Assembly: GCA_011109175.1 (NCBI GenBank)
Contig: RDEW01000022.1
Location: forward strand, 163,611-227,610
Direction of reading: 5' to 3'
DNA: 64,000 nucleotides
Source: Dicyema japonicum
Taxonomy: Eukaryota > Dicyemida > Rhombozoa > Dicyemidae
The position numbers and the translations under genes are program-made. Shown here in pieces: positions 1-64,000 of the stretch. Below the pieces are notes generated by a model. It made no database searches. It saw only the letters and a program-made list of their open reading frames with translations, and had not been told where the DNA came from. Numbering within the stretch: the first letter of the stretch is position 1; every line of letters begins with the position of its first letter.

Positions 1-935
1 TGGGGATCCCCGTAGAATAAAAAGGAGTCTTGGGAGAATGAGACAATTCTTCAGCATAAAAAAGGCGACATGACGGTCCAAAAAACTCATCCTGTCGGCA
101 TACTGACGTAAATTAGTCCTCTTGCCTTCCAATAACTCCCTCACCCGGTTTACCAAAATCCCACACCCAAGGAAGTCGAGAGAATCAATATGAGTCTCCC
201 TAACCCCTGGGATGATTTCGCAGAGTTTTCTATGAAAAAGGTAGAATGAATCGGAACTCAAATTCAGATTAATTGCTTCGCACTTTTCATTGTTAAATTC
301 CAGACCGATTTTTCCACACAAACTTCTGATCGACGCAACTTTGGAGAGAATATCATCGGGACTTCCACCGAGAATACAATCGTCCAGATACCAGACGTTC
401 AGTGGAGTGCAACGGTCCTGGGCAATATGGTCGATAGACAAGGAAAATAGAAGAGGACCGAGTGGGTCCCCCTGTTGAACTCCGGATCCGGACGAAATAA
501 TTCCACTGCCAAAAGCAAGAGGGATGGATCCGAATACGCGAGATATACAAAGGGATAAATCTGAGGAATCCTCCTTCTACAAGTATCAAGGACGGTGTCC
601 CTTCTGACTGAATTGAAGCATTCCGGAGGTCCAATTTGAATAAAACTCTGTCCTCAACATTAAATTCAGCTGATTGTGACGCAAATTCTCTCACTGCGTG
701 GATCCCAGCTTCACAGCCGCCATTGATTCCGACACCAAGCTGCGAAGGACAAAATTCGGCTGAAATTCGGGAGATAACAAAACGACAAGCCATTTTTGCG
801 GATAAACGTCGAAATACGTTTCCAATTGCAATGGGGCAAATACCACCATCTTTCTCTCCAAGGCCCGTTAGATTCGCCGAAAAGAGGAGATTCCGACCAA
901 AATCGGAAACGTCATGGCCATTCAGATGCCTTAAA
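1..935 (-). pseudogene. Non-LTR reverse transcriptase, frameshifted, cut by window edge
   Basis: On the minus strand from about 935 down to 1 the sequence encodes the core of a reverse transcriptase. In order I read a GGICPIAIGNVFRRL-type motif (about 840-800), LGVGINGGCEAGIHAV (about 745-700), VLFKLDLRNA (about 650-620), then after a frame change GVQQGDPLGPLLFSLSID (about 490-435) and a YLDD catalytic box (about 410). These are RT motifs of a LINE-type polymerase, clearly different from the Jockey-like copies elsewhere in the window. At least two frame changes (near 610 and near 510) make it non-functional as read. Its thumb and C-terminus continue past position 1. I cannot name the clade with certainty. 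Confidence 0.75.
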
Positions 936-1420
936 TTTAATTATAATTAATTGATTTAATTTATAAAATGATAATAAAAAAAAAAAACTTGTCATCAACT
1001 GTCATGTCTCGTTCAATCAATAAGGTCATTGAAAAGATTAGACTGTTATTAGCAAATATCTTGGTGAATTTTATATCAACTCACGAATTTTCTATCAAAA
1101 GCTTTTTATGATTATTTTGTCTAAGAAACATTTCAAACTAAAAGTTCATTTTTATCACTATTTCAAAGGTTTTACTGTAAAAATATCTGTTTTTTTCATT
1201 CCATCTACTCACTCTGGGATCAATAGGTCACTAATCCTTATTTGAATATGATTTCTTTGCATTAGTGGAACATTAAAGTTTAAAAACTTATTTGATTTAT
1301 TGGATATCGTTTTCGAGTTAGGGGACAACTCACCTGTAGGCAAGTATCTTTACAGTACAAGACGTAGCTAACATATTCAAAATGTATCATAATTTTGATA
1401 CTGACATATTGAATTTTGAA
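936..1420. other. AT-rich spacer, no gene seen
   Basis: Poly-A/T rich sequence between two retroelements. It may hold the 5' remnant of the minus-strand element and the insertion target of Jockey A. I see no convincing coding or RNA signal. Confidence 0.5.
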
Positions 1421-1586
1421 TGTTAGCGTGGTGTCATGTGGCTCATCAGAAATGGTGTCACCCATTCCAAAATGGAACGAAAAGAGCCAACAGCTTCTCC
1501 CCACCGTCCGGTGGTCCTCACATCTCCTGTGTCTTCGACCCTGTCTGGTGTCCCCATTTATCCAGACTTTTGATTCTTCTATGTGG

Positions 1587-1610
1587 GACGTCGAAACCAA
1601 TCCTGGTCCA
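1587..1610 (+). other. 2A-like ribosome-skipping motif DVETNPGP in Jockey A
   Basis: The codons read D-V-E-T-N-P-G-P, the exact core of 2A peptides, which make the ribosome skip a bond between G and the last P. The motif lies about 10 residues before the endonuclease start. One base appears lost just before it: the expected LLCGDVE frame is split between two frames. 2A motifs at LINE N-termini are known from trypanosome and sea-urchin elements. Confidence 0.8.
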
Positions 1611-2622
1611 TGGAGAAGTTTTACAATTATACAACTGAATACGAATGGGATCAGGAAGAAAATCTTGAACTCCGGGCACTCCTCCGCGAAAATGAGGCTG
1701 ATCTCGCTTTTATACAGGAGTCCAAGCTATCTCCCTCCATTCCAACACTCTCTTTTCCCGGATACACAGTGATCCGTAAAGATTGTCAGGGAGGACGCGG
1801 AGGAGGACTACTTACTATTATAAAGAACGATGTTCCTTTTATGGATACAACTCAACGAACCTCAGAGCTTCTTGACTCCGACAAGACTTTGGAGCAGATT
1901 ACTGTCAAATCGAGTTATTCCCGTCCTTTTGGATACATTTGGCTAATTTAGATATTCCTCCACAAGGATCCTGTACGTCATCTTACACCCCTGATTTATC
2001 ACGCATTTCAACATTGAAAAATCTACTGTTATGTGGGGATCTTAATGCACGACATCCATTTTGGCTCATTTTCCCAATCCTCTGATAACCGATGATAACT
2101 CATTGCAAATTATCTTCATGACCTGATTATACTGAACAACCCTAACTCACATACGAGGACCCCATTAAGGATGACTGAAAGCTGCACATCCCCGACTTAC
2201 ACTATGCTCACCTTCTCTGGCTGGACTCATTTCCTGGAACGTCTTTTACGGCTTCTCCAGTGACCATAATTCAATCCTTCTAAAACTGAGAGGTCTTCGA
2301 CGATACAGGAGACGGCCGACGGAATCAAAAAGATTCAAGGATTATACGATGGTTGACTGGTCTGGTTTCAGTAACTTGTGGATAAATTCTTGGCCCGAAG
2401 ATTATCTTCCCCAATACGCTCTATTGATGAGGCCGCAGATATTATCAGCGCTGCCATTCGGAAAGCTGACCATATTTTTATTCCTATATCGTCATACAAG
2501 AAGTTTATTCCTACCCTCAGCTCTTATACAATAAGTCTTATAAAACAAAGAGACCGGCTGAAGAGATGCCATCTGTTGGACATGAAGTCTTTGACAGCCT
2601 CAACAAGGATCTCAGAGCATAA

Positions 2623-2758
2623 GAAAGGATCTGTCAGAGCATAAAAAAACAAGGACAAGAGATGGCAGCATCTAGTTAACCACCTCGAATAAAAGGATCT
2701 GTCAGAGCATAAAAGAACACAAGGACAAGAGATTGCAGCATCTAGTTAACCACCTCGA
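2623..2758 (+). repeat. Tandem duplication of about 68 bp inside Jockey A
   Basis: A unit beginning AAAGGATCTGTCAGAGCATA and ending TTAACCACCTCGA occurs twice back to back (2,623-2,688 and 2,692-2,758) with a few differences. It interrupts the linker between endonuclease and RT. Confidence 0.85.
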
Positions 2759-4500
2759 CAGGAAAAGTACATCCCGACATTTCTGGAAAACTCTTAAACA
2801 AGTCAAGTCGGAACTGGATGATGCAGACGGAACCGGAAAGTCTTCTCCTGAACACTTATACCACCTACATCCTAACACCCTTATGAAACATTACGCTGGA
2901 ATTAGCTTCAAACCATTCTCGAAACACCTGGACATTAAGGTGCGTGCCCATAAACCGAAGAAGGAACCTTACCACGAACTATTCACAGATGACCAAGTCT
3001 TGGATGTGATCACCAGATTAAAGAGCTCACGGGCGTGCGGGCCTGACAAAGTATCTTCTATTCACCTAAAACACCTAAGCCACTACGCAATTGGCTACCT
3101 CACGCATATATACAACCTGTCCATTAACTATAATATTACTTCTCAAGATTTGGAAGAATTCTATTATCAGACCGATATTGAAGGCTGGAAAATCAGAGAC
3201 AGAACCTGCATCCTACAGGCCTATTTCCGTTACCAGCACACTATCAAAAATTATGGAGAAACTTGTATTATCAGTCATTATTCCGTATCTTCCGCGTCCT
3301 ATATTTCAACATGGTTTCCTCCGCGGTAGGTCCATCGCTACATACTTGGCAACTTTATCGCAGTTCATTGCCGACGGTTTTAACACCCATCCTCCGCCTC
3401 ACAAACGCACAATCTTGGTTTCTATTGACATCAACAAAGCCTTTGACACTGTTTCGAGGAAAATCTGGTTGGAACAATATTTTCTACTAATATTCGTCCG
3501 AATGTGAAATTATGGCTGGCCAACTTTTTGTCTGGAAGACGTGGAAGAGTAGTCAGTGGTGATCTCAGATCTAGATCACGATTACTACCGAACGGGGTAC
3601 CCCAGGGGTCTCCACTTTCACCAATTCTATTCAACCTATTCCTACACGACCTACCTAATGATGGAGACGAAGATTCCCTGCTATTATCCTACGCAGACGA
3701 TGTAGTCATTGCAATACGGAACCGCTTGACGCAAGTCGCATCCCTTAAAACTCAGACAAAATTGAACACTCTCCACGATTGGATTGTTGGCAATCGACTA
3801 ACGATTTCTTCAACCAAGTCTATCTGTTCCACATTCACGTCGGACCGTCGTTCCAAGGATGAACCGAGTATTTTTATTGGTCCCGCTCGGATTCCAGTGA
3901 CAAGGTCCCCCACTGTCCTTGGAGTCATGTACGACAGCCTTCTCAAATTCAACTCCCACGCAACAGACATGATCACCAGGGGCCTCAAGAAAGTTAACGT
4001 TATACGCGCCCTTGTTCAGAGGACCACTAGGAACATGGACTTTTCCGTTTCTACCATTTACCAACAAACAATCGCGCCTGCCATTGAGTATGCTTCCGTT
4101 GCATGGAGATTCGGGCTATCGGAGTCTATGGTCCAAAGAATCAACTCGATATACCGGAAAACAATCAGTATGCTTTCCCCACGTAATGGATCAACAGTCG
4201 ACCCACTACTCATGGAAGCTAAGATCCGTAGTCGTGGCTCCGGATTTCTTCGCGTCTGTGAGGAAGATGGAAATCCGCTTCGCCTGATCCTTTCCATGGC
4301 AAGAGAAAACCGATTGGATAAGAAATTCCCTCTCCGATCGGATTCCTCTGCAAGACCGAGAGAAGGCTCTTCCGGAAAGTAGCGGGGACGATGGAAGATC
4401 ACAGACGTCGAATGGCACAATTGATTGCGAGGACTGAGATCACCTAACTGTTTGACTCTTTTGTCTTTCTTTCTCGGTGTTCCCGGGGTTATTAAATAAA

Positions 4501-4900
4501 TAAATATTTTAAAATCAATAAAGTCAATTTTTTATGTAAAAATTTCTGATTTGTAAAATCAAAAAATAGCCCTAGTTATCAGTCTACCTTGCAATCTAAG
4601 GTTTAGTGACGCTGACGGGGGTTAAATAATAATAGCCCTTTCATACACGGATTTTGTTTTTTACTAATAAACGTCTTATTTTAAGAAAAAGAGTTGAACT
4701 TTGCACGAACTTTATTTAAAAAAAAGAGTTGAACTTTGCATGTAAATTATTTTTAACTTCTTTTAGTTGCCTGCGAGTCCCTTCAGTTCCGCAGGTATCA
4801 CTGATGACTACGCCGATTGAAGTACGTCACGTTCAATTAAACGTTTAACTAACTTACATTAGCATTATTGATCCAGAACAACTGATTTTAAAGAAAAAGA
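4501..4900. other. Spacer with small direct repeat
   Basis: No gene is seen. AAAAAGAGTTGAACTTTGCA-like sequence occurs twice at about 4,687-4,739. Confidence 0.45.
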
Positions 4901-5152
4901 ATGTCCCATCTAACTAAGGGATCTCATACAAGAGGGAGATCAAAACCGACGGGGACAGGAATCTTGGAGATATCAAATGATGTTGGAACTGAAAGTCAAG
5001 AGACAGGTGGATCACATGACGTCATAGGAAGAAAGTCAGAATTGGTTGCTGATGGTATGGTTAGTGTAATAAATGCTAGAAAAATATCCAAAATCTTTTT
5101 TGTTCTCTCTCACATCAGTAAAACGACAAATTCCAGATATCTTACTGACTAG
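4901..5152 (+). CDS. Small open frame, hypothetical
   Basis: An 83-residue open frame begins with ATG after an A-rich leader. Its first 60 residues are hydrophilic (S, T, G, K and E rich) and the end is hydrophobic. A CAG near 5,125 could be a splice acceptor, because ultrashort introns occur elsewhere in the window. I recognise no domain. It may be a first exon, a chance frame, or a remnant. Confidence 0.2.
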   Translation: MSHLTKGSHTRGRSKPTGTGILEISNDVGTESQETGGSHDVIGRKSELVADGMVSVINARKISKIFFVLSHISKTTNSRYLTD

Positions 5153-5195
5153 TGGTGTAGCTGTGGGTTCGATTCCCACACTTTTATTTATTTGG
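5148..5195 (+). other. tRNA T-arm-like fragment
   Basis: GTGGGTTCGATTCCCAC forms a perfect 5-bp stem with a 7-base TTCGATT loop, that is a TpsiC arm and B box. TAGTGG lies only about 10 bases upstream, so the D arm and anticodon arm of a real tRNA are missing. It is most likely a tRNA or SINE remnant. Confidence 0.5.
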
Positions 5196-5199
5196 TCGA

Positions 5200-6226
5200 G
5201 AGATTCCTTACAGCTATTTTTTTCGTCTGTCCTAGAGACACCATCGGACCCACCTAATTAAGGGAACGTCTAATTCTAGGAGACAACATAATATCACCAA
5301 ATTTTATTTAATTTTATAATTAATAAAATTAATTTAGCTTTAAATTAGAAAGCAATTGACCTGAGTATATAACATCAAAATCAATACTTTGTAACTAAGC
5401 AAGTAATATGGATTTGCAATTAAAAGAGCCAAAAAACATTGATGAATTCACAATTTATGTATTAAGTGGTATTATCTAGTTAAACTACAGTCTCAATTCT
5501 ATTCAGGAGACTTTCGGGTCAATGTCCAACTCAGTTCTATCAATAAATATCATTTTTAAATTTATTTATTATTTAAAATAATTTCCTTAATTTTTACTTG
5601 ACGGGTTTAACAGAAAAGTTGAGGAAGTGGAAAGAAACATTGGGGGATTGGTTTCCCATGCTGGGATGGTTTATCGCAGATAACTCACTAAATTTCGCTT
5701 ACTGATTTGATAAATTAAAATAAACTAGTTATCCTAATATTTATACTCCATATACGCTGAGAAAGCTTGATTTGAATTTAATCTGCGTTTACGTAAGTGT
5801 AGCGGTCTATTTTTCTCATTTCGTGACAATTCAGAATTTCGAACTTAGTTCAAGACTCGCTCAAAAAATTAGGGCAGCACTATTTGTTATATGCCGATGA
5901 AGCGGAAAGAAACATTGGGGTCTTATTATTTTGGCTAGCAATTTGGGAATATTGATGCCAAGATCATGTCACGTGCTATGGTATTGATAAGATAGTAATT
6001 TTAGGAACATAGTTCTTCAAGAACTTCGAGTTTATGATTTCTCTAGATTCCATGCTCATGGAGGATTAGGTTTTTTTGAACCTTTGAATCCTCTATTTTC
6101 GTATTTTCAAAAAGTAGAGGTTGTACTGTATTTATTGCCACAACACTAATAAATATCGAGAAAAGCATTATTGGAATAAAAAACTATCGTAAAAAGCTCT
6201 ATCTTGGAAACTTCATAAATTTTCCT
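5200..6226. other. Spacer, no gene recognised
   Basis: AT-rich. A short phrase, GGAAAGAAACATTGGGG, occurs at about 5,628 and again at about 5,900. No coding signal convinces me here. Confidence 0.4.
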
Positions 6227-6915
6227 TTATAGTCGTATTCGTTTAAATCCCAAACTACAATAAACACGAATAGACCCTGACATGTTTTTTTCATCCTTAA
6301 TAACGTTTCCCAGTTGTAGCCGTAATTGTATCCATGGATAGTCGAAAGGCCTCAAAGGAGTTTTTAGGAGGTTCAAGTAACGCTCTTTGAGTACAAAATC
6401 GTAATTACAGGGTGCTGAAAAATCCCAGCATGTCTAGACAGCCATTTCCTATGCATTCAAAGTTATTTGTGTAAGCATATCCGTTTTTGTCGAACTTGAT
6501 GACTGCAAAGCCGTGGTAGTCGGCTCCTAGAATGATCGTTTCCTAAATATATGGAACACACATTACTGTATATCTTACCCGATTCATTATGTAATCTTGG
6601 ACATACTTGCTTATATCTGATAATAATAACTGAATATTGTGCTTCCTGTAATCCTCTCTAAGTTATTTCTCGTAACAAGTACTCAACGTAATCTTGGACA
6701 AAGCGACATATGTTTTCAAATTCGTGTATTGACCTTGCAAGCCCCAGTGCGATAGTTTCGGTGATTTGTGCTATCATGAAACTGTTGTTTGGACCGACTG
6801 AAATAATTAAACCACTACGGCAGGAATCGAATCTGAAGCAATCATTACCCCAGTTTTTTATCGAAAGGCGAACATTTTGTGTGATAGAAAGATACGTGAA
6901 TATTGGGATTTCATA
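6227..6915 (-). CDS. Proteasome beta-type subunit, five or more exons with ultrashort introns
   Basis: Five minus-strand exons join in frame: about 6,914-6,683, 6,657-6,579, 6,542-6,409, 6,384-6,305 and 6,276-6,227. The introns between them are 25, 36, 24 and 28 nt, all GT...AG. The product shows the N-terminal nucleophile hydrolase fold of proteasome beta subunits. It has a VGPNNSFMIAQITETI segment (the usual 'SG..AD..Q' position) and an amphipathic helix pair around KYVQDYIMNR. It continues with TIILGADYHGFAVIKFDKNG (the 'GGxDxxGPxLYxxDxxG' strand pair), IGNG, an acidic helix ending TATTGK, and a C-terminal SIRVYCSLGFKRIRL. The order matches the family from mid-domain to the end. The N-terminal segment with any catalytic Thr is not found; upstream sequence is very AT-rich, so a further small exon or a truncated gene are both possible. 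It resembles the beta-4 (PSMB2) type, but the type is uncertain. Confidence 0.6.
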
Positions 6916-7083
6916 GAGTAAAATTATGTAATATATTTATATGTAATATATTATTTAATAATAAATTAATTTGATTTTAAAATATTAACAATTTAAAATA
7001 AAAATATAATAATTAAATTTCTCAAATAAATTATTTAATAAAAAATAAGACTATTTTTAACAAAAACAACAAGTCAGACATCA

Positions 7084-7490
7084 ACTACCAAGAGAGACAA
7101 TTTGTGCATCATTTGCGTTATTTGGGTGTCCCTTTTGGATGTAGAGGAGATTATGTTGAAGGTGCCAAAATGAAGAAAAAAGCTTAACATTCACTTCTGT
7201 GTTTACGAAAACTCGATTTGAAAAAAGGAGACGTTTATCTTTATTTTTAAAATATTATTCTGCCCTCTCTCATCTACGGATGTGAAGGATGGTATTTTCC
7301 TCAAAAAAACATAATAACCAGCCTTCTTGATAAGACTAGGAGGATGGCGAACAAGCTGGCTCTTGGTAATAAACTTGAAGAAGCACTGACCGTTGACCAA
7401 GTCATTAAGGATCGTAGCATTAGAACGGATAAGGTATTTCTTTTATGGAAGAAAGTCAAAGACACGTACTTTCAGACGAGGCTTTGAAGG
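7084..7490 (+). pseudogene. LINE reverse-transcriptase C-terminal remnant
   Basis: In shifting plus-strand frames I read YLGVPFG (about 7,115), then LPSLIYGCEGWYFPQKN (about 7,265-7,310) and a basic helix ending at about 7,480. The 'YLG...' and 'ILPxLxYGxExW' pair is the usual thumb/C-terminal signature of LINE polymerases. Flanking motifs are decayed. The lineage differs from the Jockey copies and cannot be fixed. Confidence 0.5.
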
Positions 7491-7499
7491 TAGAAGGGG

Positions 7500-8830
7500 G
7501 AAAACTACGAAAAAATCCAGCCCTCGTGGCAAGAATTTTAATGTAATGTAATTTAGAGTAATTACAGCTCACTTTCCTTCAAATTTCGTCGTTCGAATGC
7601 TTGAAGACTGTAATTTTGATATAAGGGGGATATTCCCTTTTGTCATATGGTGGGTAATATGGATTTTTCTGAAAAAAACGTAATTACCCCCATTTCCTTG
7701 CAATATAAATAAACAATGAATTTAAACATTAGCGTTAGCGTAATGACTTCGATGAATCATTACCATGGCGACTTTTTTTTACTTTATAAATCAGAAATTT
7801 TAATTTTTTGACTTTATGATAAATTTATCTACAAAAATTTTTTTAATATAAAAACTAATCAAAATCTTTTTTAAAATACGGAATATTTTAATTCAAAACG
7901 TTTTCGTGTTTATAATTTCTCTCTTTAGATAGTAATTTTACCAATAAGGAAAAACTTCTCTCAGCAGGTAATGTGGAAGGACATTTTTTCAGATAGTAGA
8001 GAAATATGTTGTATTTTTATTTTTTGTGCTAGAAAGCATTCGCTTCCAGATGCCTCCTGATTCTACATACATCGTCCTAGTAGTGCAATTCCTGAATGTG
8101 TTCAACAGCGTATTCTATTGTGAAAAAAGGTTTCTTCTGGCTTTTTTTATTGATTCACATATACAGTAATATTGGCATAACATTGCTGGTAAATTTGTAC
8201 AATTATCTGACAATTATTTCGAGTTAGCCTGAGAAGACAATGAGCAGCATGATCTGAAAAAATTTTCTTGAGCTTCTACTCAAGGAAGAGTCTTCAGTGA
8301 ATCTGACATTGTGATCTTACCCACAAATTAAAAAAAACGGCCGTCTGTTGATTCTGGCCTCGCTAAGTGGCCATCTAAAATTCTCCCGGTGTTTTAATCG
8401 CGAGATCCGACGCACTTCCTGTACGCCCGTGTTACACGTAGAAGTTTAAGAAGCGGCATTTGAAGTCTCGTTCTCCCTACAAGATCTCAGAATTGACGAA
8501 GATCAACTTTACGTGATAAACTACAGCCAAAACGACATCTATAGTCTTTATACTGACCAAAATTCGGGGATCTGTGACTAACACGTGGGTTTAAAAGACT
8601 ATTTGGGGCAGCCGAAATAGTTCTTTGTGAACTATTCAGTAGCTCCAAATAGTGGCTTTTAATGGAGTTTGAGAAAGATTATCCCTAACCCTAACCCATC
8701 CTTATCTGTTTTTCTTTATCAGAATAAATCAATTATTTTTGTTAAAAAACCTTTAATCCCCAGCTAGTCTTGTGGCTAGGATGTTATACATGTAACAAGG
8801 TTCTTTCATATGCTCTGTCCCTTTCTCGCT
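7500..8830. other. Spacer with short telomere-like run
   Basis: No gene is recognised. CCCTAACCCTAACCC occurs at 8,683-8,697, two and a half units of the TTAGGG-type telomere repeat. It is short enough to be chance or a healed break. Confidence 0.4.
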
Positions 8831-8840
8831 TATTCAATCA

Positions 8841-9080
8841 GCGTGGTGTCATGCGATCCATCTATTTTGGAAGACACTCAGTGATAAAGAATAGTATTTT
8901 CTTTCCCTTACACAACTGGATCATATTTTGGAGGGGTCACCTGTGGTTTACATGGACTTCTAAAAGTGGTTTTTTGGTTTTATCAAAGCTGCTTATATGT
9001 TTTAATTATTGCATCAATGAAGTTATCCTTATAAAAAATATAGAGTGTAAGTTAACTAAAAAACGACTTCCTATGATGTA
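8841..9080 (+). mobile_element. Jockey-family 5' end fragment
   Basis: GCGTGGTGTCATGCGATCCA at 8,841 matches the start shared by Jockey copies A, B and J. What follows (to about 9,080) has no recognisable endonuclease, so this is a 5' remnant or a related element. A 103-residue frame here has no known domain. Confidence 0.4.
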
Positions 9081-9961
9081 GGAATTTTCTACGGGTCGGG
9101 GGGAGAAGCTTTTTTCTACATGTTCCGCAGAATTACATGTGGATTGTGATGCATGGTTTAATGTGGGTAAAGTAAACACATAAATTATGACACGTGGGTT
9201 GGGTAACAGTAAATTAAAATGTCCTAAAATTATTTCAAATTTGCCAACAAATTGTGAAAAAATAAAAAATATTGAATAACCAGAATTCTCTTAGACTTTG
9301 ATAACAGTCCATTACCGTATACAAAAATTTTGGATTTAGGTGAACCTTTCTCGCTGTTTTCTTTCATTAAAGTCAGATTATAGGGTTTATCATAATTATA
9401 TCGATAATTGTATAATTAATTACTATGATGATCATAGAGTTGGAGATAGAATTCCCCTTGGGGTCCAATAAACTTTCCATGTAGACACGGCATCTTTCAT
9501 TAGAAACGTGAACTTCTTGCTTTACCCACGATTTCTGATAATTTATGTTACTGATAGTTAGTTTAGTAACTCAGGCCTCACTAACCTGTAGGAGACCTAT
9601 TAAGTAGGACGCAGGAAATACCTGTCACTCACATAGATCGGTAATCTTGGCATTGTAGACGAACAGTGTACTAATTCAAATAAATGATCTGTTGTCAACT
9701 CAAAAAGGTTGCAGAAGGAACGTAGGACATCTTGTGCAGCATCCATTTTACATACGTACGTTTGTACAGGGGGTGATGGCCACATCTTAAAAGAGCCAGG
9801 GATACCAGGATGTCGATTGGAGGAAGGGGTAGGCGTATGTAACTAAGATAATTAAATTGATAACCAAATTAAAGAAATTTTTTTATTTTAGTAATCATTG
9901 AATATCTAACTCCGGAGACTCCTAATATCTGTGCAACATTTAAAACCATCTCACTATTCCC
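9081..9961. other. Spacer, no gene recognised
   Basis: AT-rich sequence. A 61-residue minus-strand frame at 9,600-9,785 shows no domain. Confidence 0.4.
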
Positions 9962-9974
9962 AACTTCAGTAGGT

Positions 9975-10482
9975 TATGTAGTCCAATTAAGTCACGTCCG
10001 ACCCTTGGAGATCTCATGAACGAGTTTCCTCCACTCTTCCCGATCCGTTGCAATTTGGAGTAGCCTTGATATAGGCATTCCCGTGACGTCTTCCACCATG
10101 AATAGTCACCGAGTCCTCGGTCGGCCAGGTCTTCTCTTTCCAGTAATATTGCTCAGCATAATGGTTCTTTCCAGGGAATCAGAGCGGACAACATGGCCAA
10201 AGAACGCCAATCTGTGTTTTACAATTCTTCCTTCTAGCGAAATGTCCGTCTCTACCCGTTTGAGTACATCGATGTTTGTTATTTTGGAAGTCCAAAGGAT
10301 TCTTAATAACCTTTTCCAGCACCACAGTTCAAAAGCATCAATTTTTCGTCTATCCGCATTTTTCAGTATCCATGATTCTGCGCCGAATAGAAAAACCGGG
10401 AACACGATTACATTAACCAGTATGCATTCTGTCTTTAAGCAGATATCTTTGCTTTTCAAAATTCTATTCATTCTCTGGACCT
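9975..10482 (-). mobile_element. 5'-truncated RTE-X LINE insertion with 13-bp target duplication
   Basis: The minus strand encodes the RT C-terminal region: a basic stretch, VFPVFLFGAESWIL, RKIDAFELWCWKRLLRI, GHVVRSDSLERT, GRPRTR, and after a frame change ATDREEWRKLVHEI near the 3' end. This is the standard C-terminus of RTE-like endonuclease/reverse-transcriptase proteins. The insert is flanked by AACTTCAGTAGGT on both sides (9,962-9,974 and 10,483-10,495), a perfect 13-bp duplication that fixes both ends. Only about 0.5 kb of the element was copied. The same family recurs at 60,370-61,528. The right end lies 12 bp before an ATG at 10,507. Confidence 0.88.
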
Positions 10483-10506
10483 AACTTCAGTAGGTAGACT
10501 CTCACA

Positions 10507-11968
10507 ATGGCGGATATTGAAAAGGAAACTAATCCAACAAAAGGAACTGGATAAAACCTCTTTCAAGTATATCAAGAATTATTTTAAAAATATCAGAAAA
10601 TATGAGGTAATCCTACAAATCGAAAGGATCTATCAGAAGGTCGAACATCTCATATATTCGCTATTAATCGGTGCAACAAAATCAATTCGAAAAGGGAAAC
10701 AGTTTGCAGAATCGCAGATTAACTTTAGCCACGTGGGAGTCAACCATAAAGATAGTGAATAGTACGGATTGATCATTGTGAGACGATTCAGTTCAATTGG
10801 ATCCACAAATAAGGTTCATGCTTCAAATTACCTCTTGTACTCTATTCGCCACGTCAGTTCCAACATTTCCTTGGTTTGAGCACTATTTCGAGTAACAATA
10901 ATTTTTGTTTTTAAATTTATCTTTTTCAAAATAAATTTAAATTAATTGATGTGTGGCAAATGGTCGAAGAATTATTTAGTAGACTAAATGGACTTTTTTC
11001 AGTTTATAAGAGTTCCCATCATTCACCAAGAGAATTATCAATTCTTCTTAAGCACTACTTACAGAAAAGTATACACACGTGTTATTATTTAGATTTGTCA
11101 CAAATTTACAGCTCCTCTTTAACTTCTCAGCCAAACCACGTGGATGATAAAATCGGTTTTATGTGCTTTTTAAAGTCAGTTTGCCACAATAAATTCCATT
11201 CCGATGATTTCACCTTTATTAACATCTCTCTTTTAGAAAAGCACATGTCTTGCGTTAACGGTACTTTAATTTATCAGATTTACAGTTATTGGAATTGGGC
11301 CACGTGGTCTGAAATTAGGGAGAGATTTGCGAAGATACAATCCGCTAAAAGTAACGATGGTGGTGAAAGTGCAAGGTTTTTCAAGTCACAGGGCAATTGG
11401 GGATCGTCAGCAGCGATTTTTCCGTTCGCGGAAGAATATTGGACAGAAGGTCATATGCCCACGTGACCCTGAATAAGATCACGAGGATTCTGAACAGAGT
11501 TGAGTCTGGGTACAAAAAACTTCAGTTCGAGTTAGTACACGTGCGTAGTTGACAGTTACTCGGGAGTATCAATGGACAGTCACGAGGCATATGATTTGGC
11601 CGTGGGAGGGCAGATTAGGCCGAAGATGACTTCTTCCGAGAAGGTTCCGTTGATTTACTTCATAAAGTGCATATCCCTGAGGAGACCGTTCTTTATACTG
11701 GGTAGTGGGGGTAATTTACTGAGAAATACACATCACTAACGAATCGGAAGGATTCCTGAGGGAGCTGATTCATGAAATTGGGGTTGAGATGCGGTCGGGG
11801 GCTGTCTGCAAGCGGATTAGGTGTATTAGGTTTGGGACCTTCCAACTGGAGGAGTCGTTAGTGCAATCTCAGTGGAATGTCCATAATTTCATTGATCATG
11901 TCGACTTGTTCAAGAATCTTAATTTTGAGAACTTTTCACAGCACTTGTTGCCTCTGAATAAATTGTGA
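10507..11968 (+). CDS. Unidentified multi-exon gene (coding blocks at 10.5-10.76 and 10.95-11.97 kb)
   Basis: Several plus-strand blocks carry good coding sequence but change frame, as expected with tiny introns. Block 1 (about 10,515-10,762) is a lysine-rich helix. Block 2 (about 10,940-11,375) runs from DVWQMVEELFSRLNG to about SNDGGESA. Removing about 35 nt (GT...CAG) near 11,375-11,410 joins it to a block ending LNRVESGYKKLQFEL (to about 11,535). Then come MDSHEAYDLAVGGQIRP (about 11,570) and SLRRPFFIL. A 22-nt GT...TTTACTGAG intron near 11,702-11,723 leads into ITNESEGFLRELIHEIG and a stop at 11,966-11,968. I recognise no family. The ATG at 10,507 leads to an early stop, so the true start is unresolved. 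Confidence 0.4.
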
Positions 11969-12470
11969 CTTATGATTCTGTGCTGGTTGGTAGTTGCTCT
12001 CTTGGTGGATCACCTATACGCGTTCCACATATAAGTTTATTTAGAAACTACAGAATGGGAAAACGCATTCAGTCGTTCCAATTGTGGAAACCTTTCAAAT
12101 GCAATGGGAGAAAACAAATGATATTTTAGTGGTGTTCTTTCAGGGGACGTATTACATGATGCCACTTTAGTAGAACAAGAGAAGATAAAAAGCTGAGAAA
12201 AGAGAAACCTTTGACCAAGTAGAAAGTGGAAGGTGAACAATGACAAGTACATTCAGTGATCAAGAATCCATAGGAGGAGAAGTGGGAAGTAAAAATTCAG
12301 TAAGGTTGTAAATTCTCCTAGGAATGCTACATTTGGAAAAACAAACAGAATGATCATTTAAAGCGTCAATTTTGAGGTTTTCTTTGTTTAAAAGCTTAAT
12401 ATAAAATATGCAAAAATTATTTTTATAATATTTAATTAATATAATATTTATTAAAAACAAGAAAGCTATG
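11969..12470. other. Spacer; possible further exon
   Basis: An ATG at about 12,055 opens a 24-codon frame ending in TTTTAG, which could be an exon followed by an acceptor-like sequence. Nothing else is recognised. Confidence 0.25.
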
Positions 12471-12474
12471 CCTT

Positions 12475-12850
12475 TACGTCATGGGGAATCAGTCTGTCCT
12501 GGACGAACAAACAAAGAATCCGGGACATTCAGGCCTTAACAGCCACTACTACTAGTAATCTCGGGAAACTAGAAAAACTAACACCCTCATCGCTTGAAGA
12601 CCTTATCCGACAAAATGGAAAGGGATTTGCTGCCCTGTGTAAGCAGTGCAACTCTCAACAATACAAAGTCACGACGTGTCTTATGAGAAGGGAATACATC
12701 ACCCCTCTCCAATTCTATTCCCAAAACCACCCCACCCACAGAGAAGTTGTGTTGGATCCCAGAAGGCGCACGAGGAGAAAATGAGAAATCTGATTGAGGC
12801 CTTCGAGATCACTTATTTAATTTAGTAATTAAATTGACTATTGTGTTTTT
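12475..12850 (+). mobile_element. Jockey-like LINE, 3' end fragment D
   Basis: A plus-strand frame reads WGISLSWTNKQRIRDIQAL, then KLTPSSLEDLIRQNGKGF and a cysteine-containing tail. It matches the minus-strand copy at 20,204-20,830 residue for residue in many places. It is followed by a 3' UTR ending TTTGGGTTAATAATAATAATTG. The 5' side is truncated near 12,475. Confidence 0.75.
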
Positions 12851-13019
12851 GGGTTAATAATAATAATTGATAAAGAAATCTGTCATTTTCATGTTATTTT
12901 GTTCTTTTACGGGAACCCCCAAGAGGTGGAGAGAAGTTGATGGCTTTTTTCGTTTTTTTCCAGAATGGATGATACCTTATCGGGTGAGCCATAAGACACC
13001 AAGTTAAGCACATGTTTTT

Positions 13020-13160
13020 CAAACTCGTATCAAATTCATGGAGACGCACAGGTTTCGGATGGCACGTTTGGTAGCGAGAACTGGGATCACCTAACTAGTC
13101 GACATTACTTTTGTCTTTCTCGGTGATCCCGGGGTTAATAAATAGATTTTGTTCTTTAGT
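13020..13160 (+). mobile_element. Jockey-like LINE, 3' end fragment F
   Basis: About 100 bp match the very end of copy A: GGGATCACCTAACTAG..., TTTTGTCTTTCTCGGTGATC and CCGGGGTTAATAAATAG. It is a strongly 5'-truncated insertion. Confidence 0.75.
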
Positions 13161-14338
13161 GAATGCACAATATCTGCTTTAAATATTTAAAAACATTTTC
13201 AGGAGATTATTGTTTGACTACATTAATGTGCATTGTGAAAACATGTTCCATATTTCATACTCAAAATATCTCGCTGTTATCTTCTTCAGAGCATTATAAA
13301 AATCTCTCAATTTCCATATTCCAATTAAATAATGATTTATTGGGCTGTTTTCGTTATCATGTTTTCTAGTGTTTATTTTCGAAGGCCTTTTCAAAGCAAT
13401 TTCGTATTTCTGATTTATTTATTCCCAGGCCACAAGTAAACAAGTTGCATTATCTAAGTCTTTATTGGAATGCCCATTTGCAATTTTGCAGACAATAAGT
13501 TTTAACGTTGACTGGGAAATTTTTGCACATCAGAGAACGAAAAACTACATAAACTTCTGTATTTAATTGGTACCCATCTACCCTATTTGGCGTAGAGCAA
13601 CCTTTAATAAGATACCCTTTTAGTCGACGATGCCAACTTCCTTTTCCAGTCGACTTCCATCAGAGATGCCATTCTTCTTACAAATAAATGCATATTTATG
13701 CAGATCTGATTGTATTTCCTTACATATTCTATTTTTTATCATTTTGATTTAACTTCCTGGTCATACACCTTTAAATTTTTTAAGATAAATTTAAAAATTG
13801 TCACACTAATTTCGCCCATTTGGGGTTTATTACTAAAGAAAATTTCCCCCAAATTGATGTTTTGTCCAAAAAGAGGTTTTCTTCACAGTTTAAGTTTTTC
13901 CAAAACGAGGTCGGACTGTACTACAATCGAAAGTGGTTGTGTCTTTTAAAGGGTCGAACTAACAACATTGACGATTGACTAAATCTGCTCGTTAGTACAC
14001 CTTTAGGAGAGACTGTGCACCTTTTAGGGCTTCGAACAGACCATAGCTTCGACCCTCTTCTGGCATCTTATGGCAAAATCGTCGATACGAAAAAATCTAT
14101 TCTTCCAGTTCAGTCAGAAACCAGAAAATCCACTAAGTTTGTCCGTGTCCTGACCACATAGTTTATACGAGGCTGAGTTATGATATACTTGTTGCATTAG
14201 TAAATTAGTTTGTTGGATAATATATGCGAGTAAACCTCCTAGCAGTTGCTTTAATCTCCGTAAATCATTAGGGAACAAGAAAGGTATACCCTAGGATAAA
14301 GAGGAAATAGTCTGCAACATCGTTTGCTCCTCAAAAGC
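13161..14338. other. Spacer; pogo-type terminal sequence on minus strand
   Basis: No gene is recognised. CCAAAACGAGGTCGGACTG at 13,900-13,918 followed by TA resembles the outer end of a pogo/Tigger element (compare CGGGGTTCGACTG at 57,798-57,810). No matching second end was found nearby. Confidence 0.3.
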
Positions 14339-14582
14339 AACGAGAGAGTCTATATCCGCAGTGTCAAGGATTCATTTTTACTCTCAAAAATATCGAATAG
14401 TATATTATTTATTTATTTAATAACCCCGAAAAGGGAACACCAAGAAAGAAGGAGTAAACCAACGAGAGAGTCTATATCCGCAGTGTCAAGGATTCATTTT
14501 TACTCTCAAAAATATCGAATAGTATATTATTTATTTATTTAATAACCCCGAAAAGGGAACACCAAGAAAGAAGGAGTAAACC
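14339..14582. repeat. 122-bp tandem duplication at the Jockey B 3' end
   Basis: The segment starting AACGAGAGAGTCTATATCCG and ending AAGGAGTAAACC is present twice in a row, 14,339-14,460 and 14,461-14,582, essentially identical. Each copy contains part of the LINE 3' end (TTTAATAACCCCGAAAAGGG) and flanking DNA. Confidence 0.9.
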
Positions 14583-14588
14583 AACTAA

Positions 14589-15839
14589 TTAAGTGATCCC
14601 GGTACGCCTCAACAGGATCGAGAGGTTTTTCCTGTGTTCCTCCAGAGTACCCACGGCTTTCCTGAATAGACGACGATCATCTTTCATTAGAGTTTGAAGA
14701 GGAGTGGGTTTTTTCCCCAAATTTCGTGTATTTGAGGCCTTTAGCCTTGAATGGAAGAAACGACTTGTTTCTTGGCCACACAGACAGATGAAGCCGGAGC
14801 CATTATTTTTGATTGCGGCGTGGTCAAGCATTGGAGGGAAAAGATCGGGGGGTAGATTCGTTTGACGTGCTAGTTTTCCAATTAGGGTATTGATCTTGAG
14901 TGAATTTGATATCGAAGCTCCATAGGCCCATGAGGCACAGGCGTACTCAATCGTCGGTTTTAGGAGTTGATTGAACACGACGAGGGCGCATTCCTGTGAA
15001 GGTTTGGACTTCAAGAGCGGTTTGATAATATTAAGTTTCCTGAGACCCTTTGTCATAACGTTCTTCACATGTTGAGAAAATGTCATCAAAGGGTCAAATG
15101 TCACTCCCAGGATAGTTGGACGAGTCTGTAGTGGTAAGGAGTCTCCAAAAATGTTCAAATCAAGTGTATGTTTTTCTTTTCTGTCCGTGGTGAAAATTGT
15201 ATATGTTGATTTGTCCCTGGATACGGAGAGACGATTCATCTTCAACCAGGCTCCCAGGTCGTCAATATGTGACTGGAGCTCTGATTTTGCTGTACCCACG
15301 TATTTGTTCCTGCTAGCGATGATTAGGTCGTCAGCATAAGTGAGAAGCATTGAATCTGGTCCTCCAGGGCAGGGTAAATCGTTGAGGAACAAGTTGAATA
15401 ATGCCGGAGAGAGGGGCGATCCTTGAGGGACGCCATTTGGTAGGAGACGGGACCTCGATCTTGCCTGGCCTATACAGACACGTCCTCTTCTTCCGGAGAG
15501 AAAATTGGCTATCCATCTTTTCAAATCCGTCTGAATGGTGGTGCCAAAAACCTCCTTCGTGAGTAATGTTCTCGAGACAGAATCGAACGCCTTTTGGATA
15601 TCCAGGGAAACCACTATTGTCCGTAGATGGCGTTTCGGTACGTTGAACCCTTCTGATATAAATTGAGACAGTGAAGTCAAATGTGTCGTAGTTGAACGCT
15701 CACATTTGAAACCATGTTGTAAGTGGCAGTCGGGCAAATGGGGTTTAATTTTCCAGAGTACGAGTTCTCCATTAAGCGCGATAATGCGCACGTTAATGAA
15801 ATTGGACAGTAGGAAGAAGGTAAGGTTTTCGGTTTTCAT
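14589..15839 (-). CDS. Reverse transcriptase ORF of Jockey B
   Basis: This 416-residue frame is the longest intact RT stretch in the window. Visible motifs in order are LQHGFKCERSTTTHL (template contact, about residue 41), VVSLDIQKAFDSVSR (catalytic Asp, about 75), LPNGVPQGSPLSPALFNLF (about 132), LLTYADDLIIA (catalytic YADD, about 165), PTILGVTFDPLMTFSQHV (about 240) and a C-terminal region with ACASWAYG. The upstream fingers (SYCPISLTCALSRLMEN) are in another frame, so the first 30 residues of this frame are not genuine. The protein would copy LINE RNA at a nicked target. Confidence 0.85.
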   Translation of the reverse strand: MKTENLTFFLLSNFINVRIIALNGELVLWKIKPHLPDCHLQHGFKCERSTTTHLTSLSQFISEGFNVPKRHLRTIVVSLDIQKAFDSVSRTLLTKEVFGTTIQTDLKRWIANFLSGRRGRVCIGQARSRSRLLPNGVPQGSPLSPALFNLFLNDLPCPGGPDSMLLTYADDLIIASRNKYVGTAKSELQSHIDDLGAWLKMNRLSVSRDKSTYTIFTTDRKEKHTLDLNIFGDSLPLQTRPTILGVTFDPLMTFSQHVKNVMTKGLRKLNIIKPLLKSKPSQECALVVFNQLLKPTIEYACASWAYGASISNSLKINTLIGKLARQTNLPPDLFPPMLDHAAIKNNGSGFICLCGQETSRFFHSRLKASNTRNLGKKPTPLQTLMKDDRRLFRKAVGTLEEHRKNLSILLRRTGIT

Positions 15840-16815
15840 GGTTTAAGGATTGGTATTATAAGTGAGTTTTTCCATTTGCATGGGATGACGTTCATGTTCG
15901 AAGATAAATTAAAAATTGACGTAATCGAATTGATTGCAACATTATCAAGGTGTTTTAGCAAAATTCCCGGAATATCGTCAGGATACACGTATAAGATCTT
16001 TTCATCGATCTTATAGCCTGTGTGACCTCGACATGCGTATATAAATTGATCCACGAAGTTGGTTTAGGCATTAAATTCCTAAGGTGACAAGAATGTGATT
16101 TCGAGAAGTCCTTGTGACTTATGGATGCGTAGTATTTCATTAGATTGTTAGCTTGAACAGTATTTTGAGCAGAAAAAGATTCTGATTCATCTGATAAGTT
16201 TAGCTTGATTCGACGAATAGTTTTCCATAAAAGACTCGTAGATTTCATATGTCCAATAGATGATAATAGCCACTTCCACGCCTTATCTTTCTTTTCTCTG
16301 ATGAACTTTGTAATTCTCTGATTTAAGCATTTTATATTTTCCAAATCAGAAGAGGTTTGCAGATGATTCATCTTCAGTGAGTTTTTTTGTTTGACAATTC
16401 TCAGAGTCCAGAGAAGGCTAGTGGGATTTGTAAACTGCACGTGGTTCAAACAACTTTTCAGCAGGAAGGAATACATGGTTTAGATGGTCCACTGCTTTGT
16501 CGATGGAGCAAAATGAAGTGGGATCACAATAGAAATTTGTTCCGCGGTCTTGTGTAGAATTAAATAATCCACTTGCGAGCTCACATCGTGAAAGGATAAA
16601 ACGTTTTTAATAATGGTGAGTAAGCCGCAACCACGTACAATGCTGTCTTTTCTGATAGAGATGTATCCAGGAAAAATTGGGGTTGTACTGTTTGTAGAAA
16701 GTTTTGACTCCTGGATAAGGCAGATATCAGTCTTGTGCTTGGCTAATAAACATCATAACTCTAGAATCTTTGTTTTTATTCCGCTAGCATTGAGTTGCAT
16801 AATAACATGGGGTTT

Positions 16816-16842
16816 TGGTTCAGGCTTTTGTTCAATATCTCC
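16816..16842 (-). other. Degenerate 2A motif GDIEQKPEP (Jockey B)
   Basis: This occupies the same place as the 2A motif of copy A, but the essential N-P-G-P has become K-P-E-P, so skipping is not expected. Confidence 0.7.
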
Positions 16843-16993
16843 AGAAAGCAATGGAATTCAGGGGAACAAACAACATCTCTAGTTTCCAGTTGAGGTATAC
16901 GATCCAGGCATAAGGAGTCTGGATGGGAAAGAGCAAATGGTTTTTTTTGGTGTATTATTACACTGAGGGCCACCACAAAGGTGAACCACATGA

Positions 16994-18049
16994 CGCCACG
17001 AGAATAAAAATTTTTTTTAAACTGCCTATATTATTTAAAAAATTTTAAGAATAGAATATTATTTATTAACTATGGAGGAGAGCGCCTGCTGACATCACGG
17101 AGTAAGCTTAAGCATCTCCGCTTAAAGAAACAGCAAGCAGCATACAGAGCCCCGGTATTTCTCAACACAGGAACATAGTAGGTGTCTCTTAGCCACGTTA
17201 TTCATCCCTCTGCCATTGAAAGTAAGGATGTGTAGGTTATTGGATTGTTCTAAATGTTTTAGACATAAAAGCAAAATAGAGGTACGTCACCACCTCAACC
17301 AATAAGTTTTTGAAATTTGACAATTCTTAATGTACCCTTTCTCTCCTACCTCGTCTACAAAATTTAAAGAATTAATTATTTCGGGGTACATATCATTAAA
17401 TCCATTGCTTTAGTCAATTCTGTTGTTTCTATTTCAATTTTTTATTAAAGAATAAATTCGATGTTTAAAAATCCTCTTCTACAAAGTTTCACCGTATATA
17501 GTATGGTTATGATATATTTACGTCTAAATGAACAGGTCCCCGAAATGTCGCAATGAACAACTACTTCGGAAATACGAGAGCTGGATTCCGTCAACGCCGA
17601 TTATATTGAATGAAGACCTATCGGGGGTTGGTATTAGACTAACTCTGGGGTACGACCTAAAAGAACTACACGCAAGAGAAGATCATAGTCGAGGCTGACG
17701 GAGAGGATGATTCTGAATGCGGTACAGGGAAACTTTAGTGTCCAATCCGTCTTTCCTCCTAAGGTTGGTCTTGGAATTCTGAGTTTATCTCCAAAATTGA
17801 GAAAGTTTCTTCTCATACTTTGAGAAGGATTCTAGAATAATTAGACTTTGACCCAAATGGATGGTCTAGATTTTTGATCATTTAAAGGAAATATTGCTGG
17901 CGTTTTAATGAAGCATTATTGGTGTTTCGTTTAATGTTTTCCATAATAACAAGATAAAAGAGAGTCACAATAAAACTCTAACAGATCATAGATAACATAA
18001 CATGATTTATTTGCAAAACCCCAACTAACTAAACAAGGTAAGAGCCATT
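16994..18049. other. Spacer with weak minus-strand coding-like stretch
   Basis: A 60-residue minus frame at 17,634-17,816 (LRIPRPTLGGKTDWTLKF) looks like an eroded RT C-terminus, but I cannot place it. The rest is AT-rich. Confidence 0.3.
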
Positions 18050-18840
18050 AACTAAAAAGGAAAGCCAAGATTTGGGGTCGTCTATATCGGGGCACTCTCA
18101 TGAGACACCGTATGTCTCTTCTCCGTAAAAAGCCCCAATTACAATGCGAGTTTCCACAAGCAATGTAATAAATCACCGATTCTTCTCGTTTTTCTATTGT
18201 ATTCGTCATCAATTTCAGATGCTAAATCCAATCCATGTGCTTCAATTTAGTTTCATTTATAATTAGAACTTCCATCTGGATCGTGCTGGCTATAGCAACC
18301 AGCACTGAGGCCCGTTTCCGAAGAGAACGGGCATTAACCAGGGTTATCCTGACTACTTCTGGTTTTTTCGGTGGCTGCCCTCTCTTCTTAAGAGCACCAC
18401 TCTCTTCTCTGTGTTGAAGCTTCTACTGTTTCTTTTTTAGAAGGTTTCTTATTATTTGTCGTATTCCAGCCAGTCTGCCCATACATTCTAAACTCTGACT
18501 TTAATTTCTTATTCGTTCCAGTTTTGGAAACTTCACTTTCTCCATTATGGGCATTTTCTCGTTTTAGAAAAATTTTCCATTCGATTCTTTCCTTTTTTGG
18601 TCAATTTTGTTTTTCTTCGCAATGTTAGCTTCAACAGCCTTGGAGCATCTTCCATAATTTAGTTTCGTTTATAATTAGAACTTCCATCTGGATCGTGCTG
18701 GCTATAGCAACCAGCACTGAGGCCCGTTTCCAAAGAGAACGGGCATTAATCAGGGTTATCCTGACTACTTCTGGTTTTTTTTTCGGTCGCTGGCCTCTCT
18801 TCTCTGTATTGAAGCTTCTATAGATCAGGTCGGTGATCAG
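18050..18840 (-). mobile_element. LINE endonuclease N-terminus, partly duplicated
   Basis: The minus strand reads a hydrophilic linker followed by ITLVNARSLRKRASVLVAI and VLIINETKL, the opening strands of a LINE apurinic endonuclease. Part of it is present twice (about 18,235-18,410 and 18,655-18,830) with the same CAGCACGATCCAGATGGAAG stretch. The lineage is not Jockey A-like, and the rest of the domain is missing. Confidence 0.55.
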
Positions 18841-18867
18841 TCTTCTTAAATTTGAAGTTTACTAAAA

Positions 18868-19067
18868 CATGCTAAATTTTACCAATGCATTATCATCCAA
18901 AGGGCAAACTTAATTTATGTTTTTCTTAATTTCTTTAAGAACGAGATGATGTGGTCCATTTATACTAAACCATGCTAAATTTTACCAATGCGTTATCATC
19001 CAAAGGGCAAACTTAATTTATGTTTTTCTTAATTTCTTTAAGAACGAGATGATGTGGTCCATTTATA
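18868..19067. repeat. Tandem duplication of about 97 bp
   Basis: AAACATGCTAAATTTTACCAATGC... through GAACGAGATGATGTGGTCCA occurs at about 18,863-18,961 and again at about 18,966-19,066. The second copy carries one G/A change. A smaller duplication, CACTCGTCACTGCGTG, follows at about 19,122. Confidence 0.85.
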
Positions 19068-19398
19068 AAATAATAATTTCCGGAAGAAAAAAAGACCAAA
19101 CTAAACGATACTAGTGAATCACTCGTCACTGCGTGCTCACTCGTCACTGCGTGATAGATCAAAGGAAGACGACAGGGCAAGGGAGAGAGCCCTATTGAAA
19201 TTCATTAGGATCACATAAATTTTGAAAATCCATACAGAGTAGGGACAAAATGAACAGGTCTCTAGTTAAAAAAATATATCTGGCTGTGAGCCAACAGAAA
19301 TGACACGTCTCAGCCGTCTCAGAAAATCAATGCGTAAATATTTTAAGTAATAAAGACGATTAACCCATTTAACCAAAAAGAAATCATAATTAGCTTAA

Positions 19399-19745
19399 CT
19401 AAAGGAATGGTTCGGTAAAGAGTGATTCATTACGGGATTTCATTTTGATGTAAATATTAGCAATTACGCCAGTAAGTATTATAAATAGTACCAATGACAA
19501 CACTAGTCCGAAGATTCCAATTATTTGATGTTTCGTCAGTTTTTTTATGGATTCATTTTCAGACGATATTAGTTCTTCAAAACTTATTTTATCTAAAATT
19601 CAAACAAGTTTACTCACCATCTGCAATATTATGATGTTTAATCGTGGTTTTGTTTTTAATTTCAGTAGATGATTGTGTTTCAAAGCATCCTTCATATAAA
19701 ATTCAGTCAGATTTATTATCCTCATTTTCCAATATGGAAATCACC
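19399..19745 (-). pseudogene. Membrane-protein family member G3, 3' end only
   Basis: The last two exons of the family described at 21,531-22,832 are present: EGCFETQSSTEIKNK, a 25-nt GT...TTTTAG intron (19,593-19,617), then KISFEELIS and a transmembrane segment (IIGIFGLVLSLVLFIILTGV) with the tail ESLFTEPFL and stop 19,399-19,401. The acceptor of the preceding intron reads TTTTAT instead of TTTTAG, and everything upstream is replaced by other repeat sequence. It is a truncated relic. Its sequence shows what the 3' end of G2 would have been. Confidence 0.75.
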
Positions 19746-20203
19746 TCGCGTCCCCATTTTTAGAAATGTCGGATACAAGGAAGTATTGGATACACCAATT
19801 TCTGTGTTCGAATCTTATCTGGCCAAAATTGGTGGACCTTAGATATGTGTGCCTTGTGAAGGAATAAGAGTTAGTTATTGTTTTTCAAATGTTCTTAATA
19901 GAAATGATAATATCTGAATCAAGATACTAGGTATCTTGATGTCCAAATATTTTGCCTACGTACTAAAGAAATGAATTCATATTCTCACTAAAAAAAGTGG
20001 TCTGGGATCACAGGGTACATTATTTTTCTCGTTTGCCCAAGTGATTCATTTTATTTAACCATAATAATTAGTCAATAATGGTTCCACTGATTAATTAGAA
20101 TTTTTTATTTTAAAAAATTATTCATTTAAGGATTTGTTAAGTTAATTCAATATTTGGGAGACTACGCAGAGAGGATCCGGAAATTTATGGAGGCTGGTAT
20201 TAT
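19746..20203. other. Spacer with short dispersed repeat
   Basis: The segment TCCTCATTTTCCAATATGG... to ATTTTTAGAAATGTCGGATA (19,730-19,785) recurs at 23,920-23,977. Its symmetrical position beside family G pieces suggests the end of an unknown element. No gene is seen. Confidence 0.45.
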
Positions 20204-21420
20204 TATTATTATTAACCCAAGAATACCAATAGTTAATTTATTACTAAATTAAGTGATCTCGAAGGATTCAATCAGAATTCTCATTTTCTCCTCGTGCGCC
20301 TGAGATCCAACACAACTCTGTAGGTGGAGTGTTTTCAGGAATAGGTATTGGAAAGGGGTGATGTATTCCCTTCTCACAAGACACGTCGTGAATGTGTATT
20401 GTTGAGAGTTGCTTGCTTGCACAGGGTAGCAAATTAGTTTCCATTTTGTAGGATAAAGTCTTCAAGTGATGAGGGTATTAGTTTTTCTGGTTTCCAGAGA
20501 TCACTAATAGTAGTGGTTTTTAAGGCCTGAATGTCCCTGTTTCTTTGTTTGTTCGTCCAGGACAGATTAATTCTCCATGACGTACAGGCATGGCTGACAG
20601 ATGGCTCAATGAATTGTTTGTACAACAATTTCAAAGCAGGGAAAGGGGTTTTAATGCCACCGAAAATAGTTTTGATTATCCCTAGCTTTCTTGAGCAGCT
20701 TCCAGAGACGGCGTCGACGTGAGATGATAAGGACATGTGTGTGTCGAAGGTAATCCCGAAGATATTCAGTTTCTTCGTGAAAGGTATTTTCGTCTGGTTG
20801 ATAAATATTTCCACTGTCATTTGTTCAAGTCGTTTTCTGAGGTAAATAAAGACAAAGAAGATTTTTCAGTAGATATATCTAGCCGGTTATAATTTAGCCA
20901 AATTTAATCTTGTGAAGGTATTCTTGTAGTCTTTCTAATGCCTTTGGGATATCTTGATCGCGGGATCCGATTAATAAGTAATCACCATATGATAAGATGA
21001 AATCGTCTTTATTATAAGAGTTGTGGTAAATCGAACATGTATAAGTTAAATAAGGCGGGTGATAAAGGGGAACCTTGTGGACACCATTGGGTAATAATAT
21101 TGAAATTGGTCCAATTCATGTATATCCGGGCCCTTCTTCCATTTATGAAGTTAGTAAACCAATGTTTTTTTTGGTGTAATCGGGGAGAACAAACAACTTC
21201 CGGGTTAGGATTTTTCTTAAGACAGAGTCGAAGGCCTTTTATAAATCAATCGACAAACGACTGTTTTAATTTGTGTTAAAGCCTTCAATGATAAATTAAT
21301 TGACAAAAGTTAGGTTGGTAGACTGCTGCATATTATCAAAGCGACTCCAATCCACTTGAGGAGGCTTTTTTTGAAAGCATCTTAGCATTTTTTCGAAAAC
21401 AGTAGGGATTTTTGGTATAC
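20204..21420 (-). mobile_element. Jockey-like LINE copy E, 5'-truncated and decayed
   Basis: The minus strand reads KAFDSVLRKI (about 21,240), then a heavily broken palm, KLNIFGITFDTHMSLSSHV (about 20,770), a C-terminal WRINLSWTNKQRNRDIQAL (about 20,570) and a tail to about 20,270. The 3' end carries AATAATAATAATAATACC (about 20,213-20,200). This copy and fragment D are the same subfamily. The YADD box is not intact. Confidence 0.75.
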
Positions 21421-21530
21421 TTTCGTTATATTTGACAAAATAAAAAATTTTGTAAAATTTTAGAATATAGACTGTAATTCAAATAATTATAAAAATTTGA
21501 ATAAATTGAAGAAGATTTGACAAATTAATA

Positions 21531-22832
21531 TTAGTTAGTTACAAAGGTTAATGGAATGCTTTCTTGTATTTCAGTATGTGATTTCGGTTTGATATAAATA
21601 ACGAAAATGATACATGTGACTATTACTGCGACAACTCCACACACGATTCCAACTTTTTGAAGTTTCGTCAATTTTTTTAAGGCTTTACTTTCAGACAAAA
21701 GTAGTTTTTCAGTACTTATTTTATCTAAAATTTAGTCGGTTTACAGTATTACGATGGTTAATAGTGGTTTTTTTGTCTTTAATTTCAGTCGATATTGGTT
21801 CTTCAAAGCATCCTTCATCTAAAATTCAGTCGGATTTATTAACCATCTCCAATAAATTCAAAAATTAAATCATTGCGGAAAAATTGTAATTTGAGAGATG
21901 AAATTTTGATAGTCACATTATTATAGTTTTGTGAGATGATTCCACAATGATAAAATCTTCCCATTTTAATTTGTTTAAATTGTTTTTCAAGTGAAACACA
22001 TTTAATTCTTCTATACCCAACACAAACAGAAAAATTATGAATATGATATTTATTCTTATATTGTTTATTAGCCATAAATGTTATAGTAGTATGATCACTA
22101 GTCAATATATATTTATATTCACTATAATAATTTGTTAAAATATTATAATCATAATCACTGAAATGCTCATCTGTTATCTAAGAATCAATGTTCATGTGTA
22201 CAATTGTGTTATTGTCAATATATGATATTTTGATAATTCCACTTATTACTCCTTGGATTCTATTTTTGTTAAATAAAAACCAAATCGGCGTATTTGGGTC
22301 ATTATTTGGGTTACAGTCATTAGCTAAATAAATCTTTATTAGAACCTTTTCCAGTAAAATAATCAAAATAATCATCATTGTGATATTGCAACTTGTTCGA
22401 ATAAATTGTAACAGATAAATAATTCGTAAAAATAATATGAGTAAAACCGCATCTGTAGTATTCCCCATATTTAGTTTGTGGTATCTTTGTGATATTTGTG
22501 TAATGTTTACCACCTTAATTATAACAATAAACGTACCATAAACAATTTCTGTTATTAAGTCAATAGTATAAAACTCATTGTAAAAGTGAGGAATTAGTTT
22601 AAAATTTATATTATCACGAGATAACCTATAGTCTCCACGAGTTTTCCAGTGATCTATATGTTGATCGTTTTTTAACTTCCATAAACTATTTTCCTAAAGT
22701 TAATGAAATATATACTATAGATGGATTCTCATAAATTATATATGAATCAATTAATAAATATTTCTCATAGCATATTATTTTGACGATTTTGCTTAACAGA
22801 ATAAATATGATAAAATGAATAGTTCTGTTCAT
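21531..22832 (-). CDS. Predicted type I membrane protein G1, seven exons, novel family
   Basis: Start codon 22,832-22,830, stop 21,533-21,531. Exons are 22,832-22,716, 22,693-22,537, 22,513-22,346, 22,323-22,202, 22,177-21,844, 21,818-21,753 and 21,724-21,531. The six introns are 22, 23, 22, 24, 25 and 28 nt; the spliced length is 1,158 nt (385 residues) with no internal stop. Residues 1-20 are a hydrophobic signal-type segment. The ectodomain has two homologous halves, one ending YYRCG (Cys113) then GKG, the other FYHCG (Cys266) then GDG. Exon 4 contributes CNPNNDP (Cys151) and the stem has EGCFE. N-glycosylation sequons (NIT, NNT, NVT) occur. One transmembrane segment spans about 346-366, with a 19-residue tail. 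I recognise no known family. Paralogues are G2, G3 and G4. The gene lies in the left arm of an inverted duplication. Confidence 0.75.
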
Positions 22833-22950
22833 TTAATCTAAATTTTATTAGGTCAAAGTTTATTATATTTTAATTTTTGACATTATTTTTTATTTAATTA
22901 TTTTAAATATTAATAATAATAGATATTTTATTACGATTTTTAAATAAATA

Positions 22951-22982
22951 CAGTAAAGTCTCTCGAATCCTGCTATTTTGGG
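22951..22982 (+). repeat. Pogo-like terminal sequence upstream of G1
   Basis: TA is followed by CAGTAAAGTCTCTCGAATCC and TGCTATTTTGG, which resembles the ends of pogo/Tigger elements. The same block, inverted, lies upstream of G2 (34,179-34,210 then TA), marking the junction between the gene arm and LINE material in both arms. Confidence 0.45.
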
Positions 22983-23155
22983 CTGAAGTCTGTTGGCCAT
23001 ATTCTAAAAATGCACCCAAGCACGTCAGCAGATGTTATCACGAAGGAGTACTTTGCAGCATCTGGGAAAAGATTCCTTATACATCCAATTACGACACTTC
23101 TTAATCCTATGTTCCAATTGAAGTGGATTTGCTGAGGTTCAAGATGCCGAAGTAA
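22983..23155 (+). mobile_element. RTE-Y LINE C-terminal fragment
   Basis: The plus strand reads LKSVGHILKMHPSTSADVIT then KEYFAASGKRFLIH, matching the minus-strand copy at 30,640-30,840 almost residue for residue. It is the C-terminus of an RTE-like polymerase, fused here to a Jockey fragment. Confidence 0.7.
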
Positions 23156-23920
23156 ACTCTACAGTATGTTTCAGAAACTAAATATAGAGTATAACTGAGC
23201 ATTCCTGCGATAAACTAGTCAGGTAAGAGAGCATCGCATTCACACAGTTAAGTTTCCACAGACCACTCGTAAAAACATTGTTCACGTGGTGATAGAACGA
23301 TAGAACCAGGACAAATGTCACTCAAGATTCTCGAGTGAGTTTTTAAGGATATCATTTCGTCTAAATTTAACACAAACTCTTCTTTTGGTCCACTATCCGC
23401 AGAAAAATAGAATAGGAAAACTTTCGGGGAACAAAAAAATCTTTCTCTTGAGGAATTATAACTTGGTCGTGAAGTAAGTCATTTTCATAAGTCAATAGTA
23501 CTAAATTTATTTTATCATAAGTTAAGGAGTCCCAGGAGGAGAAGATCTCTCAAGAACATTATCGTGAGATATAGTGATTGTCTTACACAAACTCGTTTTC
23601 TCTGTCCTGTATATAAGTTGGTAAATCTTAGCTTCATTTTGGGTTAAGTCGAGCGTCACATAATTTCTTAGTAACAATTTTTCATGACACCGAATGTAAA
23701 TCAAACAAGAACAATCACTGGAATTCCCTTATATGCGGATGTGGGTGTATGTGATACTCGGGCTCCCATTTAATAGTTAAAGGAATAAGCAAGAAAAAAA
23801 TAGCTTACAATAACTGTAAGCACTATAATAAAATAGTATTTTTAGACTGAAAACAAGCGCTTGTTCAGAACTCATGAAGTAGCAATAGTGCACTATAACA
23901 TGATTCTATTATACATAATA
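23156..23920 (-). mobile_element. Decayed Jockey RT fragment (left arm)
   Basis: In broken minus-strand frames I read a GVTF-type motif followed by YHHVNNVFTSGLWKLN and LSQECSV, aligning with the 'LGVTFDPLMTFSQHV... SQECALV' part of Jockey B. Upstream, KEEFVLNLDEMISLK fits the strand before it. The matching inverted copy is at 29,830-30,640 plus. Confidence 0.6.
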
Positions 23921-24539
23921 TCCTCATTTTCCAATATGGAAGTCACCTCGCGTCCCCATTTTTAGAGATGTCGGATAAAAAAAGATGTAAGTTTTGCATT
24001 CATCATCCGAAAATTGTAAAAAAAATGTTAAACGACTTTTTGTCTTTACAGTATGTTTTTTCGACTTAAATAAGGTTTTTCGATTTTTTTTCGACAAAAT
24101 ATTAACTTTTTATTCAGAGTTCGGATTACTTGTCTTGGAAACTTGTGATCCAGAAAATTCTTGAGTTCCGAGATAACTTTAGCGACGAAAATAAAGGATT
24201 GAGGTAATGATGCACTGCAGGAATGTTTTAATCTCAATATCTACAAAAATAATCAACTTTAAAAATTTGATATACGAAGTATCGGATACTCTAAATTTTA
24301 GATTCGGCTCTCGGCTGTTACAAATTTTGAAGGAACGTCGACAAGTCTACATTGAGGAGGAACAAGGGAGTTAATAGTTAATTTCAAAACTAAGGAAATT
24401 AATAAAATTTTCAATTCTTAGAGGTTTCTTAGATTTTATTAGCAGTCAATAAGAAATAGAGGTTGAGGTGGTAAACTGAGTTTAAGGTGGTACAGACATC
24501 TCTACTGCATAAATGTCTTAAACGCACTTGAAGCGCTTT
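23921..24539. other. Spacer, no gene recognised
   Basis: The segment begins with the short repeat also seen at 19,730. A 63-residue minus frame at 24,046-24,237 has no recognisable domain. Confidence 0.4.
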
Positions 24540-24561
24540 GAGGAGCTTAATATAACATCTC

Positions 24562-24722
24562 TCAATGTAAGAATGATCAGCAAGGAGTGGAAAAAAAACT
24601 TGTTATGTTCGGTTCTAAGAAAAAATGGTGCAGACGTGGACATCTTTCAATGTAAGAATGATCAGTAAGGAGTGGAAAAGAAACTTGTTATGTTCGGTTC
24701 TAAGAAAAAATGGTGCAGACGT
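24562..24722. repeat. Tandem duplication of about 82 bp
   Basis: CATCTCTCAATGTAAGAATG... to AATGGTGCAGACGTGG is repeated directly (about 24,558-24,638 and 24,640-24,721). It lies inside the endonuclease start of the RTE-Y copy. Confidence 0.88.
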
Positions 24723-25344
24723 GGGATGCCTACAAGAGACAAAAGTATAGGTTGGAATGGACGAGATACATAGAGACTATAGACTTATTTTACTACCATC
24801 GTCATCACGACACTATGGATAGGGGTTTGCTGTGCACAAGAAACTTGTTCGTGGGATACATCGCTGTTGGAGTGTAAACGACAGAAACAGCACACTGCAA
24901 ATACGGGTTGGGGTCAAACGCACATCGAGGGCCCTTATCTCAATTATAAATGTTTATGCACCCAACAGTGGACGGGTCGCCGGAGATTCGGACGAACTTG
25001 AAGCTTTCTACATGCAGGTGTCGAGGACATATGCCGAACTGGAATCGTCTTTTCTAGTCTTCATTGCCGGAGACTAGAATGCTAAAGCAGAAGTATGTCG
25101 GGAACATAAGTCGACTATCGGAAGACACGGAAGAGAGATCAGGAACCTGCCGCGGCCTCTGCTGATAAATTTCTGCCGGGCATTTGGTCTATTCCTGTGT
25201 AACACTGCGTTTGCGCATGCTGCAAAACATAAGACTACCTGGACGAGCTGCAGAAGAAATGAATCAGGGGCCATGCGAGGATTTACAATCAGATTGATTA
25301 CATTCTTAGTAAAAAAAATAGAACACCATTACAAGACTCGAGGT

Positions 25345-25590
25345 CATACAGAGGGGCCGTCGTGGAAAGCGACCACAAGTTCGTCGAGAACCTGTTTGAT
25401 ATTACAAGTCGCTATGCACGCACTTTGGAACAAAGCCATCTCAGGTCATACGGAGAGGATTCTATCGAGCGGCCGTCGTGGAAAGAGACCACAAGTTCGT
25501 CGTGGGCCTGTTTGATATTACAAGTCGCTATGCACGCACTTTGGAACAGAGCCATCTCAGGTCATACGGAAAGGATTCTATCGAGCACTA
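25345..25590. repeat. Tandem duplication of about 118 bp
   Basis: GGCCGTCGTGGAAAG(C/A)GACC... through GAGAGGATTCTATCGAG occurs at about 25,355-25,470 and 25,471-25,585. Confidence 0.85.
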
Positions 25591-25697
25591 GGATACAGAG
25601 AAAAATCAAAAAATTAAAAATTGAACATGTTGTAACGTTTTGGATGTCATAAATGACCAACATATGTGCAAGCTCGTATCCCTAAATATTAGGTAAG

Positions 25698-25912
25698 TGG
25701 TGTGGTGGTTGGGAAGATCAGTAAAAGAGCTATTGACAGGATCGAAAATATTTTGGCGGCAATGCTTGGACACTTTTCTAGGGATCTCTGGGGTAATTGG
25801 GAAGATCAGTAAAAGAGCTATTAACAGGATTGAACACATCTTGGCGGCAATGCGTGGACACTTTTTTAGGGATCTCTGGGGTGGTTGGGAAGATCAGTAA
25901 AAGAGCTATTGG
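25698..25912. repeat. Three tandem copies of an 85-93 bp unit
   Basis: GTTGGGAAGATCAGTAAAAG... followed by GGCGGCAATG and TAGGGATCTCTGGGG occurs three times (about 25,703, 25,796 and 25,882 starts; the last is incomplete). The repeated unit contains an open frame but no known domain. Confidence 0.85.
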
Positions 25913-26402
25913 CAGGTCGACAATGCTTGGAGTTGTCATTGTTCATCGCAGTCAGTGTGCACCGTTTCTTAAGATTCTCGGATTTAGCTAACTAGATTTA
26001 GCTTTTGTCTATGTAACGACAAGATAGGGTAGCAAAGAGATGTCCCCCTTCCCAGTTTATTTGTCACGAATGCAAGAATTTTAGGCATTCCTGTTTCCCC
26101 CACTTGTTTGCTCCATGCAGGTCCCCATTTGGGAGTTAGTTAATATTGCTCTCGTATAAAATAATATTCAAAAATCATATTTCTAAGCTACCAGCATACC
26201 GATCATTTAAAACCCTTCTTTAACGAAATCTGGAGTACTTGATGTTCCCCCAATTTGCTGGAATGCCTTGGTCCTATGATTCCTTGATGGTACCCATGTG
26301 TTTATGAACTCATGACGTAATAAGGTGTCCTATGATTCAAAATTAAAATGATGTAAGTTACATATTACGATTGCCAGAAATGCTTCTTTTAATCCACCAA
26401 GA

Positions 26403-26725
26403 CTTACCCACGTGGGCTTTTTGAATCAAACTGAAAAGACAGGTCTATTGTCAGTTAAGCCTCAAAATCTTGACCACGTGGGTACTAATAGAAATAGAAA
26501 ATAAGGAACAAATCAGTTCTAAATAACAAGATTTTAAAATTTTCTTTACAAACCAGAAATTAGCCACGTGGGTTTGTTTGAAATCAAACTGAATGAACAC
26601 GTGGTATAAGTATTACAGAGTTAGATATCTCTTGACCACGTTGGTACTATTAGAAATCATTTAACTTAGAATCCCATGAATCTTAATTCTTTGTGACCTC
26701 AGACTAACCATGTGGGCTTTAGTGA
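26403..26725. repeat. Alternating tandem repeat built on CCACGTGGG
   Basis: Two unit types alternate. Type A is TTAGCCACGTGGGTTTG with GAATCAAACTGA (about 26,403, 26,560 and, diverged, 26,700). Type B is TTGACCACGTGGGTACTA with TAGAAAT (about 26,467 and 26,629). The combined period is about 160 bp over two and a half periods. Each unit carries a CACGTG palindrome or a one-base variant. Confidence 0.7.
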
Positions 26726-27780
26726 ATTCAAAAAAGGGCAAGGATCTTTGTGAAACCCTTTTAGTGATTAAATGTTAGAATGCTCAACTTATTCTTATTT
26801 CGGAGAGTTAAGATATCTGTGAAGGAGTTAATAGAAGGGGTTGTTTGGTATGTTGGCTGCGATTAGAAATCCACGTTTTTATCAGAGCAGAAGAAACGTG
26901 ACTAGGTCCGATAACTCTGATAATGGTAGTTTGGATGGAGGATTACTTGTGAATAGGTTAGTGAAAGGTGATCATTGACAACCCCCCCACTTCGGTAGAT
27001 GATATGGCGAATAAACTGGGAATAGATAATGAAGTGGCGTCCAGAGTTGCTTACTAAAGTTTTGAGGTGATAAGTGAGAGTATATCTTCCATCCACGTGT
27101 CTCACAAAGAAGAGTCTTCGGGCAAATCTGAGGAGTTTGAAGTGTGGCTGTGACTATGACACATCTTACGTCCCCCTTCTGTTACGTAACCACCTTCACC
27201 GAACTTGAATTATTTATTCAGGTGTACCATAACTCCCCAATAGTTCCAATTAACCACCACTGTTGATGAAATCGATTCGATTCAAGGATATTCCAACGAG
27301 GATGATTCACGTTATATTTAAATCTTTAATACTCCTCGAATAATCAATCAGTTATGGATAGATCCCTTCATTTGTTATCCACCAAAAATTGTTTTGCTTA
27401 TGTATGCTCACTAATGACTACACATTTCCTCAATAACCCGTCGTCTTCCCGTATTAATCCTCTCCCGTAACAAGCGAGGAACCTGTTCAAGCAGTAACAC
27501 CTAGTCTTAATGAACTGACACTCGGGTGGTGAATCTTATAGTCCCAGGTTTTTCTATGTTCATTTATTAAATATTGGCGCATCTGTCTGAACTGTACTTG
27601 TAGAGGCTACCAGCTATCTCTATTATGTACTTTTTATTCTTTTAGAATGACTTTGTTTTGGTTGTTATTATAGCAACGGCCAATTAATCTAATTTGACAC
27701 GTTAGATGGATTAGTTGTGGATAATTTCCATTTTGACGATACAGGTCACAAACGAGAATGATATTAATAATCATAACTTC
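26726..27780. other. Spacer, no gene recognised
   Basis: Moderately AT-rich. A 67-residue minus frame at 26,902-27,105 shows no domain. It ends at the assembly gap. Confidence 0.35.
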
Positions 27781-28766
27781 NNNNNNNNNNNNNNNNNNNN
27801 NNNNNNNNNNNNNNNNNNNNNNNNNNNNNNNNNNNNNNNNNNNNNNNNNNNNNNNNNNNNNNNNNNNNNNNNNNNNNNNNNNNNNNNNNNNNNNNNNNNN
27901 NNNNNNNNNNNNNNNNNNNNNNNNNNNNNNNNNNNNNNNNNNNNNNNNNNNNNNNNNNNNNNNNNNNNNNNNNNNNNNNNNNNNNNNNNNNNNNNNNNNN
28001 NNNNNNNNNNNNNNNNNNNNNNNNNNNNNNNNNNNNNNNNNNNNNNNNNNNNNNNNNNNNNNNNNNNNNNNNNNNNNNNNNNNNNNNNNNNNNNNNNNNN
28101 NNNNNNNNNNNNNNNNNNNNNNNNNNNNNNNNNNNNNNNNNNNNNNNNNNNNNNNNNNNNNNNNNNNNNNNNNNNNNNNNNNNNNNNNNNNNNNNNNNNN
28201 NNNNNNNNNNNNNNNNNNNNNNNNNNNNNNNNNNNNNNNNNNNNNNNNNNNNNNNNNNNNNNNNNNNNNNNNNNNNNNNNNNNNNNNNNNNNNNNNNNNN
28301 NNNNNNNNNNNNNNNNNNNNNNNNNNNNNNNNNNNNNNNNNNNNNNNNNNNNNNNNNNNNNNNNNNNNNNNNNNNNNNNNNNNNNNNNNNNNNNNNNNNN
28401 NNNNNNNNNNNNNNNNNNNNNNNNNNNNNNNNNNNNNNNNNNNNNNNNNNNNNNNNNNNNNNNNNNNNNNNNNNNNNNNNNNNNNNNNNNNNNNNNNNNN
28501 NNNNNNNNNNNNNNNNNNNNNNNNNNNNNNNNNNNNNNNNNNNNNNNNNNNNNNNNNNNNNNNNNNNNNNNNNNNNNNNNNNNNNNNNNNNNNNNNNNNN
28601 NNNNNNNNNNNNNNNNNNNNNNNNNNNNNNNNNNNNNNNNNNNNNNNNNNNNNNNNNNNNNNNNNNNNNNNNNNNNNNNNNNNNNNNNNNNNNNNNNNNN
28701 NNNNNNNNNNNNNNNNNNNNNNNNNNNNNNNNNNNNNNNNNNNNNNNNNNNNNNNNNNNNNNNNNN
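27781..28766. other. Assembly gap (986 N)
   Basis: A run of N. Any frame spanning it is meaningless. It falls between the two arms of the inverted duplication and interrupts an RTE-Y reverse transcriptase. Confidence 1.
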
Positions 28767-29800
28767 CACTCTCAAATCTTTGATAAGTGGCACAACGCCA
28801 CCTATGCCCCCAAACAACATTAGCGGTAGATCTGCCTGTTTTGAATCTACTGTTGCTCGATGACAGGTTTTCATTCACAGGCTTTGCACACGATCCAGCA
28901 CCACTAGAGCAAAAACCTATCTTAGTGTATTGAGTAGGATGACTGGCCGCATGTTTTCCACAAGGCCTGTCCTTTTATTCGGTTTTTTAATCGGCACCAG
29001 AATTCCTTTGACTAACGGAGGAAGGTGGCCACGATTTCCCGAGGGTTTTGGGGCCGTAATTTAGTAACTTAGCACTTATGCTATCCGGTCCTAACGAGCG
29101 ATTCACTTCAGTCTCTCTATCGCTTTCATTACTTCTCCCACCGTGAGTTCATTTAAAAGATTTCCTGCATTACTAGTGATTAGGTCTACCTTTTCTCCGT
29201 CAACGTCAAAGAGTGGTTCAAAATGAGCAGCAATAAGTTCGGCTTGTTCCGTAGCGTCAAAAATCATATTCCTTTTGTTATCCTAAATTTGTAGTTTGCC
29301 CTTTTGGTTCCTCCTCTTAAGCAGGCGCATTGCCAAGAACATCTGCTCACAATCATTTAAATTCTCTACTTCCTTTCGGCTTGTTCAGTAGCGTCAAAAA
29401 TCATATTCCTTTTGTTATCCTAAATTTGTAGTTTGCCCTTTTGGTTCCTCCTCTTAAGCAGGCGCATTGCCAAGAACATCTGCTCACAATCATTTAAATT
29501 CTCTACTTCCTTTAGCCTGGCATCCAAAACGTTTGCAACATGTTCACTGTTAAATTTACTGATTTTTCTCTGTACCCTAGTACGGTGCGACTGTAAAAAG
29601 CATTTCCTGTCTGTGTTCGTCATTTTTTCTAGCGATAGTCGAATATCTCTCTTTTGTGCAGTTCGGTAATATTGGGGTGGCCTTGCTCGGTACCTCTCAA
29701 TGTGTTCGTTTGCAGCCATGTGAATTCTTTCCATTGTATGCGTCCAAATGACTTCTGGTTGAAGGCCTGTCTCTATTGCTATTAAATAATATTCCATAGA
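28767..29800 (-). mobile_element. RTE-Y LINE, linker to RT start, degenerate
   Basis: From 29,797 the minus strand reads a helical linker (RTRVQRKISKFNSEHVANVL, about 29,580-29,520) and NMIFDATEQAELIAAHFEPL (about 29,260). It continues with LTVGEVMKAIERL, GPDSISAKLLNYG (about 29,080), KPNKRTGLVENMRPVILLN (about 28,970) and LSSSNSRFKTGRSTANVVWG (about 28,860), then enters the gap. This is the fingers and first palm part of an RTE-like RT. One 137-bp tandem duplication and stop codons break it. Confidence 0.8.
29238..29513. repeat. 137-bp tandem duplication in RTE-Y
   Basis: CGGCTTGTTC(C)GTAGCGTC... to AAATTCTCTACTTCCTTT occurs twice in direct succession (about 29,241-29,376 and 29,378-29,512), nearly identical. 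Confidence 0.9.
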
Positions 29801-29829
29801 TGCTCGATAGATATTTCGAGTGAAGTGTG

Positions 29830-30640
29830 AAAAAGTATAATAGAATCATGTTATAGTGCACTATTGCTACTTCATGAGTTCTGAAACAAGCGCTTGTTTT
29901 CAGTCTAAAAATACTATTTTATTATAGTGCTTAGAGTTATTGTAAGCTATTTTTTTCTTGTTTATTACTTTAACTATTAAATTGGAGGCCGAGTATCACA
30001 TACACCCACATCCGCATATAAGGAAATTCCAGTGATTGTTCTTATTTGATATACATTCGGTGTCATGAAAAATTTTTACTACGAAATTATGTGACGCTCG
30101 ACTTAACCCAAAATAAAGTTATGTTTTACAAACTTATATACTGGACGCAGAAAACGAGTTTGTGTAAGACAATCACTATATCTCCCAATAATGTTCTTGA
30201 GAGATCTTCTCTTTCAGGGACTCCTTAACATATGATAAAATAAAATAGTACTATTGACTTATGAAAATGAGTTTCTTCACGAACAAGTTATATTTCCTCA
30301 AGAAACAGATTTTCACAATTGAAGAAGTCACGACAAAGCTATATTTTACCATAGAAACAGATTTTTCAGTTCCCCGAAAGTCTACCTATTCTATTCTTTT
30401 TTCAGATATTAGACTAAAGAAAAGTTTGTGTTAAAATTAAACGAAATGATGTTCTTAAAAACTCACATGAGTATCTTGAGTGACATTTACCCTGGTTCTA
30501 TCGTTCTATACCACGGGAACAATGTTTTTACTAGTGGTCTGTGGTAACTTAACTGTGTGAAGGCGATGTTATCTTACCTGACCAGGTTATCGCAGGAATG
30601 CTCAATTATACTCTATATTTAGTTTCTGAAACATACTGTA
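29830..30640 (+). mobile_element. Decayed Jockey RT fragment (right arm)
   Basis: This is the inverted counterpart of 23,156-23,920. For example, ACAAGCGCTTGTTTTCAGTC at about 29,885 is the reverse complement of sequence at about 23,850. A 60-residue frame at 30,046-30,228 is the homologue of the minus frame 23,704-23,522. The frames are too broken to function. Confidence 0.65.
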
Positions 30641-33600
30641 GAGTTTACTTCTGCATCTTGTACCTCAGTGGAACAAAGGCTTAAGAAGTGTCGTAATTGT
30701 ATGTATAAGGGATCTTTTCCCAGATCCTGTAAAGTAATCCTCCGTGATGACATCTGCTGACGTGCTTGGGTGCATTTTTAGAATATAGCCAACAGACTTC
30801 AAGTGCATCAGTAAATATCGTATTTGAAGCATTTTCCATATAATTATATATTCGCATTGCCAGGCAAAGTGACTGATATGCTTTTTTCTACTATATCGTT
30901 TATATATTTTTTCTTGTCCAAACACGTAGTTCCATATTTTTTACATTATGTAAGAAGTATCTATTTTTTTCCGAAATATAAGATGCTGATAGCATTTGTC
31001 TTCAAAAAATTAATAATTCTCCTTAAACGAAAGGAACAGACCAAGAATCCAGTTGAGGACAGATAAATAAATCAGCCAGTTGGTTAGCAACCTCGGAATA
31101 ATTATAGAGTTATCGAAGGTTTTGATATACCCAGGTAGATAATATTCAAGCGACTTTTTTAAATCCCCCGCCTTGATTATCGAGATGAAGGTGAAAATCA
31201 GCACAAAATAGATGTCGAGTTACTGCTTTCATAACATTTCTAGCGAGTTACTTTAAAATTGAATACGTTAATGATATCGACAAACCACTGTCTCTTCTAT
31301 AGAATATTGTCTAAATGAGTCAGAAATCGCACACGTGCTGTAGTCAGCAATAAACTGAATCTTCCAGAACCATGCAAACACTAAGTAGGCCAACAAATAT
31401 GGTTTCGCTCTAAACTACTTCTTCAACTATATGTGGTAATCAGTTCTTTGAGAGACCGACAGCGGAATCAGTTGTGATGTTTAGGTTTAACAAGTTCCTT
31501 TTCAATTCATCAGTGTTGCCTGCTTTGAATTGACTATAAGGACTTTGATTGATAGGACATGGGTTGCGGAAAATGCTTTCAGGAGGATGATTGGCCACAT
31601 GTTGTGACAATATCAGGCACTATTATCAGATTCATTTGTAAAAGGCATGTATGACTATATTGTATAAATCGGTGCATTTTTAGTAGGTGTTGAGTGCGGT
31701 CACGTCCCGTGGTTTAGAAATCTACATCATCCGCATAAGATGTCTCTTCTATGTCTCCTATGTAGCATTTACGGAGGTCGCAAAGGCAGATTCAAGTATA
31801 TGGTAAATAGTGTATTCACCATAGCTCTGGAGAGATCTATTCCCAACACGGTCGTTGCGCTCTTGAATCTTTAATTAGTCGCGCAGCGCCATCTGTGGTT
31901 CCATACAATGTCTGTCGTAGACCTCCCTTTTCGGAAGCCACTTTGACTTCCTGGTAGGTATTGCCAGCACCTTGCGTATCGAATTTAAAAGTATTATCGG
32001 GCTGAGATTTTTTACTGGTCCTTTTGATTTGATTGGATTTTGTATGGGTATTAATAATCTATTTCCAAGTTCTAGATCGGTATTAGTTTCAAAGATGTCA
32101 TTTAGGTTTTTTGCAATTGTGTCGCTAAGTTTTTTGGCACAGATTTTAGGAGTTCAGGACTTATGCTGTTCGGCCCAGCATTTTTGTTGTCCTCAATTCA
32201 TTTATCGCTCATTCCACCTCTTCCACTGTGATTGGTATTTTTATCGCCTTTGCTTTTTCCTGGAAAAAAGGAAAGTCCTTATTTTCTTTATTCAACAGTG
32301 TTTCGAAGTGTCATGCAATCAATTCTTCTTTTTCTTCCAAGTTATCAACGAATTTTCATCTTTGTCTTTGATGTTTAGAAAGCCGCATACATCTTTCAAT
32401 TGTCTTTTAAGCATTCCACATCTTTTAATAGGGATGTTTTAGTTTCCCGTGAGTGTTTGCTGTTCATTTTTTTGATTTTCTATTTTAGTTCCCTTTGTTT
32501 GAAATTAAGCTTTTCACTCTCGTAGGACGTGTTTGCCTCTTTTAGCCGTAGTTCTCTGCAATTCTCTGCCATATCTGGCACGTTCGAGTGATGATCCAAT
32601 TTTAGGGCATGATGATTTCGGACTCCAAAACATACATTGGCCGACTTGGAGATTATCTGCTTTGTTTGATCCCACAGAGTTTGTACTGATGATTCCGGTG
32701 CTGTTTTCTTCATAAGAATCTCGATTTGTTCGTCATATTTAGTAATGCAAGTGGGCTCTAACCACAATTTTCCTGTCAGAAACTATATATTGGGCCTTTG
32801 TCTAGCCCTCTTCGCGTTTTCAATGTATTCTTTTTCAGTCAAGTGCTTTTTAACAGAAAGCTTTGCAATGACGATCCTTGGTTGGTGTCAGTTGTTGTTT
32901 TCTGGTAGAAACGTCTATCATTGATCAGGTGTTTATCAGAATTTCGGCAGATAATGTAGTCGATTTGATTATATATTTTCACGGTCTCTCCTACAGAGTT
33001 TTTTCTTTGTCCATCCCACGTCGTCTTGTGGCAAGCTAAGTGTGTGAAGGCCGTGTTGCACAGGAAAATGCTATTTTCCTCACAGAAGTTCATCAGAGAA
33101 ACTCCAGCTACATTTCTCATTCCGCGCCCGTGTCTTCCAATAGAGGATTCTTCGGGACTTATTTACATTCCGGCCTTTTATTCAAAGGGACGAGGAAGCA
33201 TTATTAGAGTATGTGCTTGATAGTTCTGAGTAGAATTCCTCGAGCTCATAGGGGCTCTTTGTTACTCGTCCACAGTGTGGTGCATAGAAATTTATGATAG
33301 TTAATAGACTCTTGGAAGGGCATAGTTCATTTAGTTTGACTTGTAGGACACATATTCGGTCGTTGACTCTCCATAGCGATTTAATTGTTTTAGGTAATCC
33401 ACGTGTAGGACAAATCGAATGCCGTAGTGCTTACATTCAGTTGGGAAGAGAATCAGTCGGTAGTTGTTCTATATCTCATAGCGTCCATTTTCGATTTTCG
33501 TCTTTTCTAGGTAACCAATAGATATTTTGTATTTCGAGAGATTGTCACAAAGTACTTTCCTTNTGTAGGACACATATTCGGTCGTTGACTCTCCATAGCG

Positions 33601-33930
33601 ATTTAATTGTTTTAGGTAATCCACGTGTAGGACAAATCCCATGCCGTAGTGCTTACATTCAGTTGGGAAGAGAATCAGTCGGTAGTTGTTTCATATCTCA
33701 TAGCGTCCATTTTCGATTTTCGTCTTTTCTAGGCAACCAATAGATATTTTGTATTTCGAGAGATCGTCACAAAGTACTTTCCTTGTCCAATCTTTCGATA
33801 TTCTACGTACGTTGAACGTCATTAGCCTGAGTTCTCGATTGAATAATGAGTGTTTTTCAGACATTTTTCTTAACCGTTGTACAGAGAAGAAACGAGGCAC
33901 TTCATCACCTCACCAAAAATCGTGGTATCA
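30640..33930 (-). mobile_element. RTE-Y LINE, endonuclease to C-terminus, decayed
   Basis: Reading down the minus strand gives endonuclease start LMTFNVRRISKDWTRKVL (about 33,815), then MNFCEENSIFLCNTAFTH (about 33,090) and YNQIDYIICRNSDKH (about 32,970, the endonuclease C-terminal Asp). A linker follows (32,767-32,480), then an RT remnant with NLSPIILLNSIRKVL (about 31,990) and the C-terminal SVGYILKMHPSTSADVITED (about 30,830-30,740). The order matches a single RTE-like protein. Stops, a duplication around 33,563 and an eroded palm make it dead. Its 3' end abuts the Jockey fragment, as in the left arm. Confidence 0.75.
33338..33785. repeat. Duplicated 220-bp block joined by a single N
   Basis: TGTAGGACACATATTCGGTC... 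to AGTACTTTCCTT occurs at 33,342-33,562 and 33,564-33,785 with only scattered substitutions. The N at 33,563 separates them exactly, as when a scaffolder leaves two overlapping contig ends unmerged. Confidence 0.88.
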
Positions 33931-34328
33931 TAAATTATAGAAAAATAGTTGAATTTTTTTTGTTTGTTTTCTGTATTTTCTATTTCTCTCTATTAATGTG
34001 ACGATCCATTTTCTAGGTTGCGCCCAGTGCCTGGCAGGTATATAACAGGATCATTAACTTTCCTCCAATCCACTGGACGGGTTTCCACAACTGCAAGTTA
34101 TACGATTCCTTCTATTCTGATTACGGATCGACTCTGTTTCTGTAGAAGTAGAAAATGTATCCACTTAATTAGTTGTTTCCCAAAATAGCAGGATTCGAGA
34201 GACTTTACTGTATTTATTTAAAAATCGTAATAAAATATCTATTATTATTGATATTTATAATAATTAAATAAAAAATAATGTCAAAAATTAAAATATAATA
34301 AACTTTGACCTAATAAAATTTAGATTAA

Positions 34329-35461
34329 ATGAACAGAACTATTCATTTTATCATATTTATTCTGTTAAGCAAAATCGTCAAAATAATATGCTATGAGAAA
34401 TATTTATTAATTGATTCATATATAATTTATGAGAATCCATCTATAGTATATATTTCATTAACTTTAGGAAAATAGTTTATGGATGTTAAAAAACGATCAA
34501 CATATAGATGACTGGAAAACTCGTGGAGAGTATAGGTTATCTCTTGATAATATAAATTTTAAACTAATTCCTCACTTTTACAATGAGTTTTATACTATTG
34601 ACTTAATAACAGAAATTGTTTATGGTACGTTTTTTGTTATAATTAAGGTGGTAAACATTACACAAATATCACAAAGATACCACAAACTAAATATGGGGAA
34701 TACTACAGATGCGGTTTTACTCATATTAGTTTTACGAATTATTTATCTGTTACAATTTATTCGAACAAGTTGCAATATCACAATGATGATTATTTTGATT
34801 ATTTTACTGGAAAAGGTTCTAATAAAGATTTATTTAGCTAATGACTGTAACCCAAATAATGACCCAAATACGCCGATTTGGTTTTTATTTAACAAAAATA
34901 GAATCCAAGGAGTAATAAGTGGAATTATCAAAATATCATATATTGACAATAACACAATTGTACACATGAACATTGATTCTTAGATAACAGATGAGCATTT
35001 CAGTGATATGATTATAATATTTTAACAAATTATTATAGTGATTATAAATATATATTGACTAGTGATCATACTACTATAACATTTACGGCTTATAAACAAA
35101 ATAAGAATAAATATCATATTCATAATTTTTCTGTTTGTGTTGGGTATAGAAAAAATAAATGTGTTTCACTTGAAAAACAATTTAAACAAATTAAAATGGG
35201 AGGATTTTATCATTGTGGATTCATCTCACAAAGCTATAATAATGTGACTATCGAAATTTCATCTCTCAAATTACAATTTTTCCGCAATGATCTGAGTTTT
35301 GAATTTATTGGAGATGGTTAATAAATCCGACTGAATTTTAGATGAAGGATGCTCTACTCAAATTAAAAACAAAACCACGATTAAACATCATAATATTGCA
35401 GATGGTGAGTAAACTTGTTTGAATTTTAGATAAAATAAGTTTTGAAGAACTAATATCGTCT
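34329..35461 (+). pseudogene. Membrane-protein family member G2, frameshifted and cut by a LINE
   Basis: This plus-strand copy has the same signal segment, exons and ultrashort introns as G1 (start codon 34,329). One T is missing in exon 5 (GTGATATG here, GTGATTATG in G1), which shifts the frame. After the stem exon and its 25-nt intron (about 35,405-35,429) the last exon stops after about 30 nt, where Jockey C begins at about 35,462. The transmembrane segment is therefore lost. From the start to the EGC motif it follows G1; after that it matches G3, so it is a mosaic of two paralogues. Confidence 0.8.
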
Positions 35462-37480
35462 CAGTGTAATAATACACCAAAAAGAACCATTTGCTCTCCT
35501 TATGCCTGGATGGTATACCTCAACTAGAAACTAGATATGTTGTTTGTTCCTCTGAATTCCATTGCTTTCTGGAGATATTGAACAAAAGCCTGGACCAAAA
35601 CCCCATGTTATTATGCAACTCAATGCTAGCGGAATAAAAACAAAGATTCTAGAGTTACGATGTTTATTAACAAAGCACAAGACTGACATCTGCCTTATCC
35701 AGGAGTCAAAACTTTCTACAAAGAGTACAACCCCAATTTTTCCTGGATACATCTCTATCAGAAAAGACAGCATTTTACGTGGTTGCGGCTTACTCACCAT
35801 TATTAAAAACGTTTTATCCTCCCACTATGTGAGCTCGCAAGTGGATGATTTAATTCTAAACAAGTCCGCGGAACAAATTTCTATTGTGATCCCACTTCAT
35901 TTTGCTCCATCGACAAAGCAGTGGACCATCTAAACCATGTATTCATTCAAGCTGAAAAGTTGTTTGTACCTCGTCCAGTTTACAAATCCCACAAGCCTAC
36001 TCTGGACTCGGAGAATTGTCAAACAAAAAAAACTGCCTGAAGATGAATCATCTGCAAACCTCTTCTGATTTGGAATATAAAATGCTTAAATCAGATGAAC
36101 CAGAATCGTTTTCTGCTCCGTTTACTGTTCAAGCTAACAACCTAATGAAATAATACGCATCCACATAAGTCACAAGGACTTCTTGAAATCACATTCTTGT
36201 CACTTTCGGAATTTAATGCCTAAACCAACTTCATGGATCAATTTATATACGAATGTCGAGGTCACACAGGCTATAAGATCTTGAAAAGATCTTATACGTT
36301 ATCCTGACGGCATTCCGGGAATTTTGCTAAAACACCTTGGTAATGTTGCAATCAATTCGATTAAGTCAATTTTTAATTTGTCTTCGAGCATGAACGTCAT
36401 CCCATGCAAATGGAAAAACTCACTTATAATACCAATCCTTAAATCATGAAAACCGAAAACCTTACCTTCTTCCTCCTACCGTCCAATTTCATTAACGTGC
36501 GCATTATCGCGCTTAATGGAGAACTCGTACTCTGGAAAATTAAACCCCATTTGCCCGACTGCCACTTACAACATGGTTTCAAATGTGAGCGTTCAACTAC
36601 GACACATTTGACTTCACTGTCTCAATTTATATCAAATTAGGTTCAATGTATTGAAACGCCATCTACGGACAATAGTGGTTTTCTTGGATATCCAAAAGGC
36701 GTTCGATTCTGTCTCGAGAACATTACTCACAAGAAAGTTTTTCAGACGGATTTGAAAAGATGATAGCCAATTTTCTCTCCGGAAGAAGAGGACGTGTCTG
36801 TTTAGGCCACGCAAGATCGAGGTCCCGTCACTTACCAAATGGCGTCCCTAAAGGATCGCCCCTCTCTTCGTCGTTATTCAACTTATTCCTCAACGATTTA
36901 CCATGCCATCGAGTACCAGATTCAATGCTTATCATTATGCTGACGACCTAATCATCGCTAGCAGGAACGTATACGTTGTTATAGCAAAATCAGACCTTCA
37001 GTCACATGTTGACGACCTGGGAGCCTGTTTGAGGTTGAATCGTCTTTCCATATCCAGGGATAAATCAACGTATATAATCTTCACCAGAAACAGAAAAGAT
37101 AAACATACACTGAATTTGAACATTTATGGAGACTCCATACCACTACAAGTCGTCCAAATATCCTGGGAGTGACATTTAACCCTTTGATGACATTTGCTCA
37201 ACATGTGAAGAACGTTATGACAAAGGGTCTCAGGAAACTTAATATAATAAAACCGCTCTTGAAGTCCAGGCCATCACAGGAATGCGCCCTCGTCGTGTTC
37301 AATCAACTCCTAAAACCGACGATTGAGTATGCTTGTGCCTCATGGGCCTATAAAGCTTCGACATCAAATTTACTCAAATCAATTCCCTAATTGGCAAGCT
37401 AGCACGTCTAACGAATCAACACCCCGATCTTTTCTCCCAAATGCTTGACCACGCCGCAATAAAGAATAATGAAGTAGAAA
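35462..37480 (+). mobile_element. Jockey-like LINE copy C
   Basis: It starts within the 5' region of the family (GTGTAATAATACACC, as in copy B) and carries GDIEQKPGP, MQLNASGIKTKILELRCLL and LIQESKL. Most of the endonuclease is deleted. The RT follows: LQHGFKCERSTTTHL (about 36,570), PNGVPKGSPLSSSLFNLFL (about 36,835), a YADD box (about 36,930) and AQHVKNVMTKGLRKL (about 37,180). It ends abruptly at about 37,480 within the C-terminal region (HAAIKNN) without the 3' UTR. Frameshifts are numerous. It is very close to copy B. Confidence 0.85.
35571..35597 (+). other. 2A-like motif GDIEQKPGP (Jockey C)
   Basis: The position is as in copy A, but the Asn of NPGP is Lys, a change expected to abolish skipping. 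Confidence 0.7.
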
Positions 37481-39252
37481 ATAGATCTTTTTGGGTGCTG
37501 ACCTAACATCGGGAGTCTCATGAGATAGGTGGATCAACTGAGCCTATAGGTCACATTGAAGTGTTTCACTTTGGCTACGAATTTAAAAGCTGGTCTTTTA
37601 CGAATTATTGTCAAAAGCACTTCTCGAGAAATAATTACTAAATTAAGATTCCTCTCGTACCACTTAACTTCTTCCAGGATTTCCCCTCTTCTTATCCTTT
37701 TTTGATGGTTGTCTGAATTTACTGTTAATATTTGTTAGGTTGTCATTGAGAACAACCAGAGAGGTTATTTCTGGCGTTGATCGAAATTTGGGAAATTCTT
37801 CAATGAAATACACTTCCATCGCATAATTAACTGGAGTTGTAGAATCAAGGCATAAGATTCAGTAAATATATGTTTAGTAATAAGTGCCAAATAAAAATAA
37901 AACTTTATAATAAAATTAAAAATTAATTAAAATTTAAATATCCCATCATATGTTGAAATTGTGATTAATTATTGGAGAATTGGCATATCAAATGATTGGA
38001 AATAAAATATCGATTTTCTTTCCTCCATAAAAAAAATTTTTCACGTTAATTTACCTCAAATTGGACGTAAATGAAATTTTTGAAAAAATACATTTCTCCA
38101 TGAAGTTTGATAATCAAGCAAAAAAACTTCATCAAAATAGTTAGAGTATCTGAGATCCGATTGAAAGAAATTTTTATTTAAAAATACTAAAATTAGTAAA
38201 TTACAATTTCGGCATTTAAGAAGTCAGTGAATCCCCGAGTCCGTATTATCGTGAATCAAAAAAATATATTTCTAATCTTCCAAGTCCTCAAAACACTTTT
38301 TAGATGTAACTAAACAAAAAATAATAATGAAGTGGAACTATATTTAATTTGAAAATCCCGTATAACATTCCAGCATTGTTCTCTGGTCAATCATTTAAGG
38401 AAATGGGCAAATTAAAATATTTAGCAAGTTACTCGTTGAATATTAAACTGGAAATATCTTTTCTTCAATATTAGAATGACATGAATTAAGAAGAATGAGT
38501 TTCACTGTTTTCTGCATTTTACATTGATGCAATGATTTATACTGTTCACTAACATTTAATGAGTTAAAAGTTAAGTCAGAATCCACATTACTGTTTTCCT
38601 TGCAAATTCATTATAGAGATCAAGACATGGATGTAAACAGCCAACTACGAAAAAATGCAAATATACCAGTTATAACAAAAATAGTTAGTATGTATAGTGA
38701 TGAATGGAATGTACTTTCCCGGAAAGCCAACAAAGTAAATATAAAGAGTCCTGCTCACTGTTTTGTATCATGCAAAGTACAGTTAATACAGATAATATCA
38801 AATTTTACAAAGCATAGATGATCCCAGTTATTCGGCATGGCCATCAAGAGGATGAGATATTTGAAATAATATCGAACAGATCCAATAAAAAAATACAATT
38901 TTTTAATATGAAATTTTGTAAAACAGATCGTAATAAGAACCGGAAAAATCAAATAGTGGAGAAAAATCCATATTTATAGGTTACCAAAAAATATATGAGA
39001 AATTTTGACAACAGCCTTCAACACGATTTGATAAATCCAATAATATATATAATACCTAAAAAATGACAATACAGAAAAAAAAGGTAAATAGAAAACGAAA
39101 CAACCAACCACAACAACGTGGTAACCATGCGCCAAATAATATGCTAATGTATTAAAAGTTCGCCACATTAAAAACATTTTTTTTTAAATAAATATATATT
39201 TAATTAATTTAGATAAATCAAAATTTGACGAGACTTAATAAATCCAACTATA
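37481..39252. other. AT-rich spacer with one possible short gene
   Basis: Mostly AT-rich. An ATG at about 38,630 opens a 64-codon frame (MDVNSQLRKNANIPV..., to 38,821) that could be an exon of a gene with tiny introns. No domain is recognised. Confidence 0.3.
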
Positions 39253-39515
39253 ATGATTATAAACAAAATCATTCCGAGGAAGGCTACAACAACCTTACCT
39301 ATCACGCTAAATGAGGACCTAAAAGCCATAGGCAGGGAGTTGAAAACAATGGATGACCTCGATGAACTAAGAGATCTTCCGAAACGGAGAGGCTTTTGGA
39401 TGCGATTGGTGCAAAGGGTGGCCGGCGCGGCACAAGGGAACCTTAATTGACTTTTGTTTTTTTATGTGTTCTCGGCAGTGCTGATAATAATAATAATAAT
39501 GATTATATCATTTTC
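39253..39515 (+). mobile_element. RTE-Y LINE 3' end fragment
   Basis: The frame reads KATTTLPITLNEDLKAIGRE, then LRDLPKRRGFWMRLVQRVAG, stop, a short UTR and a GATAATAATAATAATAATG tail. It matches the C-terminus at 41,640-41,812 and ends with the same TAA-type tail. Confidence 0.75.
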
Positions 39516-41210
39516 GCCTCGTAGTGCTACGATGCTAATTTGTTTGAGGTTTTCTGTTCGTTTTGTCTGTTCTTCCTCTTCTCCTTCCTACTTGAGTGGC
39601 GTCATGGGATCAACCTGTCTAGGTGTCACCCAGTGCCAGGCTGGCATTAAAAAGGTTCATTTGCTCTCCCCACTTCACTGGAAAGATTTCCATTACTTCA
39701 AGAATTGACGTCTTTTACCTTTTTTTTTAGATGGACTTGTTTGACTTTGAGGTATCAGAAGACATTGAGCAAAGGACCCTGAATTCTCAGCATACGCAGT
39801 ATTCAGACATTGTGATGATAACTGGGGACCTTTCAAATTCAATTATCTTTTTTCATAAAGGATTTCATCCCTGTCTTCTAAGAGATAAAGTTCTTCTCAA
39901 CTCCAAGTCGGCTTGTTGTCCACTGCTGCAAACCGTGTCAAGACATGGTTTAACTCAATCTGGGGCTAAATAACATTTGAACTTGCAATCACTTAAATCA
40001 TATTTAACGATTAGTTATTTTTTCATTTCTGTGGGTATAGCTCTTTTTCAAACACTAAATTATATCCATGCCACCAAATCCACACTTCTTAGTTACTTCG
40101 TGTCCTGTATGACAAACGGCATGTAGGAGAGTTTAGGGCTTTTTCCCTCGAGTCTCATATAAGGGTGACCAGTCCACAGACCTAATGACTCCCTTACATC
40201 ACTGGATCCCCCAAGGAAATCATGTAGAGTTTAGGGCTTTTTCCCTCGAGTCTCATATAAGGGTGACCAGTCCACAGACCTAATGACTCCCTTACATCAC
40301 TGGATCCCCCAAGGAAATCATGTATCACTCTGATAAAACACATGGGTTTTTAAAACAAGATTTAAGTGAAATAACATTTTTCTGACGGAATCATATTAGA
40401 GGCTAGTTATGGTAGCTACTTTGATGCTATCTACTGAGCGTATTTTATAAAATTAAATTGTATATCCCAGCGTCAATAAAATGCAGGAGGCAGGCGATTA
40501 CTAAAAAGAATGCCACCCATGGTGATTAAGGAGTATAGCAGAGACAGCGTTGGGTCCAATGTTGCGGGTAACACATAATAAAACAATGGCTTGTACGAAA
40601 AACGTAATTTGGGAATCGGGCTTTGGTCGCATTGCTTTACAGAAAACTAACCAAGTCCATGTGACTAATAGAAACGTAATGTTTCATAGTTTACTTGGTA
40701 GTAGATATTGAAAAACAGGGAGTAAGTATTCCGTGCTTTTCGTCTATCAGATAGTTTGACCTTTGTTCATTCTCTACATCATCTAGAAGTCAGCGCACTA
40801 GTTCTTATGACAAATCAATCCGACCATGCGACTCAATTTGTGCTCACCATGGTCCAGAATTAACTGTGAGATCTTGAATCAACCAATTTAGAGAAAATGT
40901 AAATATTTCGTCAGGTTTATGTCTTTTTTAAGTTGTTCTGTCCTTTACGACGATAAGAAATCTATTTTCTAGATACAAGAATATCTGGCGCTAGTCATCC
41001 AAGTTCAACCTGATTTGGAAAAAATAAAATATTTTTTAATTCATTAATTAATAAAGTTTTTTTTGTTAATTGAAAATAATAAAATATCATTAAAATGCCA
41101 GTCTATTCATTTAAGTGGATTTTTGCTACTCTATGATTTAAAAATATTAACGATTTTAACTAAAAATTACACCATTCGACTCAGAAAAATCTGAATTATC
41201 AAAAGTACTA
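39516..41210. other. Spacer with dispersed-repeat and hypothetical frame
   Basis: GGCGTCATGGGATCAACC... GTGCCAGGCTGGCATTAAA (39,598-39,660) resembles blocks at about 34,000-34,060 and 55,196-55,250, an unnamed repeat. An ATG just after a T9AG acceptor-like tract at 39,731 opens an 80-codon frame (to 39,973) with no known domain. Confidence 0.35.
40124..40324. repeat. Tandem duplication of about 100 bp
   Basis: GTAGAGTTTAGGGC... or its close copy through CCCCCAAGGAAATCAT occurs at about 40,126-40,223 and 40,225-40,322, effectively identical. Confidence 0.9.
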
Positions 41211-41870
41211 ATGTTTATTTTTATTGGTTCTAGTGGAATCCCACGAACGGCTGAGTTCCGCGTACGGAAGGTGAAAGTTATTATAACTAATCGTAGAGAA
41301 AACGAATATTCGTTGTTTTTTTTGTTGGATATGAACAGGGGCATGCGTAGGGGAGCCATAGGGGCAACCGACTCGGACATCACGCTGCAGGGGATAGCAT
41401 ATACAAGCCATGAGTATATGTTATTAAGCTATATTCACTTGTTCTCTGTTATTCATTATAGACAAGTTCGACTGCTAGCGATCACTGTGTTCTATATCGC
41501 TGAAGACTTTGACTACTCAATTGGTAGTTGTAAACGTTTTTTTTCAAAGTTAATAGAGATACACATTCTATTCTCAGATTGGAACAAGACACGCCAGCAA
41601 ACGTTGTCATGGAAGAATACTTCGATACGTCAGGGGAGAAGTTCAGAGGTCGTCCAGGAATAACTCTTCCGGAAGTCCTTAATAGTGACCTGAGATCAGT
41701 AACCAGACTACTAAAGGACGGTGAAGACCTTAGTAGTCTGCGGCACTTGGCATCGGACAGGAGGGGATGGGAAAGGCTAATTAAGAGGATTGTTCAGACG
41801 CCGCACGAATAGAATTATAGTTTATATGATTCTATGTAGTTGCTTATAATAATAATAATAATAGAGATAC
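41211..41870 (+). mobile_element. RTE-Y LINE C-terminus and 3' tail
   Basis: A frame at 41,211-41,663 (FRVRKVKVIITNRRENE...) overlaps one at 41,579-41,812. The second reads DTPANVVMEEYFDTSGEKFR, GRPGITLPEVLNSDLRSV and SLRHLASDRRGWERLIKRIV, the end of an RTE-like RT, homologous to the pieces at 22,983 and 30,640. A TAATAATAATAATAATAG tail ends at about 41,866. The upstream frame may be an eroded palm. Confidence 0.7.
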
Positions 41871-41974
41871 AAACATATTTGAGGTCTTAGATGTGTTTTT
41901 GATCAGCATTGATTTATTCAGTCCCGATTATGTAAATTAGTTATAAAGGTCATCTTTATCATACATTCGCCACT

Positions 41975-42192
41975 AGCAGTAGAAATCTTTGATACTCCCC
42001 TGCATACGAGTCTTGTAGACGATCAGTTCCTCGGTAAAACATTCACTGATGATGACGTCACTCGTCAAACTGAGGGATCGTAGATTTGTTAAAACTTTCA
42101 ACCGAACTGTGAAACGCCGAGATTTGAACCTGAGACAATCAGGATTTTGTCCAGTGCGTAGTCTATTGGTCAATACATCGCATAACCTCATA
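41975..42192 (-). mobile_element. tRNA-derived SINE, diverged subfamily
   Basis: On the minus strand an A-box-like region (TTGACCAATAGACTACGC) is followed by the B box GGTTCAAATCTCGGCG. A body with TCTACGATCC and TTTGACGAGTGACGTCATCA then TCAGTGAA follows. The body is shared with the SINE at 59,987-60,318, while the tRNA head differs. Confidence 0.6.
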
Positions 42193-43000
42193 TATATAAA
42201 AAATAAAACAAAATTTTAGTTAGATTAATTTTTTTTAAAAATTTAAATTTTCTAATAAAATATTCATTATCTGAAGGAGTAACGGAGGACACCTGGTCAA
42301 ACTTGAGCAGGAGAAAACCCGACCCAAACGAACGTGTGTAGGATCGAGAGAGGAGATTCGAGTCAACCCGAGACTGTGAATCAATTCATAATAATCAGAG
42401 TGATTTCTCATGAGCTAGTCGTTAATCTGTACCAAAATAAATTCATCCCAGCTATCAACTGAGTGATTATACGATAAATCAGAAGGACGACAGTCCAGAA
42501 GCTGGAATTCCCAACGTCTGGCATGTGAAAAACCGTGGTAGGTGATTTTGTCATTCATGACCACAAGATCCCCCACATTCTTCTCCTTCGGTTAGGGCTT
42601 CTTTCATAAAACTGTACTTTGTTGATTTAATTAAGTCCCGAGGAGAGGTTCAACCGCAAGAGTACTTTCTGCTGGGCTTTCATATATTTCTCAGGAAAAT
42701 GACAATGTTTCACCCTCCCTGGAAGGGAAAGACTCAATTCTATGGAAAATCGAAGACCTCATCGTCAACTGCTGGAGACCTAACTTTGAATCTTTCAGGT
42801 AGTTGTTGCTGATCATAATGAAGTATCCTTACATCGCAGCTCACATGATTTCGTGTAAGGAGCATAAGAAGATATTTTTAGTTCAGTCTCCCTCAAAGTC
42901 TACTCTAAATGTTTCTCACAACTAGAAATTGGTGGCTTCTCCAGGATTTGAGTCGTACAACAATTCTTCGAGGTATGGTCTTGTAATGTCAACTATTCCT
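42193..43000 (-). other. Coding-like stretches, gene not resolved
   Basis: The minus strand has blocks that look translated: IVDITRPYLEELLYDSNPGE (about 42,990), NHVSCDVRILHYDQQQL (about 42,830) and VMNDKITYHGFSHARRWEF (about 42,560). They lie in different frames separated by short intervals, as in other genes here with tiny introns. I could not join them or name the product. Confidence 0.3.
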
Positions 43001-43003
43001 CAC

Positions 43004-43125
43004 AAGCCGGGTGGCTTAGTGGTTAGGTGTCGGGCTTAAGTGGCTTAGGCTACGGGTTCGAATCTCGCTGCTGTTCACCTGGTGGAAGGTTCCACGCATC
43101 TATGATGCGGAAAGGGCGTCATTCT
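43004..43125 (+). mobile_element. tRNA-derived SINE, 3'-truncated
   Basis: The copy runs GCCGGGTGGCTTAGTGGTTA (A box), then GGGTTCGAATCTCGCTG (B box), then CTGTTCACCTGGTGGAAGGT and CCACGCATCTATGATGCGG. It is almost identical to the first 120 bp of the SINE at 59,987. It breaks off directly into Jockey G. Confidence 0.85.
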
Positions 43126-45115
43126 ACAAGGATTGACTAACAAGGACAAACTGTCTCTGTGTGGGGACGTCAAAACAAACCCAAGACCCCTAACGATCAT
43201 GCAAATCAAATAAACGGGATCAAATGTTAGATCATCGAACTCAGAAACCTTTTGGAAAAAATATCGAATTGACGTCCTTCTAATACAAGAATCCACACTC
43301 AAAAGTGCGGATCCTAAGTTATCCGCAGAGATAGATGTGAAAAACTTGGGGGAGGCTTACTAACTATCATCCAAAACGGGATCCCTTATGAGGAAATCAC
43401 CAAATACGATTACAACCGCCTTCAAACCATGAAAATATCGAAATTCTGGCCACAAAAATCCAACCCCCAAGGTTATGTCTTACTCTGATCAATTAACATC
43501 TACCTCTTTTATCATCAGCCATTGCATAAATTTTTCGTCGATCAGGTCACTAAAGAACGTTCTATGCGGTGACCTAAATACAAAACACTCGCTCTGGCAG
43601 AAAGGTCAGACGTCAAACAGGCCGGGAGAAATGATAATCGAAGACTTGGGAACCTTTTGCATCCTAATCGACCCTAACTTTCACACAAGAACCCCCTCAA
43701 GACAAAATGATACACCATCATCTTCTGACGTTTCAATCGCGTCTCCCCTTCTGGCTTCTTCAATTTCATGGAACGTGAAATACGAAACTATGAGTGATCA
43801 CAATCCGATCAATTTACAAATAAAAACAAGATCAAATTATAGAAGCCCTACTTTGATAAATTATTTCCTTGCTGACTGGCCAAGATTTGCGAGGTATATT
43901 GACATGCAGATCAAGTTATCAAAACTACATGCAGCCTCATCACTAAACAACATCATAAAGCAGTTCTCCTCGTTCATTCAAGAAGCTAGAAAATTATATG
44001 TTCCAATAGGATGACAACCGACAAACAGGCGATTCAATTCAACAACCAAACATTTAGTCAAAGATAGAATCTAATTAAAAAAAGAACATACCGTCGATGT
44101 AGGATTTAATAAGAATTCGTACACTAACCAAAGAGATTAACAAATTTATCATAAACAAGCAAAACGCTATACGAAACAATCATACGCCCTAACAGTAAAG
44201 CCGTCAGTCCAAAAGGTATGGAACAAAATCTATCAAAAGGTTTTTTGATGAACTGTAAAATAGGATATCATTACAACAAAACACCTTAATGTAATATTAT
44301 GCTTCCATAGCACAAAAAACCATTCCAAAGAACATCAAGTAGTCTTAAACAAAATAAAACAGCAAGGATCATACTTGTGGATCATTTTACGGAGAAAGAG
44401 TCCAGTAGGCAATATCAAAGGCCCGAAACTTTAAAGCCCGAGGTCTAGAGAATATTTCTACAACGGAACTAAAGCATCTAGGACCTCTTGCTTTAGATTT
44501 AATTGCTTACATATTCACAAAATGAATAAATATGAACAGTATTCCGGATGTCTGGAAGAGATCATACATCAAATCGATCTAGAAGCCAGGAAAATCCGAA
44601 AATAACTCCTCTTCCTACAAACCAATCTCAATCTTATGTTCACTTTCCGAATTATCGAAAGAATAGTTTTTTAAATATCAAAGACTACATCCCGATCGTT
44701 CTTTTCTAATACGGATTCAGGACTAAACACCGCACAGCAACATACCTAACGTCCCTGTGCCAGTTCATCGCAGAGGGATTCAATTTTACTAAACCACACC
44801 AACGAACAGACTTTGTCTCTGTTGATATAACAAAGGCTTTCGACGCAGTTTCAAGAAAATCTTTTACAGAGACCAGCCCATAGAAAATCTCTTAATCGAA
44901 TCACTTGAAGAGGCTAGTTTATTGAGCTGCCCTCTATTCCATACACAGTCGTACAATAATTTTGAAGCGATGTCATGTCCAATGAGAAATGGTATTCAGG
45001 ATTCTCGACCCCACTAAACTCGTCCTATCCGAAGTCGGTCTGAATCACTTAGTTAGTTGAGAACCTATTATTTTATTTCTTTGACCCAGTGATCCTGGAG
45101 GTAATAATAATATAT
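43126..45115 (+). mobile_element. Jockey-like LINE copy G, degenerate
   Basis: It carries a decayed 2A motif (43,163-43,189), MQIK.NGIK, GGGLLTIIQN (about 43,350), VLCGDLNTKHSLW (about 43,560, endonuclease Asp/Asn) and MSDHNPINLQI (about 43,795, endonuclease SDH). An RT remnant follows with GKSENNSSSYKPIS (about 44,590) and TKAFDAVSRK (about 44,835). After position 44,870 it jumps to the C-terminal PIENLLIES, so the palm with YADD is deleted. The 3' end has TAATAATAATA at about 45,100. It is the same subfamily as copy H. Confidence 0.82.
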
Positions 45116-45369
45116 TTATGTCTCACGGTAGAATAAATAGATGGATTTGTTTTTCGATCAGAATAGTTTTTTGTTTTGTTAAATCATTGCGAAACCACCT
45201 GTGTGGATAGCCTTTCTTCTTCCAACTTTGTTATGACAGCAACTAACACAGGCTTTTCTTCGGAGAAGGCTGAAACCCTAAATCTGAAGAAATACTATAT
45301 CTCGGTGGATAGTTTATTTTTGACCAGTTGCCGTGGAAACATCAAAATTTAAAGGAAGCAGGTAATTGA

Positions 45370-45773
45370 CTCTGCTAGACAGAATCGTCGCTGATAATTT
45401 CGAGTCATACGGAAACAATTCATATAGAGAGTTGCTCAAAATCGATATCATTCAAAAAAGCAATCTTAAAAAGAAATTTTTTGAGGCCCTATGACTTCAC
45501 TTGTCTCTGCTTATGAAATCTGGTCAGAAGCTATTGTATTTGGTTATTTGAAGTACTCTAACTGCAAATAGGTGTATGCAGATGCCACATTACGAATCCG
45601 ATTTTTCAAGAAAAATCATCCAATCATCACGATATCAGAAAAAAGTTGAAAATGCAGAAGACCTTGAAAACTTAAGAGAAAAAACAAGAAAAGAGCAACT
45701 TAAAGAAGATAATTACAAAATTATTATAAACGTGCTTGAAAAATTTAAAATAAAAAAACAACGAGAAAATTAA
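45370..45773 (+). CDS. Small unidentified gene with a 19-nt intron
   Basis: Coding sequence is seen upstream of 45,500 (LLDRIVADNFESYGNNS, KIDIIQKSNLKKKFFEAL) and from 45,500 (MTSLVSAYEIWSEAIVFGYL). Removing GTACTCTAACTGCAAATAG (45,553-45,571; 19 nt, with a CTAAC branch-like motif) joins the second part in frame to CMQMPHYESDFSRKIIQSS. A lysine/glutamate-rich helix follows, ending at stop 45,771-45,773. A frame change near 45,490 is unexplained (another intron or an indel). No family is recognised. The stop lies 6 bp from the stop of G4 on the other strand. Confidence 0.4.
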
Positions 45774-45779
45774 TTACAG

Positions 45780-46965
45780 TTAAAGAACAGGAATATATTC
45801 CAATGGTCTTATAATATTTCTGCATTTTATAACAAATGTGATGAGTCCGCTGATTGTAAGAGTTAGAACAGATAACACAATTCCTATAATCATATAATTT
45901 TTTGAATGATTGTAATTTGTATTTTTTCCAGGAGTTACTTCTTCAAAACACTTTGACTCTAAAATTCAAAAGAAAGTCAAACCTTTTCCAGTATAATTTG
46001 ATAACATATCACTCGGAAGAATTTGTACCTTAAATGATGAAAACTCAGCATATATGTCATCAGAAAATCTAGTGAGAGACAATTTGAAATTACAGGAATT
46101 TCCAACATCAATCAATTTACTCTTATTAGGACTCCAAGAACCATTATAGATTTTATAGACGACTATCTGAATTTTGGAGATATAATATTTGTTTTGAGAG
46201 AAAACAAATGTAAAATATATTTCAAAATGTCGCCCCTTAAGAGATAACTTAACACTATTGTTATCAAAATTAATCTTCGTCTTCAGATTTTCGAAAAAAA
46301 CTAACAAATCATTAATCTAATATTAAAATATACAATTTACTATTTCAAAATTGTGATTATAAGAAATTGTGATACTAAAATGCCCACTTAATATTCCTTT
46401 TAGTCTATTTTCCCCAATAAAATACCAATATCGAACTTTTGGATCGTTAGATGGATCACAGTCATGTGCTGAAATAAATTATATCAATTAAATTATATTA
46501 AACCTTTACCAATAAAATATGGATATGATTGTTTAGTGTAATATTCTATCACCAAAGAATATAATGTGAGAGTATTACCATTCTCAAAACTTACGGACAT
46601 ATATCCGCATCTGTAATAATTTCCATGTTTAATATTTGGAAGATTTGTTGTATTTGTGTAGGTTTTATTATCTTTGAGTGTTAACTATTAAATACTAGAA
46701 TTTAATTCTATTTTTATTGAGATGTTGTAAAATTTGTCTGAGAATTCAATAAAAAAATGGTAGATCACGTTATTTGTTTTAATTGTAATTGGCTTTTTAC
46801 CATAGGACTGGTAAGAACTAACTTTAATTGAATATTTGTTTTTCTACCAAATTATTTACAAAATACATTTGTTAGTGTACTTTTCAATAAACTTTTAAAA
46901 TATACTGACATTCGATGTTCAAAGTCGAAATTCCTGATTGAGGACAAAAATATTAACAACAACAT
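45780..46965 (-). CDS. Predicted type I membrane protein G4, six exons, same family as G1
   Basis: Start codon 46,965-46,963, stop 45,782-45,780. Exons are 46,965-46,867, 46,843-46,696, 46,671-46,504, 46,468-46,341, 46,316-45,983 and 45,958-45,780. The introns are 23, 24, 35, 24 and 24 nt; the total is 1,056 nt (351 residues) with no internal stop. Intron positions and phases match G1; exon 3 (168 nt) and exon 5 (334 nt) have identical lengths in both genes. Shared motifs are YYRCG, GKG at a phase-1 junction, CDPSNDP for CNPNNDP, YTGKG and KCFEE. A transmembrane segment (MIIGIVLSVLTLTISGLITF) and tail PLEYIPVL follow. The stem intron 6 of G1 is absent. Residue identity to G1 is low, so selection on structure is likely. 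The short N-terminus MLLLIFLSS is a weak signal peptide, and the true start could lie further upstream. Confidence 0.72.
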
Positions 46966-47360
46966 AATCTGTAAATTGAACACGTCGATGTGTATAATTT
47001 AGGTCACTTGTTATACTAATGAATTTATTTTTAATAATTAAAAAAATGACATTTTTATAATTTTATAATTATACTTATTTTCATGAATTCAATCAAGAAA
47101 ATCCTATTCCNAAATTACATTTGTTAGTGTACTTTTCAATAAACTTTTAAAATATAGTGATATTCGATGTTCAAAGTCGAAATTCCTGATTGAGGACAAA
47201 AATATTAACAACAACATAATCTGTAAATTGAACACGTCGATGTGTATAATTTAGGTCACTTGTTATACTAATGAATTTATTTTTAATAATTAAAAAAATG
47301 ATTTTATAATTTTATAATTATACTTATTTTCATGAATTCAATCAAGAAAATCCTATTCCT
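46854..47360. repeat. Duplicated 250-bp block around a single N
   Basis: The 5' end of G4 and its upstream region (about 46,861-47,110) is repeated at 47,112-47,360 with a handful of substitutions and a small indel. The single N at 47,111 lies exactly between. The second copy is best read as an unmerged contig end or the other allele, not a second gene. Confidence 0.88.
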
Positions 47361-48404
47361 ACTGCAAAGTAAACGAACTTTTTTGACCTAAAAAATAAAA
47401 AATTTAACACAAAAATTTTACTTTATAACTAACAATAAAAACACTAAAACTTTTTGTTACACATACAAGTTACATAATTTTCAAAATTTCCTGGTAGAAA
47501 ATGTATGTTTGATCTAAGAAAATTTTTTATCTCAAAGAAACATCGTTCAACCGAGCACTAAGTTAACTAACAATTAAGGAGTAATGAATCTTGGCAGGAG
47601 ATATGTGTAAATTAATCATTTTATTTATAGTTAAAATATCATTTTTTGTAGCCTTTTATTTATGTATTCTTTATTAGATTTGTTGTCATTTCCAATTTCC
47701 AACGATTCTAAACCATCATATGCTTGTTCAATTCTGAAGCGTTTACTTTGATAATAATATCTGCAATAGCGACATTATTCGGAAACCTAGAATGTTCGAA
47801 TTGCTTCAGATAAGGTCACATAGACTGCTAACTAACGGTAAGGGAACTCGTACATAGCCTCCGTAAAATAATTCTCTAAGCCACGGCATAGATAGTTTGT
47901 TTAGTGGAATTTCAGACTTTAAAATGCTCTGGTTACTTTTTGAGTTAAAATCATCATTTTTGGAATATTGGACATTGTGTTTCTGGTGCGATTCGGTCAG
48001 ATTATCTAAAAAAATAATTGTTATATCGCAAAACTCTGAATTTTCATCAAAATAAATTTTGATGGGAATTTTAAAAATGCCTTTTTTTGATTTTTTCGCA
48101 TTTTATATTACACAAACAGAGTCGTCAATATAGCGCATCATCCTCAAGAATTATATAATCTTTAGGATAATACTTTACAATAAGCTTTAATTTGGTACTA
48201 TTTTGCTATCTTAGGTATGTCAACCAATAGTTTTAGTGGCAAAATATATTATTAATAGTTAATTTAAAAAAATAATAAATTAAATCAAAAATTATAAAGT
48301 TAAAATATTTTTAACTTTATAACTTTAAAATTAACTTTATAACCTAATAATTTTGTTTAATATACATTTATTTATAATAAAATTTATAATTTTTTATAAC
48401 AATA
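47361..48404. other. AT-rich spacer
   Basis: Long A/T tracts; no coding or RNA signal that I can support. Confidence 0.4.
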
Positions 48405-48602
48405 AAATCGTTCTAAAGTCCAGCGGATATGATCGAGTGGCTGTTACCTCTGACTACTGCCAGGGATATCCTTTGGAAAAGCCACTCGGTTTCCCGACGC
48501 TCCCTCGAGGCTTTGGTCAATAGACACCCAAGTACTCTAAGGAAAGATACCGTCTTGGGGCCACAGACTCCTCTCGTCTCGACGACCACTGGCTGTACAA
48601 TA
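48405..48602. other. GC-richer island of about 190 bp in AT-rich DNA
   Basis: Bases 48,415-48,600 are much richer in G and C than both flanks. They contain a 61-codon plus frame (48,429-48,614) and short self-complementary stretches such as CGAGTGGCT/AGCCACTCG. It could be a structured RNA or a transposon piece. No known RNA motif (SRP, RNase P, 5S) is recognised. Confidence 0.35.
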
Positions 48603-49598
48603 AAATATAGTTAAAATCATCTTAATGAATATTTATTAACTATTGTTAAATTTTAACATTTTTAACTTAGTTTGCCCTAGTGCAATGTTAACCGTCTTTA
48701 AGAATTTCATGGTATTTTATCGTAATCCACCATTCCTTCTGTTTGGCGGAATTTTTAATGATCGAAGAAAAACTTAATCAGCGATATTCGTAAATTATCA
48801 AATTAACTATTTTATGCCACAATCGAATAAATATTTGTTGCCAATTTAGTTAATATATCTTTAAATTGAAAACGTATTTCCTTTAAAACGTCAGGGGAAA
48901 TGAGATCTCAATTATAACACTGGCCACTGATTGTTAGCTGTTTGTTTTTGTATTAAAACGTTTTTATTGAAAAAAAAGATTAATACTAGGAGAATATTCT
49001 GAAGTGAATTGAATGTAAAAATTAAAGCCAGCATTAACAAATAATAGAGATATTCATTAATAGGTGGCATAAAAAATTCATCACAAATCGTTAATTCATA
49101 CACTAATTCATTAATAAATTTTTGTTGCATTTATATGTAAAAGTAGATAGGATAAGATAGTAAATTGGTTTATTAGTCGGACCTCTATTCCACTAAATGT
49201 CTAATTAATTACATACTATGTCTCCCGGTGGTATGAATATACGGATTTGTTTTTTCTCAAATCATTGCGAAATTAGTCGAAAGGTCACGACAATGAAGCC
49301 AATGACAATTTCATCTAAAATTGAATGTTGCCATAAACTAATTATTGAAATTATACAATTTTGTTAATTTAAAAGCCCTTACGGAAGGAGTATTGTTTGC
49401 ATAACTTAAACCTCACCTTAGGCAGAAGTCACACTTTATTTTAAAAGTAAGAGCAGTAATGTTAATTAATCCAAGGTATATCTAAGACATTTAAAAATTT
49501 CTTGACTTTTTTTTTGTTTGTGAGTCCCAGAAAACAATTCAGTTCAGCATTGATGATACGCTCATTAATAACGGCGTTACTCGTTATCTCCAATTTTA
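48603..49598. other. AT-rich spacer
   Basis: 49,221-49,270 resembles 45,121-45,190 (CTCCCGGTGGTATGAATA / CTCACGGTAGAATAAATA then ATGGATTTG or ACGGATTTG), perhaps the 3' flank of a shared element. No gene is seen. Confidence 0.35.
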
Positions 49599-49599
49599 T

Positions 49600-49873
49600 T
49601 TTTGTTATAATTAAGGCGATTTTTTGTGACTTTATAACTACGAAATTTTGACCTAAAAATTGATTTTTCGTATCCTTATCTTACCCAGAATTTTTTTTCA
49701 TGATGAAAATGCACCGTTCTTGATCCTTTTTGGCTTTTATTTTTGTTATAATTAGGGCGATTTTTTGTGACTTTATAACTACGAAATTTTGACCTAAAAA
49801 TTGATTTTTCGTATCCTTATCTTACCCAGAATTTTTTTTCATGATGAAAATGCACCGTTCTTGATCCTTTTTG
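49600..49873. repeat. Tandem duplication of about 137 bp
   Basis: TTTTTGTTATAATTAAGGCG... to CACCGTTCTTGATCCTTTTT occurs at about 49,598-49,734 and 49,739-49,873, nearly identical (one A/G change). Confidence 0.9.
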
Positions 49874-50310
49874 GCAACTTTAATTCGAGAGATACCTCGT
49901 TTTTTTGTTTGGAGACGAACAGAATCGACTTTTATTTTGAACGACATGTCTGAGTCAACTGGGTTTTCTGTTGCGATCTCCTTGTCCCCGAATCACTATT
50001 CTCCTAGTGGCTCGGATTATTTGGAATTAGCGTTAATATCGGAAATTGATAATCAATTTTTGGAACGACCGATTACGCTTGGTGATATTGGTAGTGATCA
50101 TTTACAAATCCATTATAAACTCAACCTTACTCCTTTTGAAGTCTGGGAGAGACCCTCTCAACTATAGGGAAATCAACCTAATCCGCTCTATCTCCAAGAT
50201 TGCTGAGAGAATTATCGTCAAAAGACTAAACAAACACATAAAACAATTTGTCCTCGTAAACAATGTGGCTTCAGATGAAACGTCGAAATAGGAAAAGACC
50301 AATGGTAAAT
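49860..50310 (+). mobile_element. Jockey-type LINE fragment, endonuclease end fused to RT start
   Basis: In changing frames: GNFNSRDTS (about 49,872), LGDIGSDHLQIHYKLN (about 50,080, endonuclease SDH motif), then directly YREINLIRSISKIAERIIVK (about 50,165), the RT fingers. The linker is deleted. Its sequence differs from the A/B/G copies, so it is another subfamily. Confidence 0.6.
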
Positions 50311-50389
50311 GTCCCTATTCTTTAAATGCTATTAATTTAATTGTTATTTTTTTTTATTTTAAGTACTCCCAAGGGGACAACGTCGTGAC

Positions 50390-52205
50390 AAGTTCTGGAA
50401 TGCTAGAGCGACTCATGATCGAGGAGTTAGTTTGGGTACCCTTAGTCTTTGGAAATAGTTTTAATTTAATTAATTTTTTAACGAGAACGTCGATTAAAAA
50501 CAATGTTTTTGCCGGAATGTCGCAGTGTCCTAACTCTCGGATAATGTTCTGATGGCTCCAGGTTCAAATATCGTTGCTATACGTTCAGGCTGAAGGTTCC
50601 ACATATTTTCTATGCTTTGAATATGACATGTGAGATCGTTATCAGTGACCGCTTCATTAAGTAACCGATCGTCTGCTATGGACATGCACGCAACAAAAAA
50701 AAGTTAAAGAACAATTATTGGCTCTCTCCTTTTTTTCAACGAATAGTTAGTAGTCCAGTTATATCATTGGACCTGATGCCATATATGCTTGACCCATTTA
50801 TACTCAACGACATACACTTGGAGTTTCTGGTCATCATGTTTGAGAGGTATTGGTTCCTCTACTATTCCTCCTCCCATGGTACAATCATCAAATTCCCAGC
50901 TGAATTATTATATTTATCACGCGGTTAAATAGTTCATGCATCGATGAATAAGCTAAATTAGATAATCCTTTGATTCAAATTCGTTTAAGACACGCACTCT
51001 TTTTATCCTGTTATTCATTCTTCTAGATTTACCGTCTGACCCTGTGAAGACAATCGACACTTAATCTAACTGCATTATCCATTAATAAAGAAAATAGGAT
51101 TTTTATAATAAAATTTTTGAAAATGTAGTTAAGTTACAAGGTGGCCAATTTACAAAGGTCGAGTGTATTTTTTGTTCTTGGCTTATGTATCTGATGACTG
51201 TTACGCCATGATATAGGACTAAAAGGTTTTTTTGGATTTAATTTTAATTTATTTATCTCGTATAAACCGAGAAAAAAGTTAAAAGTAAATAAATATTTAA
51301 GTTGATATNGTTAAATAGTTCATGCATCGATGAACAAACTAAATTAAGTAATCACTTGATTCCAATTCGTTTTAGCAACGCACTCATTTTATCCTGTTAT
51401 TAATTCTTCTAGATTTGCCGTCTGACCCTGTGAAGACGATCGACACTTAATCTAACTGCATTATCTATTAATAAAGAGAATATGATTTTTATAATAAAAT
51501 TTTTCAAAATGTGGTCAAGTTACGAGGTGGTCAATTTACAAGGGTCGAGTGTATTTGTTATTCTTGGCTTATGTATCTGATGACTGTTACGCCATGATAT
51601 AAGACTAACAGGTTTTTTTGGATTTAATTTTAATTTATTTATCTCGTATAAACCGAGAAAAAAGTTAAAAGTAAATAAATATTTAAGTTTATATCCTAAT
51701 TTTTATTAAACGATAACATCCATTAAAAAATTTACGAGATTCCACGCTGGAGTTTCACCCGAATTTTTCTAGCACTTTTTCTGCCTCAGAAAATGGATAT
51801 GTTGTTAACTGAATTCTTAGGAGACCTTAAGAAATGTGGCTGTACTGCGAGCCAAAACTATGCCAATGTTGATTTGTTCATTGCTGCATCTCAAGCCACT
51901 TTAGTGACAATTTGATTGCCATTGGCACGACAATTGAGCAGTAGTTTTTCAGGTTGTGCATAATTTTATGTTTCAGTTCAACAAAGACGAGCCCGCATTT
52001 ACTATGAATACTAACGTGGTGCATCTCAAGCCACTTTAGTGACAATTTGATTGCCATTGGCACGACAATTGAGCAGTAGTTTTTCAGGTTGTGCATAATT
52101 TTATGTTTCAGTTCAACAAAGACGAGCCCGCATTTACTATGAATACTAACGGAAAGATCTATATGCTGAATAAGAACAAGATTCAGTGCTTTAATCTTCA
52201 ATAAG
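50390..52205 (+). repeat. Repeat family Q, copy 1 (two overlapping assembly pieces)
   Basis: The repeat starts near GACAAGTTCTGGAATGCT (50,388). It contains a SINE-like block (50,520-50,700: CAGGTTCAAATATCG, GAAGGTTCCACATATTT, TTATCAGTGACCGC), a TA-rich middle and an end near CAATAAGCTGATG (52,200). 50,926-51,308 is repeated at 51,310-51,692 around the single N at 51,309, so the true copy is probably about 1.4 kb. No intact protein is seen. A plus frame near 51,793 (MDMLLTEFLGDLKKCG) is short. Confidence 0.7.
51883..52151. repeat. 134-bp tandem duplication in family Q copy 1
   Basis: GCATCTCAAGCCACTTTAGT... to TACTATGAATACTAACG occurs at about 51,884-52,016 and 52,019-52,151. The family Q copy at 58,293 has only one, so the duplication is specific to this locus or to its assembly. 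Confidence 0.9.
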
Positions 52206-52207
52206 CT

Positions 52208-53195
52208 GATGTTCCGGAGATATATTCGACATGAGGGAAAAGGTCATGTGCGTGTCAAAGGCGACTCCTAAGATTTTCAATTTCTTCGTAAAAGGTAATT
52301 TAGTTTGGTTGATAAATAAATCAACTGTCATTCTTCCAAGACGTTTGTCTGAGGTAAATAGGATGTGGAGGAATTCTCAGGAGATATATCAAGTATGTTG
52401 GAGATTAACCAATTTTGAATCACGTGTAGTTATTTTTAAACTCTTTCTGAGGCTTTTAGGAGATTTTGGTCACGGGATCCAATTAGAATGTCATCAGTAT
52501 AGGAGAGGAGAAGATCGTCTTTATCAACTTATCGTGGCAAATCGGACATAAAAAGGTTGAATAAGGCGGGAAACAATGGAGAGCCTTGCGGAACACCATT
52601 GGGAAGTAGTCTCGAAAGTGATTTGTTCCCATCCATACAAATTCGGGCCCTTCTCCCGCTGAGGAAATTCGAAAGCCAGAGTTTTAGATTGGGGTTAATG
52701 GAGAGTCCAAATAATTTCCTGGTTGAGATTTTCCTGAAGACAGAGTCAAAGGCTTTACGCAAATCCACAGAGCAGACAATGGTTTTGAGGTGACGAGGAC
52801 TTGAGTTGAAGCCATCAAGGATAAATTGATTGAGAGAAGTTAGGTGAGTGGACGTTGAATAGTACTTTCTGAAGCCATGATGAGAGTAACTGAAGGGAAG
52901 AGGAAATGAGATCAAGTACCAGTTTTTCCAATAATTTTGAAAATGAACATAATAGAGAAAATGGTCGGTATAAAGCGGGATTGTTTTTGTCCTTGCCAGG
53001 TTTTGGTATTGGGCGTATGTGGGAAATTTTCCAAATCGTAGGGATGGAATTCATTTCAAAGAATAGTTGAAAATAAGGGAGATTACCGCAATAGTAACCG
53101 GTCCAAGGTGTTTAAGAAGTATTGAAGGGATGCCATCTGGACCACAAGAGCGGGAGGGATTAATCATCTGAAAGCCTTCGAATACGTTTGAATGA
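52208..53195 (-). mobile_element. Jockey-like LINE copy L, RT region
   Basis: The minus strand reads CGPDGIPSILLKHLG (about 53,130), NSIPTIWKISHIRPIPKPGK (about 53,050-53,000), HHGFRKYYSTSTHLTSLNQF (about 52,880), VDLRKAFDSVFRKIS (about 52,780), LPNGVPQGSPLFPALFNLFM (about 52,610-52,550), a YTDD box in place of YADD (about 52,495) and GVAFDTHMTFS (about 52,260). It stops at family Q. Its upper end is repeated at 53,722-53,925 in copy J, so L and J may be one element. Confidence 0.82.
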
Positions 53196-53314
53196 NCAAT
53201 TTAAGTGCTATAATGGCAGATTTTTTTTTCATTTTATTTTATTATTAAAATAAGATAAAAGTAAATTTTGTCATGTTTTATTCATTAAAAATCTAATTTT
53301 TTAAATTTAAATTT

Positions 53315-53721
53315 TGTTTGAGTGCGTCATGCGATTCACCATCTCAAATTTTCGATGTGGTTCACCTTCACGTGGAGAAAAATGGATGCCCGTATTAAAC
53401 TGGCAACTAAAAGAACCACTTCTATTCTTTTGTCAACCTTTTCAACGACCTCTGGGAAGTCGGACTGGATGATGGCGGCTATTGAGCGGGCGCGTAGCTT
53501 TCGCTCCAAAAGATCGGATTAGCTACTCCTAATCCTAGCTGGGGAAATCGAAAATAACCCCGGGCCCCATAAAACGGGAAATTCCTAAACATCATGCAAT
53601 TTAGCATAAACGGCCTCACATAAAATTAAATGAACTTTTTGCATTTCTAACTTCCCACAAAATTGATATTTCCATGCTACAGGAAACAAAACTATCAAGA
53701 AAGTCAGCGCTTCCACACTGT
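53315..53721 (+). mobile_element. Jockey-like LINE copy K, 5' end only
   Basis: This plus-strand piece begins with the family 5' end (GAGTGCGTCATGCGATTCAC), runs through a leader and a 2A motif (53,541-53,567), and continues with an endonuclease start (MQFSINGL-like, TSHKID, QETKLSRKSALPHC). It then breaks into the oppositely oriented copy J at about 53,721. Confidence 0.75.
53541..53567 (+). other. 2A-like motif GEIENNPGP (Jockey K)
   Basis: The NPGP core is intact; the usual Asp is Glu. Preceding residues LLLILA give the hydrophobic lead typical of these motifs. With copy A it is one of two copies that keep NPGP. Confidence 0.7.
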
Positions 53722-54942
53722 CCTTGCCAGGTTTTGATATTGGGCGTATGCGGGAAATTTTCCAAATCGTAGGGATGGAATTCATTTCAAAGAATAGTTG
53801 AAAATAAGGGAGATTACCGCAATAGTAACCGGTCCAAGGTGTTTAAGAAGTATTGAAGGGATGCCATCTGGACCACAAGAGCGGGAGGGATTAATCATCT
53901 TCAAGCCTTCGAATACGTTTGAATGAAAATAAAGGTGATCGGCGGGATTAGGTCTCATCGAATGAAGGTTTTGTGACTTATACCAGTATAATACTTCATT
54001 AGTTTATTTAAGCTGTGTTGGTCTGTCTTTTGTTTCGAGGTGGAGTTTGTAGTTGAAGAAAGAAACAGTTGTTTTTGGATGATAGAGAAATTTTTTGAAT
54101 CGAATGATTATTGGATTATGATCGGAGGATAATCCGTAATGTACTGTCCATGAAATGTTGGATCCAAGAGTAGATGAACAGAAAGTGATGTCGGGGGGAT
54201 GTAGATGAGTCACCTTCTTTGAATGGAGTTCTCGTATGCATAGTGGAGCTGTTGAGGATTGTCATGAAAAAAAGTTGGTTTATTAAAGATAGTCATCTTG
54301 AGTCAGTTGTTTGTGATTTCAACCAGGCAGGGTGCTTTGCATTAAAATCTCCACAAAGTATTAGGTTTACTAGGTTGTTTAGTCTGGATAAGTCCAACAA
54401 GAATCCTTTCGGGCAAGAGGACGGAGATATATGTTGGCAATTTTGAGAGTACTCGATCCGTTTGATATTGAAATTCCGGAGATTTCCGTGGTCCCATCGT
54501 TAGTTAGCGACTTAAGTTCAGCGGATATGTCAGAATAACGGAGGTTCTCTCTGATGATGGTAAGAAGGCTTCCACCGAGGCGGTTCGGGCGATCTAGGCG
54601 GATGCAGTCGAAACCTGGAAAATGAGGAGTAGTCGCGCACTGAGTCAACTTGCTTTCTTGAAGCAGGATCACGTCTATGTTTTGGTTGTTTGTGAAGGAT
54701 CGTAATTCGAGAATTTTACTCTTTATTCCGTTGATGTTAATCTGCAGAATTGAAAGTTGGAGACCAGGGTTGAGCTCGATGTCGCCAGAGAGTAGTAGAA
54801 GGATCCCATTGAGAGTTGAAGGAAGCCGTCCGAAGGAACCAACTTCGGATAGGGGTGAGCAAATGGTCCTTTTCCTAGGTGCATTAGGTGCACCCTGAGC
54901 GCCTCCAGAAACATAATGACTGGTGGACCACATGACGCCACG
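53722..54942 (-). mobile_element. Jockey-like LINE copy J, 5' end to RT start
   Basis: Minus strand from the exact family 5' end (CGTGGCGTCATGTGGTCCAC at 54,942). It has LLLLSGDIELNPGL (2A, last residue changed), ILQININGIKSKILELRSF, LLQESKLTQ, FPGFDCIRLDRP and GGSLLTIIREN. After a short loss come SSDHNPIIIRF (about 54,120, endonuclease SDH), LKTKDRP-like linker residues and CGPDGIPSILLKHLG (about 53,880). The RT end is lost at 53,722, where copy K is joined. Confidence 0.85.
54760..54786 (-). other. 2A-like motif GDIELNPGL (Jockey J)
   Basis: This is D-I-E-x-N-P-G with the final Pro replaced by Leu. Position and hydrophobic lead (LLLLS) are as in copies A and K. Confidence 0.7.
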
Positions 54943-54962
54943 TTTAAATTATTCATCATTTA

Positions 54963-55050
54963 TTATTATTATTTAATAACTCCGAAAAGGGAACACCAAG
55001 AAAGAAGGAGTAAGCCAACTAATTAAGTGATCCCGGTACGGGACGCCACG
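54963..55050 (-). mobile_element. 88-bp internally deleted Jockey copy with 20-bp target duplication
   Basis: The insert has the family 5' end (CGTGGCGTC) joined directly to the last 80 bp (CCGTACCGGGATCACTTAAT ... TTCGGAGTTATTAAATAAT). It is flanked by TTTAAATTATTCATCATTTA (54,943-54,962) and TTTAAAATATTCATCATTTA (55,051-55,070), 19 of 20 identical. It sits immediately upstream of copy J's 5' end. Confidence 0.85.
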
Positions 55051-55137
55051 TTTAAAATATTCATCATTTAAAATTCATAAATAATTTTATTCAAATAATT
55101 ATTTTTGTTAAAAAAAATTCAGATATATTATTTGTCG

Positions 55138-55250
55138 CGTGGTGCCATTTGGTGGATAGTTTGTCATTGGCTCAAAATTATTTTCTTTCCTTCCGATGGC
55201 GTCACTGGATCCACCTCACTGAGGGGGCACCCAATGCTTGGCCCGCATCA
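55138..55250 (+). mobile_element. Jockey-like 5' end and unnamed repeat block
   Basis: GCGTGGTGCCATTTGGTGGA resembles the family 5' end. It is followed by GGCGTCACTGGATCCACC and GGCACCCAATGCTTGGCC, the unnamed repeat also present at 39,598 and about 34,000. Confidence 0.4.
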
Positions 55251-55251
55251 A

Positions 55252-55914
55252 GAGGATACAACAACGTCGCTAGCTGGTGACAAGTTCTGGAATGCTGGAG
55301 CAAGTCAGGATAGAGGAGTTGGTTAGTTTGGGTACTCTTAGTCTTTGGAAATAATTTTAATTTAATGAATTTTTTAACGAGAACTTCGATTAAAAACGAT
55401 ATGTTTTTGCCGGAATGTCGCAGTGTCCTAACTGTTGGATAATTTCCTGATGGTCCCGGATTCAAATATCGTTGTTATACGTTCCGGCTGAAGGTTCCAC
55501 ACATCTGCTATGCTTTGAATATGACAAGTGAGACCGTTATCAGTGAGCGCTTCATTAAGTAACCGATCGTCTGCTATGGACATGTACGCAACAAAAAAAA
55601 GTTAAAGAACATTCTTGGCTCTCTCCTTTTTTTCAACGAATAGTTAGTAGTCCAGTCACATCATTGGACCTGATGTCATATATGGTTGACCCACATATAC
55701 TCAACGACATACACTTAGAGTTTCTGTTCATCATGTTCGAGAGATATTGACAGGTTCCCTGTACTAATTCTCCTTCCATGGTTCAATCATCAAATCCCCA
55801 ACTGAATTATTATATTTATCACGCGGTTAAATAGTTCATGCATCGATGAACAAGCTAAATTAAGTAATCACTTGATTCCAATTCGTTTTAGCAACGCCTT
55901 ATTTTATCCTGTTA
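55252..55914 (+). repeat. Repeat family Q, copy 2, left part
   Basis: This is homologous to 50,388-51,390, including the SINE-like block (55,440-55,620). It is interrupted at TCCTGTTA by the Tigger element and continues at 57,811. Confidence 0.85.
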
Positions 55915-57810
55915 CAGTCGAACCCCGGGGTGGGGCATCAAAGTGCCCCAAAAAGCGGGGGTGCCCTCCAAAACCGGGGTTTGGTTCAAACTATTGATTT
56001 ATGGTTGATTTAACTTAAATTTTTGTTTACTTTGCGAAAAAGGAACTTCTTCACTTCTTTCAAAGTGTTTATAAAATAAGTTGTGATTTTTTGTTCTATA
56101 GTTTGATAGATTTTTATTCTATGTTTTTTATTCGATTTTTATTAATTAACAAATCATTATTTTTAAAGCATTTTTTTGAAATAATCAGTCAATTTCAAAT
56201 TTTTTTTATTTCTTAGATCTTTTCCAAGTTGAAATCTAAACTCATAATATTTTTGTAATGTCTCAAAAGATGTATTTTGAGCTACATTTTCTAACTTATC
56301 CATCATTTCATAAGTTTCTGATATCGTTGTTTTTCCTCTGTGTCAACTCCATTATAAAACTCGCAACTCTTGACTAGATCTTCGTTTTCTTCAGATATTA
56401 CTTCAGATACTATTTCTTCCAGGAGTTCTTCCCCACAATTTTTATCTTCAACTGATTCTTCTCTATTTTCCTCAATTTTCTTCCAACAATTAATTATTGT
56501 TGTTTCTTTAACTTCCATCCACGCTTTTTTAACAAGTACCATAATCTGTCGCATATCTATATTTTTCAAAGATTTAAGATTAATTGTTGTATCTTCTTCC
56601 AAATTGAGCATAAAGTCCATTAGGAAGTTTGTGTAATGTACTTTAAAACATTTTATTATACCCATGTCTAAAAGTTGAATCAAAGATGTTGTGTTTTTCG
56701 GAAGAAAAAACAATTTAACATTTGAGTATTCCAATAAAGAATGGCATGTAGCATTATCCATTATTAAAAGTATTTTTCTATCTTGTGAGAGAAAGTCGTC
56801 GTTAATCTTTGAAAGCCACATTTTGAAAATTTCTCTATTCATCCAGGAATTTTTTGACGCTGCATATAATATACCGAATTTTTCACAATCAAAATCTATG
56901 TTAAAATATAATTAAGCAAACTTTTCATACAACGTGGTGATTTGTATTTTCCAATAACAAGGGTCTTAATTTATTTCCTGCTGCATTACAGCAAAGGAGA
57001 ACTGTTACTCTTTCTTTACTGAATATTGTACCATGACATGTTTCTATAGATTCGACATAAGATCTTGAAAAAAATTTTTTAACATACAATGATGTTTCAT
57101 CACAGTTAAAAATATTTTCATGACCATAAGTTTTCAACAAATTATCGAATTGAAAAAAAAAATTTGCCAAATTACTTTTATCTGCTGAATTTTTTCACCA
57201 CAAATGGCTTTAAAAACCAGACCATGTCTCTTTTTAAATCTGTCTAACCAACCGTTTGAGGCTTTAAAAGATGTTGAATAATTCAATTTTGTCGATATTT
57301 TTTTCGCGATGGCTTTGATTAAAGTACCCGAAATAGAAAAGGAATCATCCCTCAAACGACGAAAAGCATTAAAAGTTAATTCGTCAAGTTTTTCAAATTG
57401 ATTGACTTCATTAGAAACTGGTTTAACTTCATCTATTTGAACTAATCTTGAAATGACTGATCCGGTATTAATGAAAGAAGAAATGTTTTTTTTGATTCGG
57501 GAAATAGTGCCTTTGCTTATCTTGAATTTTTTTGCAACTTCTCTTTCAGAAGAAGTTTGTAGACACTTTGCAATTTTAATTTTTGTTTCAATAGAAATTT
57601 TGGAAGGCATTACACAAAGACAATTATCACGTGTTCAAAAATAATATTATTCAAAATAATATTATGTAATAAAATATTAAAATAAATTAATAAAGTGCAC
57701 CATACTGGGGTTTTAATAATTTCCAAATTTGGAAATTATTAATGGAAAATGTACTAGAAAATAAAATCGCCCCAAAAAGCCGGGGGTTTTATTGGGGCGG
57801 GGTTCGACTG
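55915..57810 (-). mobile_element. Complete Tigger/pogo DNA transposon, 1,896 bp
   Basis: The element has 13-bp terminal inverted repeats CAGTCGAACCCCG (55,915-55,927 and 57,798-57,810) and a TA duplication outside (55,913-55,914 and 57,811-57,812). The uninterrupted target is visible in the family Q copy at about 51,395 (TCCTGTTATTAATTC). Inside both ends lies GCCCCAAAAAGC followed by GGGGGT in the same orientation. A perfect 30-bp palindrome is at 57,713-57,742. It encodes one transposase on the minus strand. Confidence 0.95.
56303..57610 (-). pseudogene. Tigger/pogo transposase (CENP-B-like HTH plus DDE), frameshifted
   Basis: The minus strand starts at ATG 57,610-57,608. The N-terminal helix-turn-helix (SEREVAKKFKISKGTISRIK) is followed by a CENP-B-type second DNA-binding domain (NGWLDRFKKRHGLVFK, about 57,250). 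The catalytic core then reads NIFNCDETSLY (first Asp, about 57,105), ILLIMDNATCHS (second Asp, about 56,775) and FFLPKNTTSLIQLLDMGII (third Asp, about 56,670). An acidic C-terminus ends at 56,303. All three Asp of the DDD triad are present. Frame changes occur at a run of ten A/T (about 57,155), near 56,955 and near 56,880. The first is a homopolymer where an assembly error is possible. Confidence 0.92.
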
Positions 57811-58480
57811 TATTAATTCTTCTAGATTTTCCGTCTGACCATGTGAAGACGATCGACAGTTAATCTAACTGCATTATCTATTAATAAAGAGAATATGATT
57901 TTTTTATAATAAAATTTTTCAAAATGTGGCCAAGTTACGAGGTGGCCAATTTGCAAGGGTCGAGTGCATTCGTTGTTTTTGTCTTATGTATGGATGACTG
58001 TTACGCCATGATATATTTGACTAACAGGTTTTTTTGGATTTAATTTTAATTTATTTATTTCGTATAAACCGAGAAAAAAGTTAAAAGTAAATAAATATTT
58101 AAGTTGATATCCTAATTTTTATTAAACAACAACATCCACTAAAAAATTTACATGAGATTCCGCGCTGGCGTTTCACCCGAATCTTTTTAGCACTTTTTTC
58201 TGCCTCAGAAAATGGATATGTTGTTAACTGAATTCTTATGAGACCTTAAGAAATGTGGCTGTACTGCGAGCCAATGTTGATCTGTTCATTGGTGCATCTC
58301 AAGACACTTTAGTGACAAATTGATTGACACGACAATTGAGCAGTAGTTTTTCAGGTTGTGCATAATTTTATGTTTCAGTTCAACAAAGAAGAGCCCGCCT
58401 TTACTATGAATACGAACGGAAAGATCTATATGCTGAATAAGAACAAGATTCAGTGCTTTAATCTTCAATAAGCTGATGCA
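57811..58480 (+). repeat. Repeat family Q, copy 2, right part
   Basis: Continues family Q after the Tigger insertion and matches 51,397-52,205 (for example AAAATGGATATGTTGTTAAC and CAATAAGCTGATG). The 134-bp tandem duplication of copy 1 is absent. Confidence 0.85.
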
Positions 58481-59785
58481 AAACCTAGGTTGCTTTGATA
58501 TTGCTACATTTGAGCGGTTGGCTGATGATTTATTTCAATGGAATGTATCTTGTTTCATACATGCCTGAAATAGCCCAAGTCTTCCTATGTGACAAAACTA
58601 GTGGGCTGGTCTCATATACTCTATTTTGATTGATTATTAAATGACCGTCTTGACTAAAAATTCTATCCTGATAGAGCAGCTCACTCCTACCCTATTACTC
58701 TAAATGTTCACGGATAACCAAGATTCTAAGGGCTATTTGACAAGAAGCATATTAATTACGTCAGAGATGGAGCTAAGGAATCAAACTTACAGAACATCTC
58801 ATCTCTGGAGTCTTTCTCTTCTGGAGAGTATTTTTTGCATTAAATTTGTAGTCTTGAGTTTTCCTTTGAACTTTTTATAACAGCCATACGATTTCCCAAA
58901 AATGCTTTGTTTGCAAAGATTTACCTATCTATAACCTAATTACTGAGAATTTCATGCAACGTAACCCTGACAGAATCCCACAGATCAAAGCGAATAAAGG
59001 AAAATACTGACTTTAATAGGTTAATAAGACCTTCCAAGGAATCGATGACAGCAACATGGTTGAATATCTTCATGAAATGCCTGAATGACAAATTTTGTAG
59101 AATTTTCATGATTGTTTGTTGAATACGACGAGTGTTGTGTTCAGAACTTTCTTTTTCAAAGACTCGTTTAAGGTTGATGGTTTAGCAGAGTAGCGATAGT
59201 AAACAAAACCAAAGAAATTATTTTCCACTTGATTTGATTTTTGGATCGACTCAATGATCCATAAATTATCAAAGATTCACTTAAGACTAGATGGTTTCGA
59301 GATTTTATCTCGTTTTTCCCCCCGTATATCCACTGACTGTCCACTGATCAAAACTTATTGAATTACTGCCAATATTTGTTATTTGGTCGAATCTCCTCTT
59401 TCTTAACTGTCAAAAGATATATCTTCCCCAGCAAAAAACTATCTACTTGGAAAAGGATAATTAAGAAAATTGTTATGAACGTATAACAAAAAAAGTTTAA
59501 TTATTTTTATAATAACATCAGATACCACTGTTACAGAAACTAACAAATCACCCGATGCTCATCCCTCGACCTCACACAAGTAAGTATCGGCTGACTGGAT
59601 CCTCTAGTCACGACGGCACGTTCCACGGTTCATGCGCATCATGGATTTTAGAGGTATTACAAACTGGGAATCCCCAGAAGTCCATAGTTCCGTAAATTTG
59701 GATGCTCTGTTTAGGCTAATCTAGATTTCATTCGTCAAGAAATGAATTGGCTTAAGATGCCGCACGAATAAGAAATTAATGATTC
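58481..59785. other. Spacer, no gene recognised
   Basis: AT-rich sequence with short frames only. Possible coding-like phrases near 58,480-58,620 may belong to the family Q flank. Confidence 0.35.
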
Positions 59786-59986
59786 AAGGAACGTTTAGAC
59801 TGAAAATTCCACACATCTGCTATGCTTTGAATATGACATGTGAGTTCGTCATCAGTGAGCGCTTCATTAAGTAACTGATCGTTTGCAATGGACTTACACT
59901 CAGCAACAAAAAGAAATTAAAAAACATTTTTGGCTCTCTCCTTTCTTTCAACGAATAGTTAGTAGTTTAGTCATATCATTGGACCT

Positions 59987-60318
59987 AGCCGGGTGGCTTA
60001 GTGGTTAGGTGTCGGGCTTAAGTGGCTTAGGCTACGGGTTCGAATCTCGCTGCTGTTCACCTGGTAGAAGGTTCCACGCATCTACGATGCAGAACTGGTT
60101 TGACGAGTGACGCCGTCATCAGTGAATACTCACTGCGGAACTGGATTTGTCTAGAAAGGACACTCACACAAGAAAAAGAAAAAAAAGTAGTGAAGATCGT
60201 TCCTTGGTTCTACGATTAGTTAAAATTAACTGTTCTTTACTTAAATAAAGTGTGTGTCCTGCCTATGCGGAGCTATAAAATACTATGGCTCTCGTGAAAA
60301 GGCTTTATTATTATTATT
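59987..60318 (+). mobile_element. Full-length tRNA-derived SINE, 332 bp, with target duplication
   Basis: The 5' head GCCGGGTGGCTTAGTGGTTA holds an RNA polymerase III A box (TGGCTTAGTGG), and GGGTTCGAATCTCGCTG holds the B box about 30 bp on. The body contains CATCTACGATGC, TTTGACGAGTGACGCCGTCA and TCAGTGAA. The 3' end is GGCTTTATTATTATTATT. Flanks ATTGGACCT (59,978-59,986 and 60,319-60,327) are a 9-bp target duplication, and the empty site CATTGGACCTGATG is seen in the other family Q copies. SINEs like this are moved by LINE proteins; the partner is unknown. Confidence 0.92.
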
Positions 60319-60369
60319 ATTGGACCTGATGCCATACATGCTTGACCTGCTTATGGTCAACAACATATA

Positions 60370-61528
60370 TGTTATGTTGTCCAATTAAGTCGCTTCCGAC
60401 TCTTGGAGATCTCATGAACGAGTTTCCTCCATTCTCCCCGGTCCGTTGCAATTTGGAGTATCCTTGATATAGGCATTCCCTCACTCGGCTAGGTCTCTCT
60501 TCCCACTAATGTTGCTCAGTATAATGGTTCCAGTGAATCAGAGCGGACAACATGTCTAAAGAACGCCAATCTGTATTTTACGATTCTTCCTTATAGCGAA
60601 TTGTCCGTCTCCACCCGTTTGAGTACATCGATGTTTGTTATTTTAAAAGTCCAAGGTATTCTTAGTAACCTCCTCCAGCTCCACAGTTCAAAAGCATCAA
60701 TTTTTCGTCTATCCGCCTTTTTCAGTATCCATGATTCTGCGCCGTATAGAAAAAACGGGAACACGACTGCATTAACCAGTCTGCAATTAGTCCTTGAGCA
60801 AATATCTTTGCTTTTCCAAATTCTATTCATCCTCTGGAAGGTGTCTCGTCCCATGGCAATTCGCCACTTGATTTCCAAACCTCCGTCACCATTCCGATTA
60901 ATTAGACATTTCAGAAAGACAGCATTATCGCAACTCTATTTTCTCATTCCCAATTTTTAGATCCATTATTAGCAGTCGTCATAATTTTGGTCTTCTTGAT
61001 GTTTAGCAATAAACCAAAGACGGCGCTCTCTTCTCTTAATCTTAGAATCAACTCCCTGAGGCCATCCTCTGTTTCAGTCAGTAAGGTTGCATCGTCAGCG
61101 CAATTTATTGATGTTCCTGCCTCCAATTTTAATCACGTTATTTGATACAGTATCCAATATAGTCATGATCATTTCGGCATAAATATTGGATAGGATAGGG
61201 AATAATATGAATCCCTGTCTTACTCCTTACCAATTTTGAACCAATCGGTATCTCCATATACTGTTCAAAACATAGCTTCTTGATCCTTATAAAGAGATTT
61301 GATAAGCAATATCAGATGGGAATCCAATTTCTTTTAAGGCAGACCACAGTTTGTCATGTATAACGGAATCAAAAGCTTTCTGATAGTCAATGAAGCACAT
61401 GTATACATTCTTTTGAGATTCATGAGCTTTCTCCATACTCGACTAGACATTTGATATATGGTCACGTGTACCTTGTCCCTTTTGAATCCTGCTTGAACAT
61501 CCGGTAGAATCAGTTCGGCATTTGGCAT
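60370..61528 (-). mobile_element. RTE-X LINE, 5'-truncated, with target duplication
   Basis: Minus strand: LPDVQAGFKRDK (about 61,500) and a degenerate CADDATLLTETEDGLRELI (about 61,095; Tyr of YADD lost). These are followed by LNIKKTKIM (about 60,990), RRIAMGRDTFQRMNRIWKSK-like residues (about 60,855), VVFPFFLYGAESWILKKADR and KIDAFELWSWRRLLRIPW. The 3' end lies at about 60,370. TCAACAACATATA (60,357-60,369) and TCAACGACATATA (61,529-61,541) flank it, 12 of 13 identical. It is the same family as 9,975-10,482. Confidence 0.87.
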
Positions 61529-61575
61529 TCAACGACATATACTTAGAGGACTATTTCCTACCTTGAATGATATGT

Positions 61576-62440
61576 GCATGTCAAAAGTTACCCAAAGGAT
61601 CTTTCTTCAAACGGGATAACACCAGTGTTAGTTTTCTAATCGATCGTCCGTCTTCCCAGTTTCTTGTCTGGTGAAAAGAGAGTTGTGAGGGACTTCTTAC
61701 TTTGCGAGAGTGCTCATTATTGTTCATTTTAACAGTGTAGCACTTGTTAATGAACGTGAATCAGACATATGTTCAAAAAAGGCAAGTCACCAACTCAACC
61801 AAAAAGGTAATTAAATTAAAAAAAATATTAATATTTTAATTATTTATTTTGTTGACAGGAATTCAAAAAATAAAATATGGCTAAAAACATTTTTGAAAAA
61901 CAGACAATTAACAAGGTTTCTCAATATTGGTAGCCAATGAGGAGAACAAGGCTAATGAGAAATCCGTAGATTAAGGTCAAAATCCAACAAGATCTTAAAA
62001 TTACAAGAAAACATATTACTACTCCGGTCCGACGTCAATCGTAACATATGTGAGATTGACGCCATGTCCGAACATCATCTGAAAAACTTAATATGCAGAT
62101 TGACTATTTCCATGTTCGTTTGAACCTAACTAACAGGATTCTATATAAAGTAGGAGAGATGAATCAAAATGAAATAAATTGTGGAAAATCAACGATCTGT
62201 TGCTTGGAAGGCTGAAAACCGAATTGAAATCAGCTAGTAAGGAATTGGAGTAGCTGCACGAGCATAAGAATGCATATCAGGTAAACCGAATAATTAACGA
62301 TAACCGAATATTTCTGCTTGCTAGAAAATCAACTATGTGATGTCTAAGAAAAACTGAGATTAAAGTAAACTGGAAATTTAACTAAAAGAAGCCGCCAAAA
62401 ACAACGAGGATCTCGCTTTGATGAAAAAATGCATCAAAGA
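61576..62440. other. Spacer, eroded
   Basis: AT-rich with poly-A stretches. From about 61,990 onward weak similarity to a LINE endonuclease/linker is possible (upstream part of copy H), but it is too decayed to state. Confidence 0.35.
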
Positions 62441-64000
62441 AGATCAAAGAAAACTCTAAAAATTAACGCTACACATAAGTAGAATGATGGGGGAAAAGAA
62501 ATTGAATATAAACCAGCTCAAAGGGGTCACAACTGATAAAATAGCATCACAGGTAGTTAATTAATCAGGAGAATAGTACGAAATTTAAAAATTGGACGAG
62601 ATTTACAGTTCTTAGAAATTGAGAATTTCAAAATATTTTAGCTTCTCAAAAAAACATTGGAAACTGCGAAATGGGAAATCATTTCAACCAAACACTTTAA
62701 TAAAATACTATGCTTCCATAGCACATAAAAGCCACTCCAACAAACGCCAAGTACTCTAAAAGAGAATAAAACCGAAAAGATCATAAGTGTAAACCATATT
62801 AACGGCGAGGACTCAAGTGGGAAATATCAAAGGCCCAAAACTCGAAAGTCCGAGGACCAGACAATATTTCTACAACGGAACTAAAGCATATAGTACCTTT
62901 TGATTTAGATTTAATTGCTTACATATTCACAATATCAATGAATATAACCACTGTTACGGATGTCTGGATAAGATCATACATCAAATGGATCTTGAAGCAA
63001 GGAAAATCTGAAAATGACCCCTCTTCTTACAGACCAATATTCGATCCTATGTTCACTTTCCGAATACTTAAGAGATTAGTTCTTGAAAATACATCCCGCT
63101 CTCTCTTTTCAAAAATAGATTCCGTTCTAAACACTCCACAGCAACTTACCTAATGTCCCTGTGCCAGTTTATTGCGGATGGATTCCACTAAACCACACCA
63201 ACAAACAGTCTTGGTCTCTGTTGATATAAAAAGGCTTTTGACACAGTCTCAAGAAAACTCCTTACTGAAAAATATACGATACATGCATCCAACAAAACAT
63301 AAAACTATGGATTGCCAACTTATTAAGTGGGAGACGTGGACAAGAGATTTGCAATAACATAAAGTCATATCCTGTCTCATACCAAATGGAGTCCCTCGAG
63401 GATCCATACTATCGCCAGCCTTTTCAATCTTTACATAAACGACATGCCACAACCTTAAATGAAAACTGACTAATCCTCTTCTATGCCGGCGATATCATTC
63501 TTTCCTCCATGGACAAAAGCATTCAATCACCGACTCATCCGCTCAACAAATGCTTAACATGCTCAAACAATTGCTCTCGAAGCGGATACTCGACGCATCA
63601 GCAACAAAGCCCTCTGTCACGCTGTTTACCACTTACAAAAGACAGCTCTGTGTCGAACCAAAAATCTTTATGAAGAACCCGGCTATTTTTATTAACAAAA
63701 CACCGAAGATTCTGGGAGTCACCTTTGATCAGGGACTCACCTTTATCCGACATGTTGAAAAGATAGTAACTTCTGCTTTGAGGAAATTGAGAATTTTAAA
63801 AGTGCTCTCAAAAATACTTAGAGACCAAACTGGTGTCCTTGCCACGATTTATGAACAGTTTATCCGACCCACGATGACGTATGTAAGTGCAGATTTCACG
63901 ATCCTCCTCATTGAAACTATCCGAAATTGAGGAAACCGCAATAAAAATAATAGGACCAGATCACAAAATCCAGCCCATTGAAAATCTCTTAATCGAATTA
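62441..64000 (+). mobile_element. Jockey-like LINE copy H, RT region, runs off window
   Basis: Plus strand: GPRTRQYFYNGTK-like linker (about 62,855), LKQGKSENDPSSYRPI (about 62,990-63,040), QTVLVSVDI then AFDTVSRKLL in the next frame (about 63,205-63,260), LIPNGVPRGSILSPAF (about 63,380) and FYAGDIILSS (YADD changed to YAGD, about 63,485). PKILGVTFDQGLTFIRHVEK (63,700-63,760) and an IYEQFIRPTMTY C-terminus follow. The last 30 bases match copy G at about 44,878. The changed catalytic Asp and the frameshifts make it inactive. Confidence 0.83.

Follow-up and report, generated by a model that had tools for sequence, protein, structure and literature searches.

Probable descent of a greatly expanded, short-intron gene family of Dicyema japonicum from lysosome-associated membrane proteins (LAMPs)

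Within a stretch of 64,000 nucleotides on contig RDEW01000022.1 of the dicyemid Dicyema japonicum (hereafter the window) there are two genes, G1 and G4, that become visible only when introns of 20-30 nt are removed, and the question they raise is what kind of protein is encoded in this form. The first-pass annotation, made from the letters alone, treated them as an unrecognised family of membrane proteins. As it had proposed, G1 and G4 are complete, at the same coordinates and with 385 and 351 aa, once introns of 22-35 nt have been taken out; the seven exons that it gave hold for G1 and not for G4, which has six, and both genes indeed have 168 nt in exon 3 and 334 nt in exon 5. For G1 hand splicing and a spliced-alignment program give the same model, the features of which are as follows (model counts are out of those family models, described below, that cover the place in question).

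22832..21531, minus strand: G1 gene, 7 exons, 385 aa
22832-22716, 22693-22537, 22513-22346, 22323-22202, 22177-21844, 21818-21753, 21724-21531 (stop included), minus strand: G1 exons
22694..22715, minus strand: intron 1, 22 nt, phase 0; exact place and phase in 55 of 70 models
22514..22536, minus strand: intron 2, 23 nt, phase 1; exact place and phase in 67 of 72 models
22324..22345, minus strand: intron 3, 22 nt, phase 1; exact place and phase in 70 of 74 models
22178..22201, minus strand: intron 4, 24 nt, phase 0; exact place and phase in 62 of 74 models
21819..21843, minus strand: intron 5, 25 nt, phase 1; exact place and phase in 67 of 71 models
21725..21752, minus strand: intron 6 of the stem, 28 nt, phase 1; confined to the G1 type, same place and phase in 25 of 48 models
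22347..22766, minus strand: domain 1, about residues 23-147, probable diverged LAMP-type luminal domain; limits approximate
21808..22321, minus strand: domain 2, about residues 149-303, probable diverged LAMP-type luminal domain; limits approximate
21531..21653, minus strand: transmembrane segment (about residues 346-366) and tail KPKSHTEIQESIPLTFVTN, assigned by eye

All six G1 introns are GT-AG and the frame runs through to a stop at 21531. Introns 3 and 5 fall at equivalent points of the two domains, interrupting codon 148, 3 residues ahead of the last Cys of domain 1 (C151), and codon 300, 3 residues ahead of the last Cys of domain 2 (C303). In domain 1 a Y-x-C lies 38 residues ahead of C151, which is itself encoded in exon 4, and domain 2 carries the motif LKLQFFRND as well as C303. 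Early in domain 2 the residues ISY are followed after six residues by intron 4, in G1 and G4 alike. The introns of G4 measure 23, 24, 35, 24 and 24 nt, and its model, together with two further pieces of the family in the window, is:

46965..45780, minus strand: G4 gene, 6 exons, 351 aa, from the spliced-alignment program
46965-46867, 46843-46696, 46671-46504, 46468-46341, 46316-45983, 45958-45780 (stop included), minus strand: G4 exons
45780..45800, minus strand: C-terminus EYIPVL-stop, a YxxPhi motif at the position it has in LAMPs
34329..35449, plus strand: third family copy, 98% identity with G1 over 1176 bp, frameshifted once, its 3' end replaced
19513..19718, minus strand: family fragment, 79% identity, in the same orientation, with the G1 3' end at 21645-21841

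Introns of this size have been reported for dicyemids, with a mean of 26.2 nt for 16 introns from seven cloned genes (PMC2222250); in Dicyema sp. the median is 27 bp, compared with 57 bp for an orthonectid (PMC6543705).

The window also contains a large inverted duplication, in which 14801-23914 corresponds to 37471-29835 in colinear blocks of inverted order at 86-98% identity, with extra sequence between the blocks on both arms; one arm carries G1, the opposite one the third copy. Reverse-transcriptase frames (RVT_1) are present at 3447-4382 (plus strand, E 3e-15) and 14589-15842 (minus strand, E 3e-26). At 56303-57634 (minus strand) there is a DDE_1 transposase (E 1e-26) with a neighbouring frame that has a Tc5-type DNA-binding domain (E 1e-11), the two being one DNA transposon in two frames.

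The family is by no means confined to the window. The genome of D. japonicum has a published size of 67.5 Mb with 5,012 predicted genes (PMC6736024), and the assembly analysed here has 191 contigs with 64,672,829 bases in total. It was first searched with an unspliced 171-residue frame from G1 (22178-22693), in which exons 2 and 4 are in frame and exon 3 is out of it; this query gave 151 matches, the best 150 of which merge into 112 places, and a G4 query gave 129. When the matches of both queries are merged and fragments are counted, they fall into at least 137 places spread over 50 contigs; the figure is a minimum, since scoring was limited to the best candidates. Contig C1 holds 19 places and contig C87 holds 16.

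Gene models were built for 74 copies, of which three lie in the window (L043 is a duplicate of L041 and is counted once). The spliced-alignment program used for this works by dynamic programming and allows for codons, frameshifts and introns of 18-40 nt with GT-AG borders; such borders in the models are therefore a condition set in the program and not a result. The real models score 232-2014 (median 1173) against at most 61 for 40 shuffled loci. Among the models with no more than three frameshifts, 257 of 273 introns are 21-25 nt long (L041 and L043 counted twice here). Neither frameshift nor stop occurs in 24 of the 74 models, 17 of which are full length. Four LAMP-like genes of the genome that are more orthodox (see below) served to root a quick tree of 54 rows from the family; in it the G1, G4 and L33 types each form one group and the G4 type goes with the L33 type, with long branches and uneven letter make-up flagged. 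The view that this is a multi-copy, fast-diverging family of single-pass membrane proteins, seen only after the short introns are removed, is borne out.

An alignment of 14 members has 13 invariant columns, among them (in G1 numbering) Y111, C113, D150, C151, W162, S175, G176, Q286, G298 and C303. Over these members the commonest pattern is GxYYxC ... DC in the first half and VGxxxxC ... LKxQFFRND ... CFE in the second, the first Cys of the second half standing two residues earlier in the G4 type. The two halves of the ectodomain are homologous and in tandem, as had been suspected from G1 and G4: a profile of domain 1 aligned with a profile of domain 2 gives a probability of 94.8% and a score of 51.8, whilst 100 column shuffles reach at most 17.5. 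There is one conserved Cys pair in each luminal domain, where the vertebrate LAMP letters have four invariant Cys. The signal peptide and transmembrane segment were assigned by eye, and in profile alignments the membrane segment of the family lines up with that of LAMPs. With regard to the heavy N-glycosylation of LAMPs, between 3 and 9 sequons are found within residues 21-300 of 22 intact family proteins; compared with shuffled sequences the G1 type is near the shuffled count and 8 of 10 G4-type proteins are higher by at least 0.9.

Single sequences say little about the relatives of G1. A protein search with G1 found none at E up to 10 among 1,857 candidates, Pfam returned only SUR7 (E 0.039) and the PDB a single Tudor chain (E 1.6). 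With the family profile the PDB gave only two matches, both to the membrane segment, and NCBIfam gave four families, each for one member, with a best E of 0.086. No transposon or retroelement match appears at E up to 10 for G1 or among the eight families listed for the 14 members.

A first indication of what the family is comes from PF01299, the LAMP luminal domain, for which a whole-genome scan gave five matches (E 0.03-0.68), all five inside the G1/G4 family. Seven of the 14 members match it at E up to 10 (best E 8.1e-4), reaching domain 2 of G4 and other members, with G1 itself unmatched; in all seven PF01299 is the top family and the best stretch lies in domain 2 (eight of the 14 were rescanned). 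The best single-sequence score, 19.7 bits, is below the curated cut-off of 27.2, which is a detection threshold and not a structural trait. A profile of domain 2 aligned with the vertebrate LAMP luminal domain scores 25.9 (the highest of 100 shuffles being 17.2), at a probability of only 15.6%, and the alignment is in register with the VGNSYKC...QAF...EEC motif; domain 1 scores 16.7, which one shuffle in 100 equals, and is therefore at the edge of chance. The LAMP luminal fold is a beta-prism. When a low-confidence, single-sequence model of G4 domain 2 was compared by Foldseek with 350,542 PDB chains, LAMP-1 (5gv0) came third and LAMP-3 (4akm) fourth and eighth. The idea that the Y-x-C motif might be Ig-like was dropped, as the LAMP pattern covers the whole domain.

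The bridge between the family and known LAMPs is provided by the same genome. A scan with PF21222, the LAMP2 transmembrane and tail family, pointed to four other places at 27.1, 25.9, 20.1 and 19.1 bits, one of them just above the cut-off of 27; these are L075, which has two genes, L076 and L077. The genes there encode a LAMP-like domain and a LAMP-type membrane segment, in some with a Thr-rich stretch ahead, and end in SYEEV, NYEPL, SYEEL and NYQEI. Their models are partial, with 2-5 program-made breaks each, some from an unrecognised intron, and in one of the genes, Lb, only the last two Cys are seen. After splicing all four match PF21222 (E 3.7e-5 to 0.011) and one matches PF01299 (E 0.0046). 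Profile-profile alignment ties them to domain 2 plus the membrane part of the family (98.1%, E 7.9e-14), to domain 2 alone (97.6%, score 75.1, 100 shuffles at most 22.3) and to domain 1 (94.5%, score 50.9, 100 shuffles at most 21.2). They are tied to the vertebrate LAMPs (PDB letters) when the membrane part is included (97.1%, E 6.7e-11), with only 9.3% for the luminal part alone.

Furthermore, introns are shared. In the LAMP-like genes the sequences LKAQFFRSD...FMGD|ALDC and GDYFFC...VKLQMFRHDD...FVGN|AIDC are interrupted, at the vertical stroke, by a phase-1 intron of 22-26 nt; such an intron stands just ahead of the last Cys in all four, as introns 3 and 5 do in the family. In three of the four there is a candidate phase-0 intron of 22-28 nt, 5-6 residues past NVTY or NVNY, resembling family intron 4. 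It would seem very improbable, then, that this is an unrelated new beta-sandwich family that became LAMP-like by convergence: single-sequence scores under the curated cut-off would be in keeping with such an origin, but places and phases of introns common to the orthodox LAMP-like genes, profile matches that extend over the whole domain and the membrane segment at scores far above shuffles, and the confinement of all five PF01299 genome matches to the family speak against it.

Two observations on these genes may be added. At L075 (C1:1195050-1197900) the two LAMP-like genes are arranged in tandem on the minus strand, and a long Thr-rich repeat (TTTTTTPNTTM...) that resembles a mucin-like stalk lies ahead of the gene at C1:1196440.

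Adaptor complexes recognise sorting signals of the YxxPhi and the acidic dileucine kind. The C-terminus can be read in 49 of the 74 models, and the motif counts that follow are given with no chance rate computed. YxxPhi ends 14 of the 16 readable G4-type tails, G4 included (EYLPVL, EYIPIF, VYVPIL and others), the remaining two being ELIPML and EHIPLL, and it ends one of the four readable L33-type tails, the others reading ENIPMI, ESIPML and ENFPLL; the five of these 20 tails that lack YxxPhi all conform to [DE]xxx[LM][LI]. None of the 29 readable G1-type tails has YxxPhi, nine have [DE]xxxL[LI] (for example ESIPLI) and 20 have neither; G1 of the window, reading ESIPLT, is without YxxPhi and without [DE]xxx[LM][LI]. 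The models with no readable end are 24 of the G1 type, several of which have another last exon, and one of the G4 type. This distribution suggests that G4-type tails may direct sorting to endosomes and lysosomes and that the G1 group would have lost or altered that signal. In many G1-type copies (L006, L010, L012, L015, L018, L051 and others) a second recurrent tail (...IKMKSRNESLFTEPFLKLS...) replaces ...ESIPLTFVTN.

Because of the PF01299 matches, the orthodox LAMP-like genes of the same genome, the introns shared with them and the YxxPhi of the G4-type tails, we regard the G1/G4 family, in homology and in layout, as lineage-specific, greatly expanded and diverged LAMPs, with a probability of nearly 0.9. 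With equal confidence each member is taken to be a type I membrane protein with a signal peptide, two LAMP-type luminal domains, a short stem, a transmembrane segment and a short tail. The description of the family as unrecognised therefore falls, since profile searches tie both halves to LAMP.

LAMP-1 and LAMP-2 have a two-domain luminal layout. The family resembles them (PF01299 plus PF21222) in two tandem homologous luminal domains, a single transmembrane segment, a short basic tail with a C-terminal YxxPhi in most readable G4-type genes, a last Cys loop of about 37 residues and the pattern Y-x-C ... QAF/AQFF ... C. It differs in that identity in the profile alignments is only 14-15%, in having a single conserved Cys pair, not two, in each domain, in lacking a long hinge between the domains, in the number of its places and in the altered tail of the G1 group. 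The single-domain genes of the LAMP-3/DC-LAMP kind, here represented by those of L075 to L077, share with the family the luminal domain, the phase-1 intron and, in three of four, the candidate phase-0 intron, but one LAMP domain is read in them, with a Thr-rich stretch in some, whereas in the family there are two domains and the Thr-rich stretch is lacking. The luminal domain of V-ATPase subunit S1/Ac45 (PF05827) is weakly matched by one of three vertebrate LAMP sequences (E 0.0045), and the Ac45 and LAMP luminal domains are therefore probably related. Sought as a possible nearer relative of the family, PF05827 found no match in an exon-level scan of the genome, a scan that matched no control either.

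Well-studied animals have few LAMPs; for a genome of 64.7 Mb to have at least 137 matching places would be a remarkable increase. Dicyemids are reported to endocytose nutrients of the host urine through their outer cells, and the top six multi-copy gene clusters of D. japonicum have been linked to endocytosis (PMC6736024); the string "lamp" occurs 0 times in the main text of that genome paper. An expanded LAMP set would fit a gutless, endocytosing parasite and would link the gene family to feeding and to contact with the host. As to how this might work, a protein of the family would be made in the secretory pathway, adaptor complexes would read its tail motif (YxxPhi in most G4-type proteins, [DE]xxx[LM][LI] in some others) and carry it to endosomes and lysosomes, and there its two luminal domains would form part of the protective coat of the membrane. 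Such a coat would be a main surface of contact with host fluid if, as is probable, the animal takes up its food by endocytosis through the outer cells. Judged from the tails, an endolysosomal role is slightly favoured for the G4-type genes; it is less likely for G1, and proteins of the G1 group, with neither motif in most readable tails, may reach the cell surface instead.

How the copies are evolving bears on both possibilities. The median NG86 dN/dS is 0.95 for 101 pairs with dS under 0.8, drawn from the 22 intact proteins. Set against a null from family introns, eight intact pairs chosen by hand gave a ratio of 1.28 overall, and for domain 1 the ratio was 1.57; none of 60 simulations reached either value. 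For the membrane part and tail it was 1.04. The positive selection that these pairs would indicate was not fully borne out by pairs chosen by rule: replacement to synonymous ratios in 11 intact pairs are 3.59 for G1 (6 pairs) and 4.21 for G4 (5 pairs), with a null of about 3.5, and in 20 pairs of broken copies 3.22 for G1 (17 pairs) and 3.56 for G4 (3 pairs). The one exception is domain 1 in intact G4-type pairs, with 5.44 compared with 4.54 in broken pairs. Stops number 13 in the 20 broken pairs where 100-128 would be expected, an approximately eight- to tenfold depletion, and 0 in the intact pairs against 55-67 expected, these pairs having been selected as intact. Since the rule-chosen pairs weaken the excess, the claim is limited to near-neutral replacement with depletion of stops; the two together mean that reading frames are preserved while the residues they encode are replaced roughly as fast as expected under neutrality. 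Either diversification or relaxed selection combined with rapid turnover would account for this.

Were diversification the cause, the family might form a surface repertoire derived from LAMPs, in which copies, above all those of the G1 group, would sit at the plasma membrane and diversify there, exposed to the host or to other dicyemids in the role of antigens, receptors or adhesion molecules. The number of places, replacement near the neutral rate, the values of the hand-chosen pairs, the depletion of stops and the absence of both sorting motifs from 20 of 29 readable G1-type tails would all be in keeping with it. Against it, the excess is not robust, intact and broken rule-chosen pairs both lying near the null, and most readable G4-type genes retain a tail of the lysosomal type, so that a surface repertoire is possible but, to our mind, doubtful.

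Relaxed selection would lead to a different picture, that of a largely decaying family of recent LAMP duplicates, spread by duplications in transposon-rich stretches. The frameshift or stop in 50 of the 74 models, a dN/dS near 1 and the location of G1 and of the third copy on opposite arms of the inverted duplication, the window also carrying genes for reverse transcriptase and transposase, agree with this, yet stops are depleted even in the broken pairs, intron places and phases are conserved, and the 13 invariant columns, with Cys, Trp and Gly among them, persist through the 14 aligned members. The breaks themselves, 178 frameshifts against only 19 stops over the 74 models, resemble assembly indel errors or very recent loss and not old decay; many "broken" copies may be of that kind rather than old pseudogenes. 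We consider general decay unlikely.

Should the descent from LAMPs, our preferred reading, be combined with the differences between the types, a history can be sketched in which a LAMP gene was duplicated internally and spread to more than 100 dicyemid loci, the G4 type keeping the lysosomal tail and the G1 type losing it to become a variable surface repertoire facing the cephalopod host. Taken as a whole this would be a speculative sequence of events, and one we hold only tentatively. The G1 and G4 sequences would be test material for such a passage from a lysosomal coat protein to a variable surface family, and they illustrate that introns of 20-25 nt together with fast divergence can hide a whole gene family.

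Some minor features of the window and genome complete the description. An Rfam scan of the window gave no match at gathering scores. A separate frame at 43433-44014 (plus strand) of the window matches Exo_endo_phos_2 (E 1e-9), and paired boxes were found at four places of the genome (8 exon-level matches). Finally, the 5' end of G4 and part of its upstream sequence lie in a 250-bp tandem duplication of 98% identity (46860-47110 and 47112-47359 of the window), with an N at the junction.
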